Below, in pieces: positions 1-64,000 of a stretch of DNA of 64,000 nt. A model generated the notes under the pieces. That model saw only the letters and a list, made by a program, of their open reading frames with translations, was not told the origin of the DNA and did no database searches. Every line of letters starts with the position of its first letter. The first letter of the stretch is position 1. Source of the stretch: Prochlorococcus marinus XMU1408 (GTDB lineage: Bacteria; Cyanobacteriota; Cyanobacteriia; PCC-6307; Cyanobiaceae); the NCBI RefSeq assembly GCF_003208055.1, contig NZ_QJUE01000005.1:186001-250000 (forward strand), given 5' to 3'. The translations under genes and the position numbers were made by a program.

Positions 1-2
1 AT

Positions 3-512
3 ATTCGAACATTAGGATCTGGATCTACAGGAGCAACAAATGTATTAAGGCATATTGGAAAACGTGCAGCAATAGCGGTATTTCTAATAGACGTTTTCAA
101 AGGATTTCTTTCTATTTTTTTAGCAAAATTTTTCCTCCTAAATGATTCATGGCAAATAGCTATAGGGCTATCAACTTTAATTGGTCACATTTGGCCTATT
201 TGGCTCAATTGGAAGGGTGGTAAAGCCGTAGCGACAGGTTTAGGAATTTTTCTTGGAATTTCATGGCAAGTTGGACTTGCAACTTTAGGTGTCTTTATAT
301 TAATGATTACTTTTTTTAGAATAGTTTCATTAGCAAGTGTTAGTGCATCTTTAGCTCTACCTCTAATTATGTTTATAAGCTTTAAAAATACAAGTATATC
401 TCTTCCATTTTTAGTAATTTCATTATTAGCTATGACTTTAGTAATTTGGAGACATAGAGAAAATATAATTAGACTAATTAAAGGTCAAGAGCCAAAAATC
501 GGACAAAGATAA
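3..512 (+). CDS. plsY: Glycerol-3-phosphate acyltransferase PlsY (5'-truncated)
   Basis: Membrane enzyme that acylates sn-glycerol 3-phosphate from acyl-phosphate, the first step of phospholipid synthesis. The frame is open from the window edge. It opens with GSGSTGATNVLR, the conserved PlsY glycine/asparagine loop, followed by hydrophobic segments and the second family motif region around GHIWPIWLNWKGGKAVATG. A charged tail ends at the TAA at 510-512. Only the N-terminal start of the protein lies outside the window. It converges with pyrF, with 4 bp between the two stops. The family assignment is firm. Confidence 0.93.
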   Translation: MRTLGSGSTGATNVLRHIGKRAAIAVFLIDVFKGFLSIFLAKFFLLNDSWQIAIGLSTLIGHIWPIWLNWKGGKAVATGLGIFLGISWQVGLATLGVFILMITFFRIVSLASVSASLALPLIMFISFKNTSISLPFLVISLLAMTLVIWRHRENIIRLIKGQEPKIGQR

Positions 513-516
513 AAAT

Positions 517-1242
517 TCAAACAATAACTTTTTCGCAAAAACTTTTGAACATATAAGCTGGATCATGTGATTGAGTAATTGCTCTACCTATCACCAATCG
601 TGATGCTCCCATCTTAATAGCTTCAGAGGCATCAGACACCCTTGATTGATCGTTAAAATCTGAGCCTAATGCTCGAATCCCAGGAGTTACCAACTCAAAA
701 GTTTCAGGGCAAATTTTTCGTAGAGATTGAACTTCTCTTGGGCTGCAAACACATCCCCCTAATCCAGAATTCAATGCAATCTCTGACAGATGCCTCACAC
801 GTTGATTTATTGAGTGATCAATCAATAGATCACTAATAAAACTTTCTTGAGTCCAACTAGTTAAAATTGTTATTCCCAAAAGTGTGGGTGGCGTTAAATT
901 AACTTTTGCAGCACCTTCATTTGCAGCTTCATTAGCCATCTTTAAAGCCTTAGTGCCTGCGCAAGTATGCAAAGAAATTAATTGAGCGCCAGTTTGTGCT
1001 GCTGCAAAACATGCCCTTTCAACTGTTGTAGGAATATCATGAAATTTAAGATCTAAAAATATTTTTTTCCCCTTATCCCTTAATATTGACAAGACATCTG
1101 GTCCTTCACTAACAAACAACTCGAGTCCAACTTTAACCCACATAATTTCAGGAATTTTTTCCAGTAGATTGAGAACATTATTCTTGTTCATTCCATCTAA
1201 AGCAACAATTATTTTTTCACTTGGGTTTTCAAGATTTTTCAT
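517..1242 (-). CDS. pyrF: Orotidine 5'-phosphate decarboxylase
   Basis: Catalyses OMP to UMP, the last step of de novo pyrimidine synthesis, as a cytosolic TIM barrel. The protein has 241 residues, normal for the family. Visible signatures are VALD near residue 13-16, the first phosphate/active-site lysine region VKVGLELF, and the catalytic DLKFHDIPTTV at about 64-73, which carries the Asp-Lys-Asp cluster. The C-terminal phosphate-binding stretch is around VIGRAITQS. It starts at ATG 1242, ten bases after the tyrS stop on the same strand, so the two are probably co-transcribed. Confidence 0.96.
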   Translation of the reverse strand: MKNLENPSEKIIVALDGMNKNNVLNLLEKIPEIMWVKVGLELFVSEGPDVLSILRDKGKKIFLDLKFHDIPTTVERACFAAAQTGAQLISLHTCAGTKALKMANEAANEGAAKVNLTPPTLLGITILTSWTQESFISDLLIDHSINQRVRHLSEIALNSGLGGCVCSPREVQSLRKICPETFELVTPGIRALGSDFNDQSRVSDASEAIKMGASRLVIGRAITQSHDPAYMFKSFCEKVIV

Positions 1243-1251
1243 AGGAATCTA

Positions 1252-2499
1252 TCAATTTGAAACACGAAGAAATTTTTTCTTTCCTACTTGCAATATTTTT
1301 CCTATGAGATCATCTGGTGTATCAAACTGTAAATTAGGATCCAAAATTTTTTCCCCATCAATTCTTACTCCTCCTCCAAGAATTTGTCTTCTTGCTTCAC
1401 TGCTACTTGAACACATTTCCATCTTACTAAATAAATAAAATGCTTTAGCTGGAAAATTTACATTAGAAATTGAAGCTTCTGGTATTTCCTCAAGAGAATC
1501 TTGAGTACCTAAAACTAAGTTTTCAGAATTAAATTGAGCTTTTTTTGCAGCTTCAATTCCTTTAAAATTAGATGTTATTTTTAAAGCCATGAATTTTTGA
1601 ACCTCTCTTGGATTTGAACTTAACTCTTTTAAGTTTTCATTAGTTAGTAAATTTAAATAACTAAAAACTAAATTATCTGGAACCTTTTCTAATTTTGAAT
1701 ACATAGATAATGAGTCTTCATTTATTCCTACAATATTGTCTAAGCTTTTACTCATTTTTTGTGTCCCATCTAAGCCAACTAAAATAGGTAATAGCATTCC
1801 AAATTGAGGTTTCTGCCCAAAAGCTCTTTGAAGATCTCGTCCCATAGCAATATTAAATTTTTGATCTGTACCACCAATTTCCAAATCAGAATTTATTGCA
1901 ACTGAATCATATCCTTGAAGAAGTGGATAAAGAAATTCATGCAGAGATATAGGAGTGCCAGATTTATATCGATTACTAAAATCTTCTTTAGCCAGCATTT
2001 GACCAACTGTTGAATTTGATAAAAGTTCTATAACTTTAGACAAATTAAGATTTTCAAGCCACTCACTATTTCTTCTAATTTCTAAGCGACCTGGAGTTGA
2101 GAAATCAAGTAAAGAATCTTTGGGTTCTTTACCTAATCCTAGTTGTTCAAGATAATTCATTGCATTTGATTCCACCTCATCTTTTGAAAGCTGAATTCTC
2201 GTTTTACTTTTTCCAGTTGGGTCTCCAATCCTTGCTGTAAAATCTCCAATTATGAGTACTGCCGTATGACCAACATCTTGGAAAGCTCTTAATTTTCGAA
2301 ATAGAATGCTATGTCCTATATGAATATCAGTTCCAGTTGGATCAATTCCAAGTTTTACACGTAAAGGTTTTTTTTCTATAGATGAAAGTTCTAATCTTTT
2401 TAGAAAGCTTTGATTTGAATCTCCTGAATTATCATATGGGAAAAGATCATCTAAACCTCTAGAGATCCAATCAGGTAATTCATTGAATTTATTTAACAT
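1252..2499 (-). CDS. tyrS: Tyrosyl-tRNA synthetase
   Basis: Class I aminoacyl-tRNA synthetase charging tRNA-Tyr. The 415-residue protein shows the HIGH motif at residues 60-63 and KMSKS at 248-252, plus the [15 protein letters not shown] substrate region. The C-terminal ~70 residues form an S4-like RNA-binding domain ([20 protein letters not shown]). The start is ATG 2499. Upstream on the same strand is the DUF1825 gene, 26 bp away, and pyrF follows, giving a probable three-gene transcript. Confidence 0.96.
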
Positions 2500-2525
2500 A
2501 ATCTAAACTTTAACAAGGTTAATAA

Positions 2526-2855
2526 TCATTTATCCAATTCTGATTTCATTCTCAATAAGGTTTTGTTCATCTGATCAAACATTTGATCAGGTGTAATCCC
2601 AAATTGACTCAACTGAGTCTTTAACTGTTCTACTGTCATTTTTGCCTGAAAATCTTCTGAAAGTTCAAATCGTTTCATAAAAACTTTATACCTTTCCATT
2701 AAATTCTCCATATTATCAATAAACATTACCTTCCCTTCTCTATCAAATTTTCCATAATCAGATCCTAATTGCATCAGATTCTGATAATCAGTGAAAAGTT
2801 TTTTTGCCTCTTCCTGAACAATTTCAGACTCGAAAAAGCTCATATCCTTAAACAA
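2526..2855 (-). CDS. DUF1825 family protein (cyanobacterial)
   Basis: A 109-residue, mostly helical, soluble protein. It begins with MFKDMSFFESEIVQEEAKKL and has a central FDREGKVMFIDNMENLMERY segment. Both are typical of the cyanobacteria-specific DUF1825 family as I know it. No catalytic motif, signal peptide or membrane segment is visible. It leads the minus-strand group with tyrS and pyrF. Function is unknown. The family assignment rests on recall of the motif pattern. Confidence 0.85.
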   Translation of the reverse strand: MFKDMSFFESEIVQEEAKKLFTDYQNLMQLGSDYGKFDREGKVMFIDNMENLMERYKVFMKRFELSEDFQAKMTVEQLKTQLSQFGITPDQMFDQMNKTLLRMKSELDK

Positions 2856-2960
2856 AGTTGATAGATCAATTGCTTGGTGTTGAATTCAAAGACTATCATT
2901 AATAATATCATTGAAAACATCATAAAGTTTAGACGATTTCCACCTAATGACATTTGTTGA

Positions 2961-2984
2961 GGGGGTGTGAATAGCCACACCCCC
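2961..2984. other. GC-rich perfect hairpin in intergenic region
   Basis: A 9-bp perfect inverted repeat, GGGGGTGTG and CACACCCCC, with a 6-nt loop. It lies between the divergent DUF1825 and GIY-YIG genes in an otherwise very AT-rich stretch. An A-run follows it on the plus strand, so neither strand shows a classic stem-then-T-run terminator. It may be the end of a short antisense or small RNA, or a protein-binding palindrome. No function is assigned. Confidence 0.5.
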
Positions 2985-3161
2985 AAAAAAATATAATTCT
3001 TACTCAAGTTTCATAAAAAATTACTAATAAAGAAAAACACTTTTTATTTGATCTTGACAAGCTAAGCTCAAGCTGTTCTCAAGCAAAATAATATAAAATT
3101 TTAGTGATATAATGATAGGACTATTAATTGAATATTGTCTTTTATAATCAACTTTATTAAA

Positions 3162-3764
3162 ATGAAAAAATTCGATAGGCAATATGATTTATTTAAAGAT
3201 AATGGTATAAATTTTTCAGGAGAAAATTCTCATAAAGATATATTTATTGAGAAAAAAGTTATTAAGGAATGGCAAGAAAAAATCATTAATCACCAATCTC
3301 CCATTTTTAAAACGGGCTATAAAGATGTAAATCAATTTTCACTATTCGAATCTAGTTCAGAAGAATTAAATGAATCATTCAACCCAGCTGATCTTACACC
3401 TTTACCTTTGAGTTTTTGGAAGTGGCCAAATGCAATGCATGAGGGACCTGCAGTTTATTTTGTAATGGATAAAATTATTGATTCTGATAAAAATATAATT
3501 TTATATATTGGAGAAACAATTTCCGCAGAGAAGAGGTGGAAAGGGGAACATGACTGTAAAAGATATCTTTCAAGTTATTCTGATTGTCTACAAAAAGCAA
3601 ATATATCAACCAAGTTAAACATTCGTTTTTGGCTTGATGTCCCAATTAAAACCAAGGAGAGAAGAAAATTAGAACAAAAGCTTATCCAAACTTGGCTTCC
3701 ACCATTTAATAAAGAGACAAGGGAAATATGGGCAACGCCATTTACATCTCAAATCAATTCGTAA
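3162..3764 (+). CDS. GIY-YIG-like nuclease-fold protein
   Basis: Protein of 200 residues. The C-terminal half reads like a GIY-YIG nuclease domain: AVYFVMD (GIY position), ILYIGET (YIG position) 22 residues later, then RWKGEHDCKRY with basic and aromatic residues at the expected active-site positions. A late glutamate lies in RRKLEQKLIQTWLPPFNKE. The N-terminal ~90 residues match nothing I recognise. A TTG 27 bp upstream (3135) is in frame, but ATG 3162 is the better start. The gene stands alone on the plus strand ahead of pepA. The substrate is unknown and could be DNA repair-related. The domain call comes from motif spacing. Confidence 0.7.
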   Translation: MKKFDRQYDLFKDNGINFSGENSHKDIFIEKKVIKEWQEKIINHQSPIFKTGYKDVNQFSLFESSSEELNESFNPADLTPLPLSFWKWPNAMHEGPAVYFVMDKIIDSDKNIILYIGETISAEKRWKGEHDCKRYLSSYSDCLQKANISTKLNIRFWLDVPIKTKERRKLEQKLIQTWLPPFNKETREIWATPFTSQINS

Positions 3765-3798
3765 AAATTGTTATCATAAATTCAAGTTAAAAAATTAA

Positions 3799-5286
3799 AT
3801 GCAAATTTCAGCAGTCTCCAAAGAAATTAACGAATGGTCAGGATCAGTCCTTATTGCTGGGATTTTGGAAGGGACAATCGAAAGTCAAATAAATTTATTT
3901 AACTCAATAATAAAAGATACTTTTTTGAGCCAAAGGTTTAATGATTCAAAGTTCGAAGGCAAAAAAAATCAAAGATTATCAATTGAACTTATAGAAGGAA
4001 AAATAAAAAAAGTAATCTTTATAGGCTTAGGTAAGGCCGAAACTCTTCGAATTGATGATCTACGTAAAGCAGCTTCAATTGGTAGTCGTCAAGTTTTAAG
4101 TTATGAAAAAAAGTTAGGAATATTTTTCCCTTGGGATGCATTTGATCCATCCTCAGCTGCATGCGCAGTTGGCGAAGCAGTTCAATTGTCATCTACTAAA
4201 GATCTTAGATTCAAATCTGAATCAAAAGAACCTACTCAAATAGATGAAGTTGAATTAATAGGCTTGAACAGCAAAACAACTAAATCAGCCATTGCTGAAA
4301 TAAATCCCATTTGTGAAGGAGTTAAATTCGCAAGAGAACTTGTTTCAGCTCCCCCCAATGTTCTTACCCCATATCAAATGGCGAAAGAGGCTGAGAAATT
4401 AGCCACTGATTATGATCTAGATTTAAAAATTCTTGACAAAAAAGAGTGCGAAGAACGAGGAATGGGAGCTTACTTAGCAGTTGCTAAAGGATCAGATCTA
4501 GAGCCTAATTTTATACACTTAAAATATTCTCCAAAAACCGTAAGAAACAAAGTCGTATTAGTTGGTAAAGGCTTAACGTTTGACTCTGGAGGATACAACT
4601 TAAAAGTAGGTGCTTCTCAAATTGAAAAAATGAAATATGACATGGGAGGGAGTGCTTCTGTTCTTGGAACAGCAAGAGCTATAGCAGAACTAAAACCAAG
4701 CGATACCGAGGTTCATTTTATTATTGCTGCTTGCGAGAATATGATTAATGGCTCTGCATTACACCCTGGCGATATAATCAAAGCTTCAAATGGGAAAACC
4801 ATTGAAGTAAACAATACTGATGCAGAAGGAAGATTAACTTTAGCTGATGCTTTGGTTTATGCATGCAAACTTGATCCAGACGCCATTGTAGATCTCGCTA
4901 CTCTTACTGGGGCATGCGTCATCGCATTAGGAGACGAAATAGCAGGCTTATGGACTGACAATGATCTGCTCTCTGAACAATTAACTAAAGCTGCAGGTAA
5001 AGCTGGGGAAGGTATTTGGAGGATGCCTATGCAGAATTCATATAAATCTGGAATTAAATCATCTATTGCTGATTTGCAAAACACTGGACCTAGGCCTGGG
5101 GGTTCAATTACTGCTGCCTTGTTTCTAAAAGAATTTGTGAACTCAAGCATTCCATGGGCTCACATTGATATAGCAGGTACATGTTGGACTGAAAAAGATA
5201 GAGATCTAAATCCAAAGGGTGCAACTGGTTATGGAGTTAGAACATTAGTTAATTGGATTAAAGAATTGAATATGGACAATAATTAG
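3799..5286 (+). CDS. pepA: Leucyl aminopeptidase (M17)
   Basis: Cytosolic hexameric metallo-aminopeptidase that removes N-terminal residues from peptides, used in protein turnover. The 495-residue length is typical. The C-terminal catalytic domain carries VGKGLTFDSGGYNLK and the M17 signature NNTDAEGRLTLADALVYA, which supplies metal ligands and the catalytic lysine/arginine. The N-terminal ~170 residues are the less conserved M17 N-domain. The start is ATG 3799, 34 bp after the GIY-YIG gene. It converges with msrA. Confidence 0.96.
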   Translation: MQISAVSKEINEWSGSVLIAGILEGTIESQINLFNSIIKDTFLSQRFNDSKFEGKKNQRLSIELIEGKIKKVIFIGLGKAETLRIDDLRKAASIGSRQVLSYEKKLGIFFPWDAFDPSSAACAVGEAVQLSSTKDLRFKSESKEPTQIDEVELIGLNSKTTKSAIAEINPICEGVKFARELVSAPPNVLTPYQMAKEAEKLATDYDLDLKILDKKECEERGMGAYLAVAKGSDLEPNFIHLKYSPKTVRNKVVLVGKGLTFDSGGYNLKVGASQIEKMKYDMGGSASVLGTARAIAELKPSDTEVHFIIAACENMINGSALHPGDIIKASNGKTIEVNNTDAEGRLTLADALVYACKLDPDAIVDLATLTGACVIALGDEIAGLWTDNDLLSEQLTKAAGKAGEGIWRMPMQNSYKSGIKSSIADLQNTGPRPGGSITAALFLKEFVNSSIPWAHIDIAGTCWTEKDRDLNPKGATGYGVRTLVNWIKELNMDNN

Positions 5287-5354
5287 TCTATTCTAATATA
5301 AAACATAGATCTAAAAAATATGTCTACTTTAAAATCTTTCCTTTAAACAATTTA

Positions 5355-5966
5355 TTAATATCTATATTCGCCCCAGACTTTTTTTAATCTATTATCTCTA
5401 CCACAACTCGTTCTGTAAAATTTATATTTAATAGGATTTTTTATTGCAAAATCTTGATGATAATTCTCAGCTAGCCAAAAAACTTTTGAATCAATAATAT
5501 CAACCTTTAATTGATCCAAAGGTATATTTAATGCAACAGAAATATTTTTCTGACTCTCTTTAGCATCAAGCTCTTGTTCTTGATTAGATGTAAAAATAAC
5601 AGGCTTATATGAATCGCCTCTATCACAAAATTGACCCTTATTGTCAAAAGGGTCAATATTAACCCAATATTGCTTTAGTAAATCTTTATAGCTAATAACT
5701 TGAGAATCAAAACTAACTTTCACAACCTCTTGATGACCACTATGATTTTCATATGTAGGATTATTCAGGTCTCCACCAGAGTATCCACTTTCCGCAGAGA
5801 CGACTCCATCAAGTTTCTCCAAATCATGCTCTAGACACCAAAAACAACCTCCTGCAAAAATAGCCTCCTCTGATTCAGCGAGTGCTTGAAACGGGCAAAA
5901 TATTGCTATTTGCAGTAGCATACAAGCTACTATTATTTTTCTTAAGATTTTATTCATAAGAATCAT
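5355..5966 (-). CDS. msrA: Exported peptide-methionine (S)-S-oxide reductase
   Basis: Repairs oxidised methionine in proteins. The active-site motif GCFWCLE places the catalytic cysteine at residue 41, and YHQDF plus the FYR..CGR tail also fit MsrA. Residues 5-30 form a hydrophobic signal peptide ending ALA, so this copy probably acts in the periplasm or thylakoid lumen. That fits its place as the last gene of an envelope operon. Its ATG (5966) overlaps the lpxB TGA (ATGA), which suggests translational coupling. An alternative ATG is at 5957. Confidence 0.93.
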   Translation of the reverse strand: MILMNKILRKIIVACMLLQIAIFCPFQALAESEEAIFAGGCFWCLEHDLEKLDGVVSAESGYSGGDLNNPTYENHSGHQEVVKVSFDSQVISYKDLLKQYWVNIDPFDNKGQFCDRGDSYKPVIFTSNQEQELDAKESQKNISVALNIPLDQLKVDIIDSKVFWLAENYHQDFAIKNPIKYKFYRTSCGRDNRLKKVWGEYRY

Positions 5967-7138
5967 TTAACTAATAAGTCCAGGATATCGTTTGATGCTC
6001 TATCTGTAACTCCGGGTTTTCCTAATTTATCTTTCAATCTTTTATAACCAAGCATTATATCTTCTTTTTTAGATCTATCTTCAATAATTTTCAATGCTGC
6101 ATTAAAGATTTTTTCAACTTTAAAATCCTCTTGTATAAACTCTGGTATTAACATTTTATTTAAAAGAAGATTAACTGGTGAAATATATTTAACATTAAAT
6201 CTCAATAAATATCTCGCGAAAAAAGCTGTAACTCTGCTTACTTTATATCCAACGATTTGAGGAACTGAATTTATAGCTAATTCCATATTTATCGTTCCAG
6301 ACTTAGCGAAAGCTAGATGAGCAGCTGAAAATAAAAATGGCTTTAAATTATCAACTTCATTCGATAAAATAATTCTCCCAGATACACCATATTTATTTAA
6401 TGCATTATTTAAAATTCCATCAAATTCTTCTAAACCAGATGGTATTAGAACAGTAATTGAAGGGTCCTTTTGCTGAAGCAGCTTAGCCGCTTTAAGTAAT
6501 GTGGGCAAAATATATTTTAGCTCTTGTTTTCGAGAAGCAGGAATGATAAGAAGAAGTTTCTTATCAGAGGTTAATCCTATTTCCCTAAATGATTCTTCTC
6601 TCGTAGGAATATTTCTATAAAAATCCAACATTGGATGACCCACAAATTTTACATTTCCTCCTTTATTTGAATAAAAATTAGCTTCCTCTTCAAAAATAGC
6701 TAATATTTTATCTGTAAAGCTAATCAAATCAGTTGTACCCGAATCGCCTAATCTCCATGCCCATTCCTGAGGCGCAATATAATAAATTATTGGAATATTA
6801 GGAAACTTTTTTTTTACTTTTAACCCTAGTCGAATATTAGGCCCCATATAGTCAATTAAAACAACTGCATCTGGAGGATAAGAACTTAAGTAATTGTCAA
6901 CTTTTGATTGTGCCGTTAAAGTTGGCAGTACGTAAGGAAGAGCTTCTAAAAAACCAATTGCACCTATTGAAGAGGTATTAGATATTAATTTAGCACCAGA
7001 TTCTCTCATCCTTTCTCCGCCTAATGCAATTATCTCTAATTCAATTTTTCTTTTTTCTGCATTATTCTTTAATGCCTTTATTAATAAACTTCCCTGCAAG
7101 TCTCCAGAGACTTCACCAGTGCTGATTAATAACCTCAT
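5963..7138 (-). CDS. lpxB: Lipid-A-disaccharide synthase
   Basis: Peripheral membrane glycosyltransferase (GT19) joining UDP-2,3-diacylglucosamine and lipid X into the lipid A disaccharide. The 391 residues match the family. Visible are the N-terminal STGEVSGDLQGSLL, YIAPQEWAW and KSGTINMELAINSVPQIVGYK, all classic LpxB stretches. It sits 2 bp after lpxA and overlaps msrA by 4 bp, within bamA-lpxC-fabZ-lpxA-lpxB-msrA. Confidence 0.96.
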   Translation of the reverse strand: MRLLISTGEVSGDLQGSLLIKALKNNAEKRKIELEIIALGGERMRESGAKLISNTSSIGAIGFLEALPYVLPTLTAQSKVDNYLSSYPPDAVVLIDYMGPNIRLGLKVKKKFPNIPIIYYIAPQEWAWRLGDSGTTDLISFTDKILAIFEEEANFYSNKGGNVKFVGHPMLDFYRNIPTREESFREIGLTSDKKLLLIIPASRKQELKYILPTLLKAAKLLQQKDPSITVLIPSGLEEFDGILNNALNKYGVSGRIILSNEVDNLKPFLFSAAHLAFAKSGTINMELAINSVPQIVGYKVSRVTAFFARYLLRFNVKYISPVNLLLNKMLIPEFIQEDFKVEKIFNAALKIIEDRSKKEDIMLGYKRLKDKLGKPGVTDRASNDILDLLVK

Positions 7139-7140
7139 TA

Positions 7141-7992
7141 TTATTTAGCTTGCATCAAAGAAGGCATTGGACCTCTTCGACCTTTTTCAATAGAGAGTTC
7201 TACAAATCCACATAACCTTGCGGAAGACTCTAATAAATTCTCTTGTCTTGCAATTTTCAAACCATCAGAAATCACATATTCAGATTTAAATAATAAGTTC
7301 CAAATTCTTTTCAATTGTATATATTCTTCTTTATTTTCTTTATCTAAACTTTTCCTTTTAATTCCAACTTTATTTAGTCCCCTCATTCTTCCAGGATGAC
7401 CTTCTGCCAAGCAATATGGAGGAACATCTCTATCAACTCTTGTCATGCCTCCAACCATAGCTAAATAACCAATATGAACAAATTGATGTATCCCCAAGCA
7501 ACCTCCAATAACAGCTCGATCTTCAATACAAACATGACCTGCAATCTGCACGCTATTAGCTATGACTATATTGTTTCCAATTTCACAATTATGTCCTAAA
7601 TGTGAATACGCCATTAATAAATTTTGATTTCCAACTATCGTCTGCTCTCCTTCAAAAGTAGCTCTATTAATAGTTATACATTCTCTAAAAGTATTATTAT
7701 CTCCAATTAATACGCTTGTAGAATCACCTGTATACTTCAAATCTTGTGGTTCTAATCCAATACAAGCTCCTGGGAAAATCTTGTTATTTGAGCCTATATT
7801 CACTCTCCCCTCGATGGTTACATTTGGTCCTATCCAGGTATTAGGACCAACAATTACATCTGGACCAATTACAGAACCTGAACCTACACATACACCTTTC
7901 CCAAGTTCAGCCTTCGAAGAGACATCTGCAAAATCATGAATATTAACTTTGTCATCTTCAATTAAGCTTTCAGATGAATCAAGTTCACTCAT
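7141..7992 (-). CDS. lpxA: UDP-N-acetylglucosamine acyltransferase
   Basis: First enzyme of lipid A synthesis; transfers a 3-hydroxyacyl chain from ACP to UDP-GlcNAc. The sequence is a left-handed beta-helix of hexapeptide repeats (for example VIGPDVIVGPNTWIGPNVTI) with the catalytic-histidine region AYSHLGHNCEIG. I start at ATG 7992, giving 283 aa. An in-frame TTG at 8007 would overlap fabZ by 11 bp and is less likely. It sits just after fabZ, as in many Gram-negative lipid A operons. Confidence 0.95.
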   Translation of the reverse strand: MSELDSSESLIEDDKVNIHDFADVSSKAELGKGVCVGSGSVIGPDVIVGPNTWIGPNVTIEGRVNIGSNNKIFPGACIGLEPQDLKYTGDSTSVLIGDNNTFRECITINRATFEGEQTIVGNQNLLMAYSHLGHNCEIGNNIVIANSVQIAGHVCIEDRAVIGGCLGIHQFVHIGYLAMVGGMTRVDRDVPPYCLAEGHPGRMRGLNKVGIKRKSLDKENKEEYIQLKRIWNLLFKSEYVISDGLKIARQENLLESSARLCGFVELSIEKGRRGPMPSLMQAK

Positions 7993-7996
7993 CACT

Positions 7997-8455
7997 TCAA
8001 TCCACAAGAGAGAACATCAAATCTCCAGAACAAACCAATTGATCATCGACTTTTGCTTCGCCCTTAACTTTTCCAAATCTTTTCCTTTTGATGCTTATCA
8101 ATTCACAAGCTATCAATAATTGATCTCCAGGGACTACAGGACGCCTAAACCGAACTGAATCAATGCCAGCGAAGACAAAGAGTCCTTTTGGAAGATCAGG
8201 CATTTGAGACACAATCAAACCACCTACCTGAGCCATTGCTTCTACTATTAAGACTCCTGGCATTAAGGGTCTTTGAGGGAAATGACCTTGAAATTGAGGC
8301 TCATTAAGTGTGACATTTTTTATTGCCACGGCTTTCTTTCCTGGGTTATGTTCTATCACTCTGTCAACTAGCGCAAAGGGGTATCTATGTGGCAAAAGCC
8401 CCATTATTTGCTCGCTATTTAAAACAAGAGGTTGGGAAGAAGAAATGTCAGTCAA
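7997..8455 (-). CDS. fabZ: 3-hydroxyacyl-ACP dehydratase FabZ
   Basis: Dehydrates 3-hydroxyacyl-ACP in fatty acid elongation and competes with LpxA and LpxC for the 3-hydroxyacyl-ACP pool. The 152-residue protein is a hotdog fold with the active-site histidine in [13 protein letters not shown] (H58) and glutamate in VEAMAQ (E72). It lies between lpxC (12 bp upstream) and lpxA (adjacent), the usual lipid A neighbourhood. The start is ATG 8455. Confidence 0.96.
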
Positions 8456-8467
8456 AATAAGATTTAA

Positions 8468-9313
8468 TTAAATTAATACCTTTTGAATAGAAGCTGCAAA
8501 TTCTGCATGAAGAGCGTGAGACCCTTTGTAAACAAAAATTTGTGCTTTCGGTAATCCAACAAAAGCTAAATCTCCAATCAAGTCAAGCAATTTATGACGG
8601 ACTGGTTCATTTGCAAACCTCAAAGGTGGATTAATCCAAGAATCACCATTACAAACCAATGCATTTTCAAGTGCTCCCCCTTTAATTAGACCAGCTTTCT
8701 TTAATTCTTCTAATTGATCAAGAAAACCAAATGTTCGTGCCGGTGCAATTTCTTTAACAAAATTATTTGGTGACAGCTCAATAGAAAAAATCTGCTGACC
8801 AATTGCCTTGTATGAAAAATCAATCGAACCAATTAATTTCAATTTTTTTGATGGTATTGCAAAAATCACACTTTCTCCTCTGTTAACAACAACTGGGGAT
8901 GTTATTTCTGGCCTTGGTCTTGGAGATGTCGTGGAATTAATCATTCCTACTTTTTCAATTTCCTCGATCCAACCAATCGCAGAGCCATCAAGTAAGGGGA
9001 TCTCATTACCATTTATTTCTATGTGAACATGAGTTAATCCAGCACCAATTAAGGCAGCCAATAGGTGTTCTACAGTAGATATCTTTTTCCCCTTTAGATC
9101 AAGGGTTGTACATAAAGGAGTATTTCTTACTTGAGAAATATCTATGGGTATAACTTTCTGAGGGTCATCTGAAAAAGAAAAATGAAATCCAGCTAGTTGA
9201 GTTGGCTTAATTACAACTCTACATTTTAGTCCTGAATGCAATCCAATACCATCTTTTTTAATTTCATTTCTTAGAGTCCAACCCTGTTCATAATCTTTGG
9301 GAAAAGAGAACAC
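8468..9313 (-). CDS. lpxC: UDP-3-O-acyl-N-acetylglucosamine deacetylase
   Basis: Zinc amidase performing the committed step of lipid A synthesis. Zinc-ligand and catalytic regions are visible: STVEHLLAAL, and near the C-terminus EPVRHKLLDLIGDLAF. GIGLHSG at the N-terminus is the family hallmark. Two start choices exist: TTG 9325 (285 aa) or GTG 9313 (281 aa). I prefer GTG 9313 because it overlaps the bamA stop as TAGTG, but this is not decided. No ATG is available near the N-terminus. Confidence 0.94.
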   Translation of the reverse strand: MFSFPKDYEQGWTLRNEIKKDGIGLHSGLKCRVVIKPTQLAGFHFSFSDDPQKVIPIDISQVRNTPLCTTLDLKGKKISTVEHLLAALIGAGLTHVHIEINGNEIPLLDGSAIGWIEEIEKVGMINSTTSPRPRPEITSPVVVNRGESVIFAIPSKKLKLIGSIDFSYKAIGQQIFSIELSPNNFVKEIAPARTFGFLDQLEELKKAGLIKGGALENALVCNGDSWINPPLRFANEPVRHKLLDLIGDLAFVGLPKAQIFVYKGSHALHAEFAASIQKVLI

Positions 9314-11616
9314 TAGAATTTCCAACCAATTCCGATGTTATATCGCCAATTCCCACTGAAATCCTGACTAGCAGCCTCTATACGGATTGGGCCAACAGGT
9401 GTATTAATAACTGCTCCAGGCCCAACAGAAAATCCAGATCCTGGCTTTTCAAGAATTTTTCCAGGCTTACCTGGAACATTTGATTGAGAACCAAAATCAG
9501 ATCCTGCGTCAAAAAATATCGCCCCAGATACTAATCGCCAAATAGGAAATCTGTATTCTGCTGTTGCCTCTCCATAATTTCTTGCAACGCCAAGATCGCA
9601 AGAGTTCCAACCCCTAACAGAGCTAGTTCCGCCCAAGCAAAATGCTTCATAAGGAGGGAGATCACCAATAATTGTTCCAACCTTTGCTTGGAAACCTACC
9701 GATTGCGAACAATCTGATTTTTCGCCAGGCTTGGGACGACAACCCTTATGAAACTTCAACCAATTAACAGGAAAAAAACGTGAATAACTAACCCTAGATC
9801 TATTAAAAGTTGGTGAATTCTCTCCTAAAGTAATAAATTGTTCAGATCCAATATTTAAATAATCTCCAGAAGTTGGGTTTCTTGAATTATCTAAATTATT
9901 ATAAGTAACAGCACTTTTGAAACTAACTAATGTATTTTCTGTGGCGCAATTAAATGCGACACAAATAACTTCTTTCTCAGGAACTTTACCATCTTTAAAA
10001 TTTGTGGATGCAACGCCATAAGGTCTTTTATCTCCTGCATAGTCTATTGGCTTGACTTTCTGAAAATTTGCACCAAAAAGTACACTCCATGGAACCTTTT
10101 TGAGAGGTTGACCTCCATTCAAGGGCCTAGCGAAAGAGAAGCCTCCTCCTGTTCGCTCTAAGACAATAGAATCACCCTCATAATCAAACCAACTAAATTG
10201 CGACGCTGATGACTTGGCAGTAGTAATATCTGTATATGGACCAACTTCAATTAAAGTATTATTATTATTTAAATCTAAATTTTGTAATTGATTAATATCA
10301 TAACTTAATAATGAATTAGGTGATTCATATCTATCTGTAACCCCTCGAATACTTCCACCATTTTGACTTCTAAATTCTTGAGGAACTTCTCTACTTAAAT
10401 ATAATGAAGTCCTAAATGATGTTCTATTCTTATCATTTTTAATCCAAGGGTCGTATAAAGACAAATTTAAAAGTGCTCCGTATTCGCCATAAGTCATATT
10501 CATATTTGATGACCATGATCTCCCCACCAAATTGGACTCTTGCAATCCAATCTGTCCGAATACTCCTTGGGCTCCACTATAACCAAGACCACCAGTCAAA
10601 GAGCCAGTTCTTTGTTCTGTTATACCTAATAAAACTATTATCTTTCCAGGTTGAGACTTAACTGGTTTAAGAGTAACTTTTACATCATTAAAAAGCGAAG
10701 TTGAATATAGTCTTTTTATATCTGATTCCAAAATAGATCTATTAAAAACATCTCCAACCTTAGTCATCAATTCCCTTTCAATTACCCATTTTTTTGTTTT
10801 TCCTTTGATTAATTTACCCTCTGCATCTTCTACATTTCCATCTTCATCAATAAAATTAATCTCAATACCAGAAATATATCCCTCTTGAATATCAAGTTGA
10901 ACAATCCCATCAATTGTCACACGACTTGGTCCTGATATTCTTGCTAATGAAAAGCCATTGGAATTGTACCAATCCTTAATATCTTTAATTCTTATTTGAA
11001 GAGTATTAAGATTTAAGGTTTTACCATAATCATTTTTAAAAATCTCATTTAATTTTGAATTTGATATCTTTTTCTCTATTGGTAAAATAGTTATTTTATT
11101 TAATATAGGATTGGGTTCAACTTGAATCAAAAGTTGAACTCCTAAAGGACTTTCTAAGGATTCAATTCTTGCCCCAGAAAACCAACCTGTTGAATAAATC
11201 CGATCTAAATCCTTCTTAACTTCTTCACTTGTAACTTTACTACCAGGCCTTGTTAGCATTGCATCATATGCAATAACTTCAAGCCGTTCTTTATCAGGGT
11301 GATCTTCAAGTCCTTCAATAATTATCTCTGAAATTAAAACTCTTTTTTCATTAGTTGTAGTATTTTTATCTTTTTGATTAGTTTTCTCAGCAATTAAAAA
11401 CTCATGAAAATTTAAATTAGATTGATAATCATTCGATTTATGAAAAGGTTGAGAATTCTCAATTTTTTTATTTTCAAAAAAGAATTGATATTCACCAGAG
11501 GATATTTTAGATGCTTTAGTCTCTTCAAACAAACCAATAAAAGGTATTAACAAAGCAAAAGCATATGCATTCTTGCTTATTAGTTGAATATTAGAGCTGG
11601 AGTGTTTTTTGAACAT
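9313..11616 (-). CDS. bamA: Outer-membrane assembly factor, BamA/Omp85 family
   Basis: Protein of 767 residues that inserts beta-barrel proteins into the outer membrane. After a hydrophobic N-terminal segment (residues ~12-32) and a low-complexity linker come about three POTRA-like repeats (ILISEIIIEGL; AEGKLIKGKTKKWVIEREL; DIKRLYSTSLFNDVKV). A surface-antigen barrel follows from about residue 340 and ends in the aromatic terminus WRYNIGIGWKF. The barrel motif VRGWNSCDLG corresponds to the family's VRGY/F. It heads the lipid A operon, linking barrel assembly with lipid A supply. It is related to chloroplast Toc75. Confidence 0.94.
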   Translation of the reverse strand: MFKKHSSSNIQLISKNAYAFALLIPFIGLFEETKASKISSGEYQFFFENKKIENSQPFHKSNDYQSNLNFHEFLIAEKTNQKDKNTTTNEKRVLISEIIIEGLEDHPDKERLEVIAYDAMLTRPGSKVTSEEVKKDLDRIYSTGWFSGARIESLESPLGVQLLIQVEPNPILNKITILPIEKKISNSKLNEIFKNDYGKTLNLNTLQIRIKDIKDWYNSNGFSLARISGPSRVTIDGIVQLDIQEGYISGIEINFIDEDGNVEDAEGKLIKGKTKKWVIERELMTKVGDVFNRSILESDIKRLYSTSLFNDVKVTLKPVKSQPGKIIVLLGITEQRTGSLTGGLGYSGAQGVFGQIGLQESNLVGRSWSSNMNMTYGEYGALLNLSLYDPWIKNDKNRTSFRTSLYLSREVPQEFRSQNGGSIRGVTDRYESPNSLLSYDINQLQNLDLNNNNTLIEVGPYTDITTAKSSASQFSWFDYEGDSIVLERTGGGFSFARPLNGGQPLKKVPWSVLFGANFQKVKPIDYAGDKRPYGVASTNFKDGKVPEKEVICVAFNCATENTLVSFKSAVTYNNLDNSRNPTSGDYLNIGSEQFITLGENSPTFNRSRVSYSRFFPVNWLKFHKGCRPKPGEKSDCSQSVGFQAKVGTIIGDLPPYEAFCLGGTSSVRGWNSCDLGVARNYGEATAEYRFPIWRLVSGAIFFDAGSDFGSQSNVPGKPGKILEKPGSGFSVGPGAVINTPVGPIRIEAASQDFSGNWRYNIGIGWKF

Positions 11617-11670
11617 AGATTTTAAATCAATTCAGTTAAACGGATGAATTTCTAGCCATGAATAATTTGA

Positions 11671-12414
11671 TTAAGTTGCCTTAGAGGTGTCTTTTTCAAT
11701 ACGTTTCAAAATCTCCTCGTAAGCATCGATAACCCCCCCAAGATCTTGCCGGAAGCGATCTTTGTCAAGGATACGATCTTTAGGATCAGAATTTTTCTTA
11801 TCCCAAAATCTACAATTATCTGGACTTATTTCATCAGCTATCACAAGTTTTCCTGAAGAGTTAAGACCAAACTCTAATTTAAAATCAACCAATAGTAAAT
11901 CAAGTGCATCAAAATATTCTTTTAAAATCTTATTTACACTTCTAGTAACTTTCTCTATCTCTTTCAAATGAGAAGTACTAATCAAATTTAGCAATTTTAA
12001 TCTTTCTTCTGTAAGTATAGGATCGCCTAATTCATCATCTTTATAATAAAAATCAAGAAGTGGAGGATTTAAAATTGTCCCTTGGTTGATAGGTGTTTCT
12101 CTGCACAAAGAACCTGTGGCAATATTGCGAATAACAACTTCTAAAGGGATTACATTCACCTTATCCGCAATCATTAATGTTTCTGATTGAAGTGCTAAAA
12201 AGTGCGTAGAAATCCCATTCAATTCAAGCAATTCAAAAAGAGCCGTAGAAATTTTGCAATTCAAGCGACCTTTCCCAGCTATCTCAGCTCGTTTTTTTGC
12301 ATTAAAAGCAGTAGCATCATTTTTGAACTCTATTAAAACTCTTTCTGGATTATCACACTCAAAAACTCTTTTTGCCTTCCCTTCATAAATTAGCGATCCA
12401 CGGATATGATTCAT
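11671..12414 (-). CDS. purC: SAICAR synthetase
   Basis: Joins CAIR and aspartate with ATP in purine synthesis. I see [10 protein letters not shown] at the start, [16 protein letters not shown], the signature [15 protein letters not shown] and [17 protein letters not shown] chose ATG 12414 (247 aa) because the conserved sequence begins right there. An ATA or other upstream in-frame start, as far out as 12474, would add 20 residues without homology. It is divergent from purD, an adjacent gene of the same pathway. Confidence 0.95.
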
Positions 12415-12601
12415 TAATGTCTCCAATATCGAATTAGTATAAATTGGCAATGCTAAAAAAATCACCTCAATCAAAACAAATTTGTTTAAAAACTAAAATT
12501 CCAACAACTCAATGTTTTTTAAGCACGATATATTAACTAATAATTAAAAGGTACTTAAAGGTCAAATAAAACTACTTTTTCAATAAAGCAAGACAAAAAC
12601 T

Positions 12602-13915
12602 ATGACAAAGAATCCAAACCATAAAGGATTAAATCAATTAAAAAGGATATTAATAATAGGAGGTGGAGGAAGAGAAAACTCTATTGCTTGGGCTTTATCA
12701 AAAAATCAATCTATCCATCAAATATACGTTTGTCCTGGGAATGGGGGGACAGCAAACTTTGAAAAATGTATTTGCCTACAACTTAAAGATGAAAAAACTA
12801 TCATTTTGGAGTGCAATCGACTTCAAATTGATTTAGTTATTATTGGACCTGAGGATCCTTTGGCTAAGGGCTTAGCAAATAAATTGCGGGAGGCAGGATT
12901 AATAGTTTTTGGTCCCTGTAAAGAAGGTGCTCAATTAGAAGCAAGTAAAGACTGGGCTAAAACTCTAATGATAGAAAACAATATTCCTACAGCCAAGTAC
13001 TGGTCTACAAATTCTAGAGTGGAAGCACTAGAGATTCTTCACAGATTTAACCAACCTCTTGTAATAAAAGCTGACGGTCTTGCAGCAGGTAAAGGTGTAA
13101 CCGTTTGTGAAACCATTGAGCAATCTAAAAAAGCAATCAACGACGTATTTTCAGGAAAGTTTGGCTCTGCAGGAAATAAAATAATCCTTGAAGAAAAAAT
13201 TGAAGGACCAGAAGTTTCTATTTTTGCTCTTTGTGATGGAGAGAAATTAATTGTTCTTCCCCCAGCACAAGATCACAAAAGATTACTTGAAGGAGACAAT
13301 GGTCCAAATACTGGAGGAATGGGAGCCTATGCACCTGCTCTTCTAATCAATCAAAAAGATATTCAAGATCTAACTGAATTAATACTTATACCAACTTTAA
13401 AAGGTCTGAAAAAAAAGAAAATAAGATATATAGGCGTAATTTATGCAGGTTTAATGATTACATCATCTGGACCAAAAGTTATTGAATTTAATTGCCGTTT
13501 TGGTGACCCTGAATGTCAAGCTTTAATGCCATTGATGGGAGAGGAATTTGCATCTGTACTTTTCGCTTGCGCTAGAGGAGAACTAGAAAAGGCGCCAAAA
13601 CTTACATTTCATGATGTGTGCAGTGCATGTGTTGTTGCAGCATCTAAGGGATATCCAGAAAACACCAAAAAAGGTGATCGAATAAATATAAATATTGAAT
13701 CAAACCAATCAATCCAAGTTTTTCACGCGGGAACCACAATCGATGAATTTGACAATATAATCACCAATGGAGGCAGGGTTCTTTCAGTGGTAGCTCAAGG
13801 AGAAAGCTTCGATAAGGCGTTCCAATTAGCCTACTCAAATCTTGATAAAATCAACTTTGATGGTATGCATTTTCGTAAAGATATAGGGTACCAAGTTAGG
13901 AATATTAAAATATAA
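12602..13915 (+). CDS. purD: Phosphoribosylamine-glycine ligase
   Basis: ATP-grasp enzyme making GAR from phosphoribosylamine and glycine. The 437 residues start with the nucleotide-fold RILIIGGGGRENSIAWAL. The ATP-grasp core shows LVIKADGLAAGKGV, the family pattern NTGGMGAYAPA and EFNCRFGDPECQ. The start is ATG 12602. It is divergent from purC and is followed after 10 bp by the nblS-type kinase on the same strand. Confidence 0.96.
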   Translation: MTKNPNHKGLNQLKRILIIGGGGRENSIAWALSKNQSIHQIYVCPGNGGTANFEKCICLQLKDEKTIILECNRLQIDLVIIGPEDPLAKGLANKLREAGLIVFGPCKEGAQLEASKDWAKTLMIENNIPTAKYWSTNSRVEALEILHRFNQPLVIKADGLAAGKGVTVCETIEQSKKAINDVFSGKFGSAGNKIILEEKIEGPEVSIFALCDGEKLIVLPPAQDHKRLLEGDNGPNTGGMGAYAPALLINQKDIQDLTELILIPTLKGLKKKKIRYIGVIYAGLMITSSGPKVIEFNCRFGDPECQALMPLMGEEFASVLFACARGELEKAPKLTFHDVCSACVVAASKGYPENTKKGDRININIESNQSIQVFHAGTTIDEFDNIITNGGRVLSVVAQGESFDKAFQLAYSNLDKINFDGMHFRKDIGYQVRNIKI

Positions 13916-13925
13916 ATTATCATTA

Positions 13926-15992
13926 ATGAATAATTCAAATTCAAATAAAAATAATAAGTTATCATCGGAAATTGATGATATATTTACAGGTGAATTTAGT
14001 ATATTTCAGACGATAAGTTTATGGTGGTCAAGGTTTAATTTAAGGTCTAAATTACTAGCCTTCGGAACGTTAGTAGTTAGCTTTATAATGACTCTTATTA
14101 CCTTTTTTGCTCTTAGTAGTATTCAAAAAGATGCTGGGATGAATGATACAAGATATGCGAGAGATTTAGGATTATTATTATCGGGAAATGTTACCGAATT
14201 AGTAGCCAATAACCAAACGAGAGAACTCTTTAATGTAGCGGAGAAATTCTGGCGTTCAAGCAGAAATCTAAGGTACATTTTTTTTACTGACCCAGATGGC
14301 TTTGTAAAGCTTGGTATTCCAGTAAGTGCAACGACTTCAGGCCCTGAGGAAGAGAGTGCTCTACAACTAACAAGAAAATTACAACTACCTAGTGAATTAA
14401 AAAAACAACCTCAATTTCCATTAGTAAGACAACATTCAACACCACAAGGTCAAGTAACTGATGTTTTTGTGCCAATGCTTTGGAAGGGCGAATATCTCGG
14501 CACCTTGGCTCTTGGAGTAACACCCAATAAGAAAGCCCTTGCAACAGCTGCATTGACTAGAGAAATTACTGTTGCAGTATTTATATCAATATGGGTTTTA
14601 GTAATAATTGGCGCAGTATTTAATGCTCTAACAATTACTCGCCCGATCAAAGAATTAGTTATTGGAGTCAGAGAAATTGCAAAAGGTAATTTCAAATCAA
14701 GAGTTGATCTCCCAATGAGTGGAGAGCTTGGAGAGCTTTTAAATGGTTTTAATGCAATGGCATCTAAATTAGAAGATTACGATGCAGCCAACATAGAAGA
14801 ATTAAAGGCCGCGCAAGTCAAACAGCAGTCTTTAATAGCCACTATGGCAGATGGAGCTCTTCTTCTAGACGAACAAGGAAATATCGTTTTGGTAAATCCT
14901 ACGGCCAGAAGACTCTTCCGATGGGAAGGTAGAAATCTTGAAGGTCAAAAATTGTTAAATCAACTTCCTGATTTACTTGTAAGACAACTTGAGACACCAA
15001 TCACATCCCTTTTAAATAACTTTGGAGATAGTGATGACTTGCGATGCAATCTTGAAGAACCACCAAGAACACTTCGTATAGTTTTAAAGTCTGTCAGAGA
15101 TACAACTGGAGAAAACATCAAAGGGATTGCGGTTACTGTTCAAGATCTCACTAGGGAAGTTCAATTAAATGCAGCACAAAAGAGATTTATTAGTAACGTT
15201 TCACACGAGTTAAGAACGCCATTATTTAATATTAAAAGTTATGTTGAAACTTTGTATGACTTAGGAGAACAGCTTACTAAAGATGAGCAAAAAGAATTTC
15301 TAGGTGTTGCAAATTCAGAAACTGATAGACTTACTCGTTTGGTTAATGATGTTCTTGACTTATCCAAATTAGAGTCTGGAAGAACGATCCAACTTGAACC
15401 ACTAAGTATAAAAGAAGCAATGGAACAAACCCTAAGAAATTATAAACTTAATGCTGAGGATAAAAATGTCAAATTAAAACTGAATGTAGAAAATAATTTA
15501 GCTTTTGTTTTAGGTAATTGGGATATGATTCTCCAGGTTTTAGATAATCTTGTCGGCAATGCTCTTAAGTTTAGTCAAAATGGGGGAACAATAAATTTAA
15601 AGGCCTATACATGGCCAGACATATGCGTTGCTTCGCCAGTTGATCTAGAGAATAAAGCGCCCCATTGTGAGATTTTATCTCCAATGCCTAAAATTAGAGT
15701 AGAGGTGTCTGATACAGGTTGTGGTATTTCGGAAATAGATCAACAACGAATTTTTGAACGTTTTTATAGAGTTGAAGACTCCGTACATACTGAAGTAGGG
15801 ACTGGATTAGGGCTATCAATTGTTAAAGGTATCGTTGATAAACATGGAAGTGAAATAAGAATGGCTAGTGAGCCAAATATTGGAACAACTTTTTGGTTTG
15901 AACTTCCTCTTGAAGACTCTGATGCTGATCAATTATTACTAAAGTCTGCAAGAAAAAATTGGGAAATTGAAAATGATAAGTCTTTAGTATAG
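13926..15992 (+). CDS. nblS: Membrane sensor histidine kinase, NblS/Hik33/DspA type
   Basis: Protein of 688 residues. A transmembrane helix at ~42-64 is followed by an extracytoplasmic sensor loop, a second helix at ~213-235, a HAMP linker (TITRPIKELVIGVREIAKG), a PAS domain (~300-410) and HisKA with FISNVSHELRTPL (phospho-His 427). HATPase motifs DNLVGNALKFS, VSDTGCGI and GTGLGLSIVKGIV follow. This order and its place beside kaiC match the cyanobacterial NblS/Hik33 kinase, which controls hli, photosynthesis and stress genes under high light and nutrient stress. An hli array is present in this same window. The symbol is inferred from architecture. Confidence 0.85.
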   Translation: MNNSNSNKNNKLSSEIDDIFTGEFSIFQTISLWWSRFNLRSKLLAFGTLVVSFIMTLITFFALSSIQKDAGMNDTRYARDLGLLLSGNVTELVANNQTRELFNVAEKFWRSSRNLRYIFFTDPDGFVKLGIPVSATTSGPEEESALQLTRKLQLPSELKKQPQFPLVRQHSTPQGQVTDVFVPMLWKGEYLGTLALGVTPNKKALATAALTREITVAVFISIWVLVIIGAVFNALTITRPIKELVIGVREIAKGNFKSRVDLPMSGELGELLNGFNAMASKLEDYDAANIEELKAAQVKQQSLIATMADGALLLDEQGNIVLVNPTARRLFRWEGRNLEGQKLLNQLPDLLVRQLETPITSLLNNFGDSDDLRCNLEEPPRTLRIVLKSVRDTTGENIKGIAVTVQDLTREVQLNAAQKRFISNVSHELRTPLFNIKSYVETLYDLGEQLTKDEQKEFLGVANSETDRLTRLVNDVLDLSKLESGRTIQLEPLSIKEAMEQTLRNYKLNAEDKNVKLKLNVENNLAFVLGNWDMILQVLDNLVGNALKFSQNGGTINLKAYTWPDICVASPVDLENKAPHCEILSPMPKIRVEVSDTGCGISEIDQQRIFERFYRVEDSVHTEVGTGLGLSIVKGIVDKHGSEIRMASEPNIGTTFWFELPLEDSDADQLLLKSARKNWEIENDKSLV

Positions 15993-16001
15993 TAAAAATT
16001 A

Positions 16002-17501
16002 CTATTCATTCGATTGAATAGTTTTAAATACACCAGGAATCTGCTCTTCAGGGTTAATACGATGAGGAGCTCCGCTAAATATTTGCTCAAAATTAGAAAA
16101 TGAATCTTTAATCTCTGGGCCTTCGTTAGTAATAATATACTCTCGAATCCTTTTGTCATGCCAGGATCCTCTCATCTTAAAAACATTTATTGCTCTGGCC
16201 ATTTCACCTCTTATTTCTACATATTGCAATAGCAAAATAGTATCAGTTATTGTTGATATGTGGGAATCAGTAATTGAGTGGCTTCCCATGAATTCTTCTG
16301 CAGTATTAGTAAAAAATCCAGCTATTTCTTCTTGTTTTGCGTAACCAGTAACTCCAATAACAAACTGCCTAAATGCATTCAAACTCACACCTCTAGCTAA
16401 TGCAGATAAAGAATCAATTGCCATTCTTGAGGGTTTATATTCCCCTATTTCGGATTTAATAATTTGAAGATGATCTTCTAACCCAGTTGATTCTGGATAG
16501 GCACATATGATCTTCAATAATCCCTCTGCTTCCATTTTCTCAAAATCAATGCCCCAACTGGTTGCATTTCGAAGAAGCTGTGCTCTTGATTCCTCATAAG
16601 CAAAAAGTATTGTTCTTTCTTTGTTTTTGTAAGCGTCTTCAACAAACTTAGACACCAACATAGTTTTTCCTGTTCCAGTGGCCCCAGTTGCAAGAATAAT
16701 TGAATCCTGAAAATATCCACCTCCGCACATCTCATCCAAATCGGGTACACCAGAACTAATGCGAATATTTGATGATCTTTGTGTCAACCTCATTGCACCT
16801 AAAGGAAACGCAACTATTCCCTGAGCTCCCATTGTAAATGGAAATTCACCTTTCATATGTGTGGTTCCTCTTAATTTTAAAATTTCTACGGTTCTTCTCC
16901 TTTTTTCGGCCTCTAATACATTTCTCAAAATAACAACATTATCAGAAACAAATTCTTCAACTCCATATCTAGCGATAGGTCCATATTCGTCTATTCTTTC
17001 AGTTGTCATAACAGTGGTCACTCCTATTTCTTTAAGTCTTGCTATTAATCGAAAGATCTCTCTTCTTACAACATAAATAGCATCATACTGTTGAAAAACT
17101 GCTGTCATTGAATCTATTGCTACTCTCTTTGCTTTGAACTTTCTAATTGCATAACTAATTCTCTCAATTAGCCCTGATAAATCAAAACTTCCAGCAACAT
17201 CTTGTCCATCAGGATCTGGTGAGGCATCTAAAATAAAAAGTTTATTTTGATCAATTAATTCTTGTAAGTCCCAACCAAAACTTGCAGCATTTCGAATGAT
17301 ATCTAAAGGCGACTCCTCAAAAGTAACGAAAACACCAGGTTCATCAAAATTACATATACCATGATGAAGATATTGCAGAGAAAAAACTGTTTTACCCGTT
17401 CCAGATGTTCCGCTAACAAGAGTACTCCGCGCATTTGGCAACCCACCATGACAAATATCATCAAAGCCCTCTATTCCAGTTGGGAGTTTTTGAACCTGCA
17501 T
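16002..17501 (-). CDS. kaiC: Circadian clock ATPase/kinase KaiC
   Basis: RecA-type double ATPase. The CI P-loop is GTSGTGKT (31-38) with EE at 62-63. The CII P-loop is GATGTGKT (~273-280) with EE at 303-304. The autophosphorylation pair is present as Ser416-Thr417 in DSHISTITDT, equivalent to S431/T432 of S. elongatus. The protein has 499 residues against 519 there, and the C-terminal tail after the A-loop is short and divergent, which fits loss of KaiA control. It converges with nblS with only 9 bp between stops and sits downstream of kaiB. Confidence 0.97.
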   Translation of the reverse strand: MQVQKLPTGIEGFDDICHGGLPNARSTLVSGTSGTGKTVFSLQYLHHGICNFDEPGVFVTFEESPLDIIRNAASFGWDLQELIDQNKLFILDASPDPDGQDVAGSFDLSGLIERISYAIRKFKAKRVAIDSMTAVFQQYDAIYVVRREIFRLIARLKEIGVTTVMTTERIDEYGPIARYGVEEFVSDNVVILRNVLEAEKRRRTVEILKLRGTTHMKGEFPFTMGAQGIVAFPLGAMRLTQRSSNIRISSGVPDLDEMCGGGYFQDSIILATGATGTGKTMLVSKFVEDAYKNKERTILFAYEESRAQLLRNATSWGIDFEKMEAEGLLKIICAYPESTGLEDHLQIIKSEIGEYKPSRMAIDSLSALARGVSLNAFRQFVIGVTGYAKQEEIAGFFTNTAEEFMGSHSITDSHISTITDTILLLQYVEIRGEMARAINVFKMRGSWHDKRIREYIITNEGPEIKDSFSNFEQIFSGAPHRINPEEQIPGVFKTIQSNE

Positions 17502-17632
17502 TTTTACTCGAATCTTTTTAATAAAAGAACAATAAAAGTTCTTACATATAAAACATAATAAACAAAAAGCAAAAAACTCTTAGTTATCGGTTGGACTTAA
17601 GAATTCATTTACTTCTTGTTTTAATAATTTCA

Positions 17633-17956
17633 TTATTTATCGGAAGAATAAAACATTTCTTGATCTGATAATTCATCATACAAAAGGTCCAAGCCAATTA
17701 AAACCTTTTCTCTATCTGATAAGTCACCGATTATTCTTCGAACAGGTGGAGGTAAAATCTTTGCTAAAGTTGGAGTAGCAAGTATTTTATCTTCTTCTGC
17801 TAATTGAGGACTTTTTAATACATCAATAACTTTGAGAGCATATACACCCTTGAATTCGCTTTCTAATATTTCTCTCAATGTGTTCAAAGCTCTCATTGAG
17901 TTTGGCGTATTCCCAGCCACATAAAGCTTGAGAATATATGTCTTCCTTGCATTCAT
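17633..17956 (-). CDS. kaiB: Circadian clock protein KaiB
   Basis: Thioredoxin-like fold-switching protein that binds the KaiC CI ring. The 107 residues begin [20 protein letters not shown], and [21 protein letters not shown] is highly conserved. It precedes kaiC by about 130 bp, as in cyanobacterial kaiBC. No kaiA-like frame exists between it and rplU on either strand; the 169-bp gap is too short. Output is probably through SasA and RpaA encoded elsewhere. Confidence 0.97.
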
Positions 17957-18140
17957 TTAAAATCTCCAATAAATCCTAAGAACAAATGTCCTTCTTAGAT
18001 CTTGACTAAGTAACCAACAAAAAGCGAAAATGTTAGTTTGTTTTTCGATTACGATTAAGGCTTAATCGTTTTTAATTAATAAAAGAGGTCAAGACTTCCT
18101 TTTTTAACTAATTTCGAGCCCTAACGTGTCACCAATAATC

Positions 18141-18563
18141 ATGGCTGATAAAAAATCATCCCCTAAAAAGGAAGCTCCTCAAGACCAAACTTATGCGATA
18201 GTTGAAGCATCGGGCAAACAATTTTGGCTTCAACCAAATCGATATTACGATTTAGATCGATGCAATGCAGAAGTTAATGATGTTTTGACTATCGAGAAAG
18301 TTCTTCTAATAAATGATGGCAAAGATTTAAAACTTGGAAAACCTTATGTTAAAGACGCGACAGTTGAAATAAAAGTCTTAGAACATCGAAGAGGTCCCAA
18401 AATCATTGTCTATAAAATGCGCCCTAAGAAAAAAACAAGGCGTAAGAATGGACATCGTCAAGAGCTCACAAGAGTTTTAGTTCAATCCATATCAGTTGGA
18501 GCAAAAACAAAAAGAACAAAAGAAACTAAAGATCCCAAAAGCACTACTAATAAAGTAGAATAG
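18141..18563 (+). CDS. rplU: 50S ribosomal protein L21
   Basis: Structural protein of the large subunit that binds 23S rRNA. The conserved core TYAIVEASGKQFWLQPNRYYDLDR leads to VLEHRRGPKIIVYKMRPKKKTRRKNGHRQ. A lysine-rich C-terminal extension is typical of marine cyanobacteria. ATG 18141 is taken as the start; an in-frame GTG at 18126 would add five residues. It lies 30 bp upstream of rpmA, the normal rplU-rpmA pair. Confidence 0.94.
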   Translation: MADKKSSPKKEAPQDQTYAIVEASGKQFWLQPNRYYDLDRCNAEVNDVLTIEKVLLINDGKDLKLGKPYVKDATVEIKVLEHRRGPKIIVYKMRPKKKTRRKNGHRQELTRVLVQSISVGAKTKRTKETKDPKSTTNKVE

Positions 18564-18593
18564 GAAGTAATTAAATTTAAATATTTATAACCC

Positions 18594-18866
18594 ATGGCTC
18601 ATAAGAAAGGTACTGGATCAACAAGAAATGGAAGAGATTCAAACTCCAAAAGACTTGGTGTAAAAGCTTATGGTGGTGAGAAAGTAACAGCTGGTTCTAT
18701 CCTTATTCGTCAGAGAGGAACATCAATTCTTCCTGGAATTAATGTGGGTAGGGGAAAAGATGACACCCTTTTCGCACTAACTGATGGTTCAGTTCATTTT
18801 GAAAGTATTCGTAGAGGTCTCAGAAATAGAAAAAGGATTAATATATCTACTGCAGCTACTGTTTAA
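18594..18866 (+). CDS. rpmA: 50S ribosomal protein L27
   Basis: Large-subunit protein near the peptidyl transferase centre. It has 90 residues with the diagnostic [17 protein letters not shown]-terminus and [24 protein letters not shown]. The N-terminus begins directly with MAHKKG, without the cleavable extension some Firmicutes carry. It follows rplU on the same strand and converges with a methyltransferase gene one base away. Confidence 0.97.
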
Positions 18867-18867
18867 T

Positions 18868-19635
18868 TTATTTTTTTAACGGTCTATAAGCTCTGGTAGT
18901 GATTAAAAAAGGATGAAAAATCTCAATATATTTAAATTGTAAAGTGTAGAAAAATTTTTCGATCATATTAGGATCATCAAAATGAAAAGGATATTCTTCA
19001 TTTTCACCTTTATAAAAATACCAATTCAATAAAGCTATTCCTTTGGGAGAAAGTTTTTCCAAAAATATCTCTAACTGTTTTGAGGGATCTGGAAGGTGCT
19101 CAAGCACATCAAGGCATATAACTGAATCAAAAATCACATTAGATATGCTCTCTAAATCTCTATGAACTGAGATCTGATCTTTGATACCTAATTGATTAGC
19201 TCTTTGCTCTACAAAACTTCTATTTTGAGGGTTAAGATCCACAAACCAAACATGTTCAACAGCGGGCAAGAATGAGGCCGCAAGAGCGTGAGTACCAATA
19301 CCACCACCAAAATCTAAAACATTGCCATAGGCAAATTTTTGCTGAAGGCGGAGAGTATCTGCTATGTAATTAGAACTGTTTAAATGCCAAGATGCTAGAT
19401 CTATTAAGTGTGCATCTCCAACTTTCTCTTCATAAAAATCACCTGCATCGCTTTTTGTAAACGCGCCTGGGTGTAGAGCAGCTAAATCATCGACACCGTT
19501 AAGTAATCTTTTATCTAATTGATCATTGTTAATCTGAAGGAAATTAATTAGGTGTTTTTTTAAATTAAAGCCATCTTTAAGGAAGCTAGAAACACTTAAA
19601 TCTAAATTGTTCATAATATTTGGCTCACTGAACAC
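18868..19635 (-). CDS. Class I SAM-dependent methyltransferase
   Basis: A 255-residue soluble protein with the SAM-binding motif VLDFGGGIGTHALAAS at about residue 113-128, an acidic motif II (VWFVDLNPQN) and motif IV SVICLDVLEHLPDP. These place it in the Methyltransf_11/23-like class I group. The N-terminal ~100 residues are helical and match nothing I recognise. The substrate is unknown. It converges with rpmA and is divergent from truB. The start is ATG 19635; an alternative internal ATG is seven codons later. Confidence 0.85.
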   Translation of the reverse strand: MFSEPNIMNNLDLSVSSFLKDGFNLKKHLINFLQINNDQLDKRLLNGVDDLAALHPGAFTKSDAGDFYEEKVGDAHLIDLASWHLNSSNYIADTLRLQQKFAYGNVLDFGGGIGTHALAASFLPAVEHVWFVDLNPQNRSFVEQRANQLGIKDQISVHRDLESISNVIFDSVICLDVLEHLPDPSKQLEIFLEKLSPKGIALLNWYFYKGENEEYPFHFDDPNMIEKFFYTLQFKYIEIFHPFLITTRAYRPLKK

Positions 19636-19709
19636 ATTAGGTTATAACTTTAGATGTTCAGGGTTACTTGAACAATCTTTTTATGTGAGCTTCAACCTAC
19701 AATCAAGTT

Positions 19710-20654
19710 TTGGAAAAACCTTTTGGATTTGTTGTCATAGATAAGCCTGCTGGGCTTACCTCACATGATTGCGTAAATAGACTGCGAAAAATATTTGGCA
19801 TAAAAAAAGTTGGTCATGGAGGGACTCTGGACCCCGCAGTTACGGGTGTCCTTCCAATAGCCATTGGTGATGCGACAAGATTAATCTCTTATTTAGAAGG
19901 CTCTAAAGCATATACAGGAATCATACAATTAGGAACATCAACTAACACCGATGATATGCAAGGCGAGATAATAGGATCCAAAAGTTGGCCCACAATTAGC
20001 AAGAATAAGTTAAATAATCTATTAGACACTTTTAGAGGTGAGATATTACAAAAGCCTCCCATATTTTCTAGTGTTCACTTAAAAGGAGAAAGAGCATATA
20101 AGAAAGCAAGAAGAGGGGAATCTTTTGAGTTAGATCCTAAAAAAATTACTATAAATGACTTAAAGTTAATAAACTGGTCTCAAAATAAAGGTGAGTTAAA
20201 AGTTGACATTGACTGCTCAGCAGGAACATACATTAGATCCTTAGCAAGAGATATTGGATCTAAACTTGGTTGTGGTGCTTATTTAAAAATTTTACGCCGA
20301 ACAAAAGCTTATAGCTTTTATGAAAATCATTCAGTATTACTGCCTGAAAAATCAGAGTTTTACGCAGAAAATAATAAGCCAAAAATCCTCAATCCTAATC
20401 TTTTTTTTCAACATCTTCCTTCTTTCACATTAAGTTCTGAACAAGAAATTTTAAGCTGGCGCTCAGGAAGGAGTATAAAACTTTTGGATAATATTAAACG
20501 ATTAAATTTAGTAGATAAGAATGAAAAGGAAAATATTAAGTCTGGCAATAAAAAGGTATTAGTATTTGGACCAAATAAAAACATCGTAGGTATTGCAGAT
20601 TTAGAAAAAGATTTTGTAATTAAACCCAAAGTTGTATTTAATGCAATTGGATAG
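19710..20654 (+). CDS. truB: tRNA pseudouridine-55 synthase TruB
   Basis: Converts U55 to pseudouridine in the T-loop of tRNAs. The motif GHGGTLDPAVTGVLPIAIG places the catalytic aspartate at residue 41. DKPAGLTSHD near the N-terminus and CSAGTYIRSLARDIG also match the family. The 314-residue length is normal for a bacterial TruB with a small C-terminal domain. The start at 19710 is a TTG immediately preceding GAAAAACC; no ATG is available nearby. Confidence 0.95.
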   Translation: MEKPFGFVVIDKPAGLTSHDCVNRLRKIFGIKKVGHGGTLDPAVTGVLPIAIGDATRLISYLEGSKAYTGIIQLGTSTNTDDMQGEIIGSKSWPTISKNKLNNLLDTFRGEILQKPPIFSSVHLKGERAYKKARRGESFELDPKKITINDLKLINWSQNKGELKVDIDCSAGTYIRSLARDIGSKLGCGAYLKILRRTKAYSFYENHSVLLPEKSEFYAENNKPKILNPNLFFQHLPSFTLSSEQEILSWRSGRSIKLLDNIKRLNLVDKNEKENIKSGNKKVLVFGPNKNIVGIADLEKDFVIKPKVVFNAIG

Positions 20655-20707
20655 AGGCTCAAAATACCTAAAGAAAAGAATAAGAAACTAAAGTTATTTA
20701 ATTATTT

Positions 20708-21961
20708 TTAATAGGCTTTTATTTGTACTCCATTATAATAATGTTTTAGAATCTTACGAAAACTTGAACCTCTTTCTGCCATTGCTTTGGCACCCCATTG
20801 ACTCATTCCTACCCCATGACCTGCGCCATAACCCTTAACCAATAAAAAATAATCTTCTGGTACTTTTGGAAGAGGAAAGGGTGCTAAATTAGAAGTTATT
20901 CCATTATATAAACTAAAATTATTTTTATTATTAAGATAATTCATTCCATCCAAATTATCATCTTTACTTTTTTGATTAAATTTCAAATCGACCTCAAACT
21001 TATTACTAAGTAATTTTAATTTTTGTCTTAAGCTTTTACCAGATATATTTTTATTTCCATAGGGTCCATGAAGTCTAACCTTTAAAACTCTATCAGTATT
21101 ACTTTTTTTTATAACTTGAATACTATTTAATCCACCCAAATCGGTAAACAGGCTATCCAGTTCTGAAGAAGTAATTTTTTTGGACCATTTATATTTTTCA
21201 CTTTTTTGATCATAATCAACGACACTTCTTAAGTAAGGCAATTGATACTTCCAGACTTGACCACTATTTTCAGTCCTACCACCAGAACTACTATGAAAAA
21301 CTGCTTCTATGAGTTTGTTCTCATAAAACAAAGCAAGTCTTCTTGTGCTTTTAACTGCCCTATTTATTTTGGGTGTTTCAGCTTCTAATCCTAAATAAAC
21401 TTGACTAGCTTGAGTTGAATGAATATCAAACAATTTATTTTTACCTAAAAGTTTTAAAGCATAGGTTCTAGCAGCTATTGCTTGAGCTTGAAGTGCTGCA
21501 AGTGGAAATTCTTTAGGCATTTCACTACCAACAACACTTTTTAAATATTTCTCTAATTTTAGATAATTTATTACTTGCAACTTTTGATCATTTAATAAAA
21601 CTGTTAATCCTCCAGCATATCTTCTATTTTTATACCAAATTCCACGTTTATCATTATTTTCAATAGTTAAATTAAAACTTTTAGGTAATTCAAACCATGA
21701 ATCTAAATTATTATTAATAGAATAATAGATTTTTCCATTCCTATAAATTATATCTATAGATTTAATACTTCTTGGTCTAGGAGATATCCCTTTAACTAAA
21801 ATAGATTTGAGACCATCTGCTCTAAATCTTGCCTTATTTTCTTGACTAATTAAGACCCGCATTACCGGCTCATTAGCCGCAGTTGCCTTTAATGGAAAGA
21901 AGAAAAATATAACTACAAAGATTATGGCCCATCCCGTCTTACTTTTAGGTGATGTGCTCAC
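20708..21961 (-). CDS. SpoIID/LytB-domain exported protein
   Basis: A 417-residue protein with an N-terminal hydrophobic segment (residues ~9-29, ending near ATAANE) that looks like a signal peptide or anchor. The SpoIID domain shows VVGSEMPKEFPLAALQAQAI followed by AARTYAL, and the C-terminal hallmark GYGAGHGVGMSQWGAKAMAERG. In Bacillus the family includes a lytic transglycosylase that strips peptidoglycan. A cell-wall role in cyanobacteria is inferred. It is divergent from the RNase Z gene. Confidence 0.88.
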   Translation of the reverse strand: MSTSPKSKTGWAIIFVVIFFFFPLKATAANEPVMRVLISQENKARFRADGLKSILVKGISPRPRSIKSIDIIYRNGKIYYSINNNLDSWFELPKSFNLTIENNDKRGIWYKNRRYAGGLTVLLNDQKLQVINYLKLEKYLKSVVGSEMPKEFPLAALQAQAIAARTYALKLLGKNKLFDIHSTQASQVYLGLEAETPKINRAVKSTRRLALFYENKLIEAVFHSSSGGRTENSGQVWKYQLPYLRSVVDYDQKSEKYKWSKKITSSELDSLFTDLGGLNSIQVIKKSNTDRVLKVRLHGPYGNKNISGKSLRQKLKLLSNKFEVDLKFNQKSKDDNLDGMNYLNNKNNFSLYNGITSNLAPFPLPKVPEDYFLLVKGYGAGHGVGMSQWGAKAMAERGSSFRKILKHYYNGVQIKAY

Positions 21962-22059
21962 AATAAAAATTGAATTTAGGTACTAATTCTGACTATAAGA
22001 AAGAAGATCTACCAGTGGTCAAAGCTATGAATGGCACCATGTCTTAACAAGGAGAAAAC

Positions 22060-23016
22060 TTGCAAGTAACTTTTCTAGGAACAAGCTCAGGTGTTCCAAC
22101 TCTAACTAGAAACGTATCAGCGATGGTACTAAAGCCTCCACAAAGATCAGATTTGTGGTTGTTTGACTGTGGGGAAGGGACTCAACATCAGTTCATCAGA
22201 AGCAATCTTAAGTTATCTCAAATAAAAAAGATATTCATAACTCACATGCATGGTGATCATATTTATGGCCTACCAGGACTTCTAGCAAGTATTGGCTTGG
22301 CTGGAAGCAGCTCCGGAATTGAGCTTTATGGACCAGCCCCTCTTAAAAATTTTATTGATGCTTGCTTGTACAACAGTTCAAGTAGATTGGCTTATTCTTT
22401 AAAGTTCAATACAGTTGAAAACGCAGCAATAGAAAAGAAAATTTTATTTGAAGATTCAGATTTAGAAGTCAAAACAGCTTCACTAAAGCATCGAATCCCC
22501 TCTTTTGCGTACAGAGTAGATCAGAAATCCAGGCCAGGCAGATTCAATATAGACAAGGCGAAATCACACAAAATACCTCCTGGGCCCGTATATGCCGCAT
22601 TACAAAGAGGAGAAGAAGTTCGATTAGAGGATGGACGTATTTTTTCTGGGAAAGATTTTTGCGGACCTCCTAGGCCTGGGACTAGCATTGTTTATTGCAC
22701 AGATACTGTCTATACAGAAACCGCAATTGAAATTTCTAGAGAAGCCGATTTATTGATTCATGAAGCTACTTATGCTTATCAAGAAACCGATATGGCTTAT
22801 CAACGCGGCCATTCAACTGCCACCATGGCGGCTCAAATTGCTGAAAAAGCAAACGTAAATCAATTAATTTTGACTCATTTGAGTCCGAGATATACCCCTA
22901 TGAATGAAACAAGTCCTAATGATTTGCTTAATGAAGCAAAAGCAATTTTTCCAAATACCCAGTTGGCGAAAGACTTTTTACAAATTGAGGTAAAAAAACG
23001 CTGCAACAGTTCTTGA
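22060..23016 (+). CDS. rnz: Ribonuclease Z
   Basis: Metallo-beta-lactamase endonuclease that trims the 3' end of tRNA precursors. The zinc motif HMHGDH is at residues 62-67. [16 protein letters not shown], the HEATY region and [14 protein letters not shown] supply further ligands and the PxKxRN-type region. The start is TTG 22060, supported by a Shine-Dalgarno GGAG at 22051-22054. The upstream in-region ATGs at 22028 and 22040 run into a stop within a few codons. Confidence 0.95.
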
Positions 23017-23091
23017 TCCCTTTGCCTATGAAATGCCACTACATGAAACAATGGTCGAGTTTGGTGCTTCCGTCAATCGCTGGCGTTATTA

Positions 23092-23640
23092 ATGGACTCT
23101 CTTATTTCTTCTCTTAAACGGTCCCTTACAAGACTCTTTGTTTTGATACCTGTGCTTGTAAGTCTCAGTATTACTCCTCTTTCTGTAAGTGCCCTGTATC
23201 CCAGCGACCCTTCTTCTGTAGAGGCCTTAGATACAAGCTTGGCTGGTCAGGACTTACAAAATACAGAGTATGTAAAGTACGACTTATCAGGAAAAGATCT
23301 TGGTGGGGCGAATTTCACTGGGGCTTATTTCAGTGTCTCAAGTTTGAAGGGCTCTGATCTAACAGGTGCAAACATGACCAATGTTATTGCCTATGCAACA
23401 AGGTTTGACAATGCAAACCTTACCAATGTCAATCTCACAGGTGCAGAATTACTAAAAAGTATTTTTGATGGTGCGACCATTGATGGTGCTGACTTTACTG
23501 ATGCTGTATTAGATAGAAGTCAACAAAAAAATCTATGTAAAGTAGCTACTGGTAACACAGCCGATAGTCTTGGTTGTAGCACTACAGCTGCCGGATATGT
23601 TCCTGCAACCAAAGGACAAGGTTTCAATCCAGGTACATAA
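23092..23640 (+). CDS. Lumenal pentapeptide-repeat protein
   Basis: A 182-residue protein with an N-terminal signal peptide (residues ~1-35, SLSITPLSVSALYPS). Tandem pentapeptide repeats of the A(D/N)LXX type follow, such as LGGANFTGAYF, LTGANMTNV, ANLTNVNLTGAELL and GADFTDAVLD. These form a right-handed quadrilateral beta-helix. Two cysteines (CKVATGNTADSLGC) near the end could form a disulfide. It resembles lumenal pentapeptide proteins of thylakoids, whose function is not settled. A strong bidirectional terminator follows at 23656-23698. Confidence 0.88.
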   Translation: MDSLISSLKRSLTRLFVLIPVLVSLSITPLSVSALYPSDPSSVEALDTSLAGQDLQNTEYVKYDLSGKDLGGANFTGAYFSVSSLKGSDLTGANMTNVIAYATRFDNANLTNVNLTGAELLKSIFDGATIDGADFTDAVLDRSQQKNLCKVATGNTADSLGCSTTAAGYVPATKGQGFNPGT

Positions 23641-23655
23641 ATTTAGCTAAAATTT

Positions 23656-23698
23656 ATTAACCAAAAAAAAGGGCCATAGGCCCTTTTTTTTTGGTTAA
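23656..23698. terminator. Bidirectional rho-independent terminator
   Basis: Near-perfect palindrome. The GGGCC/GGCCC core (GGGCCATAGGCCC) is flanked by an A-run on the left and a T-run on the right and extended by TTAACC/GGTTAA. It therefore carries a stem followed by T residues on both strands. It ends the pentapeptide gene from the left and the small membrane protein gene (23718-23909) from the right. Confidence 0.9.
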
Positions 23699-23717
23699 TT
23701 AAAGATCTAACTTGTGA

Positions 23718-23909
23718 TCACTTTGTGATAAGAAAGAAAGCTGCTGCCGCTCCTCCGACTGCAAACATTGGCAGCCCAACAAGCAAATGTGAGGTGCCAA
23801 ATCCAAAGCCTTTTTGGCGCAATATAAAATAGCCAACCCCAGCAGCTCCAGCCGCCAAAGGAATAGCAGCAGTAGCCGCAGAAGCAACAGCGTGATAGTC
23901 GAAGTTCAT
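23718..23909 (-). CDS. Small hydrophobic conserved-type protein (63 aa)
   Basis: Mostly alanine/glycine-rich hydrophobic sequence with two predicted membrane helices (AIPLAAGAAGVGYFILRQ and HLLVGLPMFAVGGAAAAFFL) separated by a short KGFGFG loop. I do not recognise the family. It ends against a shared bidirectional terminator, which supports a real transcript on this strand. An overlapping frame (23699-23887) lacks this organisation and was rejected. Confidence 0.65.
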   Translation of the reverse strand: MNFDYHAVASAATAAIPLAAGAAGVGYFILRQKGFGFGTSHLLVGLPMFAVGGAAAAFFLITK

Positions 23910-24063
23910 CCCTGTGTTGAAATTTATTTAATTATAATTATCCTTCGAAAACTTAAAATTGAATGAACTTATGCCTGAAATGCTTAATATCTTCATCACT
24001 TTAAATCCAAAAAAAATTATTCAGTTGAATGAAAAAGGCAGAAAGACCTTCTAATTCTTGAAT

Positions 24064-24453
24064 TTATGCCAATTGAGGAGAAATATTTGAGCTATCTCTA
24101 GAACGTGGATGTTTGCTGTACCACCATTCCTGCATGCAGGAATCTAAACGTAGAGAAAATAAAGTCAGAATTGTTTTTGTTGGTTTCATCCCCGGTTGAA
24201 GAATCTCAACAGAATATGAAGGACATTTTTGTGCCGCGATATCAGCAACCAATCTTTTTCCTATTCTTCTCCAACTGGGCTCTTTGCTGTGCCAAGAGAG
24301 CCTGCAGCAAGGCCATGGCAACTCTTCACGATCATATAAACGACAACAAGGTCCTATCACCCTAAAACTAAATTGGCCACCAATACTTGAATGAATAGAG
24401 CCATGATCCATAAGACTTTGAACTCCCTCTTTTGGCAAAATTGCTGAAATCAA
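24064..24453 (-). CDS. Hypothetical cysteine-containing protein (129 aa)
   Basis: A compact protein with many conserved-looking aromatic and cysteine positions: VIGPCCRLYDREELPWPCC, LSWHSKEPSWRRIGKRL and CPSYSVEILQPGMKPTK. It has no signal peptide or membrane helix. The composition is typical of a folded protein and unlike the shadow frame on the opposite strand. The double-cysteine pairs could bind metal, but this is inference. It is upstream of nothing on the same strand within 100 bp. Function is unknown. Confidence 0.65.
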   Translation of the reverse strand: MISAILPKEGVQSLMDHGSIHSSIGGQFSFRVIGPCCRLYDREELPWPCCRLSWHSKEPSWRRIGKRLVADIAAQKCPSYSVEILQPGMKPTKTILTLFSLRLDSCMQEWWYSKHPRSRDSSNISPQLA

Positions 24454-24562
24454 TTAATTCTTAAATAATTTTTTTTGCGCCCGTAAGAACACAAACCAGA
24501 GGTTGGCGAAGAAGGAGATCTTTGGCAAGCAAAACGAGAACAATCTAGCGAAAAATTTAATA

Positions 24563-24862
24563 TCAATACATTTCTTCCTCGGCATGAGTTCTAATTGTGC
24601 AATCAGAAGTCGCATATGCCACACAAATCAAAATATAACCTTTTTTTATTTGGTCATCGTCCAAAAAACTTTGATCTTGTTGCTCAACCTCTCCTTTTTC
24701 TAATTTAGCAACACAACTTGAACAAGCTCCAGCCCTGCAAGAGAAAGGAAGCTCAATCTTTTGTTCAATTGCAGAATCAAGAATATATTTATCATCTGGA
24801 ATGTCAATAACTTCTTTAAGACCACTAAACTTATTAATAAAAGTGATCTTAAAAAATGACAT
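24563..24862 (-). CDS. Plant-type [2Fe-2S] ferredoxin
   Basis: A 99-residue electron carrier. The cluster-binding pattern [13 protein letters not shown] provides three cysteines with CX4CX2C spacing, and the fourth is in [13 protein letters not shown]. It is acidic overall. The N-terminal [21 protein letters not shown] matches the beta-grasp start. It is shorter in similarity to PetF than the main photosynthetic ferredoxins, so it may be an alternative isoform with another partner. It lies just downstream of prmA on the same strand. Confidence 0.9.
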
Positions 24863-24898
24863 GAAGCGTAAGATTTGAAAAATTTAAAGTTTATTAAA

Positions 24899-25834
24899 TT
24901 AAGACAACTTTCGAGTTAAAGCCATCAAAGCCCATTGATCTTTTGTTTGAGTTTCAAGGACCTCCCATCCAAGAGGCAAAAAAAATTCTTGAATTTCTTT
25001 AATTTGTGCAATTAATAAACCTGACAAAATAACTTTACCTTGATGTCCAATAATTTTTTCAAAATCTGGACCCAATGATTTTATGACAGGTGCAAGAATA
25101 TTACACAGCATCAAATCAATTTTTGTTTTAGGGATATTCACCTCAAGTTCCTCAATAGAGCCAAGAGAAACATTAAGCAGATGTTTAGGAAAATCATTTA
25201 GATCTGCATTAATTTTAGTAGCCGATATTGCTAAACAATCCGTATCAACAGCATAAGTACTATTTGCTCCTAATTTCAATGCAGTTAAAGATAATATTCC
25301 GCTGCCACAACCCAAATCAGCAATTGTTTTACCCACTGGTGGATCATTATCCAATGCTTCAATACATAGCCGCGTGGATGGATGACTACCAGTGCCAAAA
25401 GCATAACCAGGATCTAAACGAATAATCTTGCGTCCTGAAAATTTTCCCGGAAGATCTAACCATGCTGGCAAAATTAAAATTGATTTTCCTACAGGATCAG
25501 GTTTCCAGCTTTTTTTCCATGTAGAGCTCCAATCTTCATCTTTTACTTGAACCCATTTGCAAACAGGCAAAGTTAATTCAAATGGTTCTGCCAAAGAGTT
25601 AAAAGATTGAACCAGATCATCTCGATCTTTAATTTTCCACTCATTTAATGGGAGCCATATAAATAAAATTTGGGAAAAATTGTTACCTGGCTCATGCTCA
25701 AAAGAGAATCTATGAATTTTTAAATTATTCAAAAGCCAATAAAAAGAATCTTCCAGTTCAAGTGGAATTTCTTGCTCCAAGCGCAACCAAGAAACCTGAG
25801 ATTTTTGCAGATCTATATCTTTTTCAATTAACAA
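24899..25834 (-). CDS. prmA: Ribosomal protein L11 methyltransferase
   Basis: Trimethylates lysines of ribosomal protein L11. The 311 residues contain the PrmA signature DPGYAFGTGSHPSTRLCIEAL, the SAM motif IADLGCGSGILSLTALKLGA and NILAPVIKSLGPDF. The start is ATG 25834, directly after the serA stop (one base between), so it is probably in one transcript with serA. Confidence 0.94.
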   Translation of the reverse strand: MLIEKDIDLQKSQVSWLRLEQEIPLELEDSFYWLLNNLKIHRFSFEHEPGNNFSQILFIWLPLNEWKIKDRDDLVQSFNSLAEPFELTLPVCKWVQVKDEDWSSTWKKSWKPDPVGKSILILPAWLDLPGKFSGRKIIRLDPGYAFGTGSHPSTRLCIEALDNDPPVGKTIADLGCGSGILSLTALKLGANSTYAVDTDCLAISATKINADLNDFPKHLLNVSLGSIEELEVNIPKTKIDLMLCNILAPVIKSLGPDFEKIIGHQGKVILSGLLIAQIKEIQEFFLPLGWEVLETQTKDQWALMALTRKLS

Positions 25835-25835
25835 A

Positions 25836-27422
25836 TTATAAAGTCACCGAATGTGCTTCATTTATTCCTTGCATTGAAAGAATTGAGCCTAGCAACTCTG
25901 AAGGGATAGGATCATCGATGCTTAATACCATAACTGCTTCACCTCTAACAATCCTTCTACCAACTTGCATTGATGCAATATTCACATTGTGTTTTCCAAG
26001 AAGTGATCCTATCTGGCCAATAATTCCAGGCATATCCCTATGTCTGGTAAAAAGCATGTGCCTACTTGGTACAAAATTTATTGGATACTCATCAATACTT
26101 GTAATTCCAAGATCACCGTCCCCAAAAACAGTACCAGAAACACTGTGCCCTCCTTTGTCACTAAAACTATCTAACTGCAAAGAACCTCTAGCGAACTCTG
26201 GACTCAACTCATCCTTAATTTCTACAACATCAATGCCACGACCTTTTGCTTCTAATGATGCGTTGACATAATTAATTTTGTCTCCTAATGCACTCGTTAA
26301 CAATCCTTTCAATGTAGCAATAACTAAAGGCTGAGAAGGATGTTGAGCGAATTCTCCTTGCAAACGTACTTCTAATTTTTGAATCTGTCCACCTGATATT
26401 TGACTCACTAATAATCCTAGTGTTTCCGCAAGTTTTAAATGCGGTTTAAGACTATCCATTATTTCAGCACTTAGACCTGGAATGTTTACCGCACTACGAG
26501 CGGGCAAACCTAAAAGAACATCTCTAATTTGTTCAGCAACATCAATAGCTACATTTTGTTGTGCCTCAACAGTCGAAGCACCTAGATGTGGAGTAAGCAC
26601 TAAACCTTCTTTTACAGAGCGCAAGGGAGAGTTATCAGTCAAAGGTTCTTTTGCATATACATCTATCGCAGCACCTTTAATAACTTTTGCTTCCAATGCA
26701 CTTGCTAAATCATTTTCATTGATAATTCCGCCCCTCGCACAATTCACCAATCTTGCAGTTGGCTTCATTTTTCTTAGTAGATTTATATCTACTAAATTTT
26801 CTGTTTCAGAAGTCCTTGGGAGATGAAGAGTGACATAATCAGACTCTTTGAACAAATCCTCAATATCACTTAATCGAACTTGCATTTGCTGTGCTCTTTC
26901 AATAGAGACAAAAGGATCAAATCCAATCACTTCCATCCCCATTGCATTTGCAACCTTTGCGACATGAGATCCAATCTTGCCAAGTCCAACTACTCCTAAT
27001 ATTTTTTTATAAAGCTCGTTTCCTACATATTTCTTTCTATCCCAAGAGCCAGAAAACATACTTGCGTGTGCTTGAGGGATATTTCTGGATAATGCAAGAA
27101 TCATTGCTAAAGCATGTTCTGCTGCTGCAATAGTGTTTCCCCCGGGGGAATTAACCACTAATACACCCTTCCGAGTTGCAGCTGGCACATCGACATTGTC
27201 GACGCCAACTCCTGCTCTACCAATAATTCTTAATTTCTTGGCCTCAGCAATAACTTCTGAAGTAACTTGAGTCCCTGAACGGATCATTAATCCGTCATAA
27301 TCACTGATAATATTCTTTAATTGATCTATTGAAAGACCTAATTTTTGGTCAACCTGAGCAACCTGAGTAAGAATATCTAAACCTGCTTGATCAATGGGAT
27401 CAGAAACAAGAACTTTCGTCAT
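25836..27422 (-). CDS. serA: D-3-phosphoglycerate dehydrogenase
   Basis: First step of serine synthesis. The 528-residue long form comprises a catalytic domain, a NAD-binding domain (VVGLGKIGSHVAKVANAMGM), an intervening ASB-like domain and a C-terminal ACT domain (RHRDMPGIIGQIGSLLGKHN) for serine feedback. The catalytic Arg/Glu/His set is around NCARGGIINENDL and VLTPHLGASTVEAQ. The start is ATG 27422. Confidence 0.96.
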   Translation of the reverse strand: MTKVLVSDPIDQAGLDILTQVAQVDQKLGLSIDQLKNIISDYDGLMIRSGTQVTSEVIAEAKKLRIIGRAGVGVDNVDVPAATRKGVLVVNSPGGNTIAAAEHALAMILALSRNIPQAHASMFSGSWDRKKYVGNELYKKILGVVGLGKIGSHVAKVANAMGMEVIGFDPFVSIERAQQMQVRLSDIEDLFKESDYVTLHLPRTSETENLVDINLLRKMKPTARLVNCARGGIINENDLASALEAKVIKGAAIDVYAKEPLTDNSPLRSVKEGLVLTPHLGASTVEAQQNVAIDVAEQIRDVLLGLPARSAVNIPGLSAEIMDSLKPHLKLAETLGLLVSQISGGQIQKLEVRLQGEFAQHPSQPLVIATLKGLLTSALGDKINYVNASLEAKGRGIDVVEIKDELSPEFARGSLQLDSFSDKGGHSVSGTVFGDGDLGITSIDEYPINFVPSRHMLFTRHRDMPGIIGQIGSLLGKHNVNIASMQVGRRIVRGEAVMVLSIDDPIPSELLGSILSMQGINEAHSVTL

Positions 27423-27528
27423 TAAAGGCGAGAAACGTGCCGATCTATGAACTTTAGTGATCTATTTGCCGCTGACCAGATTTATGTTGAGCAGGATTGA
27501 AAATCCAAACATTTCAAGGAGCTAATTC

Positions 27529-28095
27529 GTGTCCACATGCGTAATCGTCTTAAAGGGAAAGCTACCAGCTCGAGAGCTAGTACTCAAATTAAAAGAGGCT
27601 CAAACACCTATCCTGAATTGCGATCTTATAGAGCCATTGAAAAACGAAAAGGAATCTAAGAATCTAAATCTGGAGCCCTCTGAGGAAATATTTATTAATG
27701 AAGCAAATTTTAATAGTATCAAGCTTTTGAATCCAACTCTTGCTCGAAAGGATCGCCAAAAAACATTAGCAATATGGTTAGTCCCCTTTGGTTTTATTGC
27801 AGGATTAAGCTTTTCTCAAATGACAGAGCTGAAAACATTTTCCGACATGGGGTTTCCAAATCAATTCGAAAAACTTTTAGGTGGCCTAGTAGGAATGATT
27901 TCAGGATGGTTAGGAAGTTTTTTTTCAGCAGGAGGCATAAACCAAGACATTGATGATGATTTAAGAGCCCTACGAAAAAAAAGTGAGCAAGGTTTTTGGC
28001 TATTAATTCTTGAATTACCTATAGAAATAGAACTGCCATGGAAAACCCTGAAAGAAGCAGATAGCCTAGAAATCATAACGATAGATAAAGAATAG
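27529..28095 (+). CDS. Conserved hypothetical membrane protein (188 aa)
   Basis: The N-terminal ~75 residues are soluble. Two hydrophobic stretches follow (TLAIWLVPFGFIAGLSFSQM and LLGGLVGMISGWLGSFFSAG), then a soluble tail with FWLLILELPIEIELPW. I see no enzymatic motif. GTG 27529 (GTGTCCACATGCG) is the start, preceded by AGGAGC at 27517-27522, a good ribosome-binding site. It is divergent from serA. Function is unknown. Confidence 0.8.
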   Translation: MSTCVIVLKGKLPARELVLKLKEAQTPILNCDLIEPLKNEKESKNLNLEPSEEIFINEANFNSIKLLNPTLARKDRQKTLAIWLVPFGFIAGLSFSQMTELKTFSDMGFPNQFEKLLGGLVGMISGWLGSFFSAGGINQDIDDDLRALRKKSEQGFWLLILELPIEIELPWKTLKEADSLEIITIDKE

Positions 28096-28243
28096 TGCTA
28101 ATTTAAAAAATATTTAAAAGGAAAAAGTCAAACAAAGTTCTTAATAGTACAAATTAAATATTGAATTTTGTTCCTCAAATAAAGAGGAAATTAAAAAAGT
28201 CGATACTACTCAAAGATTAAACAAGAAACTTCAATCTTTTTTC

Positions 28244-29032
28244 ATGCACCTTCCAAAAGAAAAGATTTTATTTAATAGCCCTTTTCGCAAAGAATTAGAG
28301 ATTTTGATTGAATATGCAGAAAAAGCACTAACCAAAAGGCAAGCTATATGGTCACCTTTTGTTTCAGCACAATTAATAGAGGAAGTTAAAAATAAATTTC
28401 ATAATTTAAATGACATAACTTGTTCATTCAACGGAGGGTTTCCAAGCGCTGAGCGTCAAAAAATATGTTTTGTGAGATCTGAAGCACCTAATAATTCTTC
28501 ACCTACAGATATTCCAATAAAAGGTATTTACATAAAAGGAAATTTTCTTTTTGATAGAGCCAAGCCAAATGATTTTAGAAATGTATTAAAAGAACTTGGT
28601 TTAGATGAAGATGAAATTGGAGATATTTGGTTAATTAGAGATAGAGGAGCTCAAGCTATTTGTTCGCAAAAAGGTGCAAATTTAATGCATGAAAAAACTG
28701 GGAAATTAAGAGAAGTCACCATAAAGATAGATTTTCTAGATATTCGCGAAATGGAGATACCCTTTACTAGAGCAGCAAAAACAATTAATACCGTTGAAGC
28801 CTCCACAAGAATTGATGCCATAGCATCTGCAGGGTTTGGGCTGTCAAGATCAAAAATAACAACTCAAATCAAGCAAGGCTGCTTAAGACTTAACTGGAGA
28901 TTAAATTATCAGCCCAGTAAATTAGTAAATATTGGAGACCTAATTCATTTGGAAAAAAAAGGTTCGCTTAAAATTTTAGATATCGACAAAACAAAAAAAG
29001 AACGTTGGAGAATCAAATTACTAAGGCAATGA
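28244..29032 (+). CDS. Photosystem II S4-domain RNA-binding protein (YlmH-like)
   Basis: A 262-residue protein. The N-terminal YlmH-type region contains FNGGFPSAERQKICFVRSE. The C-terminal S4 RNA-binding domain (ASTRIDAIASAGFGLSRSKI, then GCLRLNW and KLVNIGDLIHLEKKG) spans about residues 185-262. Cyanobacterial members are annotated as photosystem II S4 domain proteins; the actual RNA target is not known to me. The start is ATG 28244. The gene is upstream of tRNA-Val on the same strand. Confidence 0.87.
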   Translation: MHLPKEKILFNSPFRKELEILIEYAEKALTKRQAIWSPFVSAQLIEEVKNKFHNLNDITCSFNGGFPSAERQKICFVRSEAPNNSSPTDIPIKGIYIKGNFLFDRAKPNDFRNVLKELGLDEDEIGDIWLIRDRGAQAICSQKGANLMHEKTGKLREVTIKIDFLDIREMEIPFTRAAKTINTVEASTRIDAIASAGFGLSRSKITTQIKQGCLRLNWRLNYQPSKLVNIGDLIHLEKKGSLKILDIDKTKKERWRIKLLRQ

Positions 29033-29099
29033 TTAAAAGGCCGATTGCCTGCTAACTTCATTTAAGGGAATTCATAGTTCAGTTCCAAATTGATTTATT

Positions 29100-29171
29100 G
29101 GGCGATTAGCTCAGAGGTAGAGCACTACCTTGACACGGTAGGAGTCACTGGTTCGATTCCAGTATCGCCCA
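29100..29171 (+). tRNA. trnV: tRNA-Val (GAC)
   Basis: A cloverleaf is visible. Acceptor stem GGGCGAT (29100-29106) pairs with ATCGCCC (29164-29170), with discriminator A at 29171. The D-arm is TAGCTCAGAGGTAGAGC. The anticodon stem CTACC/GGTAG encloses loop TTGACAC, so the anticodon is GAC. The T-arm is CTGGTTCGATTCCAG. CCA is not encoded. It is a complete 72-nt gene on the plus strand. Confidence 0.97.
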
Positions 29172-29236
29172 TTATAAAGTTCAAGATCGCTTGGATTGAA
29201 ATATTAACAAGCAATAGGGAAAGATTTAAAAAGCAT

Positions 29237-29383
29237 TTACCTATCAAACATTTGATGAAGCTCAACCCATCTAATTTCACTCTCACTATTCTCGGTTAAA
29301 TCAATGAAAGAATAATCAGCATGGCTTGATTCCTTAATTCCTTTTTGTTCTAACTTTTGACTAACCTCGACGTTTGCAGGCAT
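29237..29383 (-). CDS. Small hypothetical protein (48 aa)
   Basis: Open frame from ATG 29383 to TAA, beginning MPANVEVSQKLEQKGIKESS and continuing through FIDLTENSESEIRWVELHQ to DR. The composition is acidic and helical with no membrane segment, and it reads like a real small soluble protein, not random AT-rich sequence. It lies antisense-convergent to tRNA-Val. I do not recognise a family. No clear Shine-Dalgarno is seen, which is common in this genome. Confidence 0.55.
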   Translation of the reverse strand: MPANVEVSQKLEQKGIKESSHADYSFIDLTENSESEIRWVELHQMFDR

Positions 29384-29650
29384 TACAAAGAAGCAAATAC
29401 GAATGTATCAAAACAACTATTAAAATACAAAGCTAGAAGTATTAATATTTTTTTAATCTCATTAAATTTAAGTTACAAAATTGCTTATTTCTTTTGCTTA
29501 TAATTAAACCAGCCAAATCAACCCAGACAAAAATCATTCGAAAAATATTTTATATTAGACACAACTCAAATCTTATGCAATTAACTAATTATGATAAAAA
29601 TAAAAATCTACAAATCCTATTGGCCAACTTCCATTCCAATCTAACTTAAA

Positions 29651-31060
29651 TTGTCAAAACAAAAACAAACAAATAAAATTCATATTGTACTCGGACTAGG
29701 TACCTCAGGAATAAATGCAGCAAAACTCCTTATATCAGAAGGCAAAGACGTTTTAGTATTAGAAAACAATTCAAATAAAAAACTCTTAGATATATCTAAT
29801 AAACTTAAATCAGAAGGAATTGAAGTAATTTTACTAGGGGAACCACTTCATATTAATCATTTCACCCCATGGATGGATAGAATTTCTTCAATTGTTGTCA
29901 GTCCAGGAATAAACTGGGAGAACATAGCGCTAAGAAAATTAAGAAGTAAAAATATCAAAATGCAGGGAGAAGTTGAATTAGCATGGGAAAGATTAAATCA
30001 TATCCCTTCTATTGGTATTACAGGAACTAATGGAAAAACTACCGTCACAAATATGCTTCATCATATTCTTAAATTAAATGGTTTAAACACTGATATGGGA
30101 GGGAATATAGGGAAAGCTTTATCGCAAATTGCTTTAGAAATCAAACATACAAATCATCAAAGGTTAAACTGGCTAGTTTTAGAGTTAAGCAGTTATCAAA
30201 TAGAAGGATCACCAAAATTATGTCCTAACATAGGGATATGGACAACATTTTCTCCTGATCATTTAGAAAGACATAATGATATAGATACTTATTTCAAAAT
30301 CAAACGAAGTCTGTTAGAGAAATCATCCATTCGTATATACAACTCTGATGACCAATATTTATTAAGTAGAAGGAAAGAATTGCCAGAAGGAATATGGGTT
30401 GGAATAAATAAACAATCCTCATATTCTCATCATCCAAAATTCTGGATCGATCAAAAAGGCTATATTTTTGAAAATCAAAAAGAACTCTTTCACATTTCCA
30501 TTCTAAAAATCCCTGGCAAACACAACTTGCAAAACCTACTTCTTGTGACCGCAGCAGCAAGAGAAATAGGTCTTGATCATTTATCTATAGCTAAAGCTAT
30601 AAATTCATTTAAGGCAATTCCCCATCGATTAGAGTATTTGGGCAAGAAATATAACTTAAAATTTTTTAATGACAGCAAAGCCACTAATTTTGAATCCTCT
30701 ATAACTGGTCTAAAGGCTGTTCCCTATCCCACAATATTATTAGCTGGCGGTAAACAAAAACAGGGTGACTCTCTTTCTTGGGTAAAACAAATAAATAAAT
30801 CTACAAATGGTATAGTTTTATTTGGTGTTAGTGCAACAGAGTTGAAGAAAACTATATTAAAATCTTCTTACAAAAAAGAAATAATTGTAAGAGAAAATCT
30901 AGAGGATGCTACAAAAACTGCTATTGATATTGCTATTAAAACCAAATCAAAAAGTATCCTTTTATCTCCCGCATGTGCAAGTTTTGATCAATATCAAAAC
31001 TACGAAGAAAGAGGTATTCATTTTAAAAAACTAGTTAAAAAGCATGGAGTTATAAATTAA
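29651..31060 (+). CDS. murD: UDP-N-acetylmuramoylalanine-D-glutamate ligase
   Basis: Adds D-Glu to UDP-MurNAc-L-Ala in peptidoglycan synthesis. The N-terminal Rossmann region is VLGLGTSGINAAKLL. The ATP-binding motif is GITGTNGKTTVTNML. Family regions GNIGKAL, SSYQIEGS and FNDSKATNFESS are present. The 469 residues are normal. The start is TTG 29651: a stop lies 7 bp upstream in frame (29642-29644) and the conserved sequence begins at once, so TTG is the only sensible start. Confidence 0.95.
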   Translation: MSKQKQTNKIHIVLGLGTSGINAAKLLISEGKDVLVLENNSNKKLLDISNKLKSEGIEVILLGEPLHINHFTPWMDRISSIVVSPGINWENIALRKLRSKNIKMQGEVELAWERLNHIPSIGITGTNGKTTVTNMLHHILKLNGLNTDMGGNIGKALSQIALEIKHTNHQRLNWLVLELSSYQIEGSPKLCPNIGIWTTFSPDHLERHNDIDTYFKIKRSLLEKSSIRIYNSDDQYLLSRRKELPEGIWVGINKQSSYSHHPKFWIDQKGYIFENQKELFHISILKIPGKHNLQNLLLVTAAAREIGLDHLSIAKAINSFKAIPHRLEYLGKKYNLKFFNDSKATNFESSITGLKAVPYPTILLAGGKQKQGDSLSWVKQINKSTNGIVLFGVSATELKKTILKSSYKKEIIVRENLEDATKTAIDIAIKTKSKSILLSPACASFDQYQNYEERGIHFKKLVKKHGVIN

Positions 31061-31151
31061 ATTATTTTTATAATCGGTTCAAGTTGGTCGGGGATCCGCC
31101 CTTATTTATGAATTACTTTTTGATTAGTTTAAAAAAAATTTAAATGTTAAA

Positions 31152-31460
31152 ATGGATAACGATCTATCTTCACTAAATGCAATAAGCCACAAAGCGTTAA
31201 AATCCCTATTGAAAAAAGCAAAAAAAGAATTTCCATCTGTAAGTATTTCTAAAAATGAAAACATTAATGAAAATCAAGATTTCAACAATTTAATCACAGA
31301 TTGGACAGAAGCAAGCCAAAAAATATTACTCGTGTTGAATAAAGGTGAGAAAGGTTTAAATAAAGATAGAAATCCTAAAACTTTAATGGCCTTGGGTGCT
31401 ATGGGAGCGCACATAAATATGGCTTTACAAGCACTAAAAGCGACAGAATTTGATCAATGA
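31152..31460 (+). CDS. Hypothetical protein (102 aa)
   Basis: A soluble, lysine-rich helical protein with segments KALKSLLKKAKKEF and LMALGAMGAHINMALQALKA. I recognise no family. It starts at ATG 31152 and is followed by two further small unknown genes (31577 and 32044) on the same strand, so the three may be a small operon. A role in a cyanobacteria-specific process is likely but not assigned. Confidence 0.65.
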   Translation: MDNDLSSLNAISHKALKSLLKKAKKEFPSVSISKNENINENQDFNNLITDWTEASQKILLVLNKGEKGLNKDRNPKTLMALGAMGAHINMALQALKATEFDQ

Positions 31461-31576
31461 TAGTTAATAGTAATAAATTTATTACATAAGAATGAAAATC
31501 AACTAAATGTAGTTTTTAAAAAATATAATTAAATATTAAACCCTTAAAAAAAGAGGGTTATTCAAAAAATTTCATT

Positions 31577-31999
31577 TTGACCGAACAAAACCAAAATCCA
31601 CTTGATCTCGTTCCAGAGTCAATAGCTAAGTTAATGAAATCAATGTCAGGTAAAAGTAAAGGATCGATTGATGATTTAATTTATTGTCACTTATATGGTG
31701 TAGTAGGAGATTGGTACCTTTCTGAGATATCAAAAGATAGGGAAATGGCATTTGGATTTCAAATAATAAATTCTGAACCTGCTTGGGAAATGGATAATTG
31801 GTTAACTAATTCCTGCGAATGGGGGGAAATCTCGATCAAAACACTTCAAGCTCTTGTCAAAGAAAAATTTTTAAAAGAAAAAGATATTCGTTTTTTAATT
31901 ACAAGAGATTTATTTTGGGAACCTATGAAGTTTTCAGAAATCAATATTGATCAGAACACTCTTTTCTATCCAGGGACAACTGACAGAAATTTTTCTTAA
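31577..31999 (+). CDS. Hypothetical protein (140 aa)
   Basis: A soluble protein rich in tryptophan and phenylalanine (GVVGDWYLSEISKDREMAFG, SEPAWEMDNWLTNSCEWGEI, DLFWEPMKF). The start is TTG 31577; no ATG is near the beginning of the homologous-looking sequence, and an internal ATG 16 codons in would remove part of it. Family not recognised. Same strand as flanking small genes. Confidence 0.65.
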   Translation: MTEQNQNPLDLVPESIAKLMKSMSGKSKGSIDDLIYCHLYGVVGDWYLSEISKDREMAFGFQIINSEPAWEMDNWLTNSCEWGEISIKTLQALVKEKFLKEKDIRFLITRDLFWEPMKFSEINIDQNTLFYPGTTDRNFS

Positions 32000-32043
32000 A
32001 TAGTTAAATTCAATCATTCCTTACTAATTAATTTGAAATTAAA

Positions 32044-32289
32044 ATGAATGAAATCGATCCCAAAAATGATCCACTTTATTTATTAACAAAAGCTGTTGAG
32101 GAAGGACATCCTGAAGCTATCAAGAAAGTTAAAGAACGATTAGATAAATCAGATGATCCTTCCGAGATGAGATATCTAGAAGGATTACTTATACTATTAG
32201 GAGAACAACCTGGTGAACTAGAAGATCCTCCTGATTACGAAGATGATCCAGATGAGTATTGGCAAGAAAATGACTACTTTGAAGTCTAA
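32044..32289 (+). CDS. Small acidic hypothetical protein (81 aa)
   Basis: Very acidic with an Asp/Glu/Pro C-terminus (PPDYEDDPDEYWQENDYFEV) and a helical N-terminal half (LLTKAVEEGHPEAIKKVKER). It has no hydrophobic segment. Its stop overlaps the convergent EamA transporter gene by four bases. Possibly a protein-interaction adaptor, but nothing in the sequence proves it. Confidence 0.7.
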   Translation: MNEIDPKNDPLYLLTKAVEEGHPEAIKKVKERLDKSDDPSEMRYLEGLLILLGEQPGELEDPPDYEDDPDEYWQENDYFEV

Positions 32290-33152
32290 ATCAAAGCAAT
32301 ACTAACTCCAAGAAAGGACAAAATAGAATAAATAATTGTCAATGTATTTATTTTATCTCCCTCTCGCTGTGAAATAAAAATCGCAAAAACAGGAGAAAGA
32401 CTTAATAAAGTCCAACCAACTCCAATTGGCAAGAATTTAAAGACTATTTGTTGACATAATATTCCGCAATTAGTTCCTAGGAAAGTTGATAAAACTAAAC
32501 TTGAATGACTTTCTTTATTTATTGATCTATTACTAAGTAGATCCACAAAGTCATTTTTAAAAATTAAAAATAAAAATATTGATGCTGATAAAAGCCTGAC
32601 CTCGGTAGTTTGTAAAGGAGTCAAAGCAGAACTAATTAAAATTATCCTTGATAATAAAGCTGCAAAAACTGCACAAAGAACAGATCCCAACGCACAGAGA
32701 ATTCCAAGAATCTTATTTTCTCTAGAATTCTCTTGATGAAATGTATTTTGACGAACAATCATGAATAAACAAAAAGAAACAATAAAAGCACCAATCCAAA
32801 CTTTTTGAGGATAAATCTCATTAATACTGATCGTACCTACTGTAGTTGCAATTATTGGGGTTAAAGCTTCAAATGAAAGGGTTTTTCTAGTCCCTATTAT
32901 CTTTAAAGAATTTATGTATAAAGTGTCCCCTAAAGCTATTCCAATTATCCCACTTATTATCAAAACCAATATGGAACTGATATCAGAAATCCAACCTATA
33001 GTAAATACCACTGGTAAAAAGAAGATTGAGGCAAGAACATTTTTATAAATATTGATTTGTCTAGGTAATAAATTTGCAGACTCTTTCCTCCAAATGGAAC
33101 ATGCAAAAGTCCAAAAAAATACTGCTGAAATTGCCGCAAAAAAACCAATCAT
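32286..33152 (-). CDS. EamA/DMT-family transporter
   Basis: A 288-residue integral membrane protein with about ten hydrophobic helices arranged as two similar halves. This is the EamA (drug/metabolite transporter) plan, which also includes nucleotide-sugar carriers. GIIGIALGDTLYINSLKIIG in the first half is typical. The substrate is not predictable. The start is ATG 33152. A short hairpin-like stretch (AGCCC/GGGCT) separates it from the GAF gene upstream. Confidence 0.82.
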   Translation of the reverse strand: MIGFFAAISAVFFWTFACSIWRKESANLLPRQINIYKNVLASIFFLPVVFTIGWISDISSILVLIISGIIGIALGDTLYINSLKIIGTRKTLSFEALTPIIATTVGTISINEIYPQKVWIGAFIVSFCLFMIVRQNTFHQENSRENKILGILCALGSVLCAVFAALLSRIILISSALTPLQTTEVRLLSASIFLFLIFKNDFVDLLSNRSINKESHSSLVLSTFLGTNCGILCQQIVFKFLPIGVGWTLLSLSPVFAIFISQREGDKINTLTIIYSILSFLGVSIALI

Positions 33153-33247
33153 ATTTTATGATTTTTCTTAAAGTAATTCTAAAATTAATTAGATCTATCT
33201 AGCCCAAAAAAGTGGGGCTATCTTAAATAAAGCTAGTTAAAAAAAAA

Positions 33248-34009
33248 TTAACTACTTTTTTTGCATTCAGGTATATTATTTTTTTTGTTAAAATTAAGTT
33301 TCTCATCACTCCAGACTTCTAACACATCAGGGAAATGCTTCTCCATACATATATCGCAGATCCCATGACTAAAACGAATATCTGCAATTTTAGATAAATA
33401 TTTTTCTAGATGCTGCCACTCACCATCCGCATCCCTTACCTCTTTACAATAAGAGCATGTTGTTAAAATACCTTCGGTATTATGCATATGAGTTAGCGCA
33501 TCTAAAAGACGCATAGATCTTTTACGAAGTTCCAACAAGGTTACGACCTGCCTAGATAATGCCTCCATAATCTGATGCTGCTTATCGGACAAATGTCCTG
33601 GCTTTCTATCAATCACACAAAGAGTTCCAATCCGCTGATCATTTGGCGTTTGAAGTGGGAAACCAGCATATAAACGAATTTTTGGTTCCTCAACAACCAA
33701 AGGATTTGATTTAAATCGATCATCTAAGAGAGCATCCTCAATAATCAAAGGTTCTGGACTAGCAATTGCATGCGCACAAAAAGAAACATCTCTTGAAGTT
33801 TCTTTGGTCTCAAATCCACACATTGATTTAAACCATTGCCTATCTGTATCAACCAAGCTCATTAAAGAAATAGGAGTTCCACAAGTTAAAGAAGCTATTT
33901 TTGTTATGTCGTCATAACATTGCTCAGGTTGAGTACCTAAGATTCTATATTCTGCAAGAGCTCTTAGGCGCTCTTCTTCATTGCTTATTTTTGGGGCACC
34001 AAAACCCAA
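33248..34009 (-). CDS. GAF-domain protein with C-terminal cysteine motif
   Basis: A 253-residue soluble protein. A GAF domain occupies about residues 20-165 (ISLMSLVDTDRQWFKSMCG, SFCAHAIASPEPLIIEDA, YAGFPLQTPNDQRIGTLCVID). It is followed by a segment with CSYCKEVRD and later SHGICDICMEKHFPD. This CxxC...CxxC arrangement is often seen at the end of GAF/PAS sensor proteins and could bind zinc. No kinase or cyclase domain is attached, so it is probably a signalling adaptor or redox-sensing protein. Confidence 0.85.
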   Translation of the reverse strand: MGFGAPKISNEEERLRALAEYRILGTQPEQCYDDITKIASLTCGTPISLMSLVDTDRQWFKSMCGFETKETSRDVSFCAHAIASPEPLIIEDALLDDRFKSNPLVVEEPKIRLYAGFPLQTPNDQRIGTLCVIDRKPGHLSDKQHQIMEALSRQVVTLLELRKRSMRLLDALTHMHNTEGILTTCSYCKEVRDADGEWQHLEKYLSKIADIRFSHGICDICMEKHFPDVLEVWSDEKLNFNKKNNIPECKKSS

Positions 34010-34241
34010 AATTAATACCTTTATTTATGATTTAAGGATAGGAAATATAGAGCGATAAAAACGAATCTCTTCTTAATAATAAATAATTAAGTTTTTATAA
34101 GAAAAGCATCAAACAAATGAAGTTTAGCTGAATCCCGAAAGATTATCTAAAAGACAAAAAAAGACTATACATCCTACCAAAACTAGTTATTTTTTTTAAG
34201 CACCAAAGTTAAGTAAGTAATAATTTAACTACTTTTTCAAA

Positions 34242-34490
34242 TCAAAAAGTCTTAATACTCCTAATTTTAAAACTACTCTTTGTAATCAAATTGTCTTCAT
34301 TAATCTCTAACCCTTTAACACTAGATATCTGCCCTTTTAGCCCCTCTAATTGAAGTTGTTCAATCATTTGCTGAATAACCTGGCTTTCTACTAATTTCTG
34401 ATCAATCATTTCTGGGGTCATTTTCTCAAATAATTTCCCTGCTTTTGAGGCGACTACATCTGAAGCATTTGTAATTTTGAGAAGAATCAT
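34242..34490 (-). CDS. Small conserved-type hypothetical protein (82 aa)
   Basis: Begins MILLKITNASDVVASKAGKL and continues as an amphipathic helix rich in Gln/Glu/Leu (VIQQMIEQLQLEGLKGQISS). I chose ATG 34490; an ATG at 34529 would add 13 residues of hydrophobic leader that looks like read-through of upstream AT-rich DNA. No recognised domain. The pattern resembles a small protein I associate with Prochlorococcus genomes, but I cannot name it. Confidence 0.6.
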   Translation of the reverse strand: MILLKITNASDVVASKAGKLFEKMTPEMIDQKLVESQVIQQMIEQLQLEGLKGQISSVKGLEINEDNLITKSSFKIRSIKTF

Positions 34491-34597
34491 AATTAAATCT
34501 AAACTTAGATCAATTGAAATCAAATTCAATATATTTATAGTCTAATATTATATTTAATTGTAATTTGTACAATGTTAAAGAATTATATAAATGCAAT

Positions 34598-34729
34598 TCA
34601 TCTGGAAATCATTATAAAAATCTGAATAAAGGCCAAAATTATAAATAGCCAAAGCAAAGCCATCCCTATTTTATTATGGAAAGAGCCCTTCTTGTAAAAA
34701 GATGGACCCGAGCCCCAATTCCTAGACAT
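34598..34729 (-). CDS. Micro membrane protein (43 aa)
   Basis: Frame from ATG 34729 to TGA. The N-terminus is hydrophilic (MSRNWGSGPSFYKKGSFHNK) and is followed by a single hydrophobic helix (MALLWLFIILAFIQIFIMI). The glycine/serine-rich soluble end and one membrane anchor look designed, not random. It lies in the gap upstream of the 82-aa gene on the same strand. Family unknown. Confidence 0.45.
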   Translation of the reverse strand: MSRNWGSGPSFYKKGSFHNKIGMALLWLFIILAFIQIFIMISR

Positions 34730-34943
34730 TATTAAAAAGAAAATAATCTACAAAATAAGATAGCAATATATTTTTATTTTGATTACTCGAAAAATAAAAA
34801 GCAATATACTAAAAACCAGAATTTTAAACTTTCTAGAGATATGCTCAAAAGTAAAATACATATCACATAATAATTAAATTTGCTAAGGTTTATAAATCAA
34901 ACAAATTTCCAAGAGAAATTAATTTTACCCTTTAATATTAAAA

Positions 34944-35342
34944 ATGAACTCTGAAAAAGTAAAGAATCTAATTGGAAGAATTTTAATCTCAGCAATATTT
35001 ATTTATGCAATCCCTACTAAAATTATAAATTTCGAGCAAACTATTGAAGTTCTGATAAATAAGAATATACATCCAATTTTTGCAACATTTTTATTATTTT
35101 CCGCCATCATTTGCTTGATTTTTGGGTCAATCCTTTTCATGTCAGGATTTAAACAAAGGTTAGGTGCCTATCTTCTTCTAATATTTATAGTTCCAACAAC
35201 ATTTATTTTTCATTTTTCCCCTTTTCAAACAAAGTCTGTTTTAATGAATGCAGGGTTAATTGGAGGTTTAGTGCTAGGATTAAATAAAGTAACAGCCGGC
35301 TCACTAAAAGACCTTTTTAACAATCAAAAGATTCATAGATAA
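34944..35342 (+). CDS. DoxX-like membrane protein
   Basis: A 132-residue protein with four membrane helices. It begins with IGRILISAIFIYAIPTKIINF and continues with FATFLLFSAIICLIFGSILF and a third hydrophobic block LLLIFIVPTTFIFHF. The motif R.LIS..F...P.K, followed by a G-rich helix, is typical of the DoxX/YphA group. The role is poorly known; redox or respiratory partners are described for the family. It converges with the osmC pseudogene, one base apart. Confidence 0.75.
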   Translation: MNSEKVKNLIGRILISAIFIYAIPTKIINFEQTIEVLINKNIHPIFATFLLFSAIICLIFGSILFMSGFKQRLGAYLLLIFIVPTTFIFHFSPFQTKSVLMNAGLIGGLVLGLNKVTAGSLKDLFNNQKIHR

Positions 35343-35343
35343 T

Positions 35344-35782
35344 TCAGTCTATATTATTTAATTTTAAATATTCTTTATACCAATTTAATTCAATATCAAC
35401 ACATTCTTCAAGATTAAGCTTTACAGGACATTCTTCAGCAATATGTTGAAGAATTTTATATTTTTCAAGATCTATTTCCAATGACATAAAAATTTCTAAT
35501 ACTAAAGACTTTATTTTTCTAGGCCCTTCTGATGTCATTATTTTATATACATTAATCTTAATTTCACCAATATCCCAACCTCTACGTTTTGTCTCGATAC
35601 CCATAATCATTATTACACAAGTTCCCAAAGAAGATACTAATAAATCAGTTGGAGCGAAATCTTTTCCTTCCCTATCATGATCTTTGGTGCATCAGTTCAG
35701 TGAATATAACACTCCCTGAAAGAGAATACTTTGCCTCAGTTTTCAAATCTCCAAGATACTTACAACATATTTTTGTAGTCCT
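35344..35782 (-). pseudogene. OsmC-family peroxide/thiol protein, broken
   Basis: Degenerate OsmC-like gene. The downstream frame encodes APTDLLVSSLGTCVIMIMGI, GPRKIKSLVLEIFMSL and AEECPVKLNLEECVDIEL, the family's C-terminal half with both reactive cysteines. The first half is in another frame: CCKYLGDLKTEAKYSLSGS then VIFT, ending at a TGA (35675-35677). The shift lies near 35684-35702, where ACTGA is tandemly duplicated and one A of an A-run appears lost (net +4). The codon where the start should be (35780-35782) is AGG, not ATG. Three lesions indicate true decay; sequencing error cannot be fully excluded for the indels. Confidence 0.8.
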
Positions 35783-35957
35783 GAATTGAGTAAATTTTGA
35801 GTTTTTGATTTGTATAACCTGCTCTATATTTTATCTTACCGAATATTTACTCTTATCAACTACAAAACAAATTCCTTTTATTGAGATAAAATAAATATTA
35901 TAATAAATATCAATCTCACTACTATAACTGTATTAATTTCTTTTATAATCAAAATAA

Positions 35958-36326
35958 ATGACTTTTATTTCATTATTTCTTAGCCTATTAATCACTCTTA
36001 ATCCTTCTTCAATTTTCAGTTGCGATGGAGATAAATTAACTGCAGTAATAAGAAATAACTTAAATGGAGATTTCGCATTAACTAATGATCTTGAAAATAT
36101 TGATAAAGGAGCATTTGTCGTTCTTAACTGGCGAGATATAAACCTAATGCTCCCAGTATCTTTTAAAGTAGGAGACATATCCTTCACAGACAAGAAGTGG
36201 TTATGGAGTTATCAAGATGAAAAAAATGGATTAAGAATGGATAAACCCAGATTTGCTAAGCTTTTATCTGATGGAGAAATACAAGAATATACTTGTGATG
36301 CCGTTAAAGAGGAGAGGGTTTCATAA
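35958..36326 (+). CDS. Exported hypothetical protein (122 aa)
   Basis: Short hydrophobic signal-like N-terminus (MTFISLFLSLLITLNPSSIF) followed by a soluble domain with two cysteines (SCDGDKL near the start, YTCDAVK near the end) that could pair. Segments such as GAFVVLNWRDINLMLPVSF suggest a beta-rich fold. No family recognised. Probably periplasmic or lumenal. Confidence 0.65.
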   Translation: MTFISLFLSLLITLNPSSIFSCDGDKLTAVIRNNLNGDFALTNDLENIDKGAFVVLNWRDINLMLPVSFKVGDISFTDKKWLWSYQDEKNGLRMDKPRFAKLLSDGEIQEYTCDAVKEERVS

Positions 36327-36393
36327 AGAAAATGTTAAGCAGGAAATAATAAACAGTTGATATGGCTAACTATTGAGTAATCGAAAAACTTAC

Positions 36394-36588
36394 ATGATTG
36401 TCTCAAGGTCAAAGAGATTTGTATTTGTAGATGAGAGGCTAAATGTAAGAAAAAAACAAGTTTTTGTATTCGGATCAATTATTGCAAGTATTTGCTTAAG
36501 TGGTGCATTTTTAATCGCAATTTATATTGAATATCTTCATAATCCTGTCTTTCATAATTTTATTCAATCAAAAGGGATATTCCTATAA
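36394..36588 (+). CDS. Small membrane protein (64 aa)
   Basis: Basic cytoplasmic N-terminus (MIVSRSKRFVFVDERLNVRK) and one membrane helix (FGSIIASICLSGAFLIAIYI). A TTG seven codons upstream (36373) is also possible; I chose ATG 36394 because no ribosome-binding site favours the longer form. A strong terminator follows at 36629. Family not recognised. Confidence 0.55.
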   Translation: MIVSRSKRFVFVDERLNVRKKQVFVFGSIIASICLSGAFLIAIYIEYLHNPVFHNFIQSKGIFL

Positions 36589-36628
36589 ATATTAATTTAT
36601 AGGAACTAGATATTTTTATAAGAATATT

Positions 36629-36658
36629 AAAAAAGCTCTCATAAATGAGAGCTTTTTT
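36629..36658. terminator. Bidirectional terminator after hli array
   Basis: Inverted repeat AAAAAAGCTCTCAT and ATGAGAGCTTTTTT with a short AA loop: an 8-bp GC-containing stem with an A-run on one side and a T-run on the other. It serves both the 64-aa gene (plus) and the four-gene hli array (minus). Confidence 0.9.
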
Positions 36659-36675
36659 AATTAAATTAATTAGCT

Positions 36676-36795
36676 TTATATAATACCTGGAACTATCCAG
36701 CCAGTGAATCCATAATTGATGACAGCTGCGAATAAACCCATCATCGCTAATCGGCCATTCATCTGTTCAGCTGTTTTCCAATAGTTATTTTCCAT
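36676..36795 (-). CDS. hli: High-light-inducible protein (39 aa)
   Basis: One-helix chlorophyll-binding photoprotective protein. The chlorophyll a/b-binding motif is visible as EQMNGRLAMMGLFAAVI, with Glu and Asn/Arg as pigment and salt-bridge residues, ending TGWIVPGII. Its ATG shares one base with the upstream hli stop (TAATG), so translation is probably coupled. It is last of four hli genes in the array. Hli proteins associate with photosystem assembly intermediates and are controlled by the NblS pathway. Confidence 0.93.
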   Translation of the reverse strand: MENNYWKTAEQMNGRLAMMGLFAAVINYGFTGWIVPGII

Positions 36796-36941
36796 TAAAC
36801 AAAACCTGGAATAATTTGACCTGTTGTTGCATAGGCACCAACTAGAGCAATACAACCAAGTAATGCTGCGTAGCCATTAAGTCTTTCCGCAGTTGCCTTT
36901 TCAGGATCAACGTTTCTTGTGTTGTTATTTTGAGTAGACAT
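36795..36941 (-). CDS. hli: High-light-inducible protein (48 aa)
   Basis: Single-helix Hli with a hydrophilic N-terminus (MSTQNNNTRNVDPEKATA) and the motif ERLNGYAALLGCIALVGAYA, ending TTGQIIPGFV. Here the conserved Arg after Asn-Gly is replaced by Tyr (NGYAAL for NGRxAM), so pigment-binding geometry may differ from that of its neighbour. It overlaps the flanking hli genes by one base at both ends. Confidence 0.93.
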   Translation of the reverse strand: MSTQNNNTRNVDPEKATAERLNGYAALLGCIALVGAYATTGQIIPGFV

Positions 36942-37060
36942 TACACAACTCCAGGGATAAGTTGACCAGTTGTTAAATAGATTCCGGTGAGAAGAACGAA
37001 TGCCATCATGGCTGGTCTTCCAATACTTCTTTCAAGAATTGTTTTGTTAGATGGTTGCAT
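36941..37060 (-). CDS. hli: High-light-inducible protein (39 aa)
   Basis: Begins MQPSNKTILERSIGRPAMMA and ends in TTGQLIPGVV. The helix motif is ERSIGRPAMMAFVLLTGIYL, with Glu and Arg present and the usual Asn replaced by Ile. The helix and the C-terminal TTGQ-IPG tail agree with the Prochlorococcus-type Hli proteins. Overlaps the next gene as TAATG. Confidence 0.9.
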   Translation of the reverse strand: MQPSNKTILERSIGRPAMMAFVLLTGIYLTTGQLIPGVV

Positions 37061-37075
37061 GGTTAAAAAAAATTT

Positions 37076-37183
37076 TTAGAAGATACCAGGAATAATTTGA
37101 CCTGTTGTTGCATAAGCACCAAATGCTGCAACGAAGCCAAGCATTGCTGCCCAACCGTTAAACTTTTCAGCTTCAGGAGTCAT
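37076..37183 (-). CDS. hli: High-light-inducible protein (35 aa)
   Basis: First gene of the array. The start is ATG 37183 (MTPEAEKFNGWAAMLGF); a longer frame to 37300 has no Hli sequence before this Met. The motif EKFNGWAAMLGFVAAFGAYA has the Arg position as Trp, and the end is TTGQIIPGIF. It is 15 bp from the next hli gene, while the following three overlap, so all four form one operon. Confidence 0.93.
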   Translation of the reverse strand: MTPEAEKFNGWAAMLGFVAAFGAYATTGQIIPGIF

Positions 37184-37379
37184 AATGAAAAATTGATTTA
37201 TGTGAAGTAATGTAACGGAGGGTTGTATGAGGTTGGTGGTGGGCAACCGAACATAATAGTAAAAGTGATCAAACACATTAGAAAAATCTATATAAAACAA
37301 TCCAAATTCAGGCTCCGTACCACTTCCTTATGAGTTCCTCTAAAACTCCTATAATTAAACAACTTAGATTAATAAGACT

Positions 37380-37640
37380 TTGTACGATCCATCAATTGGA
37401 CAAGAATCATTAACAACAATTGATGTCGTAGGTGTACTAGTTGGTCATATCATTTTTGGTGTTGCGGCCACACTTTTAATAAATTGGAGTTGGATCCCCT
37501 TGAGTCCTCAACAAAAGCAGAGTGGTAGATCATTAAATGACATCAAAAAAAGCTGGGGCTGGGATGAAAAAGCTAAAGGCCACGATGAGTCTCTAAATCC
37601 AGAAAATAGAAAATTCTTAATCGATGATGATAATAAATAA
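37380..37640 (+). CDS. Small membrane protein (86 aa)
   Basis: One hydrophobic helix (VVGVLVGHIIFGVAATLLINW) near the N-terminus and a hydrophilic, charged C-terminal half (NDIKKSWGWDEKAKGHDESL). The start is TTG 37380: an in-frame stop is 13 bp upstream and no ATG is available. It is divergent from the hli array. Possibly thylakoid- or plasma-membrane associated. Family not recognised. Confidence 0.6.
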   Translation: MYDPSIGQESLTTIDVVGVLVGHIIFGVAATLLINWSWIPLSPQQKQSGRSLNDIKKSWGWDEKAKGHDESLNPENRKFLIDDDNK

Positions 37641-37816
37641 TCTTTTAATCATTAATAAAGTTAAATGAATTGAGTTAATGTGTATTAAAGATATAAAATT
37701 TTTTGATAAGTATATTAAACATATAAAGAAATAGAATTTTCAACTTATAGGATAATTTTTCAATATAACTTTTTCTTGCATGAACTTTGCCATAGCAATT
37801 ATTGACCTTGAATAAA

Positions 37817-37927
37817 ATGCAAATAAAAATGTCTTCTTGGAAAATAATTTATCTATGCTTATTAGTTATTTCCATAACCATCGGTTTTTTAAATAATAGC
37901 TTTAATGAATATTTTTTAATTTGTTAA
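37817..37927 (+). CDS. Micro membrane protein candidate (36 aa)
   Basis: ATG 37817 (alternative ATG 37829, MSSWK) to TAA. A single strongly hydrophobic helix (IIYLCLLVISITIGFL) is followed by NNSFNEYF. It lies between two small unknown genes in AT-rich DNA, so chance cannot be excluded. Listed because a helix of this shape is common among real small proteins here. Confidence 0.35.
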   Translation: MQIKMSSWKIIYLCLLVISITIGFLNNSFNEYFLIC

Positions 37928-37974
37928 TTAATATCTTTTCTTTAATTGACTAATATATCTATAAAAAGGAATTT

Positions 37975-38643
37975 ATGAAGTCCAACGAAGAAAAAGTAGC
38001 TCAATGTACTCAATTATTTAAGGCTGCTTATGAAAACCGCTACACATGGGACTCTGATTTTATAGGCTATCAAGGCAATTGCTCATGGACAGATGGTGAA
38101 AAAAAAATTAAAGGTATCTTTACTTTAGGACAAGATTTAAAAACTACTGTTAATGAAATAGATGATGAGAAAATAAAGAAAGCTGTTTCTTCACAACTTT
38201 GGGAAGTTGCTATTCATCGAGTGAGAAGGTCATTTGAACAAACTCATGGGAAGAACATCTTTACTTTTGGAGATACAAATGAAATTGGTTCAGAAATTTT
38301 AGTTGGAGGAAAAAATGAGGGTGATAAATATAGAGTCAAAAATAACGTCGTTACGATGGTCTATAGACACATCCATGGAAATTTAATAATTATCCATACT
38401 AAGGATGTAACTCATACTGGCAACGGCTACTTAAGTAAAAGCTACTCTAGTCAATATCTTGATCCTATTTCTAAAAAAGCTTTAAAAGGAAAAAGTTTTT
38501 ATGAAGATGAATTCATACCTCTTTTCAAAGGAGGACCTTGGGTTTTAGCTTCTAGATCTATCCAACAAGAGTCTTTCGAGGATTCGATATTAAGCAAACA
38601 AATCTTTTCTTTTTCAGAATTAAAAAGTCTTGGATCCAACTAA
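37975..38643 (+). CDS. DUF3386 family protein
   Basis: A 222-residue soluble protein. It opens with AAYENRYTWDSDFIGYQGNC and carries VTMVYRHIHGNLIIIHTKDV followed by GYLSKSYSSQYLDP. I associate this pattern with the cyanobacteria/plastid DUF3386 family. No catalytic motif is seen and the function is unknown. The start is ATG 37975. It stands alone, followed by the SD-preceded 58-aa gene. Confidence 0.78.
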   Translation: MKSNEEKVAQCTQLFKAAYENRYTWDSDFIGYQGNCSWTDGEKKIKGIFTLGQDLKTTVNEIDDEKIKKAVSSQLWEVAIHRVRRSFEQTHGKNIFTFGDTNEIGSEILVGGKNEGDKYRVKNNVVTMVYRHIHGNLIIIHTKDVTHTGNGYLSKSYSSQYLDPISKKALKGKSFYEDEFIPLFKGGPWVLASRSIQQESFEDSILSKQIFSFSELKSLGSN

Positions 38644-38751
38644 GAGAAATCAATTAATCCAAACAAGAATTGGAAAAACATAAAAAGATTTGCCTAAGTG
38701 AAAACCGAGGTTTATCCATTAACTGATTTCGACTATGAATAGTTTGTGGGA

Positions 38752-38758
38752 AAGGAGG
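38752..38758 (+). promoter_or_regulatory. Strong Shine-Dalgarno (AAGGAGG)
   Basis: AAGGAGG seven bases before ATG 38766. It is among the best ribosome-binding sites I see in a window where most genes lack one, so it decides the start of the 58-aa gene and suggests high translation. Confidence 0.85.
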
Positions 38759-38765
38759 ATTGACA

Positions 38766-38942
38766 ATGCGTCTTAGTTTTGTTCCTATTCATGTTTTTCG
38801 TAAAACACCTCGAGTCTCATTTTTTGATGCAAACGTAAAAGGATCAAATGGTCCTGATGTTGTTATTCATCACAAAGATGCAGTATCTCCTCCCAATGAC
38901 GACAATTTTGAGCAATATTACATTCATCATCATCAAAACTAG
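38766..38942 (+). CDS. Small His-rich hypothetical protein (58 aa)
   Basis: Begins MRLSFVPIHVFRKTPRVSFF and ends with a histidine-rich tail (QYYIHHHQN), plus VVIHHKDAVSPPNDDN in the middle. The many histidines could bind metal, but this is only suggested by composition. The ATG is fixed by the perfect SD; a TTG six bases earlier is too close to that SD. No family recognised. Confidence 0.7.
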   Translation: MRLSFVPIHVFRKTPRVSFFDANVKGSNGPDVVIHHKDAVSPPNDDNFEQYYIHHHQN

Positions 38943-39091
38943 AAATCAAAATTCGAATACCCACCAATGCAAGAAATCCAGAAACTAAAACCACTATTAA
39001 TTGATTTGACGTTATATCTCACAAAAAATTGACATTAAATATATTTTCAAGAACGTAAATGTAGTAATTTCTCATCAAAATAAAAACTATT

Positions 39092-39187
39092 TTAAGTAAT
39101 TTTTTTAACTTTTTTAGAATTTCTATTCACTTTCGCAAGATCAGCCATACATGGCTTAGGGATACTGAATTGGGTTAGTAATTTCAT
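39092..39187 (-). CDS. Micro-protein candidate (31 aa)
   Basis: ATG 39187 to TAA. It begins MKLLTQFSIPKPCMADLAKV and ends with a lysine-rich tail (NRNSKKVKKIT). The ordered Pro/Cys section and basic tail look unlike random AT-rich sequence. It directly follows another micro-ORF (39242-39322) on the same strand. TTGACT at 39222-39227 (reverse strand) could be a -35. Function unknown. Confidence 0.4.
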   Translation of the reverse strand: MKLLTQFSIPKPCMADLAKVNRNSKKVKKIT

Positions 39188-39241
39188 AAAGACTTTACAG
39201 ACTAAAAAATGTAGTCAACACATAAAAATATCTAATCATTT

Positions 39242-39322
39242 TCAACCTGAAACTCTTTTAATGAATCTCCGTAATAACTCATTGCCAATTGAAGTAAAAC
39301 CCAGTTGATGGCTCTCGACATT
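39242..39322 (-). CDS. Micro-protein candidate (26 aa)
   Basis: ATG 39322 preceded by GAGGG at a good distance (reverse strand TTTTGAGGGTAAAATG). The start is MSRAINWGFTSIGNELLRRF and the short tail is basic. The ribosome-binding site and ordered composition argue for translation. Together with the 31-aa frame it may form a two-cistron mini-operon. No family recognised. Confidence 0.4.
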   Translation of the reverse strand, partial: NVESHQLGFTSIGNELLRRFIKRVSG

Positions 39323-39540
39323 TTACCCTCAAAATGAAGTCAAGTTAAAGATGACTAATATTTCAAAGCTTTGCCATGAGTAATTATTATTTTTAAAGAA
39401 TTAAAAAATATCGTAATTGAATAAAAAACAATTAAATAATTAATTTTTCATCATAACAAGTAACGATAAGTAATCTTTTACTGCATCAAAGCATTTTAAA
39501 TATAAGCTTTCTACATAAAAGCAATTAATTAAGGTATTGC

Positions 39541-39735
39541 ATGGTTTTTCTATCTAATCCACAAGTTTGGCACTTGCCTGGTACTTGGTCTGAACAACCC
39601 ATTGATGGTCCTTATTTAGGCATGACTTCTGGTCAATTAAGTTGGCTAGCTGCTTCGCTTGTGGTCACTTTATTAATAGCTTTTACCTTTTACATACTTG
39701 AGACAAGTAACTCAAAACGTAAAAGAAGTTCTTAG
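39541..39735 (+). CDS. Small membrane protein (64 aa)
   Basis: The N-terminus is rich in Pro/Trp/Gly (NPQVWHLPGTWSEQPIDGPY). A helix LSWLAASLVVTLLIAFTFYI and a basic tail NSKRKRSS follow. The tail suggests the C-terminus is cytoplasmic or stromal. It is followed 46 bp later by another membrane gene on the same strand. Family not recognised. Confidence 0.65.
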   Translation: MVFLSNPQVWHLPGTWSEQPIDGPYLGMTSGQLSWLAASLVVTLLIAFTFYILETSNSKRKRSS

Positions 39736-39781
39736 TATAGCTATACGCTAAGAATTTGATTTTACAGAGTAGGTAATATTT

Positions 39782-40105
39782 ATGACATATTTTCTTCTCT
39801 ATTTTTCTGGTATAGCTTTAATTTGGTGGGTTTATCGTGTTGGCTGGATTGAGGCTCTCAAAACAATTTTGAGCGTTTTAATTCCTTCGATATTAATTAT
39901 TCTTTTTAATGTAAAAGCAGGGCGGCTCATTTTCAAAAACCCAGCAGTTGGAATAATCAGTGTTCTTCCCACAGCTTTTATTATTTATAGAGGGTCCAAG
40001 CCTATAGTATTTGGAATAAACAATTGGATTGACCGAAAAAGAAACGAATTTGTAACTTCACAAGATGTAGTTGATGCCGAAGTGATTTCCAAAGAGGAAG
40101 CATAG
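39782..40105 (+). CDS. Hypothetical membrane protein (107 aa)
   Basis: Three hydrophobic helices (YFLLYFSGIALIWWVYRVGW, ILSVLIPSILIILF, VGIISVLPTAFIIYRG) and an acidic soluble tail with DVVDAEVISKEE, a motif pattern that recurs near the ends of small cyanobacterial membrane proteins. Probably one transcript with the preceding 64-aa gene. Function unknown. Confidence 0.65.
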   Translation: MTYFLLYFSGIALIWWVYRVGWIEALKTILSVLIPSILIILFNVKAGRLIFKNPAVGIISVLPTAFIIYRGSKPIVFGINNWIDRKRNEFVTSQDVVDAEVISKEEA

Positions 40106-40311
40106 ATTTCCATGCCAATAACACAGCCATAGGAATAGATCCCAAGAATCGAAAACTTCTACTCTAGTTTTTTTTTATCTACTTATTCTTTATAAGAAAG
40201 TATTTAGAGTTTGCATTTCGAAAAAATTAGGAGTTTCTTTATGCTTTTATTAGTTATATTTGTTGATCAGGTTCGATAAATGGCAATAATAAAGTTATTA
40301 GTAATTCAACC

Positions 40312-40464
40312 ATGACAGATAACGAGCCAAAGTGGGATTACACCACTAAAGAAGGAAATTTTGCCGCAGGAGCAGCGGTTGTTGGAGGAAATTTATTAGT
40401 TCTGATTGTTTACATTCTTTACAGAACTGTGCCCTCTGTTCACCATTTCATCATAGGACGATGA
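40312..40464 (+). CDS. Small membrane protein (50 aa)
   Basis: ATG 40312 to TGA. A hydrophilic start (MTDNEPKWDYTTKEGN) leads into a glycine/alanine then hydrophobic helix (VVGGNLLVLIVYILYRTV), ending HHFIIGR. A single-span protein of this layout could be a photosynthetic or assembly subunit, but I cannot match it. It is convergent with the 68-aa gene. Confidence 0.55.
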   Translation: MTDNEPKWDYTTKEGNFAAGAAVVGGNLLVLIVYILYRTVPSVHHFIIGR

Positions 40465-40515
40465 GAAATCCAAAGGCCTCTTAAAAGAAGATTGAATTCT
40501 CGGTCAAAAGATTTC

Positions 40516-40722
40516 TTAGTATCTTCGAGTTATTGTTGATTGCGACCAAATAAAAGCTAGTAAAAAAGCCATTCCGATTAAAGGGAGAAGGGCTTTAATT
40601 AAAACAACTAAAACAAGCACTCCAAAGCCACCTGCGCTGTAAATTGCCCATTTTGGGAAATTTTTAGAGGCTCTATTCCCTTTCTTACTAGAAGACGAAA
40701 TCACTTCAGGATCAATAGCCAT
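40516..40722 (-). CDS. Small membrane protein (68 aa)
   Basis: A serine/lysine-rich N-terminus (PEVISSSSKKGNRASKN) followed by two closely spaced hydrophobic helices (YSAGGFGVLVLVVLIKALLP and LIGMAFLLAFIW) and a short basic tail. The start is ATG 40722. Family not recognised. Part of a run of small membrane proteins from 39.5 to 41.3 kb. Confidence 0.65.
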   Translation of the reverse strand: MAIDPEVISSSSKKGNRASKNFPKWAIYSAGGFGVLVLVVLIKALLPLIGMAFLLAFIWSQSTITRRY

Positions 40723-40860
40723 TGCAAATCAAAATATACTCGAACCATAAACACAGTAAATCCATTTAAAAGTAAAGCAAGCAGTTAATAAATATTGAAA
40801 GTATCAAAATGTGGTAGACAATACCTGCTTGGGAGAAGATTACCGGAACTTCTAAGTGTT

Positions 40861-41037
40861 TCAGCTCTCTTCAAACAATCCCAAAAATGACCATGCTACT
40901 AGCGAAATAATACCAAGTATGAAAGATATGATGGCAAAAATAAATTTCCCTAAAAAAAGGATCGCAATAGCAATTGTTATAAGAACTAAAGAGACAAGCA
41001 AATAAATATAGGGGGGGATTTTATTTAGAAACTCCAT
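40861..41037 (-). CDS. Small membrane protein (58 aa)
   Basis: ATG 41037 to TGA 40861-40863. Nearly all hydrophobic, with two helices (YIYLLVSLVLITIAIAILFL and FAIISFILGIISLVAWSFL) and a short acidic end FEES. It lies directly downstream of the 55-aa gene on the same strand, so the two are probably co-expressed. No family recognised. Confidence 0.55.
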   Translation of the reverse strand: MEFLNKIPPYIYLLVSLVLITIAIAILFLGKFIFAIISFILGIISLVAWSFLGLFEES

Positions 41038-41061
41038 AATTTCTTTTTGATGCCGTCTTCA

Positions 41062-41229
41062 TTAAAAAGGAAACTCAGATTTCACCCTCATTAAAGAAAA
41101 AACTTTCATAAATATCCACATAACTAAAGCCCCCTCCAGAAATCCAAACCAATACAAGACATAGTTAGATATACCCATTTCTTTTTGAGCACGTTCAACA
41201 AATGATTTATGCCATTGAATCAGCTTCAC
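41062..41229 (-). CDS. Small membrane protein (55 aa)
   Basis: GTG 41229 to TAA. Amphipathic N-terminus (KLIQWHKSFVERAQKEMG), then one helix (NYVLYWFGFLEGALVMWIFM) and a basic end MRVKSEFPF. No ATG start is available, so GTG is used. Twenty-four bases separate it from the 58-aa gene downstream. Function unknown. Confidence 0.5.
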   Translation of the reverse strand: MKLIQWHKSFVERAQKEMGISNYVLYWFGFLEGALVMWIFMKVFSLMRVKSEFPF

Positions 41230-41530
41230 AATTAATCTATATATTTAAAATCAGTATACATAATGTTATCGAATATTATTTTTGAGATAAGTAAATCCAA
41301 ATCGTATTGGTTAAAAATTCATATAAAATTTCACAGTCTTTCAATTGATAAGCTGAGACTAGGTTAAAATTATTTAATCTATAAAAAATAATTACTACAA
41401 AAAGTAGTCAATTTTCATTAAATAAGAAGTTAAGCTTATATCATGAAAAAGTAGCTATTAAAAAGTTTTTTTTATCAGTCAAATTTATCGTTTATTAAAT
41501 AATTTAGAGAGGTGCTTCTAAAGAAAGTGT

Positions 41531-41631
41531 TATTTTAAATAACTCAATCCCCTATAAATAAACTTGATTTGAGTCTTAGAAACAAAGCGACAATATACAA
41601 ATGATGTTCCATTGAAATACATATTGACCAT
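41531..41631 (-). pseudogene. Micro-ORF copy A, frameshifted
   Basis: From ATG 41631 it starts MVNMYFNGTSFVYCRFV, clearly homologous to the intact 33-aa frame at 54898-54999. One base is missing near 41580, so the frame switches and ends at a TGA (41545-41547; 28 aa). If the base is restored the remainder reads YRGLSYLK to TAA 41531, matching YRGLKYLR of copy B. The upstream promoter and leader are well conserved, so either decay is recent or the RNA part matters by itself. Confidence 0.6.
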
Positions 41632-41727
41632 GATGCAGTGTGCCTAAGAGTGCTCAAGTCCCCGTCCTGTGGCTTGAATCGAACTGCGGTCTACAAAAGC
41701 AGATCGGACGATTGAGTCGCAAAACTA
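41632..41727 (-). ncRNA. Structured leader/sRNA, copy A
   Basis: Expected transcript region from a consensus promoter at 41734-41762 to the micro-ORF. Core 41652-41713 is nearly identical to 55023-55085 (62 versus 63 nt, four or five differences). Read on the minus strand, it folds on paper as CGUCC, then a hairpin GAUCUGC/GCAGUUC, then YUCAAG/CUUGAG with GGACG in the loop. GGACG can pair with the upstream CGUCC to make a pseudoknot. A G-U wobble keeps the second stem in copy A. It recalls pseudoknot leaders before short peptides in picocyanobacteria, but the sequence does not match any I can recite. Confidence 0.55.
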
Positions 41728-41733
41728 CAATTA

Positions 41734-41762
41734 TTTATAGTTTTTATACTCAACAATGTCAA
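41734..41762 (-). promoter_or_regulatory. Consensus sigma70-type promoter, copy A
   Basis: On the minus strand, TTGACA (41757-41762), a 17-bp spacer, then TATAAA (41734-41739). Copy B has the same boxes and spacing at 55108-55136. The start of transcription is expected near 41727. It is unusually close to consensus for this genome and lies in the gap after the ABC-F gene stop. Confidence 0.8.
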
Positions 41763-41783
41763 TGAAATTAATTAAGCATCTCT

Positions 41784-43742
41784 CTATTTTTCTGAACCAA
41801 TAGAAGAATTAGATTGCTCCTCTGCTGTCTCGGATAACTCACTCAGTTCGATCCATCGATCTTCATACTCGTGAATAGATTCAATAAGTGCTGCTAACTG
41901 ATGACTAATTTCACTGATATCCATATCAGTAGCAGTTATTTTTTTTTCTAAATATATTTTCTGCTCCTCTAGTAAAGGTAGCTTCACATCTAAGTCTTTA
42001 AGTTCTCTAGCTTCTTTGAAAATCAATCGCCTCTTTTGATTTTTAGGCTTTAATTTTATTTGTTTCCTATTCTCATTGCCTGAATCATTAGCGATCTTAG
42101 CTTGTTCTTTTTTTTCATTATTTCTCTCCTCTATAATTTTTTGTTCTAGAAATCTCGAGTAATTACCTTCATATCTTCTCAAATTAGCATTTTCAAAATT
42201 AAAAATCCTATCAACAGTTCGATCAAGAAAATATCTATCATGTGATACGACTACTACACAACCTTTAAAATCCTCAAGAAAATCTTCGAGTACGCTTAAT
42301 GTTTGTATATCTAAATCATTAGTCGGCTCATCAAGCAACAATACATTGGGAGCTTTTATGAGCATTTTACATAGAGCAAGTCTTCTTTTCTCTCCTCCTG
42401 AAAGCTTAGATAGAGGACTATGTTGCTGACTTGGTGGAAAAAGGAATTTTTCTAAAAGCTGTGATGCTGTAATTTGTTTCCCTCCATGATCAATTCGTGA
42501 TGCAGACTCCTCCACAAATTCAATAACCTTACGATTTAATCCTCTCCCTTGATTTAAATCATTTGTATGTTGATCAAGATAACCAATATGGACTGTTTCT
42601 CCAAGTTTAATTTTCCCACTTGTAGGCAATCTTTTACCCGCAATTAGATCTAAAAGAGTCGATTTACCACTTCCATTTGGACCAATAACACCTACTCGAT
42701 CCTCCGGACTAAAGCTATAAGTAAAATCATTTAAGAGATCTAAATTTTTCTCTTTAACATTTATAGAAAGTCCTAGACCTTCAGCCTCAATTGCTATCTT
42801 TCCAATTCTTCTATTCAATGAATTCATTTCTAATTTTGCTTTGATTTGAATTTTTGGTTTCGCTTGCATTTCAGCAATCCTTTGAATACGTGCTTTTTGT
42901 TTTGTGCTCCTTGCTTTAGGACCTTGTCTTAACCAAGCTAATTCTTTTCTTAAAACACCCTGAAATTTTTTCTGTGAAGATGCCTCTGATTGCTCGTTTT
43001 CAACTTTCTGTTGAAGAAATTCACGGTAATTTCCTGAATAATTACGAGCTTCGCCATTATTAATTTCGATCATCCGAGTTGTAATACGATCAAGAACATA
43101 CCTGTCGTGTGTAATCAATACAAGAGCACCCTCATAATGGTCTAACCAGTTTTGAAGCCATTCAACTGCAGATGCATCTAAGTGATTAGTAGGTTCGTCA
43201 AGAAGTAAAACATCTGGTTGAGAGACAAGTGCTGCGGCAAGCCCCACTCTTTTGCGATAACCACCAGAAAGATCTTTTACTGGTTTATCTAAATCTTTTA
43301 TTCCTAGTCTTCTCAAAACATCTTGGCATTGTTGTTCTAAGTTCCAAGCCCCAGCGGCATCCATAAGTTCACTTGCTTGACCAAACCTTTTCAACAGAGT
43401 TTCATCTTTCGGATGTTCAGCTATTTTCCTACTTAGCTTGCTGAAATTGAGCAATAATTTTCTTTTTTCTCCGCACCCTTCAAGGACTTCCTCCAAAATA
43501 CTTTTTTCACTACCGTAACTCGTTTCTTGACCTACTAAAGCTATCCGCAAAGATGATAAACAGTTCCTTTTACCCTCCATCAAAGGTTCTACACCAGCAA
43601 GAACCCTCAAAAGTGTTGACTTGCCAGATCCATTTGGACCAATCAAACCAAGTCTTTCTCCTTTATTAATATGAAGGTCTAGATTTTTAAAAAGATTTTT
43701 TATACCAAAGTCTGTTGAAGCATTTACAAGACTAATCAACAC
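41784..43742 (-). CDS. ABC-F family ATPase (Uup/EttA-like)
   Basis: A 652-residue protein with no membrane domain. Two ABC domains each carry Walker A (GPNGSGKST) and signature/Walker B (LSGGYRKRVGLAAAL with LLLDEPTNHLD, and LSGGEKRRLALCKML with LLLDEPTNDLD). They are joined by a charged linker rich in Arg/Lys (QGPKARSTKQKARIQRI). The C-terminal ~80 residues are a coiled coil like that of Uup. ABC-F proteins act on the ribosome. The start may be TTG 43742 or the ATG-less frame start just after. Confidence 0.9.
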   Translation of the reverse strand: MLISLVNASTDFGIKNLFKNLDLHINKGERLGLIGPNGSGKSTLLRVLAGVEPLMEGKRNCLSSLRIALVGQETSYGSEKSILEEVLEGCGEKRKLLLNFSKLSRKIAEHPKDETLLKRFGQASELMDAAGAWNLEQQCQDVLRRLGIKDLDKPVKDLSGGYRKRVGLAAALVSQPDVLLLDEPTNHLDASAVEWLQNWLDHYEGALVLITHDRYVLDRITTRMIEINNGEARNYSGNYREFLQQKVENEQSEASSQKKFQGVLRKELAWLRQGPKARSTKQKARIQRIAEMQAKPKIQIKAKLEMNSLNRRIGKIAIEAEGLGLSINVKEKNLDLLNDFTYSFSPEDRVGVIGPNGSGKSTLLDLIAGKRLPTSGKIKLGETVHIGYLDQHTNDLNQGRGLNRKVIEFVEESASRIDHGGKQITASQLLEKFLFPPSQQHSPLSKLSGGEKRRLALCKMLIKAPNVLLLDEPTNDLDIQTLSVLEDFLEDFKGCVVVVSHDRYFLDRTVDRIFNFENANLRRYEGNYSRFLEQKIIEERNNEKKEQAKIANDSGNENRKQIKLKPKNQKRRLIFKEARELKDLDVKLPLLEEQKIYLEKKITATDMDISEISHQLAALIESIHEYEDRWIELSELSETAEEQSNSSIGSEK

Positions 43743-44087
43743 AGGTTAGGTCCTCAAATCCATGGCAAAGTCACCTAATTAATAATAGCCTTTTCTACTC
43801 GTCATATCTTAAAACTCTTTGCCATGAAGTTTATAAAAATCAGTGTCTTATATTTATTTAGCTTGTTCTAACTCTCCAGAGCCTTAATAAACATTAACTT
43901 TACTATTAATTATTTTAAAATAGTATTTCATATAAACAGGAAAGCCTTGATATCTAAAAAAGTAATTTTCAGATAAATTCTGCCATTAAATAAAGCTAAG
44001 CAATTAGCAATAATATTTAGTATTGATAATCAAAGATTACATACGAAGCCTGAAGTAAGGTGAAAGGCTGAAACTAAATCAAGAAGT
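43743..44087. other. 345-bp gap, no gene seen
   Basis: AT-rich intergenic stretch. A 15-codon plus-strand frame near 43824 starts MKFIKISVLYLFS, like a truncated signal sequence, but stops at once. No hairpin-plus-T-run or RNA gene was found. Confidence 0.5.
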
Positions 44088-44297
44088 TTAACGAAAGAAA
44101 TTACAATATTGCTCTACTCTTGAGCTAACTCTACCAGAATCTTTTAAGTCTAGTAGTCTTGCTGCTACTCCAGCATTTATTTCGGCTGCATAATAACGAC
44201 CACAAATATTCTTGGTATCATAAATCCGCTCATCAGCATGAACAGACATTGGAGATAGAAGAGAAGTAGATAACGCTATAAGAAGAATTCGGTTCAT
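44088..44297 (-). CDS. Small exported protein (69 aa)
   Basis: Clear signal peptide (MNRILLIALSTSLLSPMSVH then ADE, cleavage near residue 21-22) and a ~48-residue mature part with two cysteines (KNICGRYY and EQYCNFF) that could form a disulfide. A helix-like centre includes NAGVAARLLDLKDSG. Probably periplasmic or lumenal. Family not recognised; similar small secreted proteins are common in Prochlorococcus. Confidence 0.7.
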   Translation of the reverse strand: MNRILLIALSTSLLSPMSVHADERIYDTKNICGRYYAAEINAGVAARLLDLKDSGRVSSRVEQYCNFFR

Positions 44298-44380
44298 TAT
44301 TATTTTTTATTAGGAGACAAAAGCTTAGGGCATTTCATGAGTATGATAATACATAATGATTACTAACAATCAGAATAAGT

Positions 44381-44743
44381 ATGAATTTTCTAGAGAGAGT
44401 TTTTTCAAATTATTTTCTGGCTTGGAGTCAAATTTTTAATTACAAAGACAAAACAAGTAGGATCCCCTTTTGGCACTTTTTTGTCCTAGATAGCTTAATA
44501 GGAGCTTTAGTTTCATTATTGTCTAACAACAATCTAGCTAATGATCCAAACGACTTTTATGTAATTACCGAGGGTTATGACTGGAGTTACATATATAGTA
44601 TTCCCTCTTTTTTAGTATTTTTAGCTCTATTAATAAGAAGGCTTAGAGATATAGGTAAAGAGAACTTAGTTTTATGGACATTTTGCTCGTTTATTCCTTT
44701 TTATAATCTTTATTTATTTGCTCAGCCTTCATCAGAAAAATAA
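44381..44743 (+). CDS. DUF805 membrane protein
   Basis: A 120-residue protein with helices at about 32-48 (FFVLDSLIGALVSLLSN), 72-88 and 98-114. It carries the DUF805 signature LIRRLRDIGKENLVLW and an N-terminal aromatic stretch (NYFLAWSQIFNYKDKTSRIPFW) typical of the family. Function unknown. The start is ATG 44381. Confidence 0.85.
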   Translation: MNFLERVFSNYFLAWSQIFNYKDKTSRIPFWHFFVLDSLIGALVSLLSNNNLANDPNDFYVITEGYDWSYIYSIPSFLVFLALLIRRLRDIGKENLVLWTFCSFIPFYNLYLFAQPSSEK

Positions 44744-44983
44744 ATAAAGCTTATAAATTCTTAAGTGGTCATGAAAAATTATTCTAACTCCTTGAGCTTT
44801 TCATCTTAGTATCTAGAAATCCCTACTTGAATATATATGCCGGAATTTAGTAGACATAGTATCGACTGCAAAGTATAAAATATTCCATAATTACTTATTC
44901 TCTGTAATTTCTAGCCATAACATCTTGTTGTCCCTTACTAAGAGTTATTAGATAAGAAAATTTTTCTGAATTTTTTATTCATC

Positions 44984-45274
44984 TTATTTCCTACCTCTAA
45001 AAGTACGTGGATAAGGGACATCCAGAGCATTAAATCTTTCAATTTTTTTTCTACGTTCATAACGTTTATAAAATGAATCGAAAGCTGTGGATACCGAAAA
45101 CCATGATAATGCACAAGCAATAAAAATTCTGGCTCCTTCGGTCGAAGCAAGCCAATAAATAATAGGGTCAACTATAAAATTAATACTAACTAAGAGACAA
45201 ATTAATAAAGTAAGAGTAAGACAAGTAAAAACTACTAATACTCTGAAAATTTTGTTTGTGTTGAGATGTTTCAT
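44984..45274 (-). CDS. Hypothetical membrane protein (96 aa)
   Basis: Two helices (VLVVFTCLTLTLLICLLVSI and ARIFIACALSWFSVSTAF) and a strongly basic C-terminus (KRYERRKKIERFNALD, then PRTFRGRK). The tail suggests a cytoplasmic C-terminus. No family recognised. The start is ATG 45274. An overlapping frame at 44938-45171 was rejected. Confidence 0.55.
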   Translation of the reverse strand: MKHLNTNKIFRVLVVFTCLTLTLLICLLVSINFIVDPIIYWLASTEGARIFIACALSWFSVSTAFDSFYKRYERRKKIERFNALDVPYPRTFRGRK

Positions 45275-45491
45275 ATAAACATGTTCTCAAATGTATTACG
45301 AATCTGTATTTGCTATTTTCAAGCAAGTTAACGAGATAAGCTGTTTTAATGTAATAAAAATTGATTCAACATTTTTATTCCCTTATAATTCATCTCATAA
45401 AAAGAATACGTTAATAATCTAGATAGAGAGTGTGACCAATCTAGTTATAACTATTGCTAAGGGAACTTAAATAGTGATTTAGAATCAGGAT

Positions 45492-45566
45492 ATGTACCCT
45501 TTTTTATGGTTTGCTGAATCAGCAGAGAGAAAAGCTATCTTTCGAAAGATGAAAATATTTACATAA
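45492..45566 (+). CDS. Micro-ORF candidate (24 aa)
   Basis: ATG 45492 to TAA, beginning MYPFLWFAESAERKAIFRKM. AGGA lies very close upstream. It is an aromatic N-terminus with a basic helix, which would suit a membrane-surface peptide. It is the only thing I can offer for the 386-bp gap 45275-45660 and may be chance. Confidence 0.25.
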   Translation: MYPFLWFAESAERKAIFRKMKIFT

Positions 45567-45660
45567 ACAATTAAAATGATTTTACTCCTAGCTGAAAAAG
45601 CTTAAGTTTACAAACGTCTCTAAGAAGGTAATTTAGATTAGCTACTTTTACTTTCAACTA

Positions 45661-45861
45661 ATGGCATTCCACCAACCTGTTGAGGAAACGATGTCAGAGG
45701 TTATATGTCATATGTTAAAAAGAACGGACAAAGTAAACACGGGAGACCAGATAGCGATAGGTCAAGAATATAGGGAATGGATTAAATGCATAAAAAATAA
45801 GGAGCTTGCTCCTCAAAACATACTCTTCATTAATACATCTACTTTTGGGAAGAAATTTTAA
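45661..45861 (+). CDS. Hypothetical protein (66 aa)
   Basis: ATG 45661, soluble, with two cysteines (EVICHMLKRTD and EWIKCIKNKEL). The composition (Glu/Lys/Gln balanced, few Ile/Phe runs) differs from random frames here, but I have no family match. It stands alone between gaps. Confidence 0.4.
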   Translation: MAFHQPVEETMSEVICHMLKRTDKVNTGDQIAIGQEYREWIKCIKNKELAPQNILFINTSTFGKKF

Positions 45862-46036
45862 TAAGGTGACCCCCTATATTTATAAGACTTGTATCTCATG
45901 AATATTACGCGAAATCCACAGTTTAAAAATCCTTACCCTTTTCTACCATTGGAAACTATTTATTTTACATTATGCTAATACTCTAAAATTATAGAAATCT
46001 AGTCCCAGGAATGAATTGAATGCTTGCTAATAAAGA

Positions 46037-47740
46037 GTGAAAACCCTCATGAGATTTAATCAAAGAATTGAGATCTTCAACCTAGCTAGAGTTATTTTAT
46101 TATTTTTATGGATATATGCATGGGGAAATTGCGTAAATCCTTTATCGATTGAATGCTTTTCTTATCCTGAAGAAAGCGATCATATTCAACATTTCTTAGG
46201 ATGGATAAGTTATGCATATGATGATAACTCTAATTTAATACCACCAACATTTTCAAGTTGGACATGGCCATATGATTCTCAACTTTTATTTGCAGATACA
46301 ATTCCTCTTTTATCTATAATATTCAAACCAATTATTCAACTATTTAATATTAAGTTCCATTACTTCAGTTTAATATCATTAATCAATATATTACTTATAT
46401 TTAATTGCGTGGTAAAAATTGGTGATTACTTTAATTTAAGAAAAATAGATACTTCTATTTTAGGTTTTTTATTGGCATTTTCTCCGATAGCAATACTAAG
46501 AATATATGCTGGTCATGAATCATTATCCCTTCATATTCTAATAGTTTACCCTTTAATGTTAATAATAACTAGAAATAGCAATATATGGAAATGGCTAATT
46601 ATTTATCTGGCTGCATTGGGTATTCATGCATACTTCATCCCAATAATAGCTCTCCTAAATATATATGAGTTATGGAGTTCCTTTATAGAGAAAGGATATG
46701 CAATAAATCCTAAATATAGAAAACTTATAGCTTTTATATTGTTGATAATCCTAGGAGGAGTGTTGTTTGGGTATGTACCTAACTCATTTTCAGCTTCAAA
46801 AAATGGCGTTTTATGGAGTGCAAATGTTTTAGCATTAATTGATCCTCAAATAACTTCGCTTATATTTCCTGGAATTCAAAATATACCAATAATACAATGG
46901 GAAGGATATAGTTATCTTGGATTAATCGGAATATTTTTAATCGCTATTACGATTTTTATGTGGTCTAGAAAAATAGAATTAATCAAAGTTTTTCCATCTC
47001 AATCATTTTTATTAATATTAACAGTGTTTATATTCATAATAGCCATAGGCAATCCTATATATTTTATGGATATAGAGCTTTCCAAGACTAACTATATTTT
47101 AAATCTACTAGGGTCATATAAGTATATCTTTAGAGCAACTGGAAGGTTAATGTGGCCCATATATTATATTTTAATGATTTGGTCTTTCATTAATGTATCT
47201 AGTTATCTCCGAAAAAGGTCTAATATTCATAGGATATTCATTATTTTTTCTATATTCTTATTACTAGAAAGTCATATGTATTTGACAATTAAAGTGAATG
47301 CTTTAATGAATAAAAGAAGTTTATTAGGTTTAGAATATATAAAACGTCAAAGTAACAATGATATCTCTTTTTTAATAAAAGAAAACAAATACCTAATAAA
47401 TGCAACTGGCAATCCATATTTTAGAACAAAAGATTTACCAGCGTATATGATTCATTCTACAAACCCTAAGATGAAAACTAATTATCTACCCAGGTTCGCT
47501 CGCGAGAATATTAGATTTATAAAAAATTATAGTTTATCCCAATGTCAAATCTTAGACCTGATTTACAAAAAAATTCCTAATAATGAATTAAGCAAATCGA
47601 TTTTTATTTTGCAGGATGATATCACTCCTAAATGTAATAATAAATATAAAAAAATTCTCAACTTGCAAGAACCTGGTTTTTCTATTTATAAAATAAAAGA
47701 TTATGGAGCATTCCAAACAAATTTGGATGATGCTGCATAA
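46037..47740 (+). CDS. Polytopic membrane protein, GT-C glycosyltransferase-like
   Basis: A 567-residue protein with about 11 hydrophobic helices. A conserved-looking loop, YPEESDHIQHFLGWISYAYD followed by SSWTWPYDSQLLFADTIPLL, precedes the helical core, and a soluble tail occupies residues ~430-567. The layout (acidic first loop, many helices, C-terminal periplasmic domain) resembles GT-C polyprenol-sugar-dependent transferases such as the DUF6311 group. It converges with and overlaps (40 bp) a polyprenol-type GT2 gene, a fitting partner that could supply lipid-linked sugar. The start may be GTG 46037 or ATG 46049. Confidence 0.6.
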   Translation: MKTLMRFNQRIEIFNLARVILLFLWIYAWGNCVNPLSIECFSYPEESDHIQHFLGWISYAYDDNSNLIPPTFSSWTWPYDSQLLFADTIPLLSIIFKPIIQLFNIKFHYFSLISLINILLIFNCVVKIGDYFNLRKIDTSILGFLLAFSPIAILRIYAGHESLSLHILIVYPLMLIITRNSNIWKWLIIYLAALGIHAYFIPIIALLNIYELWSSFIEKGYAINPKYRKLIAFILLIILGGVLFGYVPNSFSASKNGVLWSANVLALIDPQITSLIFPGIQNIPIIQWEGYSYLGLIGIFLIAITIFMWSRKIELIKVFPSQSFLLILTVFIFIIAIGNPIYFMDIELSKTNYILNLLGSYKYIFRATGRLMWPIYYILMIWSFINVSSYLRKRSNIHRIFIIFSIFLLLESHMYLTIKVNALMNKRSLLGLEYIKRQSNNDISFLIKENKYLINATGNPYFRTKDLPAYMIHSTNPKMKTNYLPRFARENIRFIKNYSLSQCQILDLIYKKIPNNELSKSIFILQDDITPKCNNKYKKILNLQEPGFSIYKIKDYGAFQTNLDDAA

Positions 47741-48816
47741 TTCCAAATAAAAACAACAATTATTCCTGCCATCTGCGCAAAAAAAGTATTTGGAGATACA
47801 AACTTATAAAAGCTGCTAGTAAGACCGATATTTGCCAAGATAGGTAATGAAGCAACTAAAAGAAATTTAAAAAGTCCTCTAATTAGAGCTATATTCTTAA
47901 GTCGGCTTGAACGAAAAGTAAGAAGATTATTAATTAGATAGTTTGATGTAGCAGCAAAAACAACAGATATTGGCAAGGCTTGTTCAAAACTTAAAATTGT
48001 AAGTTGAAGAATGACCTGAGTAGAAATTAATTGAACAAATATACCAATTGATCCAACGAGTCCAAAACTTATAGCTCTTCTGGGAAGTATCCTAAGAGTT
48101 ATTGTATGGATTAAGGAAATTAGAAAATCCCACATTATAGAAAGATCAAGCTTTGATTCTCCATAGCCTCTCTCTTGAAAAGAGAGAGGTAATTCTTCAA
48201 TTAATAATTTACCACGACTAATTGCTAACAATTCATATAAAAACTTAAAACCATTTACATCTATTTTTTTAACAAAAGGCAAACAACTTTGACGATATAA
48301 AACAAAAAATCCACTCATATAGTCTGTAAGGTTTTTATATTTATAAGATAAACTTAGGCGAGCAATAAAATTTGCTATTGATGATCCATTTTTTCTTCCT
48401 TTGCTTAAACCTTTAATATTTGATTCCCCAAGAAATCTACTCCCAAGAACTAGATCCTTCTGTTGAGCTTTTAATATTTCAATAGCCTTAAAAATAGTAA
48501 TAGGTTCATGCTGACCATCACTATCCATCACAGCGACAATCTCACCAGTTGCATTAATAAATCCCTCTTTAATCGCACTTGAAAGACCAGATCGATTGTA
48601 ACGATTAATCAATCGAATTCTTCTATCTTTGCCAGCTAGTTCCCTAATTAATAAAGCAGTCCCATCTGTCGAATTATCATCTATTACTAATATCTCTAAT
48701 TGATATTGATTAGAGATATTTAAAAGTTCATTTATAACATTTTCAATATTATTCCTTTCGTTATAAGAAGGAAGTACAATAGTCACATCTATTGGTTTAC
48801 TTGAGTCAAGAATCAT
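47701..48816 (-). CDS. GT2 glycosyltransferase with GtrA-like membrane domain
   Basis: A 371-residue protein. The N-terminal ~225 residues are a GT2 domain like dolichyl/undecaprenyl-phosphate sugar synthases: IVLPSYNERNNIENVINELL, DDNSTDGTALLIREL, and the metal-binding region VMDSDGQHEPITIFKA. The C-terminal ~130 residues have four helices (ISFGLVGSIGIFVQLISTQV onward), the GtrA pattern. It probably makes a polyprenyl-phosphate sugar used by a GT-C enzyme such as its neighbour. It may serve glycosylation of the cell surface. Confidence 0.88.
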   Translation of the reverse strand: MILDSSKPIDVTIVLPSYNERNNIENVINELLNISNQYQLEILVIDDNSTDGTALLIRELAGKDRRIRLINRYNRSGLSSAIKEGFINATGEIVAVMDSDGQHEPITIFKAIEILKAQQKDLVLGSRFLGESNIKGLSKGRKNGSSIANFIARLSLSYKYKNLTDYMSGFFVLYRQSCLPFVKKIDVNGFKFLYELLAISRGKLLIEELPLSFQERGYGESKLDLSIMWDFLISLIHTITLRILPRRAISFGLVGSIGIFVQLISTQVILQLTILSFEQALPISVVFAATSNYLINNLLTFRSSRLKNIALIRGLFKFLLVASLPILANIGLTSSFYKFVSPNTFFAQMAGIIVVFIWNYAASSKFVWNAP

Positions 48817-48964
48817 TTTGTTAGATTCATATACAATCCATTCTGATTAGATGGCTTTCTATAAAAATTATAGAATAACATGACTACTTGATTTTCACTT
48901 TTATAAAATCAGCAAGTTTTAGCAGGGAATTATGCTAAAAAAATTAAATTAAAAAGATAGGGAT

Positions 48965-49195
48965 TCACTTGAGATCAATAGTCCAACGTCGTTTACCCAT
49001 GCGATCTGATTCGGAATAACAATTAGCAATCAAATCTCCATTTTTTTTTCTGACTGAACATTCAATACCATCTTCAGTTCTATAGAAACTGGATGTTGAA
49101 GCGGAAGCTTCAGTTAACAAGTTCGAGGGCAAATTATTTAAAATCAACGACCAAATGAGTTCCTCATTTGAATCCTCATTAGTTGTGAATTGCAT
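48965..49195 (-). CDS. Hypothetical protein (76 aa)
   Basis: Soluble with an acidic N-terminus and a beta-rich end (TEDGIECSVRKKNGDLIANC, then KRRWTIDLK). It overlaps the end of the preceding 74-aa gene on the same strand (49179) by 17 bp, suggesting co-expression. Two cysteines. Family not recognised. Confidence 0.6.
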   Translation of the reverse strand: MQFTTNEDSNEELIWSLILNNLPSNLLTEASASTSSFYRTEDGIECSVRKKNGDLIANCYSESDRMGKRRWTIDLK

Positions 49196-49403
49196 TTTTA
49201 TTTGAATCTTTTGTGATTAGGACCTTGCCTTTATCTAAAATATCAGTTCCTGGAATGCCTTTAGCTACTGATCCGATCAAAGTCGAATGAGCTTCTGGAT
49301 CTTTCTTTAAAGTTGTGACACCAAGATCATTTTTTGAAATCAATATAAAAATAATTATCCCAACAAATGTCAGGATAATTGCCAGAGCCAATGAAGATTC
49401 CAT
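49179..49403 (-). CDS. Small membrane-anchored protein (74 aa)
   Basis: One N-terminal helix (LALAIILTFVGIIIFILI) and a soluble tail (TLKKDPEAHSTLIGSVAKGI). It is first of a two-gene group with the 76-aa gene. Function unknown. The start is ATG 49403. Confidence 0.65.
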   Translation of the reverse strand: MESSLALAIILTFVGIIIFILISKNDLGVTTLKKDPEAHSTLIGSVAKGIPGTDILDKGKVLITKDSNKNAIHN

Positions 49404-49660
49404 AACAGATTTTTTTTTAGCCCTACCAAATTAAGATAAGAAATAAAATCTACATACAAAAAAGAACTAACTAATATCACTATTTATTCAAAGAACTTTG
49501 CAATTTTTTACTATTTTGTAGAAAAAAAATTACATAGCACGTTGAAGTATAAAAAAAACATCAATCTGGTAAAATAGATCGGCATGCAATATAAGAATTA
49601 ATAGATAATTTAAGAACTTCCACACGGATACGCAGTTGAAGATATTTTTTAACACAAGTG

Positions 49661-49702
49661 ACCCTAAGATAGGGAATAATCATTGATTTCCCTTCCTAAG
49701 GT
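49661..49702. other. Imperfect 16-bp hairpin in long gap
   Basis: ACCCTAAGATAGGGAA pairs with TTCCCTTCCTAAGGT with about 13 base pairs, two mismatches and a bulge, enclosing an 11-nt loop. The gap 49404-49864 (461 bp) holds no gene I can support; this hairpin is its only marked structure. Transcription not shown. Confidence 0.35.
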
Positions 49703-49864
49703 TTAAGAAAGAATGCACAAAAGAAATAGATAAAGTGAGGCCAAGTAAACAATTAGATTAATCACAAACGTTTCATTCAATAGACAATAATTCCTACAAG
49801 CTAATAAGAGAAAGAGATTTTTTTTAAAATATAATTAAAATAGGCATGATTCGACTTTAAAGCA

Positions 49865-50005
49865 ATGATTTTTGCATTAGCTTCTTCTCAACTAGGGGTT
49901 AGTTCGTTAACTATCAATATAATTCTAATTTCTTCAGTAGTGATTTTATTAATATTACCAACTTTATTCCTTCTTAGATCAGGTCAAGGCAAATCAGCAT
50001 TTTAA
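49865..50005 (+). CDS. Small single-span membrane protein (46 aa)
   Basis: ATG 49865. A polar start (MIFALASSQLGVSSLTIN), a membrane helix (IILISSVVILLILPTLFLL) and a polar tail RSGQGKSAF. The plan is that of small photosystem or cytochrome b6f subunits (PsbM, PsaM, PetM-like). I compared it mentally with PsbM, Psb30, PetN and PetM and none matches. Likely a real small thylakoid protein, unassigned. Confidence 0.6.
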   Translation: MIFALASSQLGVSSLTINIILISSVVILLILPTLFLLRSGQGKSAF

Positions 50006-50204
50006 ATACTAGAAAACTGTTCAAAAACTCTTAGAGAATAGTGATTAGTAGAATAAATAAAAATGATTTGTTCGAAAATCAGCTAATCGCATAATTGATC
50101 CAGATAAACGTAACTTATAAGCACAAGTTTGTTTCATTTTTAATAGACAATTTAGCTTATGTAGAGCGAATATTAAAAGTGAGTTTATTAATCGTATAAA
50201 ATAT

Positions 50205-50513
50205 ATGTTTTTATATCCAAAAAAGAATTCAGAATTCTTTGATGAAAATTCAAATTTTTTTAGTACCAGTAAGTTACATGCTTTAGATAAATATTGGAGT
50301 AATAATAGCTCTCATCCTACTCATCAAAAAATACATGAGATGATTGAGAGAATTTTAATTCAAAGAGGGGAAAAAACATTGAAGCAGGAGAGAATATCTC
50401 TAATTAAGCAGTTGGAAAAATCTTTTTTAATTTCTAATCCGATGGGAAGATTTAGCGCAAATATTATTGGATTAATAACTAAGCTTTTAATCTTAAAAAA
50501 TCAATTAAAATGA
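50205..50513 (+). CDS. Hypothetical protein (102 aa)
   Basis: Soluble, basic, helical (HQKIHEMIERILIQRGEKTL then KQERISLIKQLEK). The stop overlaps the next start (ATGA at 50510), so the pair is probably translationally coupled. No recognised family. Confidence 0.5.
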   Translation: MFLYPKKNSEFFDENSNFFSTSKLHALDKYWSNNSSHPTHQKIHEMIERILIQRGEKTLKQERISLIKQLEKSFLISNPMGRFSANIIGLITKLLILKNQLK

Positions 50514-50704
50514 ACCAAGAAATCAAAAGGCTAGCTGATGCAAAACTGCAGTGGGAAAATGATATAAAAATGTATAATGATTTTCTAAAGAGTAAAAGCA
50601 AAACTTTTGAAGGTAAATACGGTGCTATAGAATATATTAATATGGCTGAAAATAGAATAAACGATATTAATAAGAAATTAAAAGAGATTAAAAAAGAATC
50701 ATAG
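50510..50704 (+). CDS. Hypothetical coiled-coil-like protein (64 aa)
   Basis: Charged and helical from end to end (NQEIKRLADAKLQWENDIKM then NRINDINKKLKEIKKES), heptad-like, no cysteines. The ATGA overlap with the 102-aa gene indicates a two-gene unit. Function unknown. Confidence 0.5.
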   Translation: MNQEIKRLADAKLQWENDIKMYNDFLKSKSKTFEGKYGAIEYINMAENRINDINKKLKEIKKES

Positions 50705-50711
50705 AAAATAT

Positions 50712-50978
50712 TCAAGAAGGGTGAAACTTTTTATATAATTGATTTTCTGATAATTCAATTCCAAAACAGACAATATTATCAAAAGCACCATTCTTATGCA
50801 TAGTTGTCATATAATCCTTAATTTCTTGGCTATCAAATATTAATCCAAAATCAATACAATATTTACATAATATATTCATCGCAGCCTCATGGTTAGTAAG
50901 GAATTCCTCACAAAGTTCTATTAGATTTTCTTCATTCAAATTATTTATCATTTTTTGAAAATCGTTAAAATCACTCAT
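50712..50978 (-). CDS. Hypothetical protein (88 aa)
   Basis: Acidic helical N-terminus (MSDFNDFQKMINNLNEENLI then ELCEEFL), then CKYCIDFGLIFDSQEIKDYM. I considered a Nif11-type peptide leader because of the helical start, but there is no double-glycine cleavage site and no Cys-rich core, so it is left as unknown. Four cysteines. Confidence 0.5.
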   Translation of the reverse strand: MSDFNDFQKMINNLNEENLIELCEEFLTNHEAAMNILCKYCIDFGLIFDSQEIKDYMTTMHKNGAFDNIVCFGIELSENQLYKKFHPS

Positions 50979-51063
50979 TTGATTTTCCAGAAGTCGAAGT
51001 TATTTATTCATAACTTTTTTTGCATGATCTCGTCATAACAAATATTGCTCTCGGAAGTAATAA

Positions 51064-51429
51064 AATACTCAGCAGGGTGTAACTTCATCCAAAAACATAG
51101 TCACCAAAACAACTCTTATTTCAGTTGAAATTACAAGTCAACATGTAATACCTTTTTATTTATACAAAAGATTAAAAGAAGTTGATTTTTGTTTTTCTAG
51201 AAAGTATAAATTAAAACCATGCCATGTAATTATTAATAGTATTTATTTATTAAAAAAGAAAGTAAAATGGCTAATAACAAAAATAAAACTATTTCTCAAT
51301 ATGAATAAAGATCTAAGTCAAATGACAATTGATAAAGATATAACCCAAACTAATTATCCAATACTGTTCAAAGGGATATGGACAGGTGTTTTAATATCAT
51401 TGATAGTACATCAATTTATCAATCATTAA
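51064..51429 (+). pseudogene. Open frame of 121 codons lacking a start
   Basis: The frame is open from the TAA at 51061-51063 to the TAA at 51427-51429 with no ATG, GTG or TTG start before ATG 51301. Stop-free length this great is unlikely by chance at this AT content. The 3' part (ATG 51301; 42 aa) ends with a helix GVLISLIVHQFINH and could still be made as a micro-protein. The upstream part is basic (KKKVKWLITKIKLF). It could be a gene that lost its start. No homologue recognised. Confidence 0.4.
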
Positions 51430-51462
51430 AGTTTGAGTTGAATTAAGATAGAAGTATAAGAA

Positions 51463-51735
51463 TTAATAACCAAATCGATAATGCTTCAGGGCTGCTTTGT
51501 GAGCTTTCCATCTAAGTCCATTCCTGCATGAAATACAACTAGGTCATCTGCTCAACCTTCTAAAGTTCTTCTCCTTCAGGAATCACAGTCACTTCACCTT
51601 CAAGCAATAAGCAAGTCTCCTTCTTGTCATAAGTCCAATCCAAAGAGCTTGTATCACAAGTCCATAACGGCCAATTTTTAATTTCTCAACTGTACTTTCT
51701 GGAAAGAAGAAGTAACTAATATCGACACGGAATAA
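51463..51735 (-). pseudogene. Cupin-domain protein (cupin_3/DUF861 type), broken
   Basis: Minus-strand remnant. One frame reads WPLWTCDTSSLDWTYDKKET then CLLLEGEVTVIPEGEEL, a textbook cupin_3 core. It hits TAG after EGEEL. A second frame continues DDLVVFHAGMD and a third WKAHKAALKHYRFGY to TAA at 51463. An N-terminal part (STVEKLK) is again offset by one base. At least one stop and three frame changes are visible, so it is decayed. No intact paralogue is in the window. Confidence 0.8.
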
Positions 51736-51901
51736 TAGACATATAGACTTTTTTATAACTGATAATGAATACGATTATTTTTGTTTCTTCAAACGTTCGG
51801 AGAAATGCTTGAAGTCAAATTACGAATAGAACTAGAACTCAATCTCCCAATAGAAGATTATGTAAAGAGTTAGAAGCATATCAAATTTCATTCGAACTTC
51901 T

Positions 51902-51960
51902 CATTTCGCTGAGATAACATGGCCTCAAAGGAACTTAACTATTGGCTTATGAAAAGTTAA
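51902..51960 (+). pseudogene. 5' fragment of EVE-domain gene
   Basis: TCGCTGAGAT then ATGGCCTCAAAGGAACTTAA encodes MASKELNYWLMKS before TAA (51958-51960). It matches the start of the intact EVE gene (57111), both in the 5' untranslated bases and in 11 of 13 residues, and breaks off where the intact gene has GAG (E14). A partial duplicate lying 5.2 kb from its source. Confidence 0.75.
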
Positions 51961-52029
51961 ACTTGAGTGAATGACTGAATTTCAATTGACTTGTCCTCAC
52001 CACAATCATCAAGACAGAGATCAGAAATA

Positions 52030-54156
52030 TTAGATGAGATTATGTTCTACATCTTCGAAAGAGCTAAGTGCCATTGACACTCTCTCCATAACTTCTTGCC
52101 AGTTATGCCGCTCTTTTTGTCGGAATAATTTCATCGATGAATACCAAAACGTATTTTCTCCTTTAAGTCCCCATGTCCAATAAGGAATATCTTTTAGAAG
52201 TAACCAAACTTTTTTACCCATTCCTCCAGCTAAATGCGCAATTGAAGTATCACAAGTAATAATTAAATCACAGTTTTCAATGATGGCAGCATTTTCAAGG
52301 AAATCCCAAGTTGAATCAATTTGAGGTTGGCATTCAACAAATTTATTTTTAAAAGAGCAATGTTCTAGTTGTTCTGAGCCAAACCCTTTTTGGAGAGAAA
52401 GCATAGTGACTTCATTCCTGATAGCTAGTATTGAAAAATCTACTAAAGGAATTGAACGTCCTTGATAAGAAAGCTTTTCCATATTTGGATTGCCTTGCCA
52501 ATTAATACCAATAATTGGTCTTTTTTCTTTAGAAAGAATATCTTTCCATTTTTGATTTAATTCAGTTGTTGAATAAATGTATGGTTCAGTAATGATTGGA
52601 TTTTCTGGCCTTACTTTTAAATATCTAAGTAAAGATAAAAGTGGTATCCATTCCCCTTCTAAAATGTTGCTTGCCTGCTCTGGAGTTAATGGTTCAGGAT
52701 CAATACCTGAAGCTTTGATTAATGAATGTAATTTTTCTTGAGCAGAAAATGAGATATCAAGCCCTTGTTTACGTAAATAAGGAATGTAGCGCATAAATTG
52801 AAGGGTATCGCCTAAACCTTGTTCACTAATGACTAAGAGCTTTTCTGGTTTGTCTAAGCTTTGATGATCGACTTTTTTGATTTTTGTTTTGCTGTGTGTG
52901 ATGGCAGGTTGTTTTGTTTTAAATCGAAATTCATAGTTTTCTAGTCCAAATTTGTAATCTCCATTTAAGAGTTCTAAGTATGAAAGGTTGGAATAGGCAT
53001 CTGCGTAATCAGGATTAAGTTCAATAGCTCTGCGAGTCAATAATTCTGCTTCTTGTAATTTGCCAAGTTCTATCAATGTGACTCCTAGATTAGAATAGGC
53101 ATCTGCGCTATTAGGATTGAGATCAATAGCTCTGCGAGTCAATAATTCTGCTTCTTGCAATTTCCCAAGATCTCTCAAGATATTACCTAGATTGGAATGA
53201 GCCTCTGCGCTATTAGGATTGAGATCAATAGCTCTGCGAGTCAATAATTCTGCTTCTTGTAATTTGCCAAGGTCTCTCAAGATATTACCTAGATTGGAAT
53301 GAGCCTCTGCGCTATTAGGATTGAGATCAATAGCTTTGCGTTGGCATAACTCTGCTTCTTGCAATTTCCCAAGATCTCTCAAGATATTACCTAGATTGGA
53401 ATGAGCCTCTGCGCTATTAGGATTGAGATCAATAGCTTTGCGTTGGTTTAACTCTGCTTCTTGCAATTTCCCAAGATCTCTCAAGATATTACCTAGATTG
53501 GAATGAGCCTCTGCGCTATTAGGATTGAGATCAATAGCTTTGCGTTGGCATAACTCTGCTTCTTGCAATTTCCCAAGATCTCTCAAGATATTACCTAGAT
53601 TGGAATGAGCATTTGTGAAATCAGGTTTCAGTTCAATAGCTTTACGCTGACATAATTCTGCTTCTTTTAAGTTGCCAAGATCTTTCAAGATATTACCCAG
53701 ATTAGAATGTACTTCTGCGCTCTCAGGTTTGAGTTCAAGAGCTTTACGAGTTGATGATTCTGCTTCTTTTAACTTACCAAGAACTTTCAGTAGATTACCA
53801 AGATTAGAATGTGCATCTGCTTGATTAGGTTTCAGTTCAATAGCTGTACGAAGGAATGATTCTGCTTCTTCAAACTTGCCAAGTCTTTTTAAGATAGCTC
53901 CATAATTAGAAAAAACTCTGTGATCAGAGAAACCCCGATCAATGAAATATTGATAATATTTTGCTGCTTCTGAAATATTTCCTTGTGAATGAAATTTCAA
54001 TGCTTGATAAATTATTTGTTCTTTAGAGGGTTTAGAAGAAGTATTTGTCTTAATAGTAATATTTTCTTTGGTTTCTCTTAAATCAAATGGAACATTGAAT
54101 ATTTTTATACCAGTGGATTTATTCTTTCTTTGTTCTTCTTTGTCTGATTTTTCCAT
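52030..54156 (-). CDS. TPR-repeat protein with glycosyltransferase-like C-terminal domain
   Basis: A 708-residue protein. Residues ~47-390 are about ten TPR units; units 5-9 (residues 183-352) are nearly identical, each reading AHSNLGNILRDLGKLQEAEL with small changes after it. The ~300-residue C-terminal part (LLVISEQGLGDTLQFMRYIP, IIGINWQGNP, SIPLVDFSIL, CDTSIAHLAGGMGKKVWLLL) resembles the GT9/GT41-like domain of TPR glycosyltransferases. No signal peptide. Probably a cell-surface glycan or protein modification enzyme. The start is ATG 54156. Confidence 0.85.
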   Translation of the reverse strand: MEKSDKEEQRKNKSTGIKIFNVPFDLRETKENITIKTNTSSKPSKEQIIYQALKFHSQGNISEAAKYYQYFIDRGFSDHRVFSNYGAILKRLGKFEEAESFLRTAIELKPNQADAHSNLGNLLKVLGKLKEAESSTRKALELKPESAEVHSNLGNILKDLGNLKEAELCQRKAIELKPDFTNAHSNLGNILRDLGKLQEAELCQRKAIDLNPNSAEAHSNLGNILRDLGKLQEAELNQRKAIDLNPNSAEAHSNLGNILRDLGKLQEAELCQRKAIDLNPNSAEAHSNLGNILRDLGKLQEAELLTRRAIDLNPNSAEAHSNLGNILRDLGKLQEAELLTRRAIDLNPNSADAYSNLGVTLIELGKLQEAELLTRRAIELNPDYADAYSNLSYLELLNGDYKFGLENYEFRFKTKQPAITHSKTKIKKVDHQSLDKPEKLLVISEQGLGDTLQFMRYIPYLRKQGLDISFSAQEKLHSLIKASGIDPEPLTPEQASNILEGEWIPLLSLLRYLKVRPENPIITEPYIYSTTELNQKWKDILSKEKRPIIGINWQGNPNMEKLSYQGRSIPLVDFSILAIRNEVTMLSLQKGFGSEQLEHCSFKNKFVECQPQIDSTWDFLENAAIIENCDLIITCDTSIAHLAGGMGKKVWLLLKDIPYWTWGLKGENTFWYSSMKLFRQKERHNWQEVMERVSMALSSFEDVEHNLI
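53101..53610 (-). repeat. Five 102-bp tandem repeats inside TPR gene
   Basis: Units 5-9 of the TPR array have almost the same DNA, not only the same protein. A block such as AAGATCTCTCAAGATATTAC recurs every 102 bp with only a few changes. Flanking units 2-4 and 10 are clearly diverged. This indicates recent duplication or gene conversion and expected length variation between strains. Confidence 0.9.
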
Positions 54157-54428
54157 ATATTTTATTTCAGTTAAAGAGACAACAAAATACGCACATATAT
54201 ATTTCCTTTATAAGTGATCAAGATCTATTAAATATTTCTTCTTAATACTTTGCGACTGCAACTCTTCAAATGCTGCTTTTATCTATTGATCCATAACTCG
54301 CGATTATTATAGAGAAAAAAGTTATTGTTTCACTAGACTCAAAGTTATTCAAACTTTATTCAAACCCTGCATTTACCCTTAAACGCATGTCAGATAAAGA
54401 CATCTCGTACCGGCAAGATAAAGGATAA

Positions 54429-54459
54429 TACAGTGTAAGCACTGCGTGAGCACACTGTA
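54429..54459. other. 8-bp hairpin TACAGTGT/ACACTGTA
   Basis: A perfect 8-bp inverted repeat with inner GC pairs (AAGCACTGCGTGAGC loop region) in the 741-bp gap 54157-54897. No T-run follows, so it is not a standard terminator. The rest of the gap holds only the repeat at 54611 and the micro-ORF upstream area. Confidence 0.4.
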
Positions 54460-54610
54460 CTAATACCCTTAAATACTTTTTATACAAATAGATTTCAATT
54501 TACGTTGTATAATCGGCATTAGGCGGGACATAGATAGCCCCATATTCCCCTCCAGAAAGTAGACATAGGGAAAGATTGATACTCTATGAAGAAACATGCA
54601 CCACCTTGGT

Positions 54611-54788
54611 ATCACTCCATCAATGAGAAATGTGTGGATAGACTTTAAATATTGTGTGGATAGAAAAAATACTAAAAACTCAAATCTGTTTGCGTCACAA
54701 GTTTTCTCAATAGAACATCGTTATTAGCAATAGAGTTGTTTTCAATAAAGTACGATCTGTTAGTTGTTAGTAATAGAAGCTTGAAGGT
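54611..54788 (+). repeat. Dispersed repeat, copy 1
   Basis: A ~178-bp block shared with 56859-57034 at about 70-75 percent by eye. Matching stretches are CACTCCATCAATGAG, ATACTAAAAACTCAAATCTG, TTTTCTCAA and CTGTTAGTTGTTAGTAATAG. It includes two TGTGGATA motifs (54633-54640 and 54655-54662), one base short of the DnaA box. No coding capacity. The origin could be a small mobile or miniature element or a duplicated intergenic region. Confidence 0.6.
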
Positions 54789-54897
54789 TTTTATTAACAC
54801 TCCTTTCAATGACAACTATTACTCATGAGGCTAATGAAGCATGAGCCAGATTAAAGGATTAAAAATAGGAAGCTATTTAATTAATCTAGCCAACTGA

Positions 54898-54999
54898 TTA
54901 TCTTAAATATTTCAAACCTCTATAAGTAAGAGTTATTGATGCCTTTTCTACATGAGTGCAATAAACAAAAGCTTTTCCATTAAAAAACATATTTACCAT
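54898..54999 (-). CDS. Micro-ORF copy B (33 aa)
   Basis: Intact frame from ATG 54999: MVNMFFNGKAFVYCTHVEKA, then SITLTYRGLKYLR. The YRG.xY motif slightly recalls the short cyanobacterial DUF4278 pattern, but that is weak. It follows a conserved leader and a consensus promoter on the same strand; AAGGGAG lies about 13 nt before the ATG. The homologous frame at 41.5 kb is frameshifted. Confidence 0.5.
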   Translation of the reverse strand: MVNMFFNGKAFVYCTHVEKASITLTYRGLKYLR

Positions 55000-55101
55000 G
55001 ATGATGCAGTCTCCCTTCAAACGCTCAAGTCCCCGTCCTATGGCTTGAGTCGAACTGCGGTCTACAAGTAGCAGATCGGACGATTAGGTAGCCATGGCTA
55101 C
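55000..55101 (-). ncRNA. Structured leader/sRNA, copy B
   Basis: Second copy of the leader. Core 55023-55085 has the same two hairpins and possible pseudoknot as copy A; here the second stem is a perfect CUCAAG/CUUGAG. An extra palindrome GTAGCCATGGCTAC (55088-55101) at the 5' end of the expected RNA is missing in copy A. It could be a regulatory leader acting on the micropeptide or a free small RNA. Confidence 0.55.
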
Positions 55102-55107
55102 TCTTTA

Positions 55108-55136
55108 TTTATAGTATTTATACCTAAGAATGTCAA
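55108..55136 (-). promoter_or_regulatory. Consensus sigma70-type promoter, copy B
   Basis: TTGACA (55131-55136), a 17-bp spacer and TATAAA (55108-55113) on the minus strand, the same boxes and spacing as at 41734-41762. The spacer is also partly conserved (TTAGGTATAAATAC versus TTGAGTATAAAAAC). Confidence 0.8.
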
Positions 55137-55159
55137 GAGCAGGGGATTGGGACGATGCA

Positions 55160-55372
55160 TCAACAGCACTCACAATCACTTTCACCTTCGGATGATGGGT
55201 TTTCGAATGCATCGGCAATATCTCTAAGCATTAAAGCTATAAACTCTGGAGGGCATTGAAGCTCATTAATATGGGAAGCGCATTGTTGAGCTATTCCCTG
55301 CATAGCTGGAAGAATTATTTTATCCACTTGCTCCTGAGTTGGCTTCCAAGTTGCTTGGCACTTATCACCCAT
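55160..55372 (-). CDS. Hypothetical protein (70 aa)
   Basis: Starts MGDKCQATWKPTQEQVDKII and ends SDCECC. Five cysteines, three clustered at the C-terminus (CECC), are noteworthy and may bind metal. The helical centre is IALMLRDIADAFENP. The start is ATG 55372. Function unknown. The downstream minus-strand unit is leader copy B. Confidence 0.6.
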   Translation of the reverse strand: MGDKCQATWKPTQEQVDKIILPAMQGIAQQCASHINELQCPPEFIALMLRDIADAFENPSSEGESDCECC

Positions 55373-55505
55373 GAATTAGTAATTATCGTATGAGTACATT
55401 ATGGCAACTAGTTAATTTCCTTGTTTGTATATGACACTAATTCCTTTCTTTTAAGAGGATCTTTGGTTGACATTTTTTAGGTATTTAGGATCTAAAAAAC
55501 TAGTT

Positions 55506-55694
55506 TTATGCTGCTAGATTTCCTCTCAAACCTCTATCCCTACTTCCTTTAAACCATACAGGTCTAGGAAGAAGTCTATTCTCTTGATATAAGTGACCTG
55601 TCTCTGAATAAGGCTTCTCAATACATGAAGCTTCTGCAAGAACTGCTTTGTATTCCCTCATTGAAAGAACACTCCGAGAGGATTTAGAAGTCAT
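55506..55694 (-). CDS. Hypothetical protein (62 aa)
   Basis: Soluble and basic, with YKAVLAEASCIEKPYSETGH and RLLPRPVWFKGSRDRGLRGN. The balanced composition and conserved-looking Pro/Trp/Gly pattern argue for a real protein. No signal or helix. Family not recognised. Confidence 0.6.
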   Translation of the reverse strand: MTSKSSRSVLSMREYKAVLAEASCIEKPYSETGHLYQENRLLPRPVWFKGSRDRGLRGNLAA

Positions 55695-55820
55695 AGTTCT
55701 TGGCTGTTTTATAGATGATGAGCCAACAATCAGATAATGACGTTCAGAGCGAGCTTTTCCAAAAGAATATGTGGAAGATCAGTTTTTCTAAGCTTTAATT
55801 TTGAGATATTCTGTCAGTTG

Positions 55821-55841
55821 CGATCTGTTAGTTATTAGTAG
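55821..55841 (+). repeat. Short piece of the dispersed repeat
   Basis: CGATCTGTTAGTTATTAGTA matches the tail of the repeat copy at 54611-54788 (CGATCTGTTAGTTGTTAGTA) almost exactly. It shows that the element, or its end, has spread more than once in this island. Confidence 0.5.
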
Positions 55842-55915
55842 AGCTTATATTGTAGCGACTATCACTTCTCAAATACTTTAAGGAAATTCAAGATTAATCT
55901 ATATGCTCCAAACAC

Positions 55916-56071
55916 ATGATTGATTCAGCTAATGAAATGACTCCACAAGAAAAAATCATTCAAGAAAGAGTTGCTCAAGCAAGAAAGTTTCTTACTTCAA
56001 ATGGATTTAACCAATCAATAAAAGACCTTTGGGACGAGATCAAAGAGGATTCAAAATATGATTTATTGTAA
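55916..56071 (+). CDS. Small hypothetical protein (51 aa)
   Basis: ATG 55916 to TAA. It reads MIDSANEMTPQEKIIQERVA, then QARKFLTSNGFNQSIKDLWD and an acidic end. Highly charged, helical and soluble. It looks like a conserved small cyanobacterial protein, but I cannot name it. Function unknown. Confidence 0.6.
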   Translation: MIDSANEMTPQEKIIQERVAQARKFLTSNGFNQSIKDLWDEIKEDSKYDLL

Positions 56072-56298
56072 AAATAACAAGTAATTAATTCGAATCAAAT
56101 ACTTATAATTTCTATTTACTTTTAATTTTATTGCATGAAAATAAAAAACTCATTGTAAGATTATATACACAATCAATTAATAGATATGTAATTGATATGA
56201 CTGAAAGAATTAAGACTAAGACTTATTAATTAATTGCTTATCTCAAAGAATCTTTTCTTTTAGAGAGATAGCTATCTTTCATTCTTAGATTTATCTCT

Positions 56299-56742
56299 AT
56301 GTCAATTTTTGAAGCTACTCCATTACTATTAAAAGCAAAAAAAGAAAAAGGTTTAACCTTTTCGGAAATTGGAAATCTATTGGGACTTGATGAAGTCTGG
56401 GTTGCAAGTCTTTTTTATGGTCAAGCAACTGCAAGTGAGGAAGAAGCTGAGAAATTATTGACTAAGTTAGGACTTGATTTAGGACTAAAAGAATTATTAA
56501 CAACGCCTCCAGTGAAAGGATCACTAGATCCAGTCATCCCAACTGATCCTTTGATATATCGATTTTATGAAATCATGCAAGTATATGGAATGCCCATGAA
56601 AGACGTTATTCAAGAAAAGTTTGGTGATGGAATCATGAGTGCCATTGATTTTACAATTAACGTCGATAAGGTTGAAGACCCAAAAGGTGACAGAGTAAAA
56701 GTATCAATGTGTGGAAAATTTTTGCCATACAAGAAATGGTAA
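56299..56742 (+). CDS. cynS: Cyanate hydratase (cyanase)
   Basis: Decomposes cyanate with bicarbonate to CO2 and carbamate (ammonia), giving nitrogen. The 147 residues match the decameric enzyme. Catalytic Arg88 and Glu91 ([12 protein letters not shown]) and Ser114 (GIMSAIDF) are present. The N-terminal HTH-like region is [20 protein letters not shown]. No cyanate transporter genes (cynABD) lie next to it here. It sits in a repeat-rich island with an unrelated neighbourhood, suggesting gain or retention as a single unit. Confidence 0.95.
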
Positions 56743-56858
56743 AAGAATTATTTTTTCACTAGATCAGCTAGAAGAATTAGGAAGTACTATTTATACAGCT
56801 CTAAGGAATAGATATAAAAAAGCTTCATACACATTAAATAAACACATAACGTCCAAAC

Positions 56859-57034
56859 ATCACTCCATCAATGAGTGTTGTCTAGATTGGTTTTGAAAAT
56901 CATATAGATAGAAAATACTAAAAACTCAAATCTGTTTGCGCACTAGTTTTCTCAACAGGGGGGTCTTATTAGCAATCATCATTTTTTCTGAAACTTGCTT
57001 TCTGTTAGTTATTAGTAATAGAAACCTGATTGAA
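56859..57034 (+). repeat. Dispersed repeat, copy 2
   Basis: Counterpart of 54611-54788: CACTCCATCAATGAG, ATACTAAAAACTCAAATCTG, TTTTCTCAA and CTGTTAGTTATTAGTAATAG in the same order. It lies between cynS and the EVE gene. The two copies are in the same orientation with moderate divergence. Confidence 0.6.
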
Positions 57035-57067
57035 ATAGAATAAAGAAATAGGGGTGAGAATGTTAAG

Positions 57068-57089
57068 CCATCCACACACCATCCACACA
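57068..57089 (+). repeat. Tandem 11-mer CCATCCACACA x2
   Basis: A perfect direct repeat just before the EVE gene, ending 21 bp upstream of its ATG. The ATCCACA core resembles part of a DnaA box. It is not present before the truncated copy at 51.9 kb. It may be an operator, but there is no proof. Confidence 0.5.
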
Positions 57090-57110
57090 TTGCAATATCG
57101 CTGAGATCCC

Positions 57111-57584
57111 ATGGCATCAAAAGAAATCAACTATTGGCTAATGAAAAGTGAGCCAGATGCTTACAGTATTAAAGATTTAAAAAAAGAAACAGAAACTCTT
57201 TGGGATGGTATTCGAAATTATCAGGCTAGAAACTTTATGAGATCAATGAACATTGGTGATCAAGCTTTTTTTTATCATTCAAATACTAAACCGCCAGGGA
57301 TAGTAGGTCTGATGGAAATTATTGAGACACATTTAATTGACCCTTATCAATTTGATGAAAGTTCTAAGTACTTTGACAATAAATCAAACAAAGAAAACCC
57401 TCGTTGGGATTGTGTGAAGACCAAATATATTTGTGAATTTAAGAATATGATTACTTTAAAGGAGTTATCTCAAGCTTATACATCAGAAGAACTAACTCTA
57501 GTTCGCAAAGGTAATAGACTATCAATAATGCCAATTAAAAAATCCATCGCTCTAGAACTACTCAATAAGCTCCAGAAAAATTAA
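57111..57584 (+). CDS. EVE-domain protein
   Basis: A 157-residue protein with the typical EVE opening YWLMKSEPDAYSIKDL, then WDGIRNYQARNFMRSMNIGD and FFYHSNTKPPGIVGLMEI. EVE domains are PUA-like and read modified bases or nucleic acids; in bacteria the role is often unclear. The start is ATG 57111. A 13-codon 5' duplicate lies at 51.9 kb. It converges with the DUF2811 gene, one base apart. Confidence 0.92.
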   Translation: MASKEINYWLMKSEPDAYSIKDLKKETETLWDGIRNYQARNFMRSMNIGDQAFFYHSNTKPPGIVGLMEIIETHLIDPYQFDESSKYFDNKSNKENPRWDCVKTKYICEFKNMITLKELSQAYTSEELTLVRKGNRLSIMPIKKSIALELLNKLQKN

Positions 57585-57585
57585 T

Positions 57586-57849
57586 TTAAAAAGAATGAGA
57601 TCCAAACATATTCCCGATATAAAGACGTGTTATCAATCTCGAACTGATTCCATTTTGAATTAAAAATCCCGCAAGTGCAGCTTGCACAAGCCTATATTGA
57701 TCCCAATTTGGATGCTTCTCAATATACACTTTCATTGCTTGTTGAATAGGCATAGGTATTTCTGTTTGAAAACTAATTATCTCCTCTGAGTCCAAAACTC
57801 CTGAACTTTTAGTTGACCGTTTTTCTTCAGTTAATTCAATATTCTTCAT
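57586..57849 (-). CDS. DUF2811 family protein
   Basis: An 87-residue soluble protein. SFQTEIPMPIQQAMKVYIEK, then HPNWDQYRLVQAALAGFLIQ and RLYIGNMFG follow the cyanobacterial DUF2811 pattern as I recall it. Possibly DNA-binding or regulatory because of its ribbon-helix-like size, but this is inference. Confidence 0.8.
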   Translation of the reverse strand: MKNIELTEEKRSTKSSGVLDSEEIISFQTEIPMPIQQAMKVYIEKHPNWDQYRLVQAALAGFLIQNGISSRLITRLYIGNMFGSHSF

Positions 57850-58035
57850 TACGAAGCTTTTGAGAAATTAATCCATTTCAAATTACTCTCAAAATCAAAT
57901 TAGAAGAAACTCTTTCTCGGGCTGTCTCATTCTCAGATCAAGTACTCAACAGCTTTCTAATAAAAACTATAAATAATGCTTATATTTATAATAAGCACTA
58001 TTTATTAATCAGATTTAAATTGTTAATAATCAATT

Positions 58036-58088
58036 TTTTCCACAGCCTACAGTCAGAATTCAATTAATCGCATTAATCCTGTGGAAAA
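58036..58088. promoter_or_regulatory. Inverted pair of DnaA-box-like sites
   Basis: TTTTCCACAG (58036-58045) and CTGTGGAAAA (58079-58088) are perfect inverted copies, 33 bp apart. TTTTCCACA is the cyanobacterial-type DnaA box. They sit in the 298-bp AT-rich gap between the DUF2811 and DUF1818 genes. No dnaA or dnaN lies in the window, so this is not evidence for the chromosomal origin; a DnaA titration or local regulatory site is also possible. Confidence 0.5.
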
Positions 58089-58147
58089 GGTGTTGGTTAA
58101 ATCACTTAATTTTGGGGAAAAATTGAAAAACTTTTGATTAAGTTCTT

Positions 58148-58528
58148 TCACAAATAGCCGCAATCCCACATTGTTCTCATCGCATTAGTAACAAACATAG
58201 TTACATTTCTAGGCCAAAAAATCTCTGCTCCTCGATTGACAGAATCACTTGGAGTCAGGATCAATTTTAGGTCCCAACCATTTTTATCTCCTTTCAATAT
58301 TGCAAACCAAGGACTCCTACCTAATTCCAAAGTTATATTCTCATCTCCCATTAATTGATCTTTAATGTCAATATATTGATTAGACAAATCTACTACTAGT
58401 CTAACGAGAATTTCCCATTCAGATTCATTCAACTCTATTGCCCAACATTCGCCACCTATAAGTGTAGAAAATCTATCTCTTGATGAATCAGTAATTATTC
58501 TCCAACCATGACCTTCTTTTTTTATCAC
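58148..58528 (-). CDS. DUF1818 family protein
   Basis: A 126-residue soluble protein with WRIITDSSRDRFSTLIGGEC and WAIELNESEWEILVRLVVDL, patterns I associate with cyanobacterial DUF1818. The C-terminus is NAMRTMWDCGYL. It follows rpoZ directly with no gap, so it is one transcript with rpoZ. Function unknown. Confidence 0.82.
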   Translation of the reverse strand: MIKKEGHGWRIITDSSRDRFSTLIGGECWAIELNESEWEILVRLVVDLSNQYIDIKDQLMGDENITLELGRSPWFAILKGDKNGWDLKLILTPSDSVNRGAEIFWPRNVTMFVTNAMRTMWDCGYL

Positions 58529-58762
58529 CTACCCAGGCAAAAGATCAGGCTGATCTTGTTCATCACTCAATTCAATTATGGCCCTTTGGACTGGTTTAAC
58601 TGTTGATTCTTCTAAAAGCCCATCAAAATCATCAAATCTTCTTTGCTTAGCTCTAAAAGCAATACGAACCGTGGTTAAGTAACGATTAGTTGAGTGCCTA
58701 ATAAGACTCTCTCCTCTTTTTGCTAAATCCTTGGAATTAACTCCTGAACCTGACTTGATCAC
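58529..58762 (-). CDS. rpoZ: RNA polymerase omega subunit
   Basis: A 77-residue subunit that helps assemble RNA polymerase. The region [20 protein letters not shown] then [19 protein letters not shown] is typical for the cyanobacterial short omega. The gene is followed immediately by the DUF1818 gene. The start is ATG 58762. It is divergent from the Hsp70-like gene. Confidence 0.9.
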
Positions 58763-58908
58763 ACTAAAAACTTTATTGTTTATTTATTCTAGGAGAAAAT
58801 CGTTCATTTCGAAATTTTTTGGCAAATAATAACAGTACCGTAAGCTTTTCTAAACTCATGTCCTATTAATTAAGTCTTGCTGAAACCTCTAATTCATTCT
58901 CAACATAG

Positions 58909-60537
58909 ATGCTTAATAACAACATAGATCAATTAGAAAACAACAAACCAACTGAAACCAATCCAAATGTTTTTGGAACATTAGCAATCGATTTAGGTAG
59001 TTCAACAACGGTAGTAGTCTTTCAAAAAGAAAATGGTCAGTCTCCAGAACTTCTCGAATTGACTCCAATTAGTCGCTCTCCTGGAGAGATTCCAAGCCTA
59101 ATTTGGCAATCGACAGAAAAAGAAGAAGACTATTTAGTAGGGCAACAAGTTATTGAATTCAACCTCATTAGTGAAAATAAAGAACATAATTTAAGTCAAG
59201 ATTTTAAAAGATGGATTGGATGCCCATCAATTGATCCTATCTATAACTCAACAATCCCCCCTGAGAAAGCAGGAGAAATTTTAATTCACAGCATTTGGAG
59301 GAAAATTACCAAAAAAGTCAATATAAAAAGATTGGTTTTGACTGCGCCTGTTGACACATATAGAGAATATAGAAGTTGGCTAATTAAAGTCTGCAACTCT
59401 CTAGAAGTAAAAGAAATTGCACTAGTTGATGAACCTACTGCCGCTGCTATGGGGGCAGGCCTAGAGCCTGGATCCAAATTGCTTGTTTTAGACTTTGGGG
59501 GAAGTACGATTGATATGTCAGTCGTTGCTTTAGAGGGAGGAGAAGGGCAAGCATCTCCAATTGCTCAGCTTGTCAGATTTGATGGGAATAATTTAGAGGG
59601 AAAAAGTACACAAGTTCTTCGCACAGCAAAAGTTTTAGGGAAGTCAGGACTAAGATTAGGTGGCAAAGATATCGACAGGTGGATATCTAATCATTTACTA
59701 CCAGAAGACTCACCAACAAATTTAATATTAAGCAAGGCAGAAGAACTCAAATGTGAACTAAGCAATGCAGAGATAAAGGAGACATTTGTCATAACGAAAA
59801 AAGTAAGAAACAGTCAAAATAAAGAAAAGTTTTTAAAGTTATCTAAGAAAGGACTTGAAGAATTGCTTATAGAAAAAGGACTACTAAAAAGTATTGAAAT
59901 TCTTTTCAATACAACCATAAATAATGCAAAACGTAACTCTTTTAAATTAGATGAGCTTGATAGTATTGTTTTGGTTGGTGGGGGGTCACAAATACCATTA
60001 ATTAAAAAATTTATTGGTAGTCTTTGTAATTCAGTACCTTTTATTATGCCTCCACCTGTTGAAGCTATTGCACTTGGTGCTTTAAAGCTCACACCTGGTG
60101 TTCAGGTGAAAGATGTTTTAAATAAAGGAGTAAGTTTAAAATGTTGGAATAAGAAAAATGAAAAGCATATATGGCACCCTCTTTTTTTTCCTGGACAGCC
60201 CTGGCCCACTAGTAAACCTTTAGAAATAATTTTAGCCTCTAGCATTAACAATCAATTATCTATTGACTTAATAATAGGAGAACCTGAGGAAAAAGGCTCT
60301 AGTGAAATTATTTACATAGACGGATTACCTACAATAAAAGAAATAGAGTTTGATGGGAGAATAAAGAAATTAAATAATAAAATTATTTCGATTCCTCTAT
60401 CACCTCCAGGAGAACTTGGTCAGGATTGCATTAAATTAAGATTTACAATTAACGATTTTTGTGAGATAGAAGTTGAAGGCACAGATCTAAGAAATAATAA
60501 TATAATAACAATTAAAAATCTTGGCCCAATTAGATAA
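58909..60537 (+). CDS. Hsp70-family protein (DnaK-like)
   Basis: A 542-residue, shorter Hsp70 homologue. The ATPase domain shows LAIDLGSSTTVVVFQ (phosphate 1), LVDEPTAAAMGAGLE, LVLDFGGSTIDMSVVAL (phosphate 2) and IVLVGGGSQIPLIKKF (adenosine). The substrate-binding region after about residue 390 is short and divergent and lacks a lid and EEVD end. It is one of several Hsp70 relatives cyanobacteria carry. The specific client is unknown. Confidence 0.88.
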   Translation: MLNNNIDQLENNKPTETNPNVFGTLAIDLGSSTTVVVFQKENGQSPELLELTPISRSPGEIPSLIWQSTEKEEDYLVGQQVIEFNLISENKEHNLSQDFKRWIGCPSIDPIYNSTIPPEKAGEILIHSIWRKITKKVNIKRLVLTAPVDTYREYRSWLIKVCNSLEVKEIALVDEPTAAAMGAGLEPGSKLLVLDFGGSTIDMSVVALEGGEGQASPIAQLVRFDGNNLEGKSTQVLRTAKVLGKSGLRLGGKDIDRWISNHLLPEDSPTNLILSKAEELKCELSNAEIKETFVITKKVRNSQNKEKFLKLSKKGLEELLIEKGLLKSIEILFNTTINNAKRNSFKLDELDSIVLVGGGSQIPLIKKFIGSLCNSVPFIMPPPVEAIALGALKLTPGVQVKDVLNKGVSLKCWNKKNEKHIWHPLFFPGQPWPTSKPLEIILASSINNQLSIDLIIGEPEEKGSSEIIYIDGLPTIKEIEFDGRIKKLNNKIISIPLSPPGELGQDCIKLRFTINDFCEIEVEGTDLRNNNIITIKNLGPIR

Positions 60538-60563
60538 CACAATAAAAAAATTAATCACATTTT

Positions 60564-61112
60564 CTATTTTTTACATAGAAATATGCCTTCTTCATCATCA
60601 ACTTCCTTCAATCTAAGATCAATAGTCTCATCTTTGCTAGTTGGCACCACACGTCCACAAAAGTCTGGCTGAATTGGGACTTCCCGATGACCTCTATCCA
60701 CCATCGCAACGAGCATGACTCTTTTTGCTCTCCCCCATAGGTGTAGAGCTTCAAGAGCTGCTTTAACTGTTCTCCCGGTATAAATAACATCGTCAATTAA
60801 TACTACTTCCCTATCATCAACAGTTGAGGGTAAATTAGTTACTTGAGCTATTCGAGTACCAACTCTCGAAAGATCATCTCTATGAAAAGTAGGGTCTAGA
60901 CAACCATTCTCGACTGGTTGGCCTGATAATTCTTCTAAATAAATTGCTAATAATTTAGACAAATAAACTCCCCTTGTTGGTATTCCAACAAGCAATAAAG
61001 AACTTGTATTTGGAACCTTTTCCAAAATTTGAGAAGCTAACCTTTTTATGGTTCTATCAAGTTCTTTTTTTGAGAGGATTTCTATCTCTTTTTGTATGAT
61101 TTCATCTGACAT
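60564..61112 (-). CDS. pyrR: PyrR bifunctional regulator/uracil phosphoribosyltransferase
   Basis: A 182-residue phosphoribosyltransferase-fold protein. The PRPP-binding motif VVLIDDVIYTGRTVKAAL is at about 104-121, with LLLVGIPTRGVYLSKLLA near the N-terminus. In Bacillus it binds pyr mRNA and controls pyrimidine operons; in cyanobacteria the RNA role is less clear. It lies between the Hsp70-like gene and gpmI. Confidence 0.93.
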   Translation of the reverse strand: MSDEIIQKEIEILSKKELDRTIKRLASQILEKVPNTSSLLLVGIPTRGVYLSKLLAIYLEELSGQPVENGCLDPTFHRDDLSRVGTRIAQVTNLPSTVDDREVVLIDDVIYTGRTVKAALEALHLWGRAKRVMLVAMVDRGHREVPIQPDFCGRVVPTSKDETIDLRLKEVDDEEGIFLCKK

Positions 61113-61273
61113 AATTTAAAGCCCTAAAAATTTTATTTTTTCTTAGGAATAACTGAAATACTTTTTTAATCTAATAGGGAAAAGCTAACCAAACATCAAA
61201 GTATTAGCCTGTTTACCTATTAGGAAGTAATTTAATACAAAAGGAACACATCAACAGGAATCAATTTCTTTGA

Positions 61274-62899
61274 ATGTCAAGCAGTAACGCCGCTGTTTCA
61301 ATGACCAAAAGTAAAGTAGCGCCAGTTGTTCTGGCGATACTTGATGGCTGGGGCCATACTGAGGAAATTAAAAATAATGCTGTCAAGCAAGCCTCCACTC
61401 CTGTAATGGATGCTTTATGGCACGCTTACCCTCACACTCTTATTGAAGCTAGTGGCGCAGATGTTGGTCTACCAGATAATCAAATGGGAAACTCTGAAGT
61501 TGGGCATCTAACTATTGGAGCAGGAAGAATAATTCAACAAGAATTGGTTCGAATATCTAATACCGTTAAAGAAAATAAATTAATTGAAAATAAGCCTCTT
61601 GACGAACTTTCTAAAAACTTAAAAAAGAATGATGGCACTCTTCATATTATGGGACTTTGCTCTGATGGAGGTGTTCATAGCCATATCAATCATTTATGCG
61701 GATTAATTCAATGGGCTGCTGAAAAAGAGCTAGAAAATGTCTCATTGCATCTTTTCACTGATGGAAGAGATACTTCCGCAAAAAGTGCCTCAACTTATAT
61801 AAAAAAAATAGAAACTACAATAAATTCAACTGGAGTAGGGCAGATTTCATCAATTTGTGGAAGATATTGGGCTATGGATAGAGATAATCGATGGGAAAGA
61901 ACATTAAAAGCCTATGAACTCCTTACAAATCCAAACTTTATTGTTAGCGAACTATCTGCGGAAGAAAGTTTAAATAAAAGCTATGAGGAGGGAATTACAG
62001 ATGAATTTCTTGAACCCGTTAGGCTTTCTTCTTCCTTCTTAAAGGACGGAGATGGTGTAATTTTTTTTAATTTTCGACCTGACAGAGCTAGGCAATTAGT
62101 TAAGGCACTTAAATTAAAAGATTTTGATGGCTTTGAGAGAAAAAACAAAATAGATATAGACGTACTGACCTTTACTCAATATGAATCAGGTCTTCCAGTA
62201 TCAGTAGCTTTTCCACCTGAACCTCTTAATGATTTATTAGGTCAAGTGGTCGCTAAACATGGATTAAATCAATATCGGACCGCTGAAACTGAAAAATATC
62301 CTCACGTAACGTATTTTTTAAATGGTGGTATTGAAAAACCATTAAAGGGAGAAGTAAGACATCTAGTACCTTCACCAAGAGTGGCAACATACGATCTACA
62401 ACCTGAGATGTCAGCTGACGAGCTAACAGAAAGTTGTATCAAAGCAATTGATAGCGGAATTTATTCATTAGTGGTCATCAATTTTGCTAATCCTGATATG
62501 GTTGGCCATTCTGGAATAATGGACGCAGCAATCAAAGCCAATGAAAAAGTTGATAGCTGTGTTGGGAAATTATTAAATTCAATAGGAAAACTAGGGGGAT
62601 CTCTTCTTATAACTGCTGATCATGGTAATTCTGAAATGATGAAAGGCCCTGATGGCCAACCATGGACTGCCCATACTACAAATCCTGTCCCAGTGATACT
62701 CGTAGAAGGTGAAAAGCGTAAATTGAAAGGTTATGGCAATGATATAAAACTTAGGGAGTGCGGAGGTGGATTATCAGATTTAGCTCCTACCCTTTTACAT
62801 TTGTTAAATTTACCAAAACCAAAAGCAATGACTGGCTCAACTCTTATTGAACCAATTAACTTACCTAAAAAATCAAATCTCATTCCTCAACCAGCTTAA
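61274..62899 (+). CDS. gpmI: Cofactor-independent phosphoglycerate mutase
   Basis: Interconverts 3- and 2-phosphoglycerate in glycolysis with two Mn ions. The 541 residues contain the phosphoserine loop [17 protein letters not shown] (Ser74), LAILDGWG at the N-terminus, [17 protein letters not shown] and the metal region [11 protein letters not shown] plus [10 protein letters not shown]. It is followed by secG 9 bp later. Confidence 0.96.
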
Positions 62900-62908
62900 T
62901 AAAGAAAA

Positions 62909-63139
62909 ATGATCATTCCACTTTTATCTTGGGCATGGGCAATTTCAGGAGTTTTTCTAATACTTTTAGTGCTTCTTCATAGCCCAAAAGGAGATGGGAT
63001 GGGCGGACTAGCTTCTAGTGGAAGTTCTATGTTTACGAGTGCAAGTAGTGCTGAATCGACTTTAAATAAAGCAACTTGGTCATGTCTTATATTATTTTTA
63101 GCTCTTGCTATTATTCTTAGCGCTGGGTGGTTAAAATAA
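62909..63139 (+). CDS. secG: Preprotein translocase subunit SecG
   Basis: A 76-residue SecYEG component. Two helices (LSWAWAISGVFLILLVLLHS and WSCLILFLALAIILSAGWL) flank a glycine/serine-rich loop GMGGLASSGSSMFTSA, the SecG hallmark. The gap to gpmI is only 9 bp, so it is probably co-transcribed with it. Confidence 0.94.
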   Translation: MIIPLLSWAWAISGVFLILLVLLHSPKGDGMGGLASSGSSMFTSASSAESTLNKATWSCLILFLALAIILSAGWLK

Positions 63140-63228
63140 TAATATTTTACTTAACTTTTACCCTTATTATATAAGTTTTTAATAAGAATTTCGAAAAGAA
63201 ATTATCTTAATTTATCTTTTTTCTTCAC

Positions 63229-63262
63229 AAAAAAGGAGAGAAAGCTAAGTAGCAATCTCTCC
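63229..63262 (-). terminator. Rho-independent terminator of groL
   Basis: On the minus strand GGAGAGA pairs with TCTCTCC, with an inner GCT/AGC stem and AAGT-type loop, followed by a T-run (the A-run 63229-63234 on the plus strand). It lies 35 bp past the groL stop. Good geometry for the minus strand. Confidence 0.88.
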
Positions 63263-63296
63263 AATATTTTATTTTGATTATTAAGTATATGAATCT

Positions 63297-64000
63297 TTAA
63301 TAATCAAAATCACCACCCATTCCACCAGCACCGCCAGCTGGAGAAGCATCTTTCTTCTCAGGTAAATCAGCAACTATACATTCTGTCGTGAGAACCATTC
63401 CGGCTATTGAGGCCGCATTTTGAAGACCAGAGCGAGTTACTTTCGCAGGGTCAACAATTCCAGCAGAAAGCATATCTACATATTCACCAGTAGCGGCGTT
63501 ATAGCCATCATTTACAGGCTTAGATTTCACATTCTCTGCAACAACTGCTCCATTAGCTCCAGCATTTTCAGCTATCCGCATTAATGGAGAAGTAAGCGCA
63601 GCCTCAACAATATTAGCTCCTATTAATTCCTCGCCTGAAAGATTAGATGAAGACCAATCTCCCAAAGCAGGAGCAAGATGGGCAAGCGTAGTGCCACCAC
63701 CAGGAACAATTCCTTCCTCAACGGCAGCTTTAGTTGCATTGATTGCATCTTCAAGACGAAGTTTTTTGTCTTTCATCTCAGTTTCGGTTGCAGCTCCAAC
63801 TTTCACTACAGCCACACCACCAGATAGCTTGGCCAGTCTTTCTTGAAGCTTTTCTTTGTCATATGTTGAATCAGTCTCTTCCATCTGCTTCTTTATTTGT
63901 TCACACCTGGCATTTACAGCTACTTCATTCCCTTCAGCAACAATTGTTGAAGTATCCTTATTGATGGTTACTCTTCTTGAAGTACCAAGCATATCAAGAG
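63297..64000 (-). CDS. groL: 60-kDa chaperonin GroEL (5' part outside window)
   Basis: C-terminal ~234 residues of Gro[22 protein letters not shown] and [20 protein letters not shown] are the intermediate/equatorial region with the ATP-site GGG motif. The tail is [16 protein letters not shown], a Gly-Gly-Met type end. The frame runs open to the window edge at 64000, so the N-terminal part is missing. Cyanobacteria have two GroEL copies; which one this is cannot be decided without groS. Confidence 0.95.

Follow-up and report, generated by a model that had tools for sequence, protein, structure and literature searches.

Two 33-codon genes behind Glutamine-II riboswitches in Prochlorococcus marinus XMU1408, most likely Yfr6 genes

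The window, that is, the whole 64,000-nucleotide stretch of the Prochlorococcus marinus XMU1408 genome that was analysed, carries on its minus strand two units with a single order of elements: a TTGACA-N17-TATAAA promoter, a leader and a micro-ORF whose product begins with MVNM. These units, here named copy A and copy B, were delimited by direct reading of the sequence (Table 1), and both the minus-strand promoters and the MVNM-starting micro-ORFs are as described in a first-pass annotation of the same DNA. A simple promoter scan of the window listed neither promoter, because its pattern demands a T at base six of the second hexamer, which leaves TATAAA outside. Transcript starts were predicted 6-7 nt past TATAAA, and from the predicted base the ORF starts at 97-98 nt in copy A and at 103 nt in copy B.

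Table 1. Elements of the two units, their neighbours and other Glutamine-II elements mentioned in the text.
Feature	Position	Strand	Basis or remark
Copy A unit	41762-41530	-	Sequence reading
Copy A promoter, TTGACA-N17-TATAAA	41734..41762	-	Direct reading; orthologues with intact ORF share the layout
Copy A degenerate palindrome, GTAGTTTTGCGACT	41715..41728	-	Sequence reading, locus comparison; predicted start at or near first G
Copy A aptamer	41653..41713	-	RF01704, 55.2 bits, model 1-60 of 60; pseudoknot 41706-41710 with 41663-41667
Copy A linker to start codon, without GGAG ribosome site	41632..41652	-	Sequence reading
Copy A micropeptide ORF, 33 aa, intact	41530..41631	-	Reads MVNMYFNGTSFVYCRFVSKTQIKFIYRGLSYLK-stop; family under purifying selection
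Copy B unit	55136-54898	-	Sequence reading
Copy B promoter, TTGACA-N17-TATAAA	55108..55136	-	Direct reading
Copy B palindrome, GTAGCCATGGCTAC	55088..55101	-	GTA-N8-TAC, NtcA-type; begins at predicted first transcribed base
Copy B aptamer	55024..55085	-	RF01704, 57.9 bits; pseudoknot 55078-55082 with 55034-55038
Copy B linker with GGGAG ribosome site	55000..55023	-	Direct reading
Copy B micropeptide ORF, 33 aa, intact	54898..54999	-	Reads MVNMFFNGKAFVYCTHVEKASITLTYRGLKYLR-stop
ABC-F-like ATPase gene, preceding copy A	41784-43742		Pfam ABC_tran twice, ABC_tran_Xtn
70-aa ORF, directly upstream of copy B	55160-55372	-	Cysteine-rich end; no Pfam match
Glutamine-II element L006 (contig C2)	382790-382847		GGAAGUAGG sub-form before a 54-aa ORF without YRG motif
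Viral aptamer-peptide unit, L172	1222-1476	-	RF01704 + YRG ORF
Viral aptamer-peptide unit, L173	2249-2503	+	RF01704 + YRG ORF
Viral aptamer-peptide unit, L268	2664-2915	-	RF01704 + YRG ORF

In a tblastn search with the neighbouring genes, the ABC-F protein was detected in 32 of 106 fetched MVNM-type loci, a set that includes duplicates of single loci, and the 70-aa ORF in 11 of them.

Both leaders exceed, over the full length of the model, the gathering threshold (33 bits) of the Rfam family RF01704, with covariance-model E-values over the 64 kb window of 1.3e-10 for copy A and 2.1e-11 for copy B, far above chance. This family is also called Glutamine-II, the Downstream-peptide motif or the type 2 glutamine riboswitch. 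No other riboswitch family was above threshold in the window (Rfam). The first-pass annotation had guessed at a Downstream-peptide or glutamine pseudoknot riboswitch leader of a picocyanobacterium, which is exactly this family; by its own rule the match to a known RNA removes the novelty of the leader. Its descriptions of nearly identical leader cores (Rfam spans of 61 and 62 nt), each with two hairpins and a CGUCC/GGACG pseudoknot, were also borne out, and the GGAAGUAGG signature that it could not find belongs to a different sub-form of RF01704, which is present elsewhere in the same genome (L006, GGAAGTAGGGAACGGG). Passages of PMC6316151 and PMC6698751 report that relatives of these aptamers bind L-glutamine, and the former ties the type 2 riboswitch, which activates expression, to DUF4278 genes in marine picocyanobacteria. 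Judged by the match to the model, the duplicated leader belongs to a known class of glutamine-sensing riboswitches and precedes a 33-aa peptide gene, a real finding that is already explained.

Structural covariation was analysed in 34 diverse aptamers, comprising a family-wide sample, both window copies and three copies with a damaged ORF. With the pseudoknot included, 94.7% of 645 cells were paired and 13 of 19 pairs had changes on both sides; the covariation score of 0.437 exceeded that of shuffles (0.215, sd 0.013) and of slid structures (at most 0.111). The covariation proposed earlier as a check on a functional RNA was seen across the family in both stems (6/6 pairs of the first and 6/8 of the second changed on both sides) and in one of the five pseudoknot pairs, three others being invariant. 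The covarying pseudoknot pair (columns 20/64) is never broken, with 25 rows having U-A, eight C-G and one U-G; this variation is the difference between the common CGUUC/GAACG form and the CGUCC/GGACG form of both window copies. The first stem is weak at its two end pairs, which are open in 14 and 11 rows, and copy A has an A-C mismatch at the outer of these.

The micro-ORF of copy A had been read as frameshifted, and it had been proposed from this that the RNA is kept while the peptide is lost. The frameshift was ruled out by an intact reading frame and a gap-free alignment: each copy has 33 open codons, and the two peptides are identical at 20 of 33 positions (61%), so that the proposal rested on a misreading. 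Between copies A and B, dN was 0.287 and dS 1.318. Summed over all pairs of 69 distinct intact ORFs, after ten damaged rows (the nine listed below and L168) had been dropped, pN/pS was 0.254; against the rest it was 0.346 for copy A and 0.351 for copy B. The MVNM peptide family is under selection at the protein level.

Damage to the ORF or a lost start was found in nine of the 106 loci (L046, L048, L054, L055, L056, L057, L058, L059 and L062), that of L058 judged from the genus peptide search alone; L168 has a stop like that of L048. RF01704 was above threshold in three of the nine (L046, L048 and L057) and below it in six, and the aptamer tends to disappear together with the ORF. A regulatory RNA as the product itself, the first proposal for Yfr6, would make the peptide dispensable and would agree with an aptamer better conserved than its linker and with the three damaged copies that retain it; passages of PMC1242208 and PMC2518516, early descriptions, took Yfr6 as a possible dual-function RNA. 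We regard this as very improbable, however, because the ORFs of both window copies are intact, the synonymous bias of the ORFs is strong, and the six other damaged relatives lack an above-threshold aptamer. Moreover, in 195 of 196 loci the aptamer lies 16-24 nt ahead of the start codon of an ORF, as called with a loose filter (a YRG-like motif within 60 residues). The preferred reading, a peptide gene behind a riboswitch, disposes of the false lead that the RNA is kept in the absence of its peptide, and links both 33-aa genes with a known glutamine switch.

The start-site palindrome of copy B has the form GTA-N8-TAC, which we take to be the NtcA binding pattern, and GTAGCNNNNGCTAC occurs in the window at this site only (0.01 expected). 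The palindrome was surveyed in 196 distinct aptamer loci recovered by a near-consensus pattern, without the GGAAGUAGG sub-form and without loci lying close to a contig end. GTA-N8-TAC was found upstream in 169 of them, compared with 63 of 3920 shuffles (20 per locus), and started 17-22 nt ahead of the CGT(T/C)C of the aptamer; the 169 loci are related, not independent events, and hold 66 distinct site sequences. Since the palindrome begins at about +1 of the predicted transcript, its position fits repression. NtcA would be the protein on the copy B palindrome. According to passages of PMC6316151, gifA and gifB are controlled by NtcA, and the promoter of the related MED4 gene PMM1846 contains an NtcA motif.

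Alternatively, the palindrome could be no NtcA site but a transcript-stabilising RNA hairpin at the 5' end. In favour of this, it starts where transcription is predicted to begin, another palindrome takes its place in five loci of genus g35 (L023, L026, L034, L187 and L201), and L079 still has a short stem around a reduced gap. When a DNA dyad is read from the opposite strand, T.G becomes C.A, and the two should be equally frequent, whereas an RNA stem tolerates T.G only. At the variable pair 5-10 of the 66 distinct palindromes, T.G and C.A occurred ten times each, although an RNA stem should favour T.G, and this equality favours a symmetric DNA site. The outer GTA/TAC is invariant in the 66 sites, but these were picked by that very pattern. 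We consider the hairpin unlikely and retain the reading of a putative NtcA-type DNA site.

The replacement palindrome of the g35 loci is GTTGA..TCAAC in four of the five. Thirteen Glutamine-II loci of the window's genus (L002, L005, L089, L234, L239, L240, L243-L247, L252 and L253) were without any start-site palindrome, and lie before peptides of the 46-, 47- or 56-aa type.

No shared anti-ribosome-site helix was found by folding of 70 leaders or by duplex tests on 50 representatives. Among the 70 leaders, predicted accessibility of the ribosome site was equal with and without the bound fold (0.493 vs 0.496), and real linkers were more open than shuffled ones in the free state (0.493 vs 0.433). 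The start codon became more accessible with the bound fold (0.409 to 0.477), and did likewise with shuffled linkers (0.354 to 0.419). Copies A (0.47 to 0.68) and B (0.42 to 0.60) shifted the expected way, which in two sequences establishes nothing. Pairing of the linker with the aptamer core was no better for own linkers (-5.40 kcal/mol) than for swapped ones (-5.56 kcal/mol; 50 representatives), and for this reason a switch helix ACUGC/GCAGU was rejected as a family-wide mechanism; it is present in copies A and B and, as GCUGC, in the majority of MVNM loci of the larger group, but the majority of orthologues in the window's genus lack it (GAGUCUGUAUC, GAGCUAGUACC). Other candidates were discarded as well: a GACUC/GAGUC helix fits some orthologues only, and the aptamer core (mean z -0.37, SE 0.17, against shuffled linkers) and the 5' pseudoknot strand (mean z -0.80, SE 0.16, duplexes near -3 kcal/mol) were too weak as anti-ribosome-site strands in z-score tests on 50 non-independent representatives. 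The relevant passage of PMC6698751 goes no further than calling competition with an occluding structure likely.

Across the 72 loci of the MVNM class, the GTA-N8-TAC palindrome is present in 67 and imperfect in five, and the GGAG ribosome site is present in 66 and missing in six. Copy A is the sole locus without both, and is therefore probably weaker or differently controlled. The same double lack would fit a decaying pseudogene, with an ORF that is open through recency only, and seven relatives with a broken ORF (L054-L059 and L062) lie at the same position beside the ABC-F gene. Such decay seems improbable, however, since it is not unusual in the class to lack one feature or the other, the open ORF of copy A has the same pN/pS against the others (0.35) as that of copy B, its aptamer still scores 55.2 bits and its promoter is intact. 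In a tree of 70 distinct aptamer-plus-ORF sequences, whose bootstrap had not yet settled, copy A and ten further loci from the genus formed a group (support 97/77), while copy B fell in a separate group of three (100/96); from these separate groups the two copies look like old paralogues.

Copies beyond the two in the window, which the first-pass annotation had suggested looking for, were found: the 1.8 Mb genome has six RF01704 matches, two within the window and L006 among the others, and at least one copy was present in all 41 genomes of the genus searched. In the family, RF01704 was found in 284 of 400 sampled genomes, and some near-complete genomes had a single match or none; a passage of the review PMC6316151 describes the element as always multicopy. 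The MVNM peptide was detected in 23 of the 41 genus genomes (E 0.01 or better). A relative is encoded at 193 places of the named genome collection, and of the best 80 of these, 79 were titled Prochlorococcus and one uncultured Synechococcaceae, with no title naming MED4 or SS120.

In one scan of viral contigs no viral homologue of the MVNM peptide was confirmed, and annotated phage records gave no match to the copy B aptamer, two viral leaders or one viral peptide. Of the 17 IMG/VR contigs matched by Glutamine-II patterns, three have a YRG micropeptide ORF behind an RF01704 aptamer. The unit of L172 is antisense and lies beside terminase and portal genes, while for L173 no clear phage gene was recognised among four proteins tried; both retain GTA-N8-TAC. 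T4-like cyanophages are mentioned as having a glutamine riboswitch in passages of PMC9964418 and PMC9602691, which describe no peptide cassette there.

The other Glutamine-II peptides of the 196-locus survey mostly carry two or three YRG-like repeats. No Pfam match to DUF4278 (PF14105) was obtained for the MVNM peptides (P0001, P0002 or an orthologue), P0001 having a sub-threshold Tudor_4 match only. Among six other Glutamine-II peptides, three passed the DUF4278 cut-off of 25.3 bits (37.5-38.9 bits) and three were below it (23.9, 22.2 and 13.8 bits, the last two viral). In profile comparisons the C-terminal 16 residues of the MVNM peptides alone aligned with two-repeat peptides (probability 91), and the probability was 31 against longer peptides; the first half, MVNM(Y/F)FNG, may be a diverged first repeat. 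A sequence search of the PDB gave no structure for one DUF4278-type peptide.

Passages of PMC6316151 place DUF4278 on the N-terminal part of IF17, a glutamine synthetase inactivating factor, hence the proposed role of the YRG micropeptide in nitrogen assimilation; they also state that this part is dispensable for IF17 function, which weakens the analogy. In the same passages the regulation of glutamine synthetase in marine picocyanobacteria is called unclear, and it is suggested that such genes may encode IF-like inhibitors. Copies A and B, which form a natural pair with unlike palindromes and ribosome sites, provide concrete test cases for this idea.

Yfr6 of strains MED4 and SS120 is described in passages of PMC1242208 as a 244-nt RNA in which a frame of 33 aa opens at nucleotide 97 and which becomes less abundant when nitrogen is depleted; a figure legend there notes that its signal is inconstant, also in the nitrogen-free condition. 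Passages of PMC2518516 add that the peptide is widely conserved among Prochlorococcus strains, with NATL1A in the alignment, and one of PMC2864571 that yfr6 ORFs have Downstream-peptide RNAs as their 5' UTRs, beginning about 20 nt past the transcript start. Both window genes have this layout, with 33 aa, about 97 nt from a predicted, unmapped start, and an RF01704 leader. From the length and position of the frame (97-98 and 103 nt) and the leader we infer that they are most likely Yfr6 genes. The published neighbourhood of MED4 Yfr6 contains trnS and nrdJ; a tRNA scan of 20 loci of the larger group gave one tRNA-Met and no tRNA-Ser, and the ORF listing of one such locus (L138) contained no nrdJ-sized ORF.

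We think it highly likely that copies A and B are two paralogous Yfr6-type genes for a small nitrogen-controlled peptide, in which strong promoter, palindrome, Glutamine-II riboswitch and 33-codon ORF would be under NtcA and glutamine control. NtcA bound to the start-site palindrome would keep the genes from being transcribed when nitrogen is short; a drop in Yfr6 RNA on nitrogen depletion is published for relatives. When nitrogen is plentiful the mRNA would be made, and glutamine, for which binding and activation are likewise published for relatives, would close the aptamer pseudoknot; the ribosome site would presumably be released and the peptide translated. Its C-terminal YRG repeat resembles those of proteins with DUF4278, a domain of IF17, so that restraint of nitrogen assimilation would be its likeliest role.

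A broader scheme is more speculative, and we hold it to be rather doubtful: a picocyanobacterial regulon with several YRG-repeat micropeptides in each genome, under NtcA repression at +1 and activation by glutamine through Glutamine-II, would brake nitrogen assimilation instead of the classical inactivating factors, with the Yfr6 peptides as its most diverged arm, and phages would have taken the cassette of palindrome, aptamer and peptide to retune host nitrogen flow. The duplicated unit is a known kind of element and most likely an already named gene, whose interest is in the function of peptide and switch and not in a new RNA.

Compared with gifB/IF17 of Synechocystis and PMM1846 of MED4, the window genes share a glutamine riboswitch before a small protein with DUF4278-type sequence. 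They differ from gifB in the aptamer class (type 2 here, type 1 in gifB) and from PMM1846 in the size of the product (33 aa here, 7 kDa there); the peptide here fails the Pfam DUF4278 model and is at most a putative inhibitor of glutamine synthetase. With respect to RF01704 nothing essential differs, since both copies are full-length matches above the curated threshold and share the pseudoknot, apart from its less common CGUCC/GGACG form, the stems, the short ORF downstream and the host group. Yfr6 of MED4 and SS120 differs in that two copies are present here, one of them, copy A, with a weakened ribosome site and start-site palindrome; the 33-aa frame at about nucleotide 97, the RF01704 element about 20 nt past the start (predicted here) and the Prochlorococcus host are shared.
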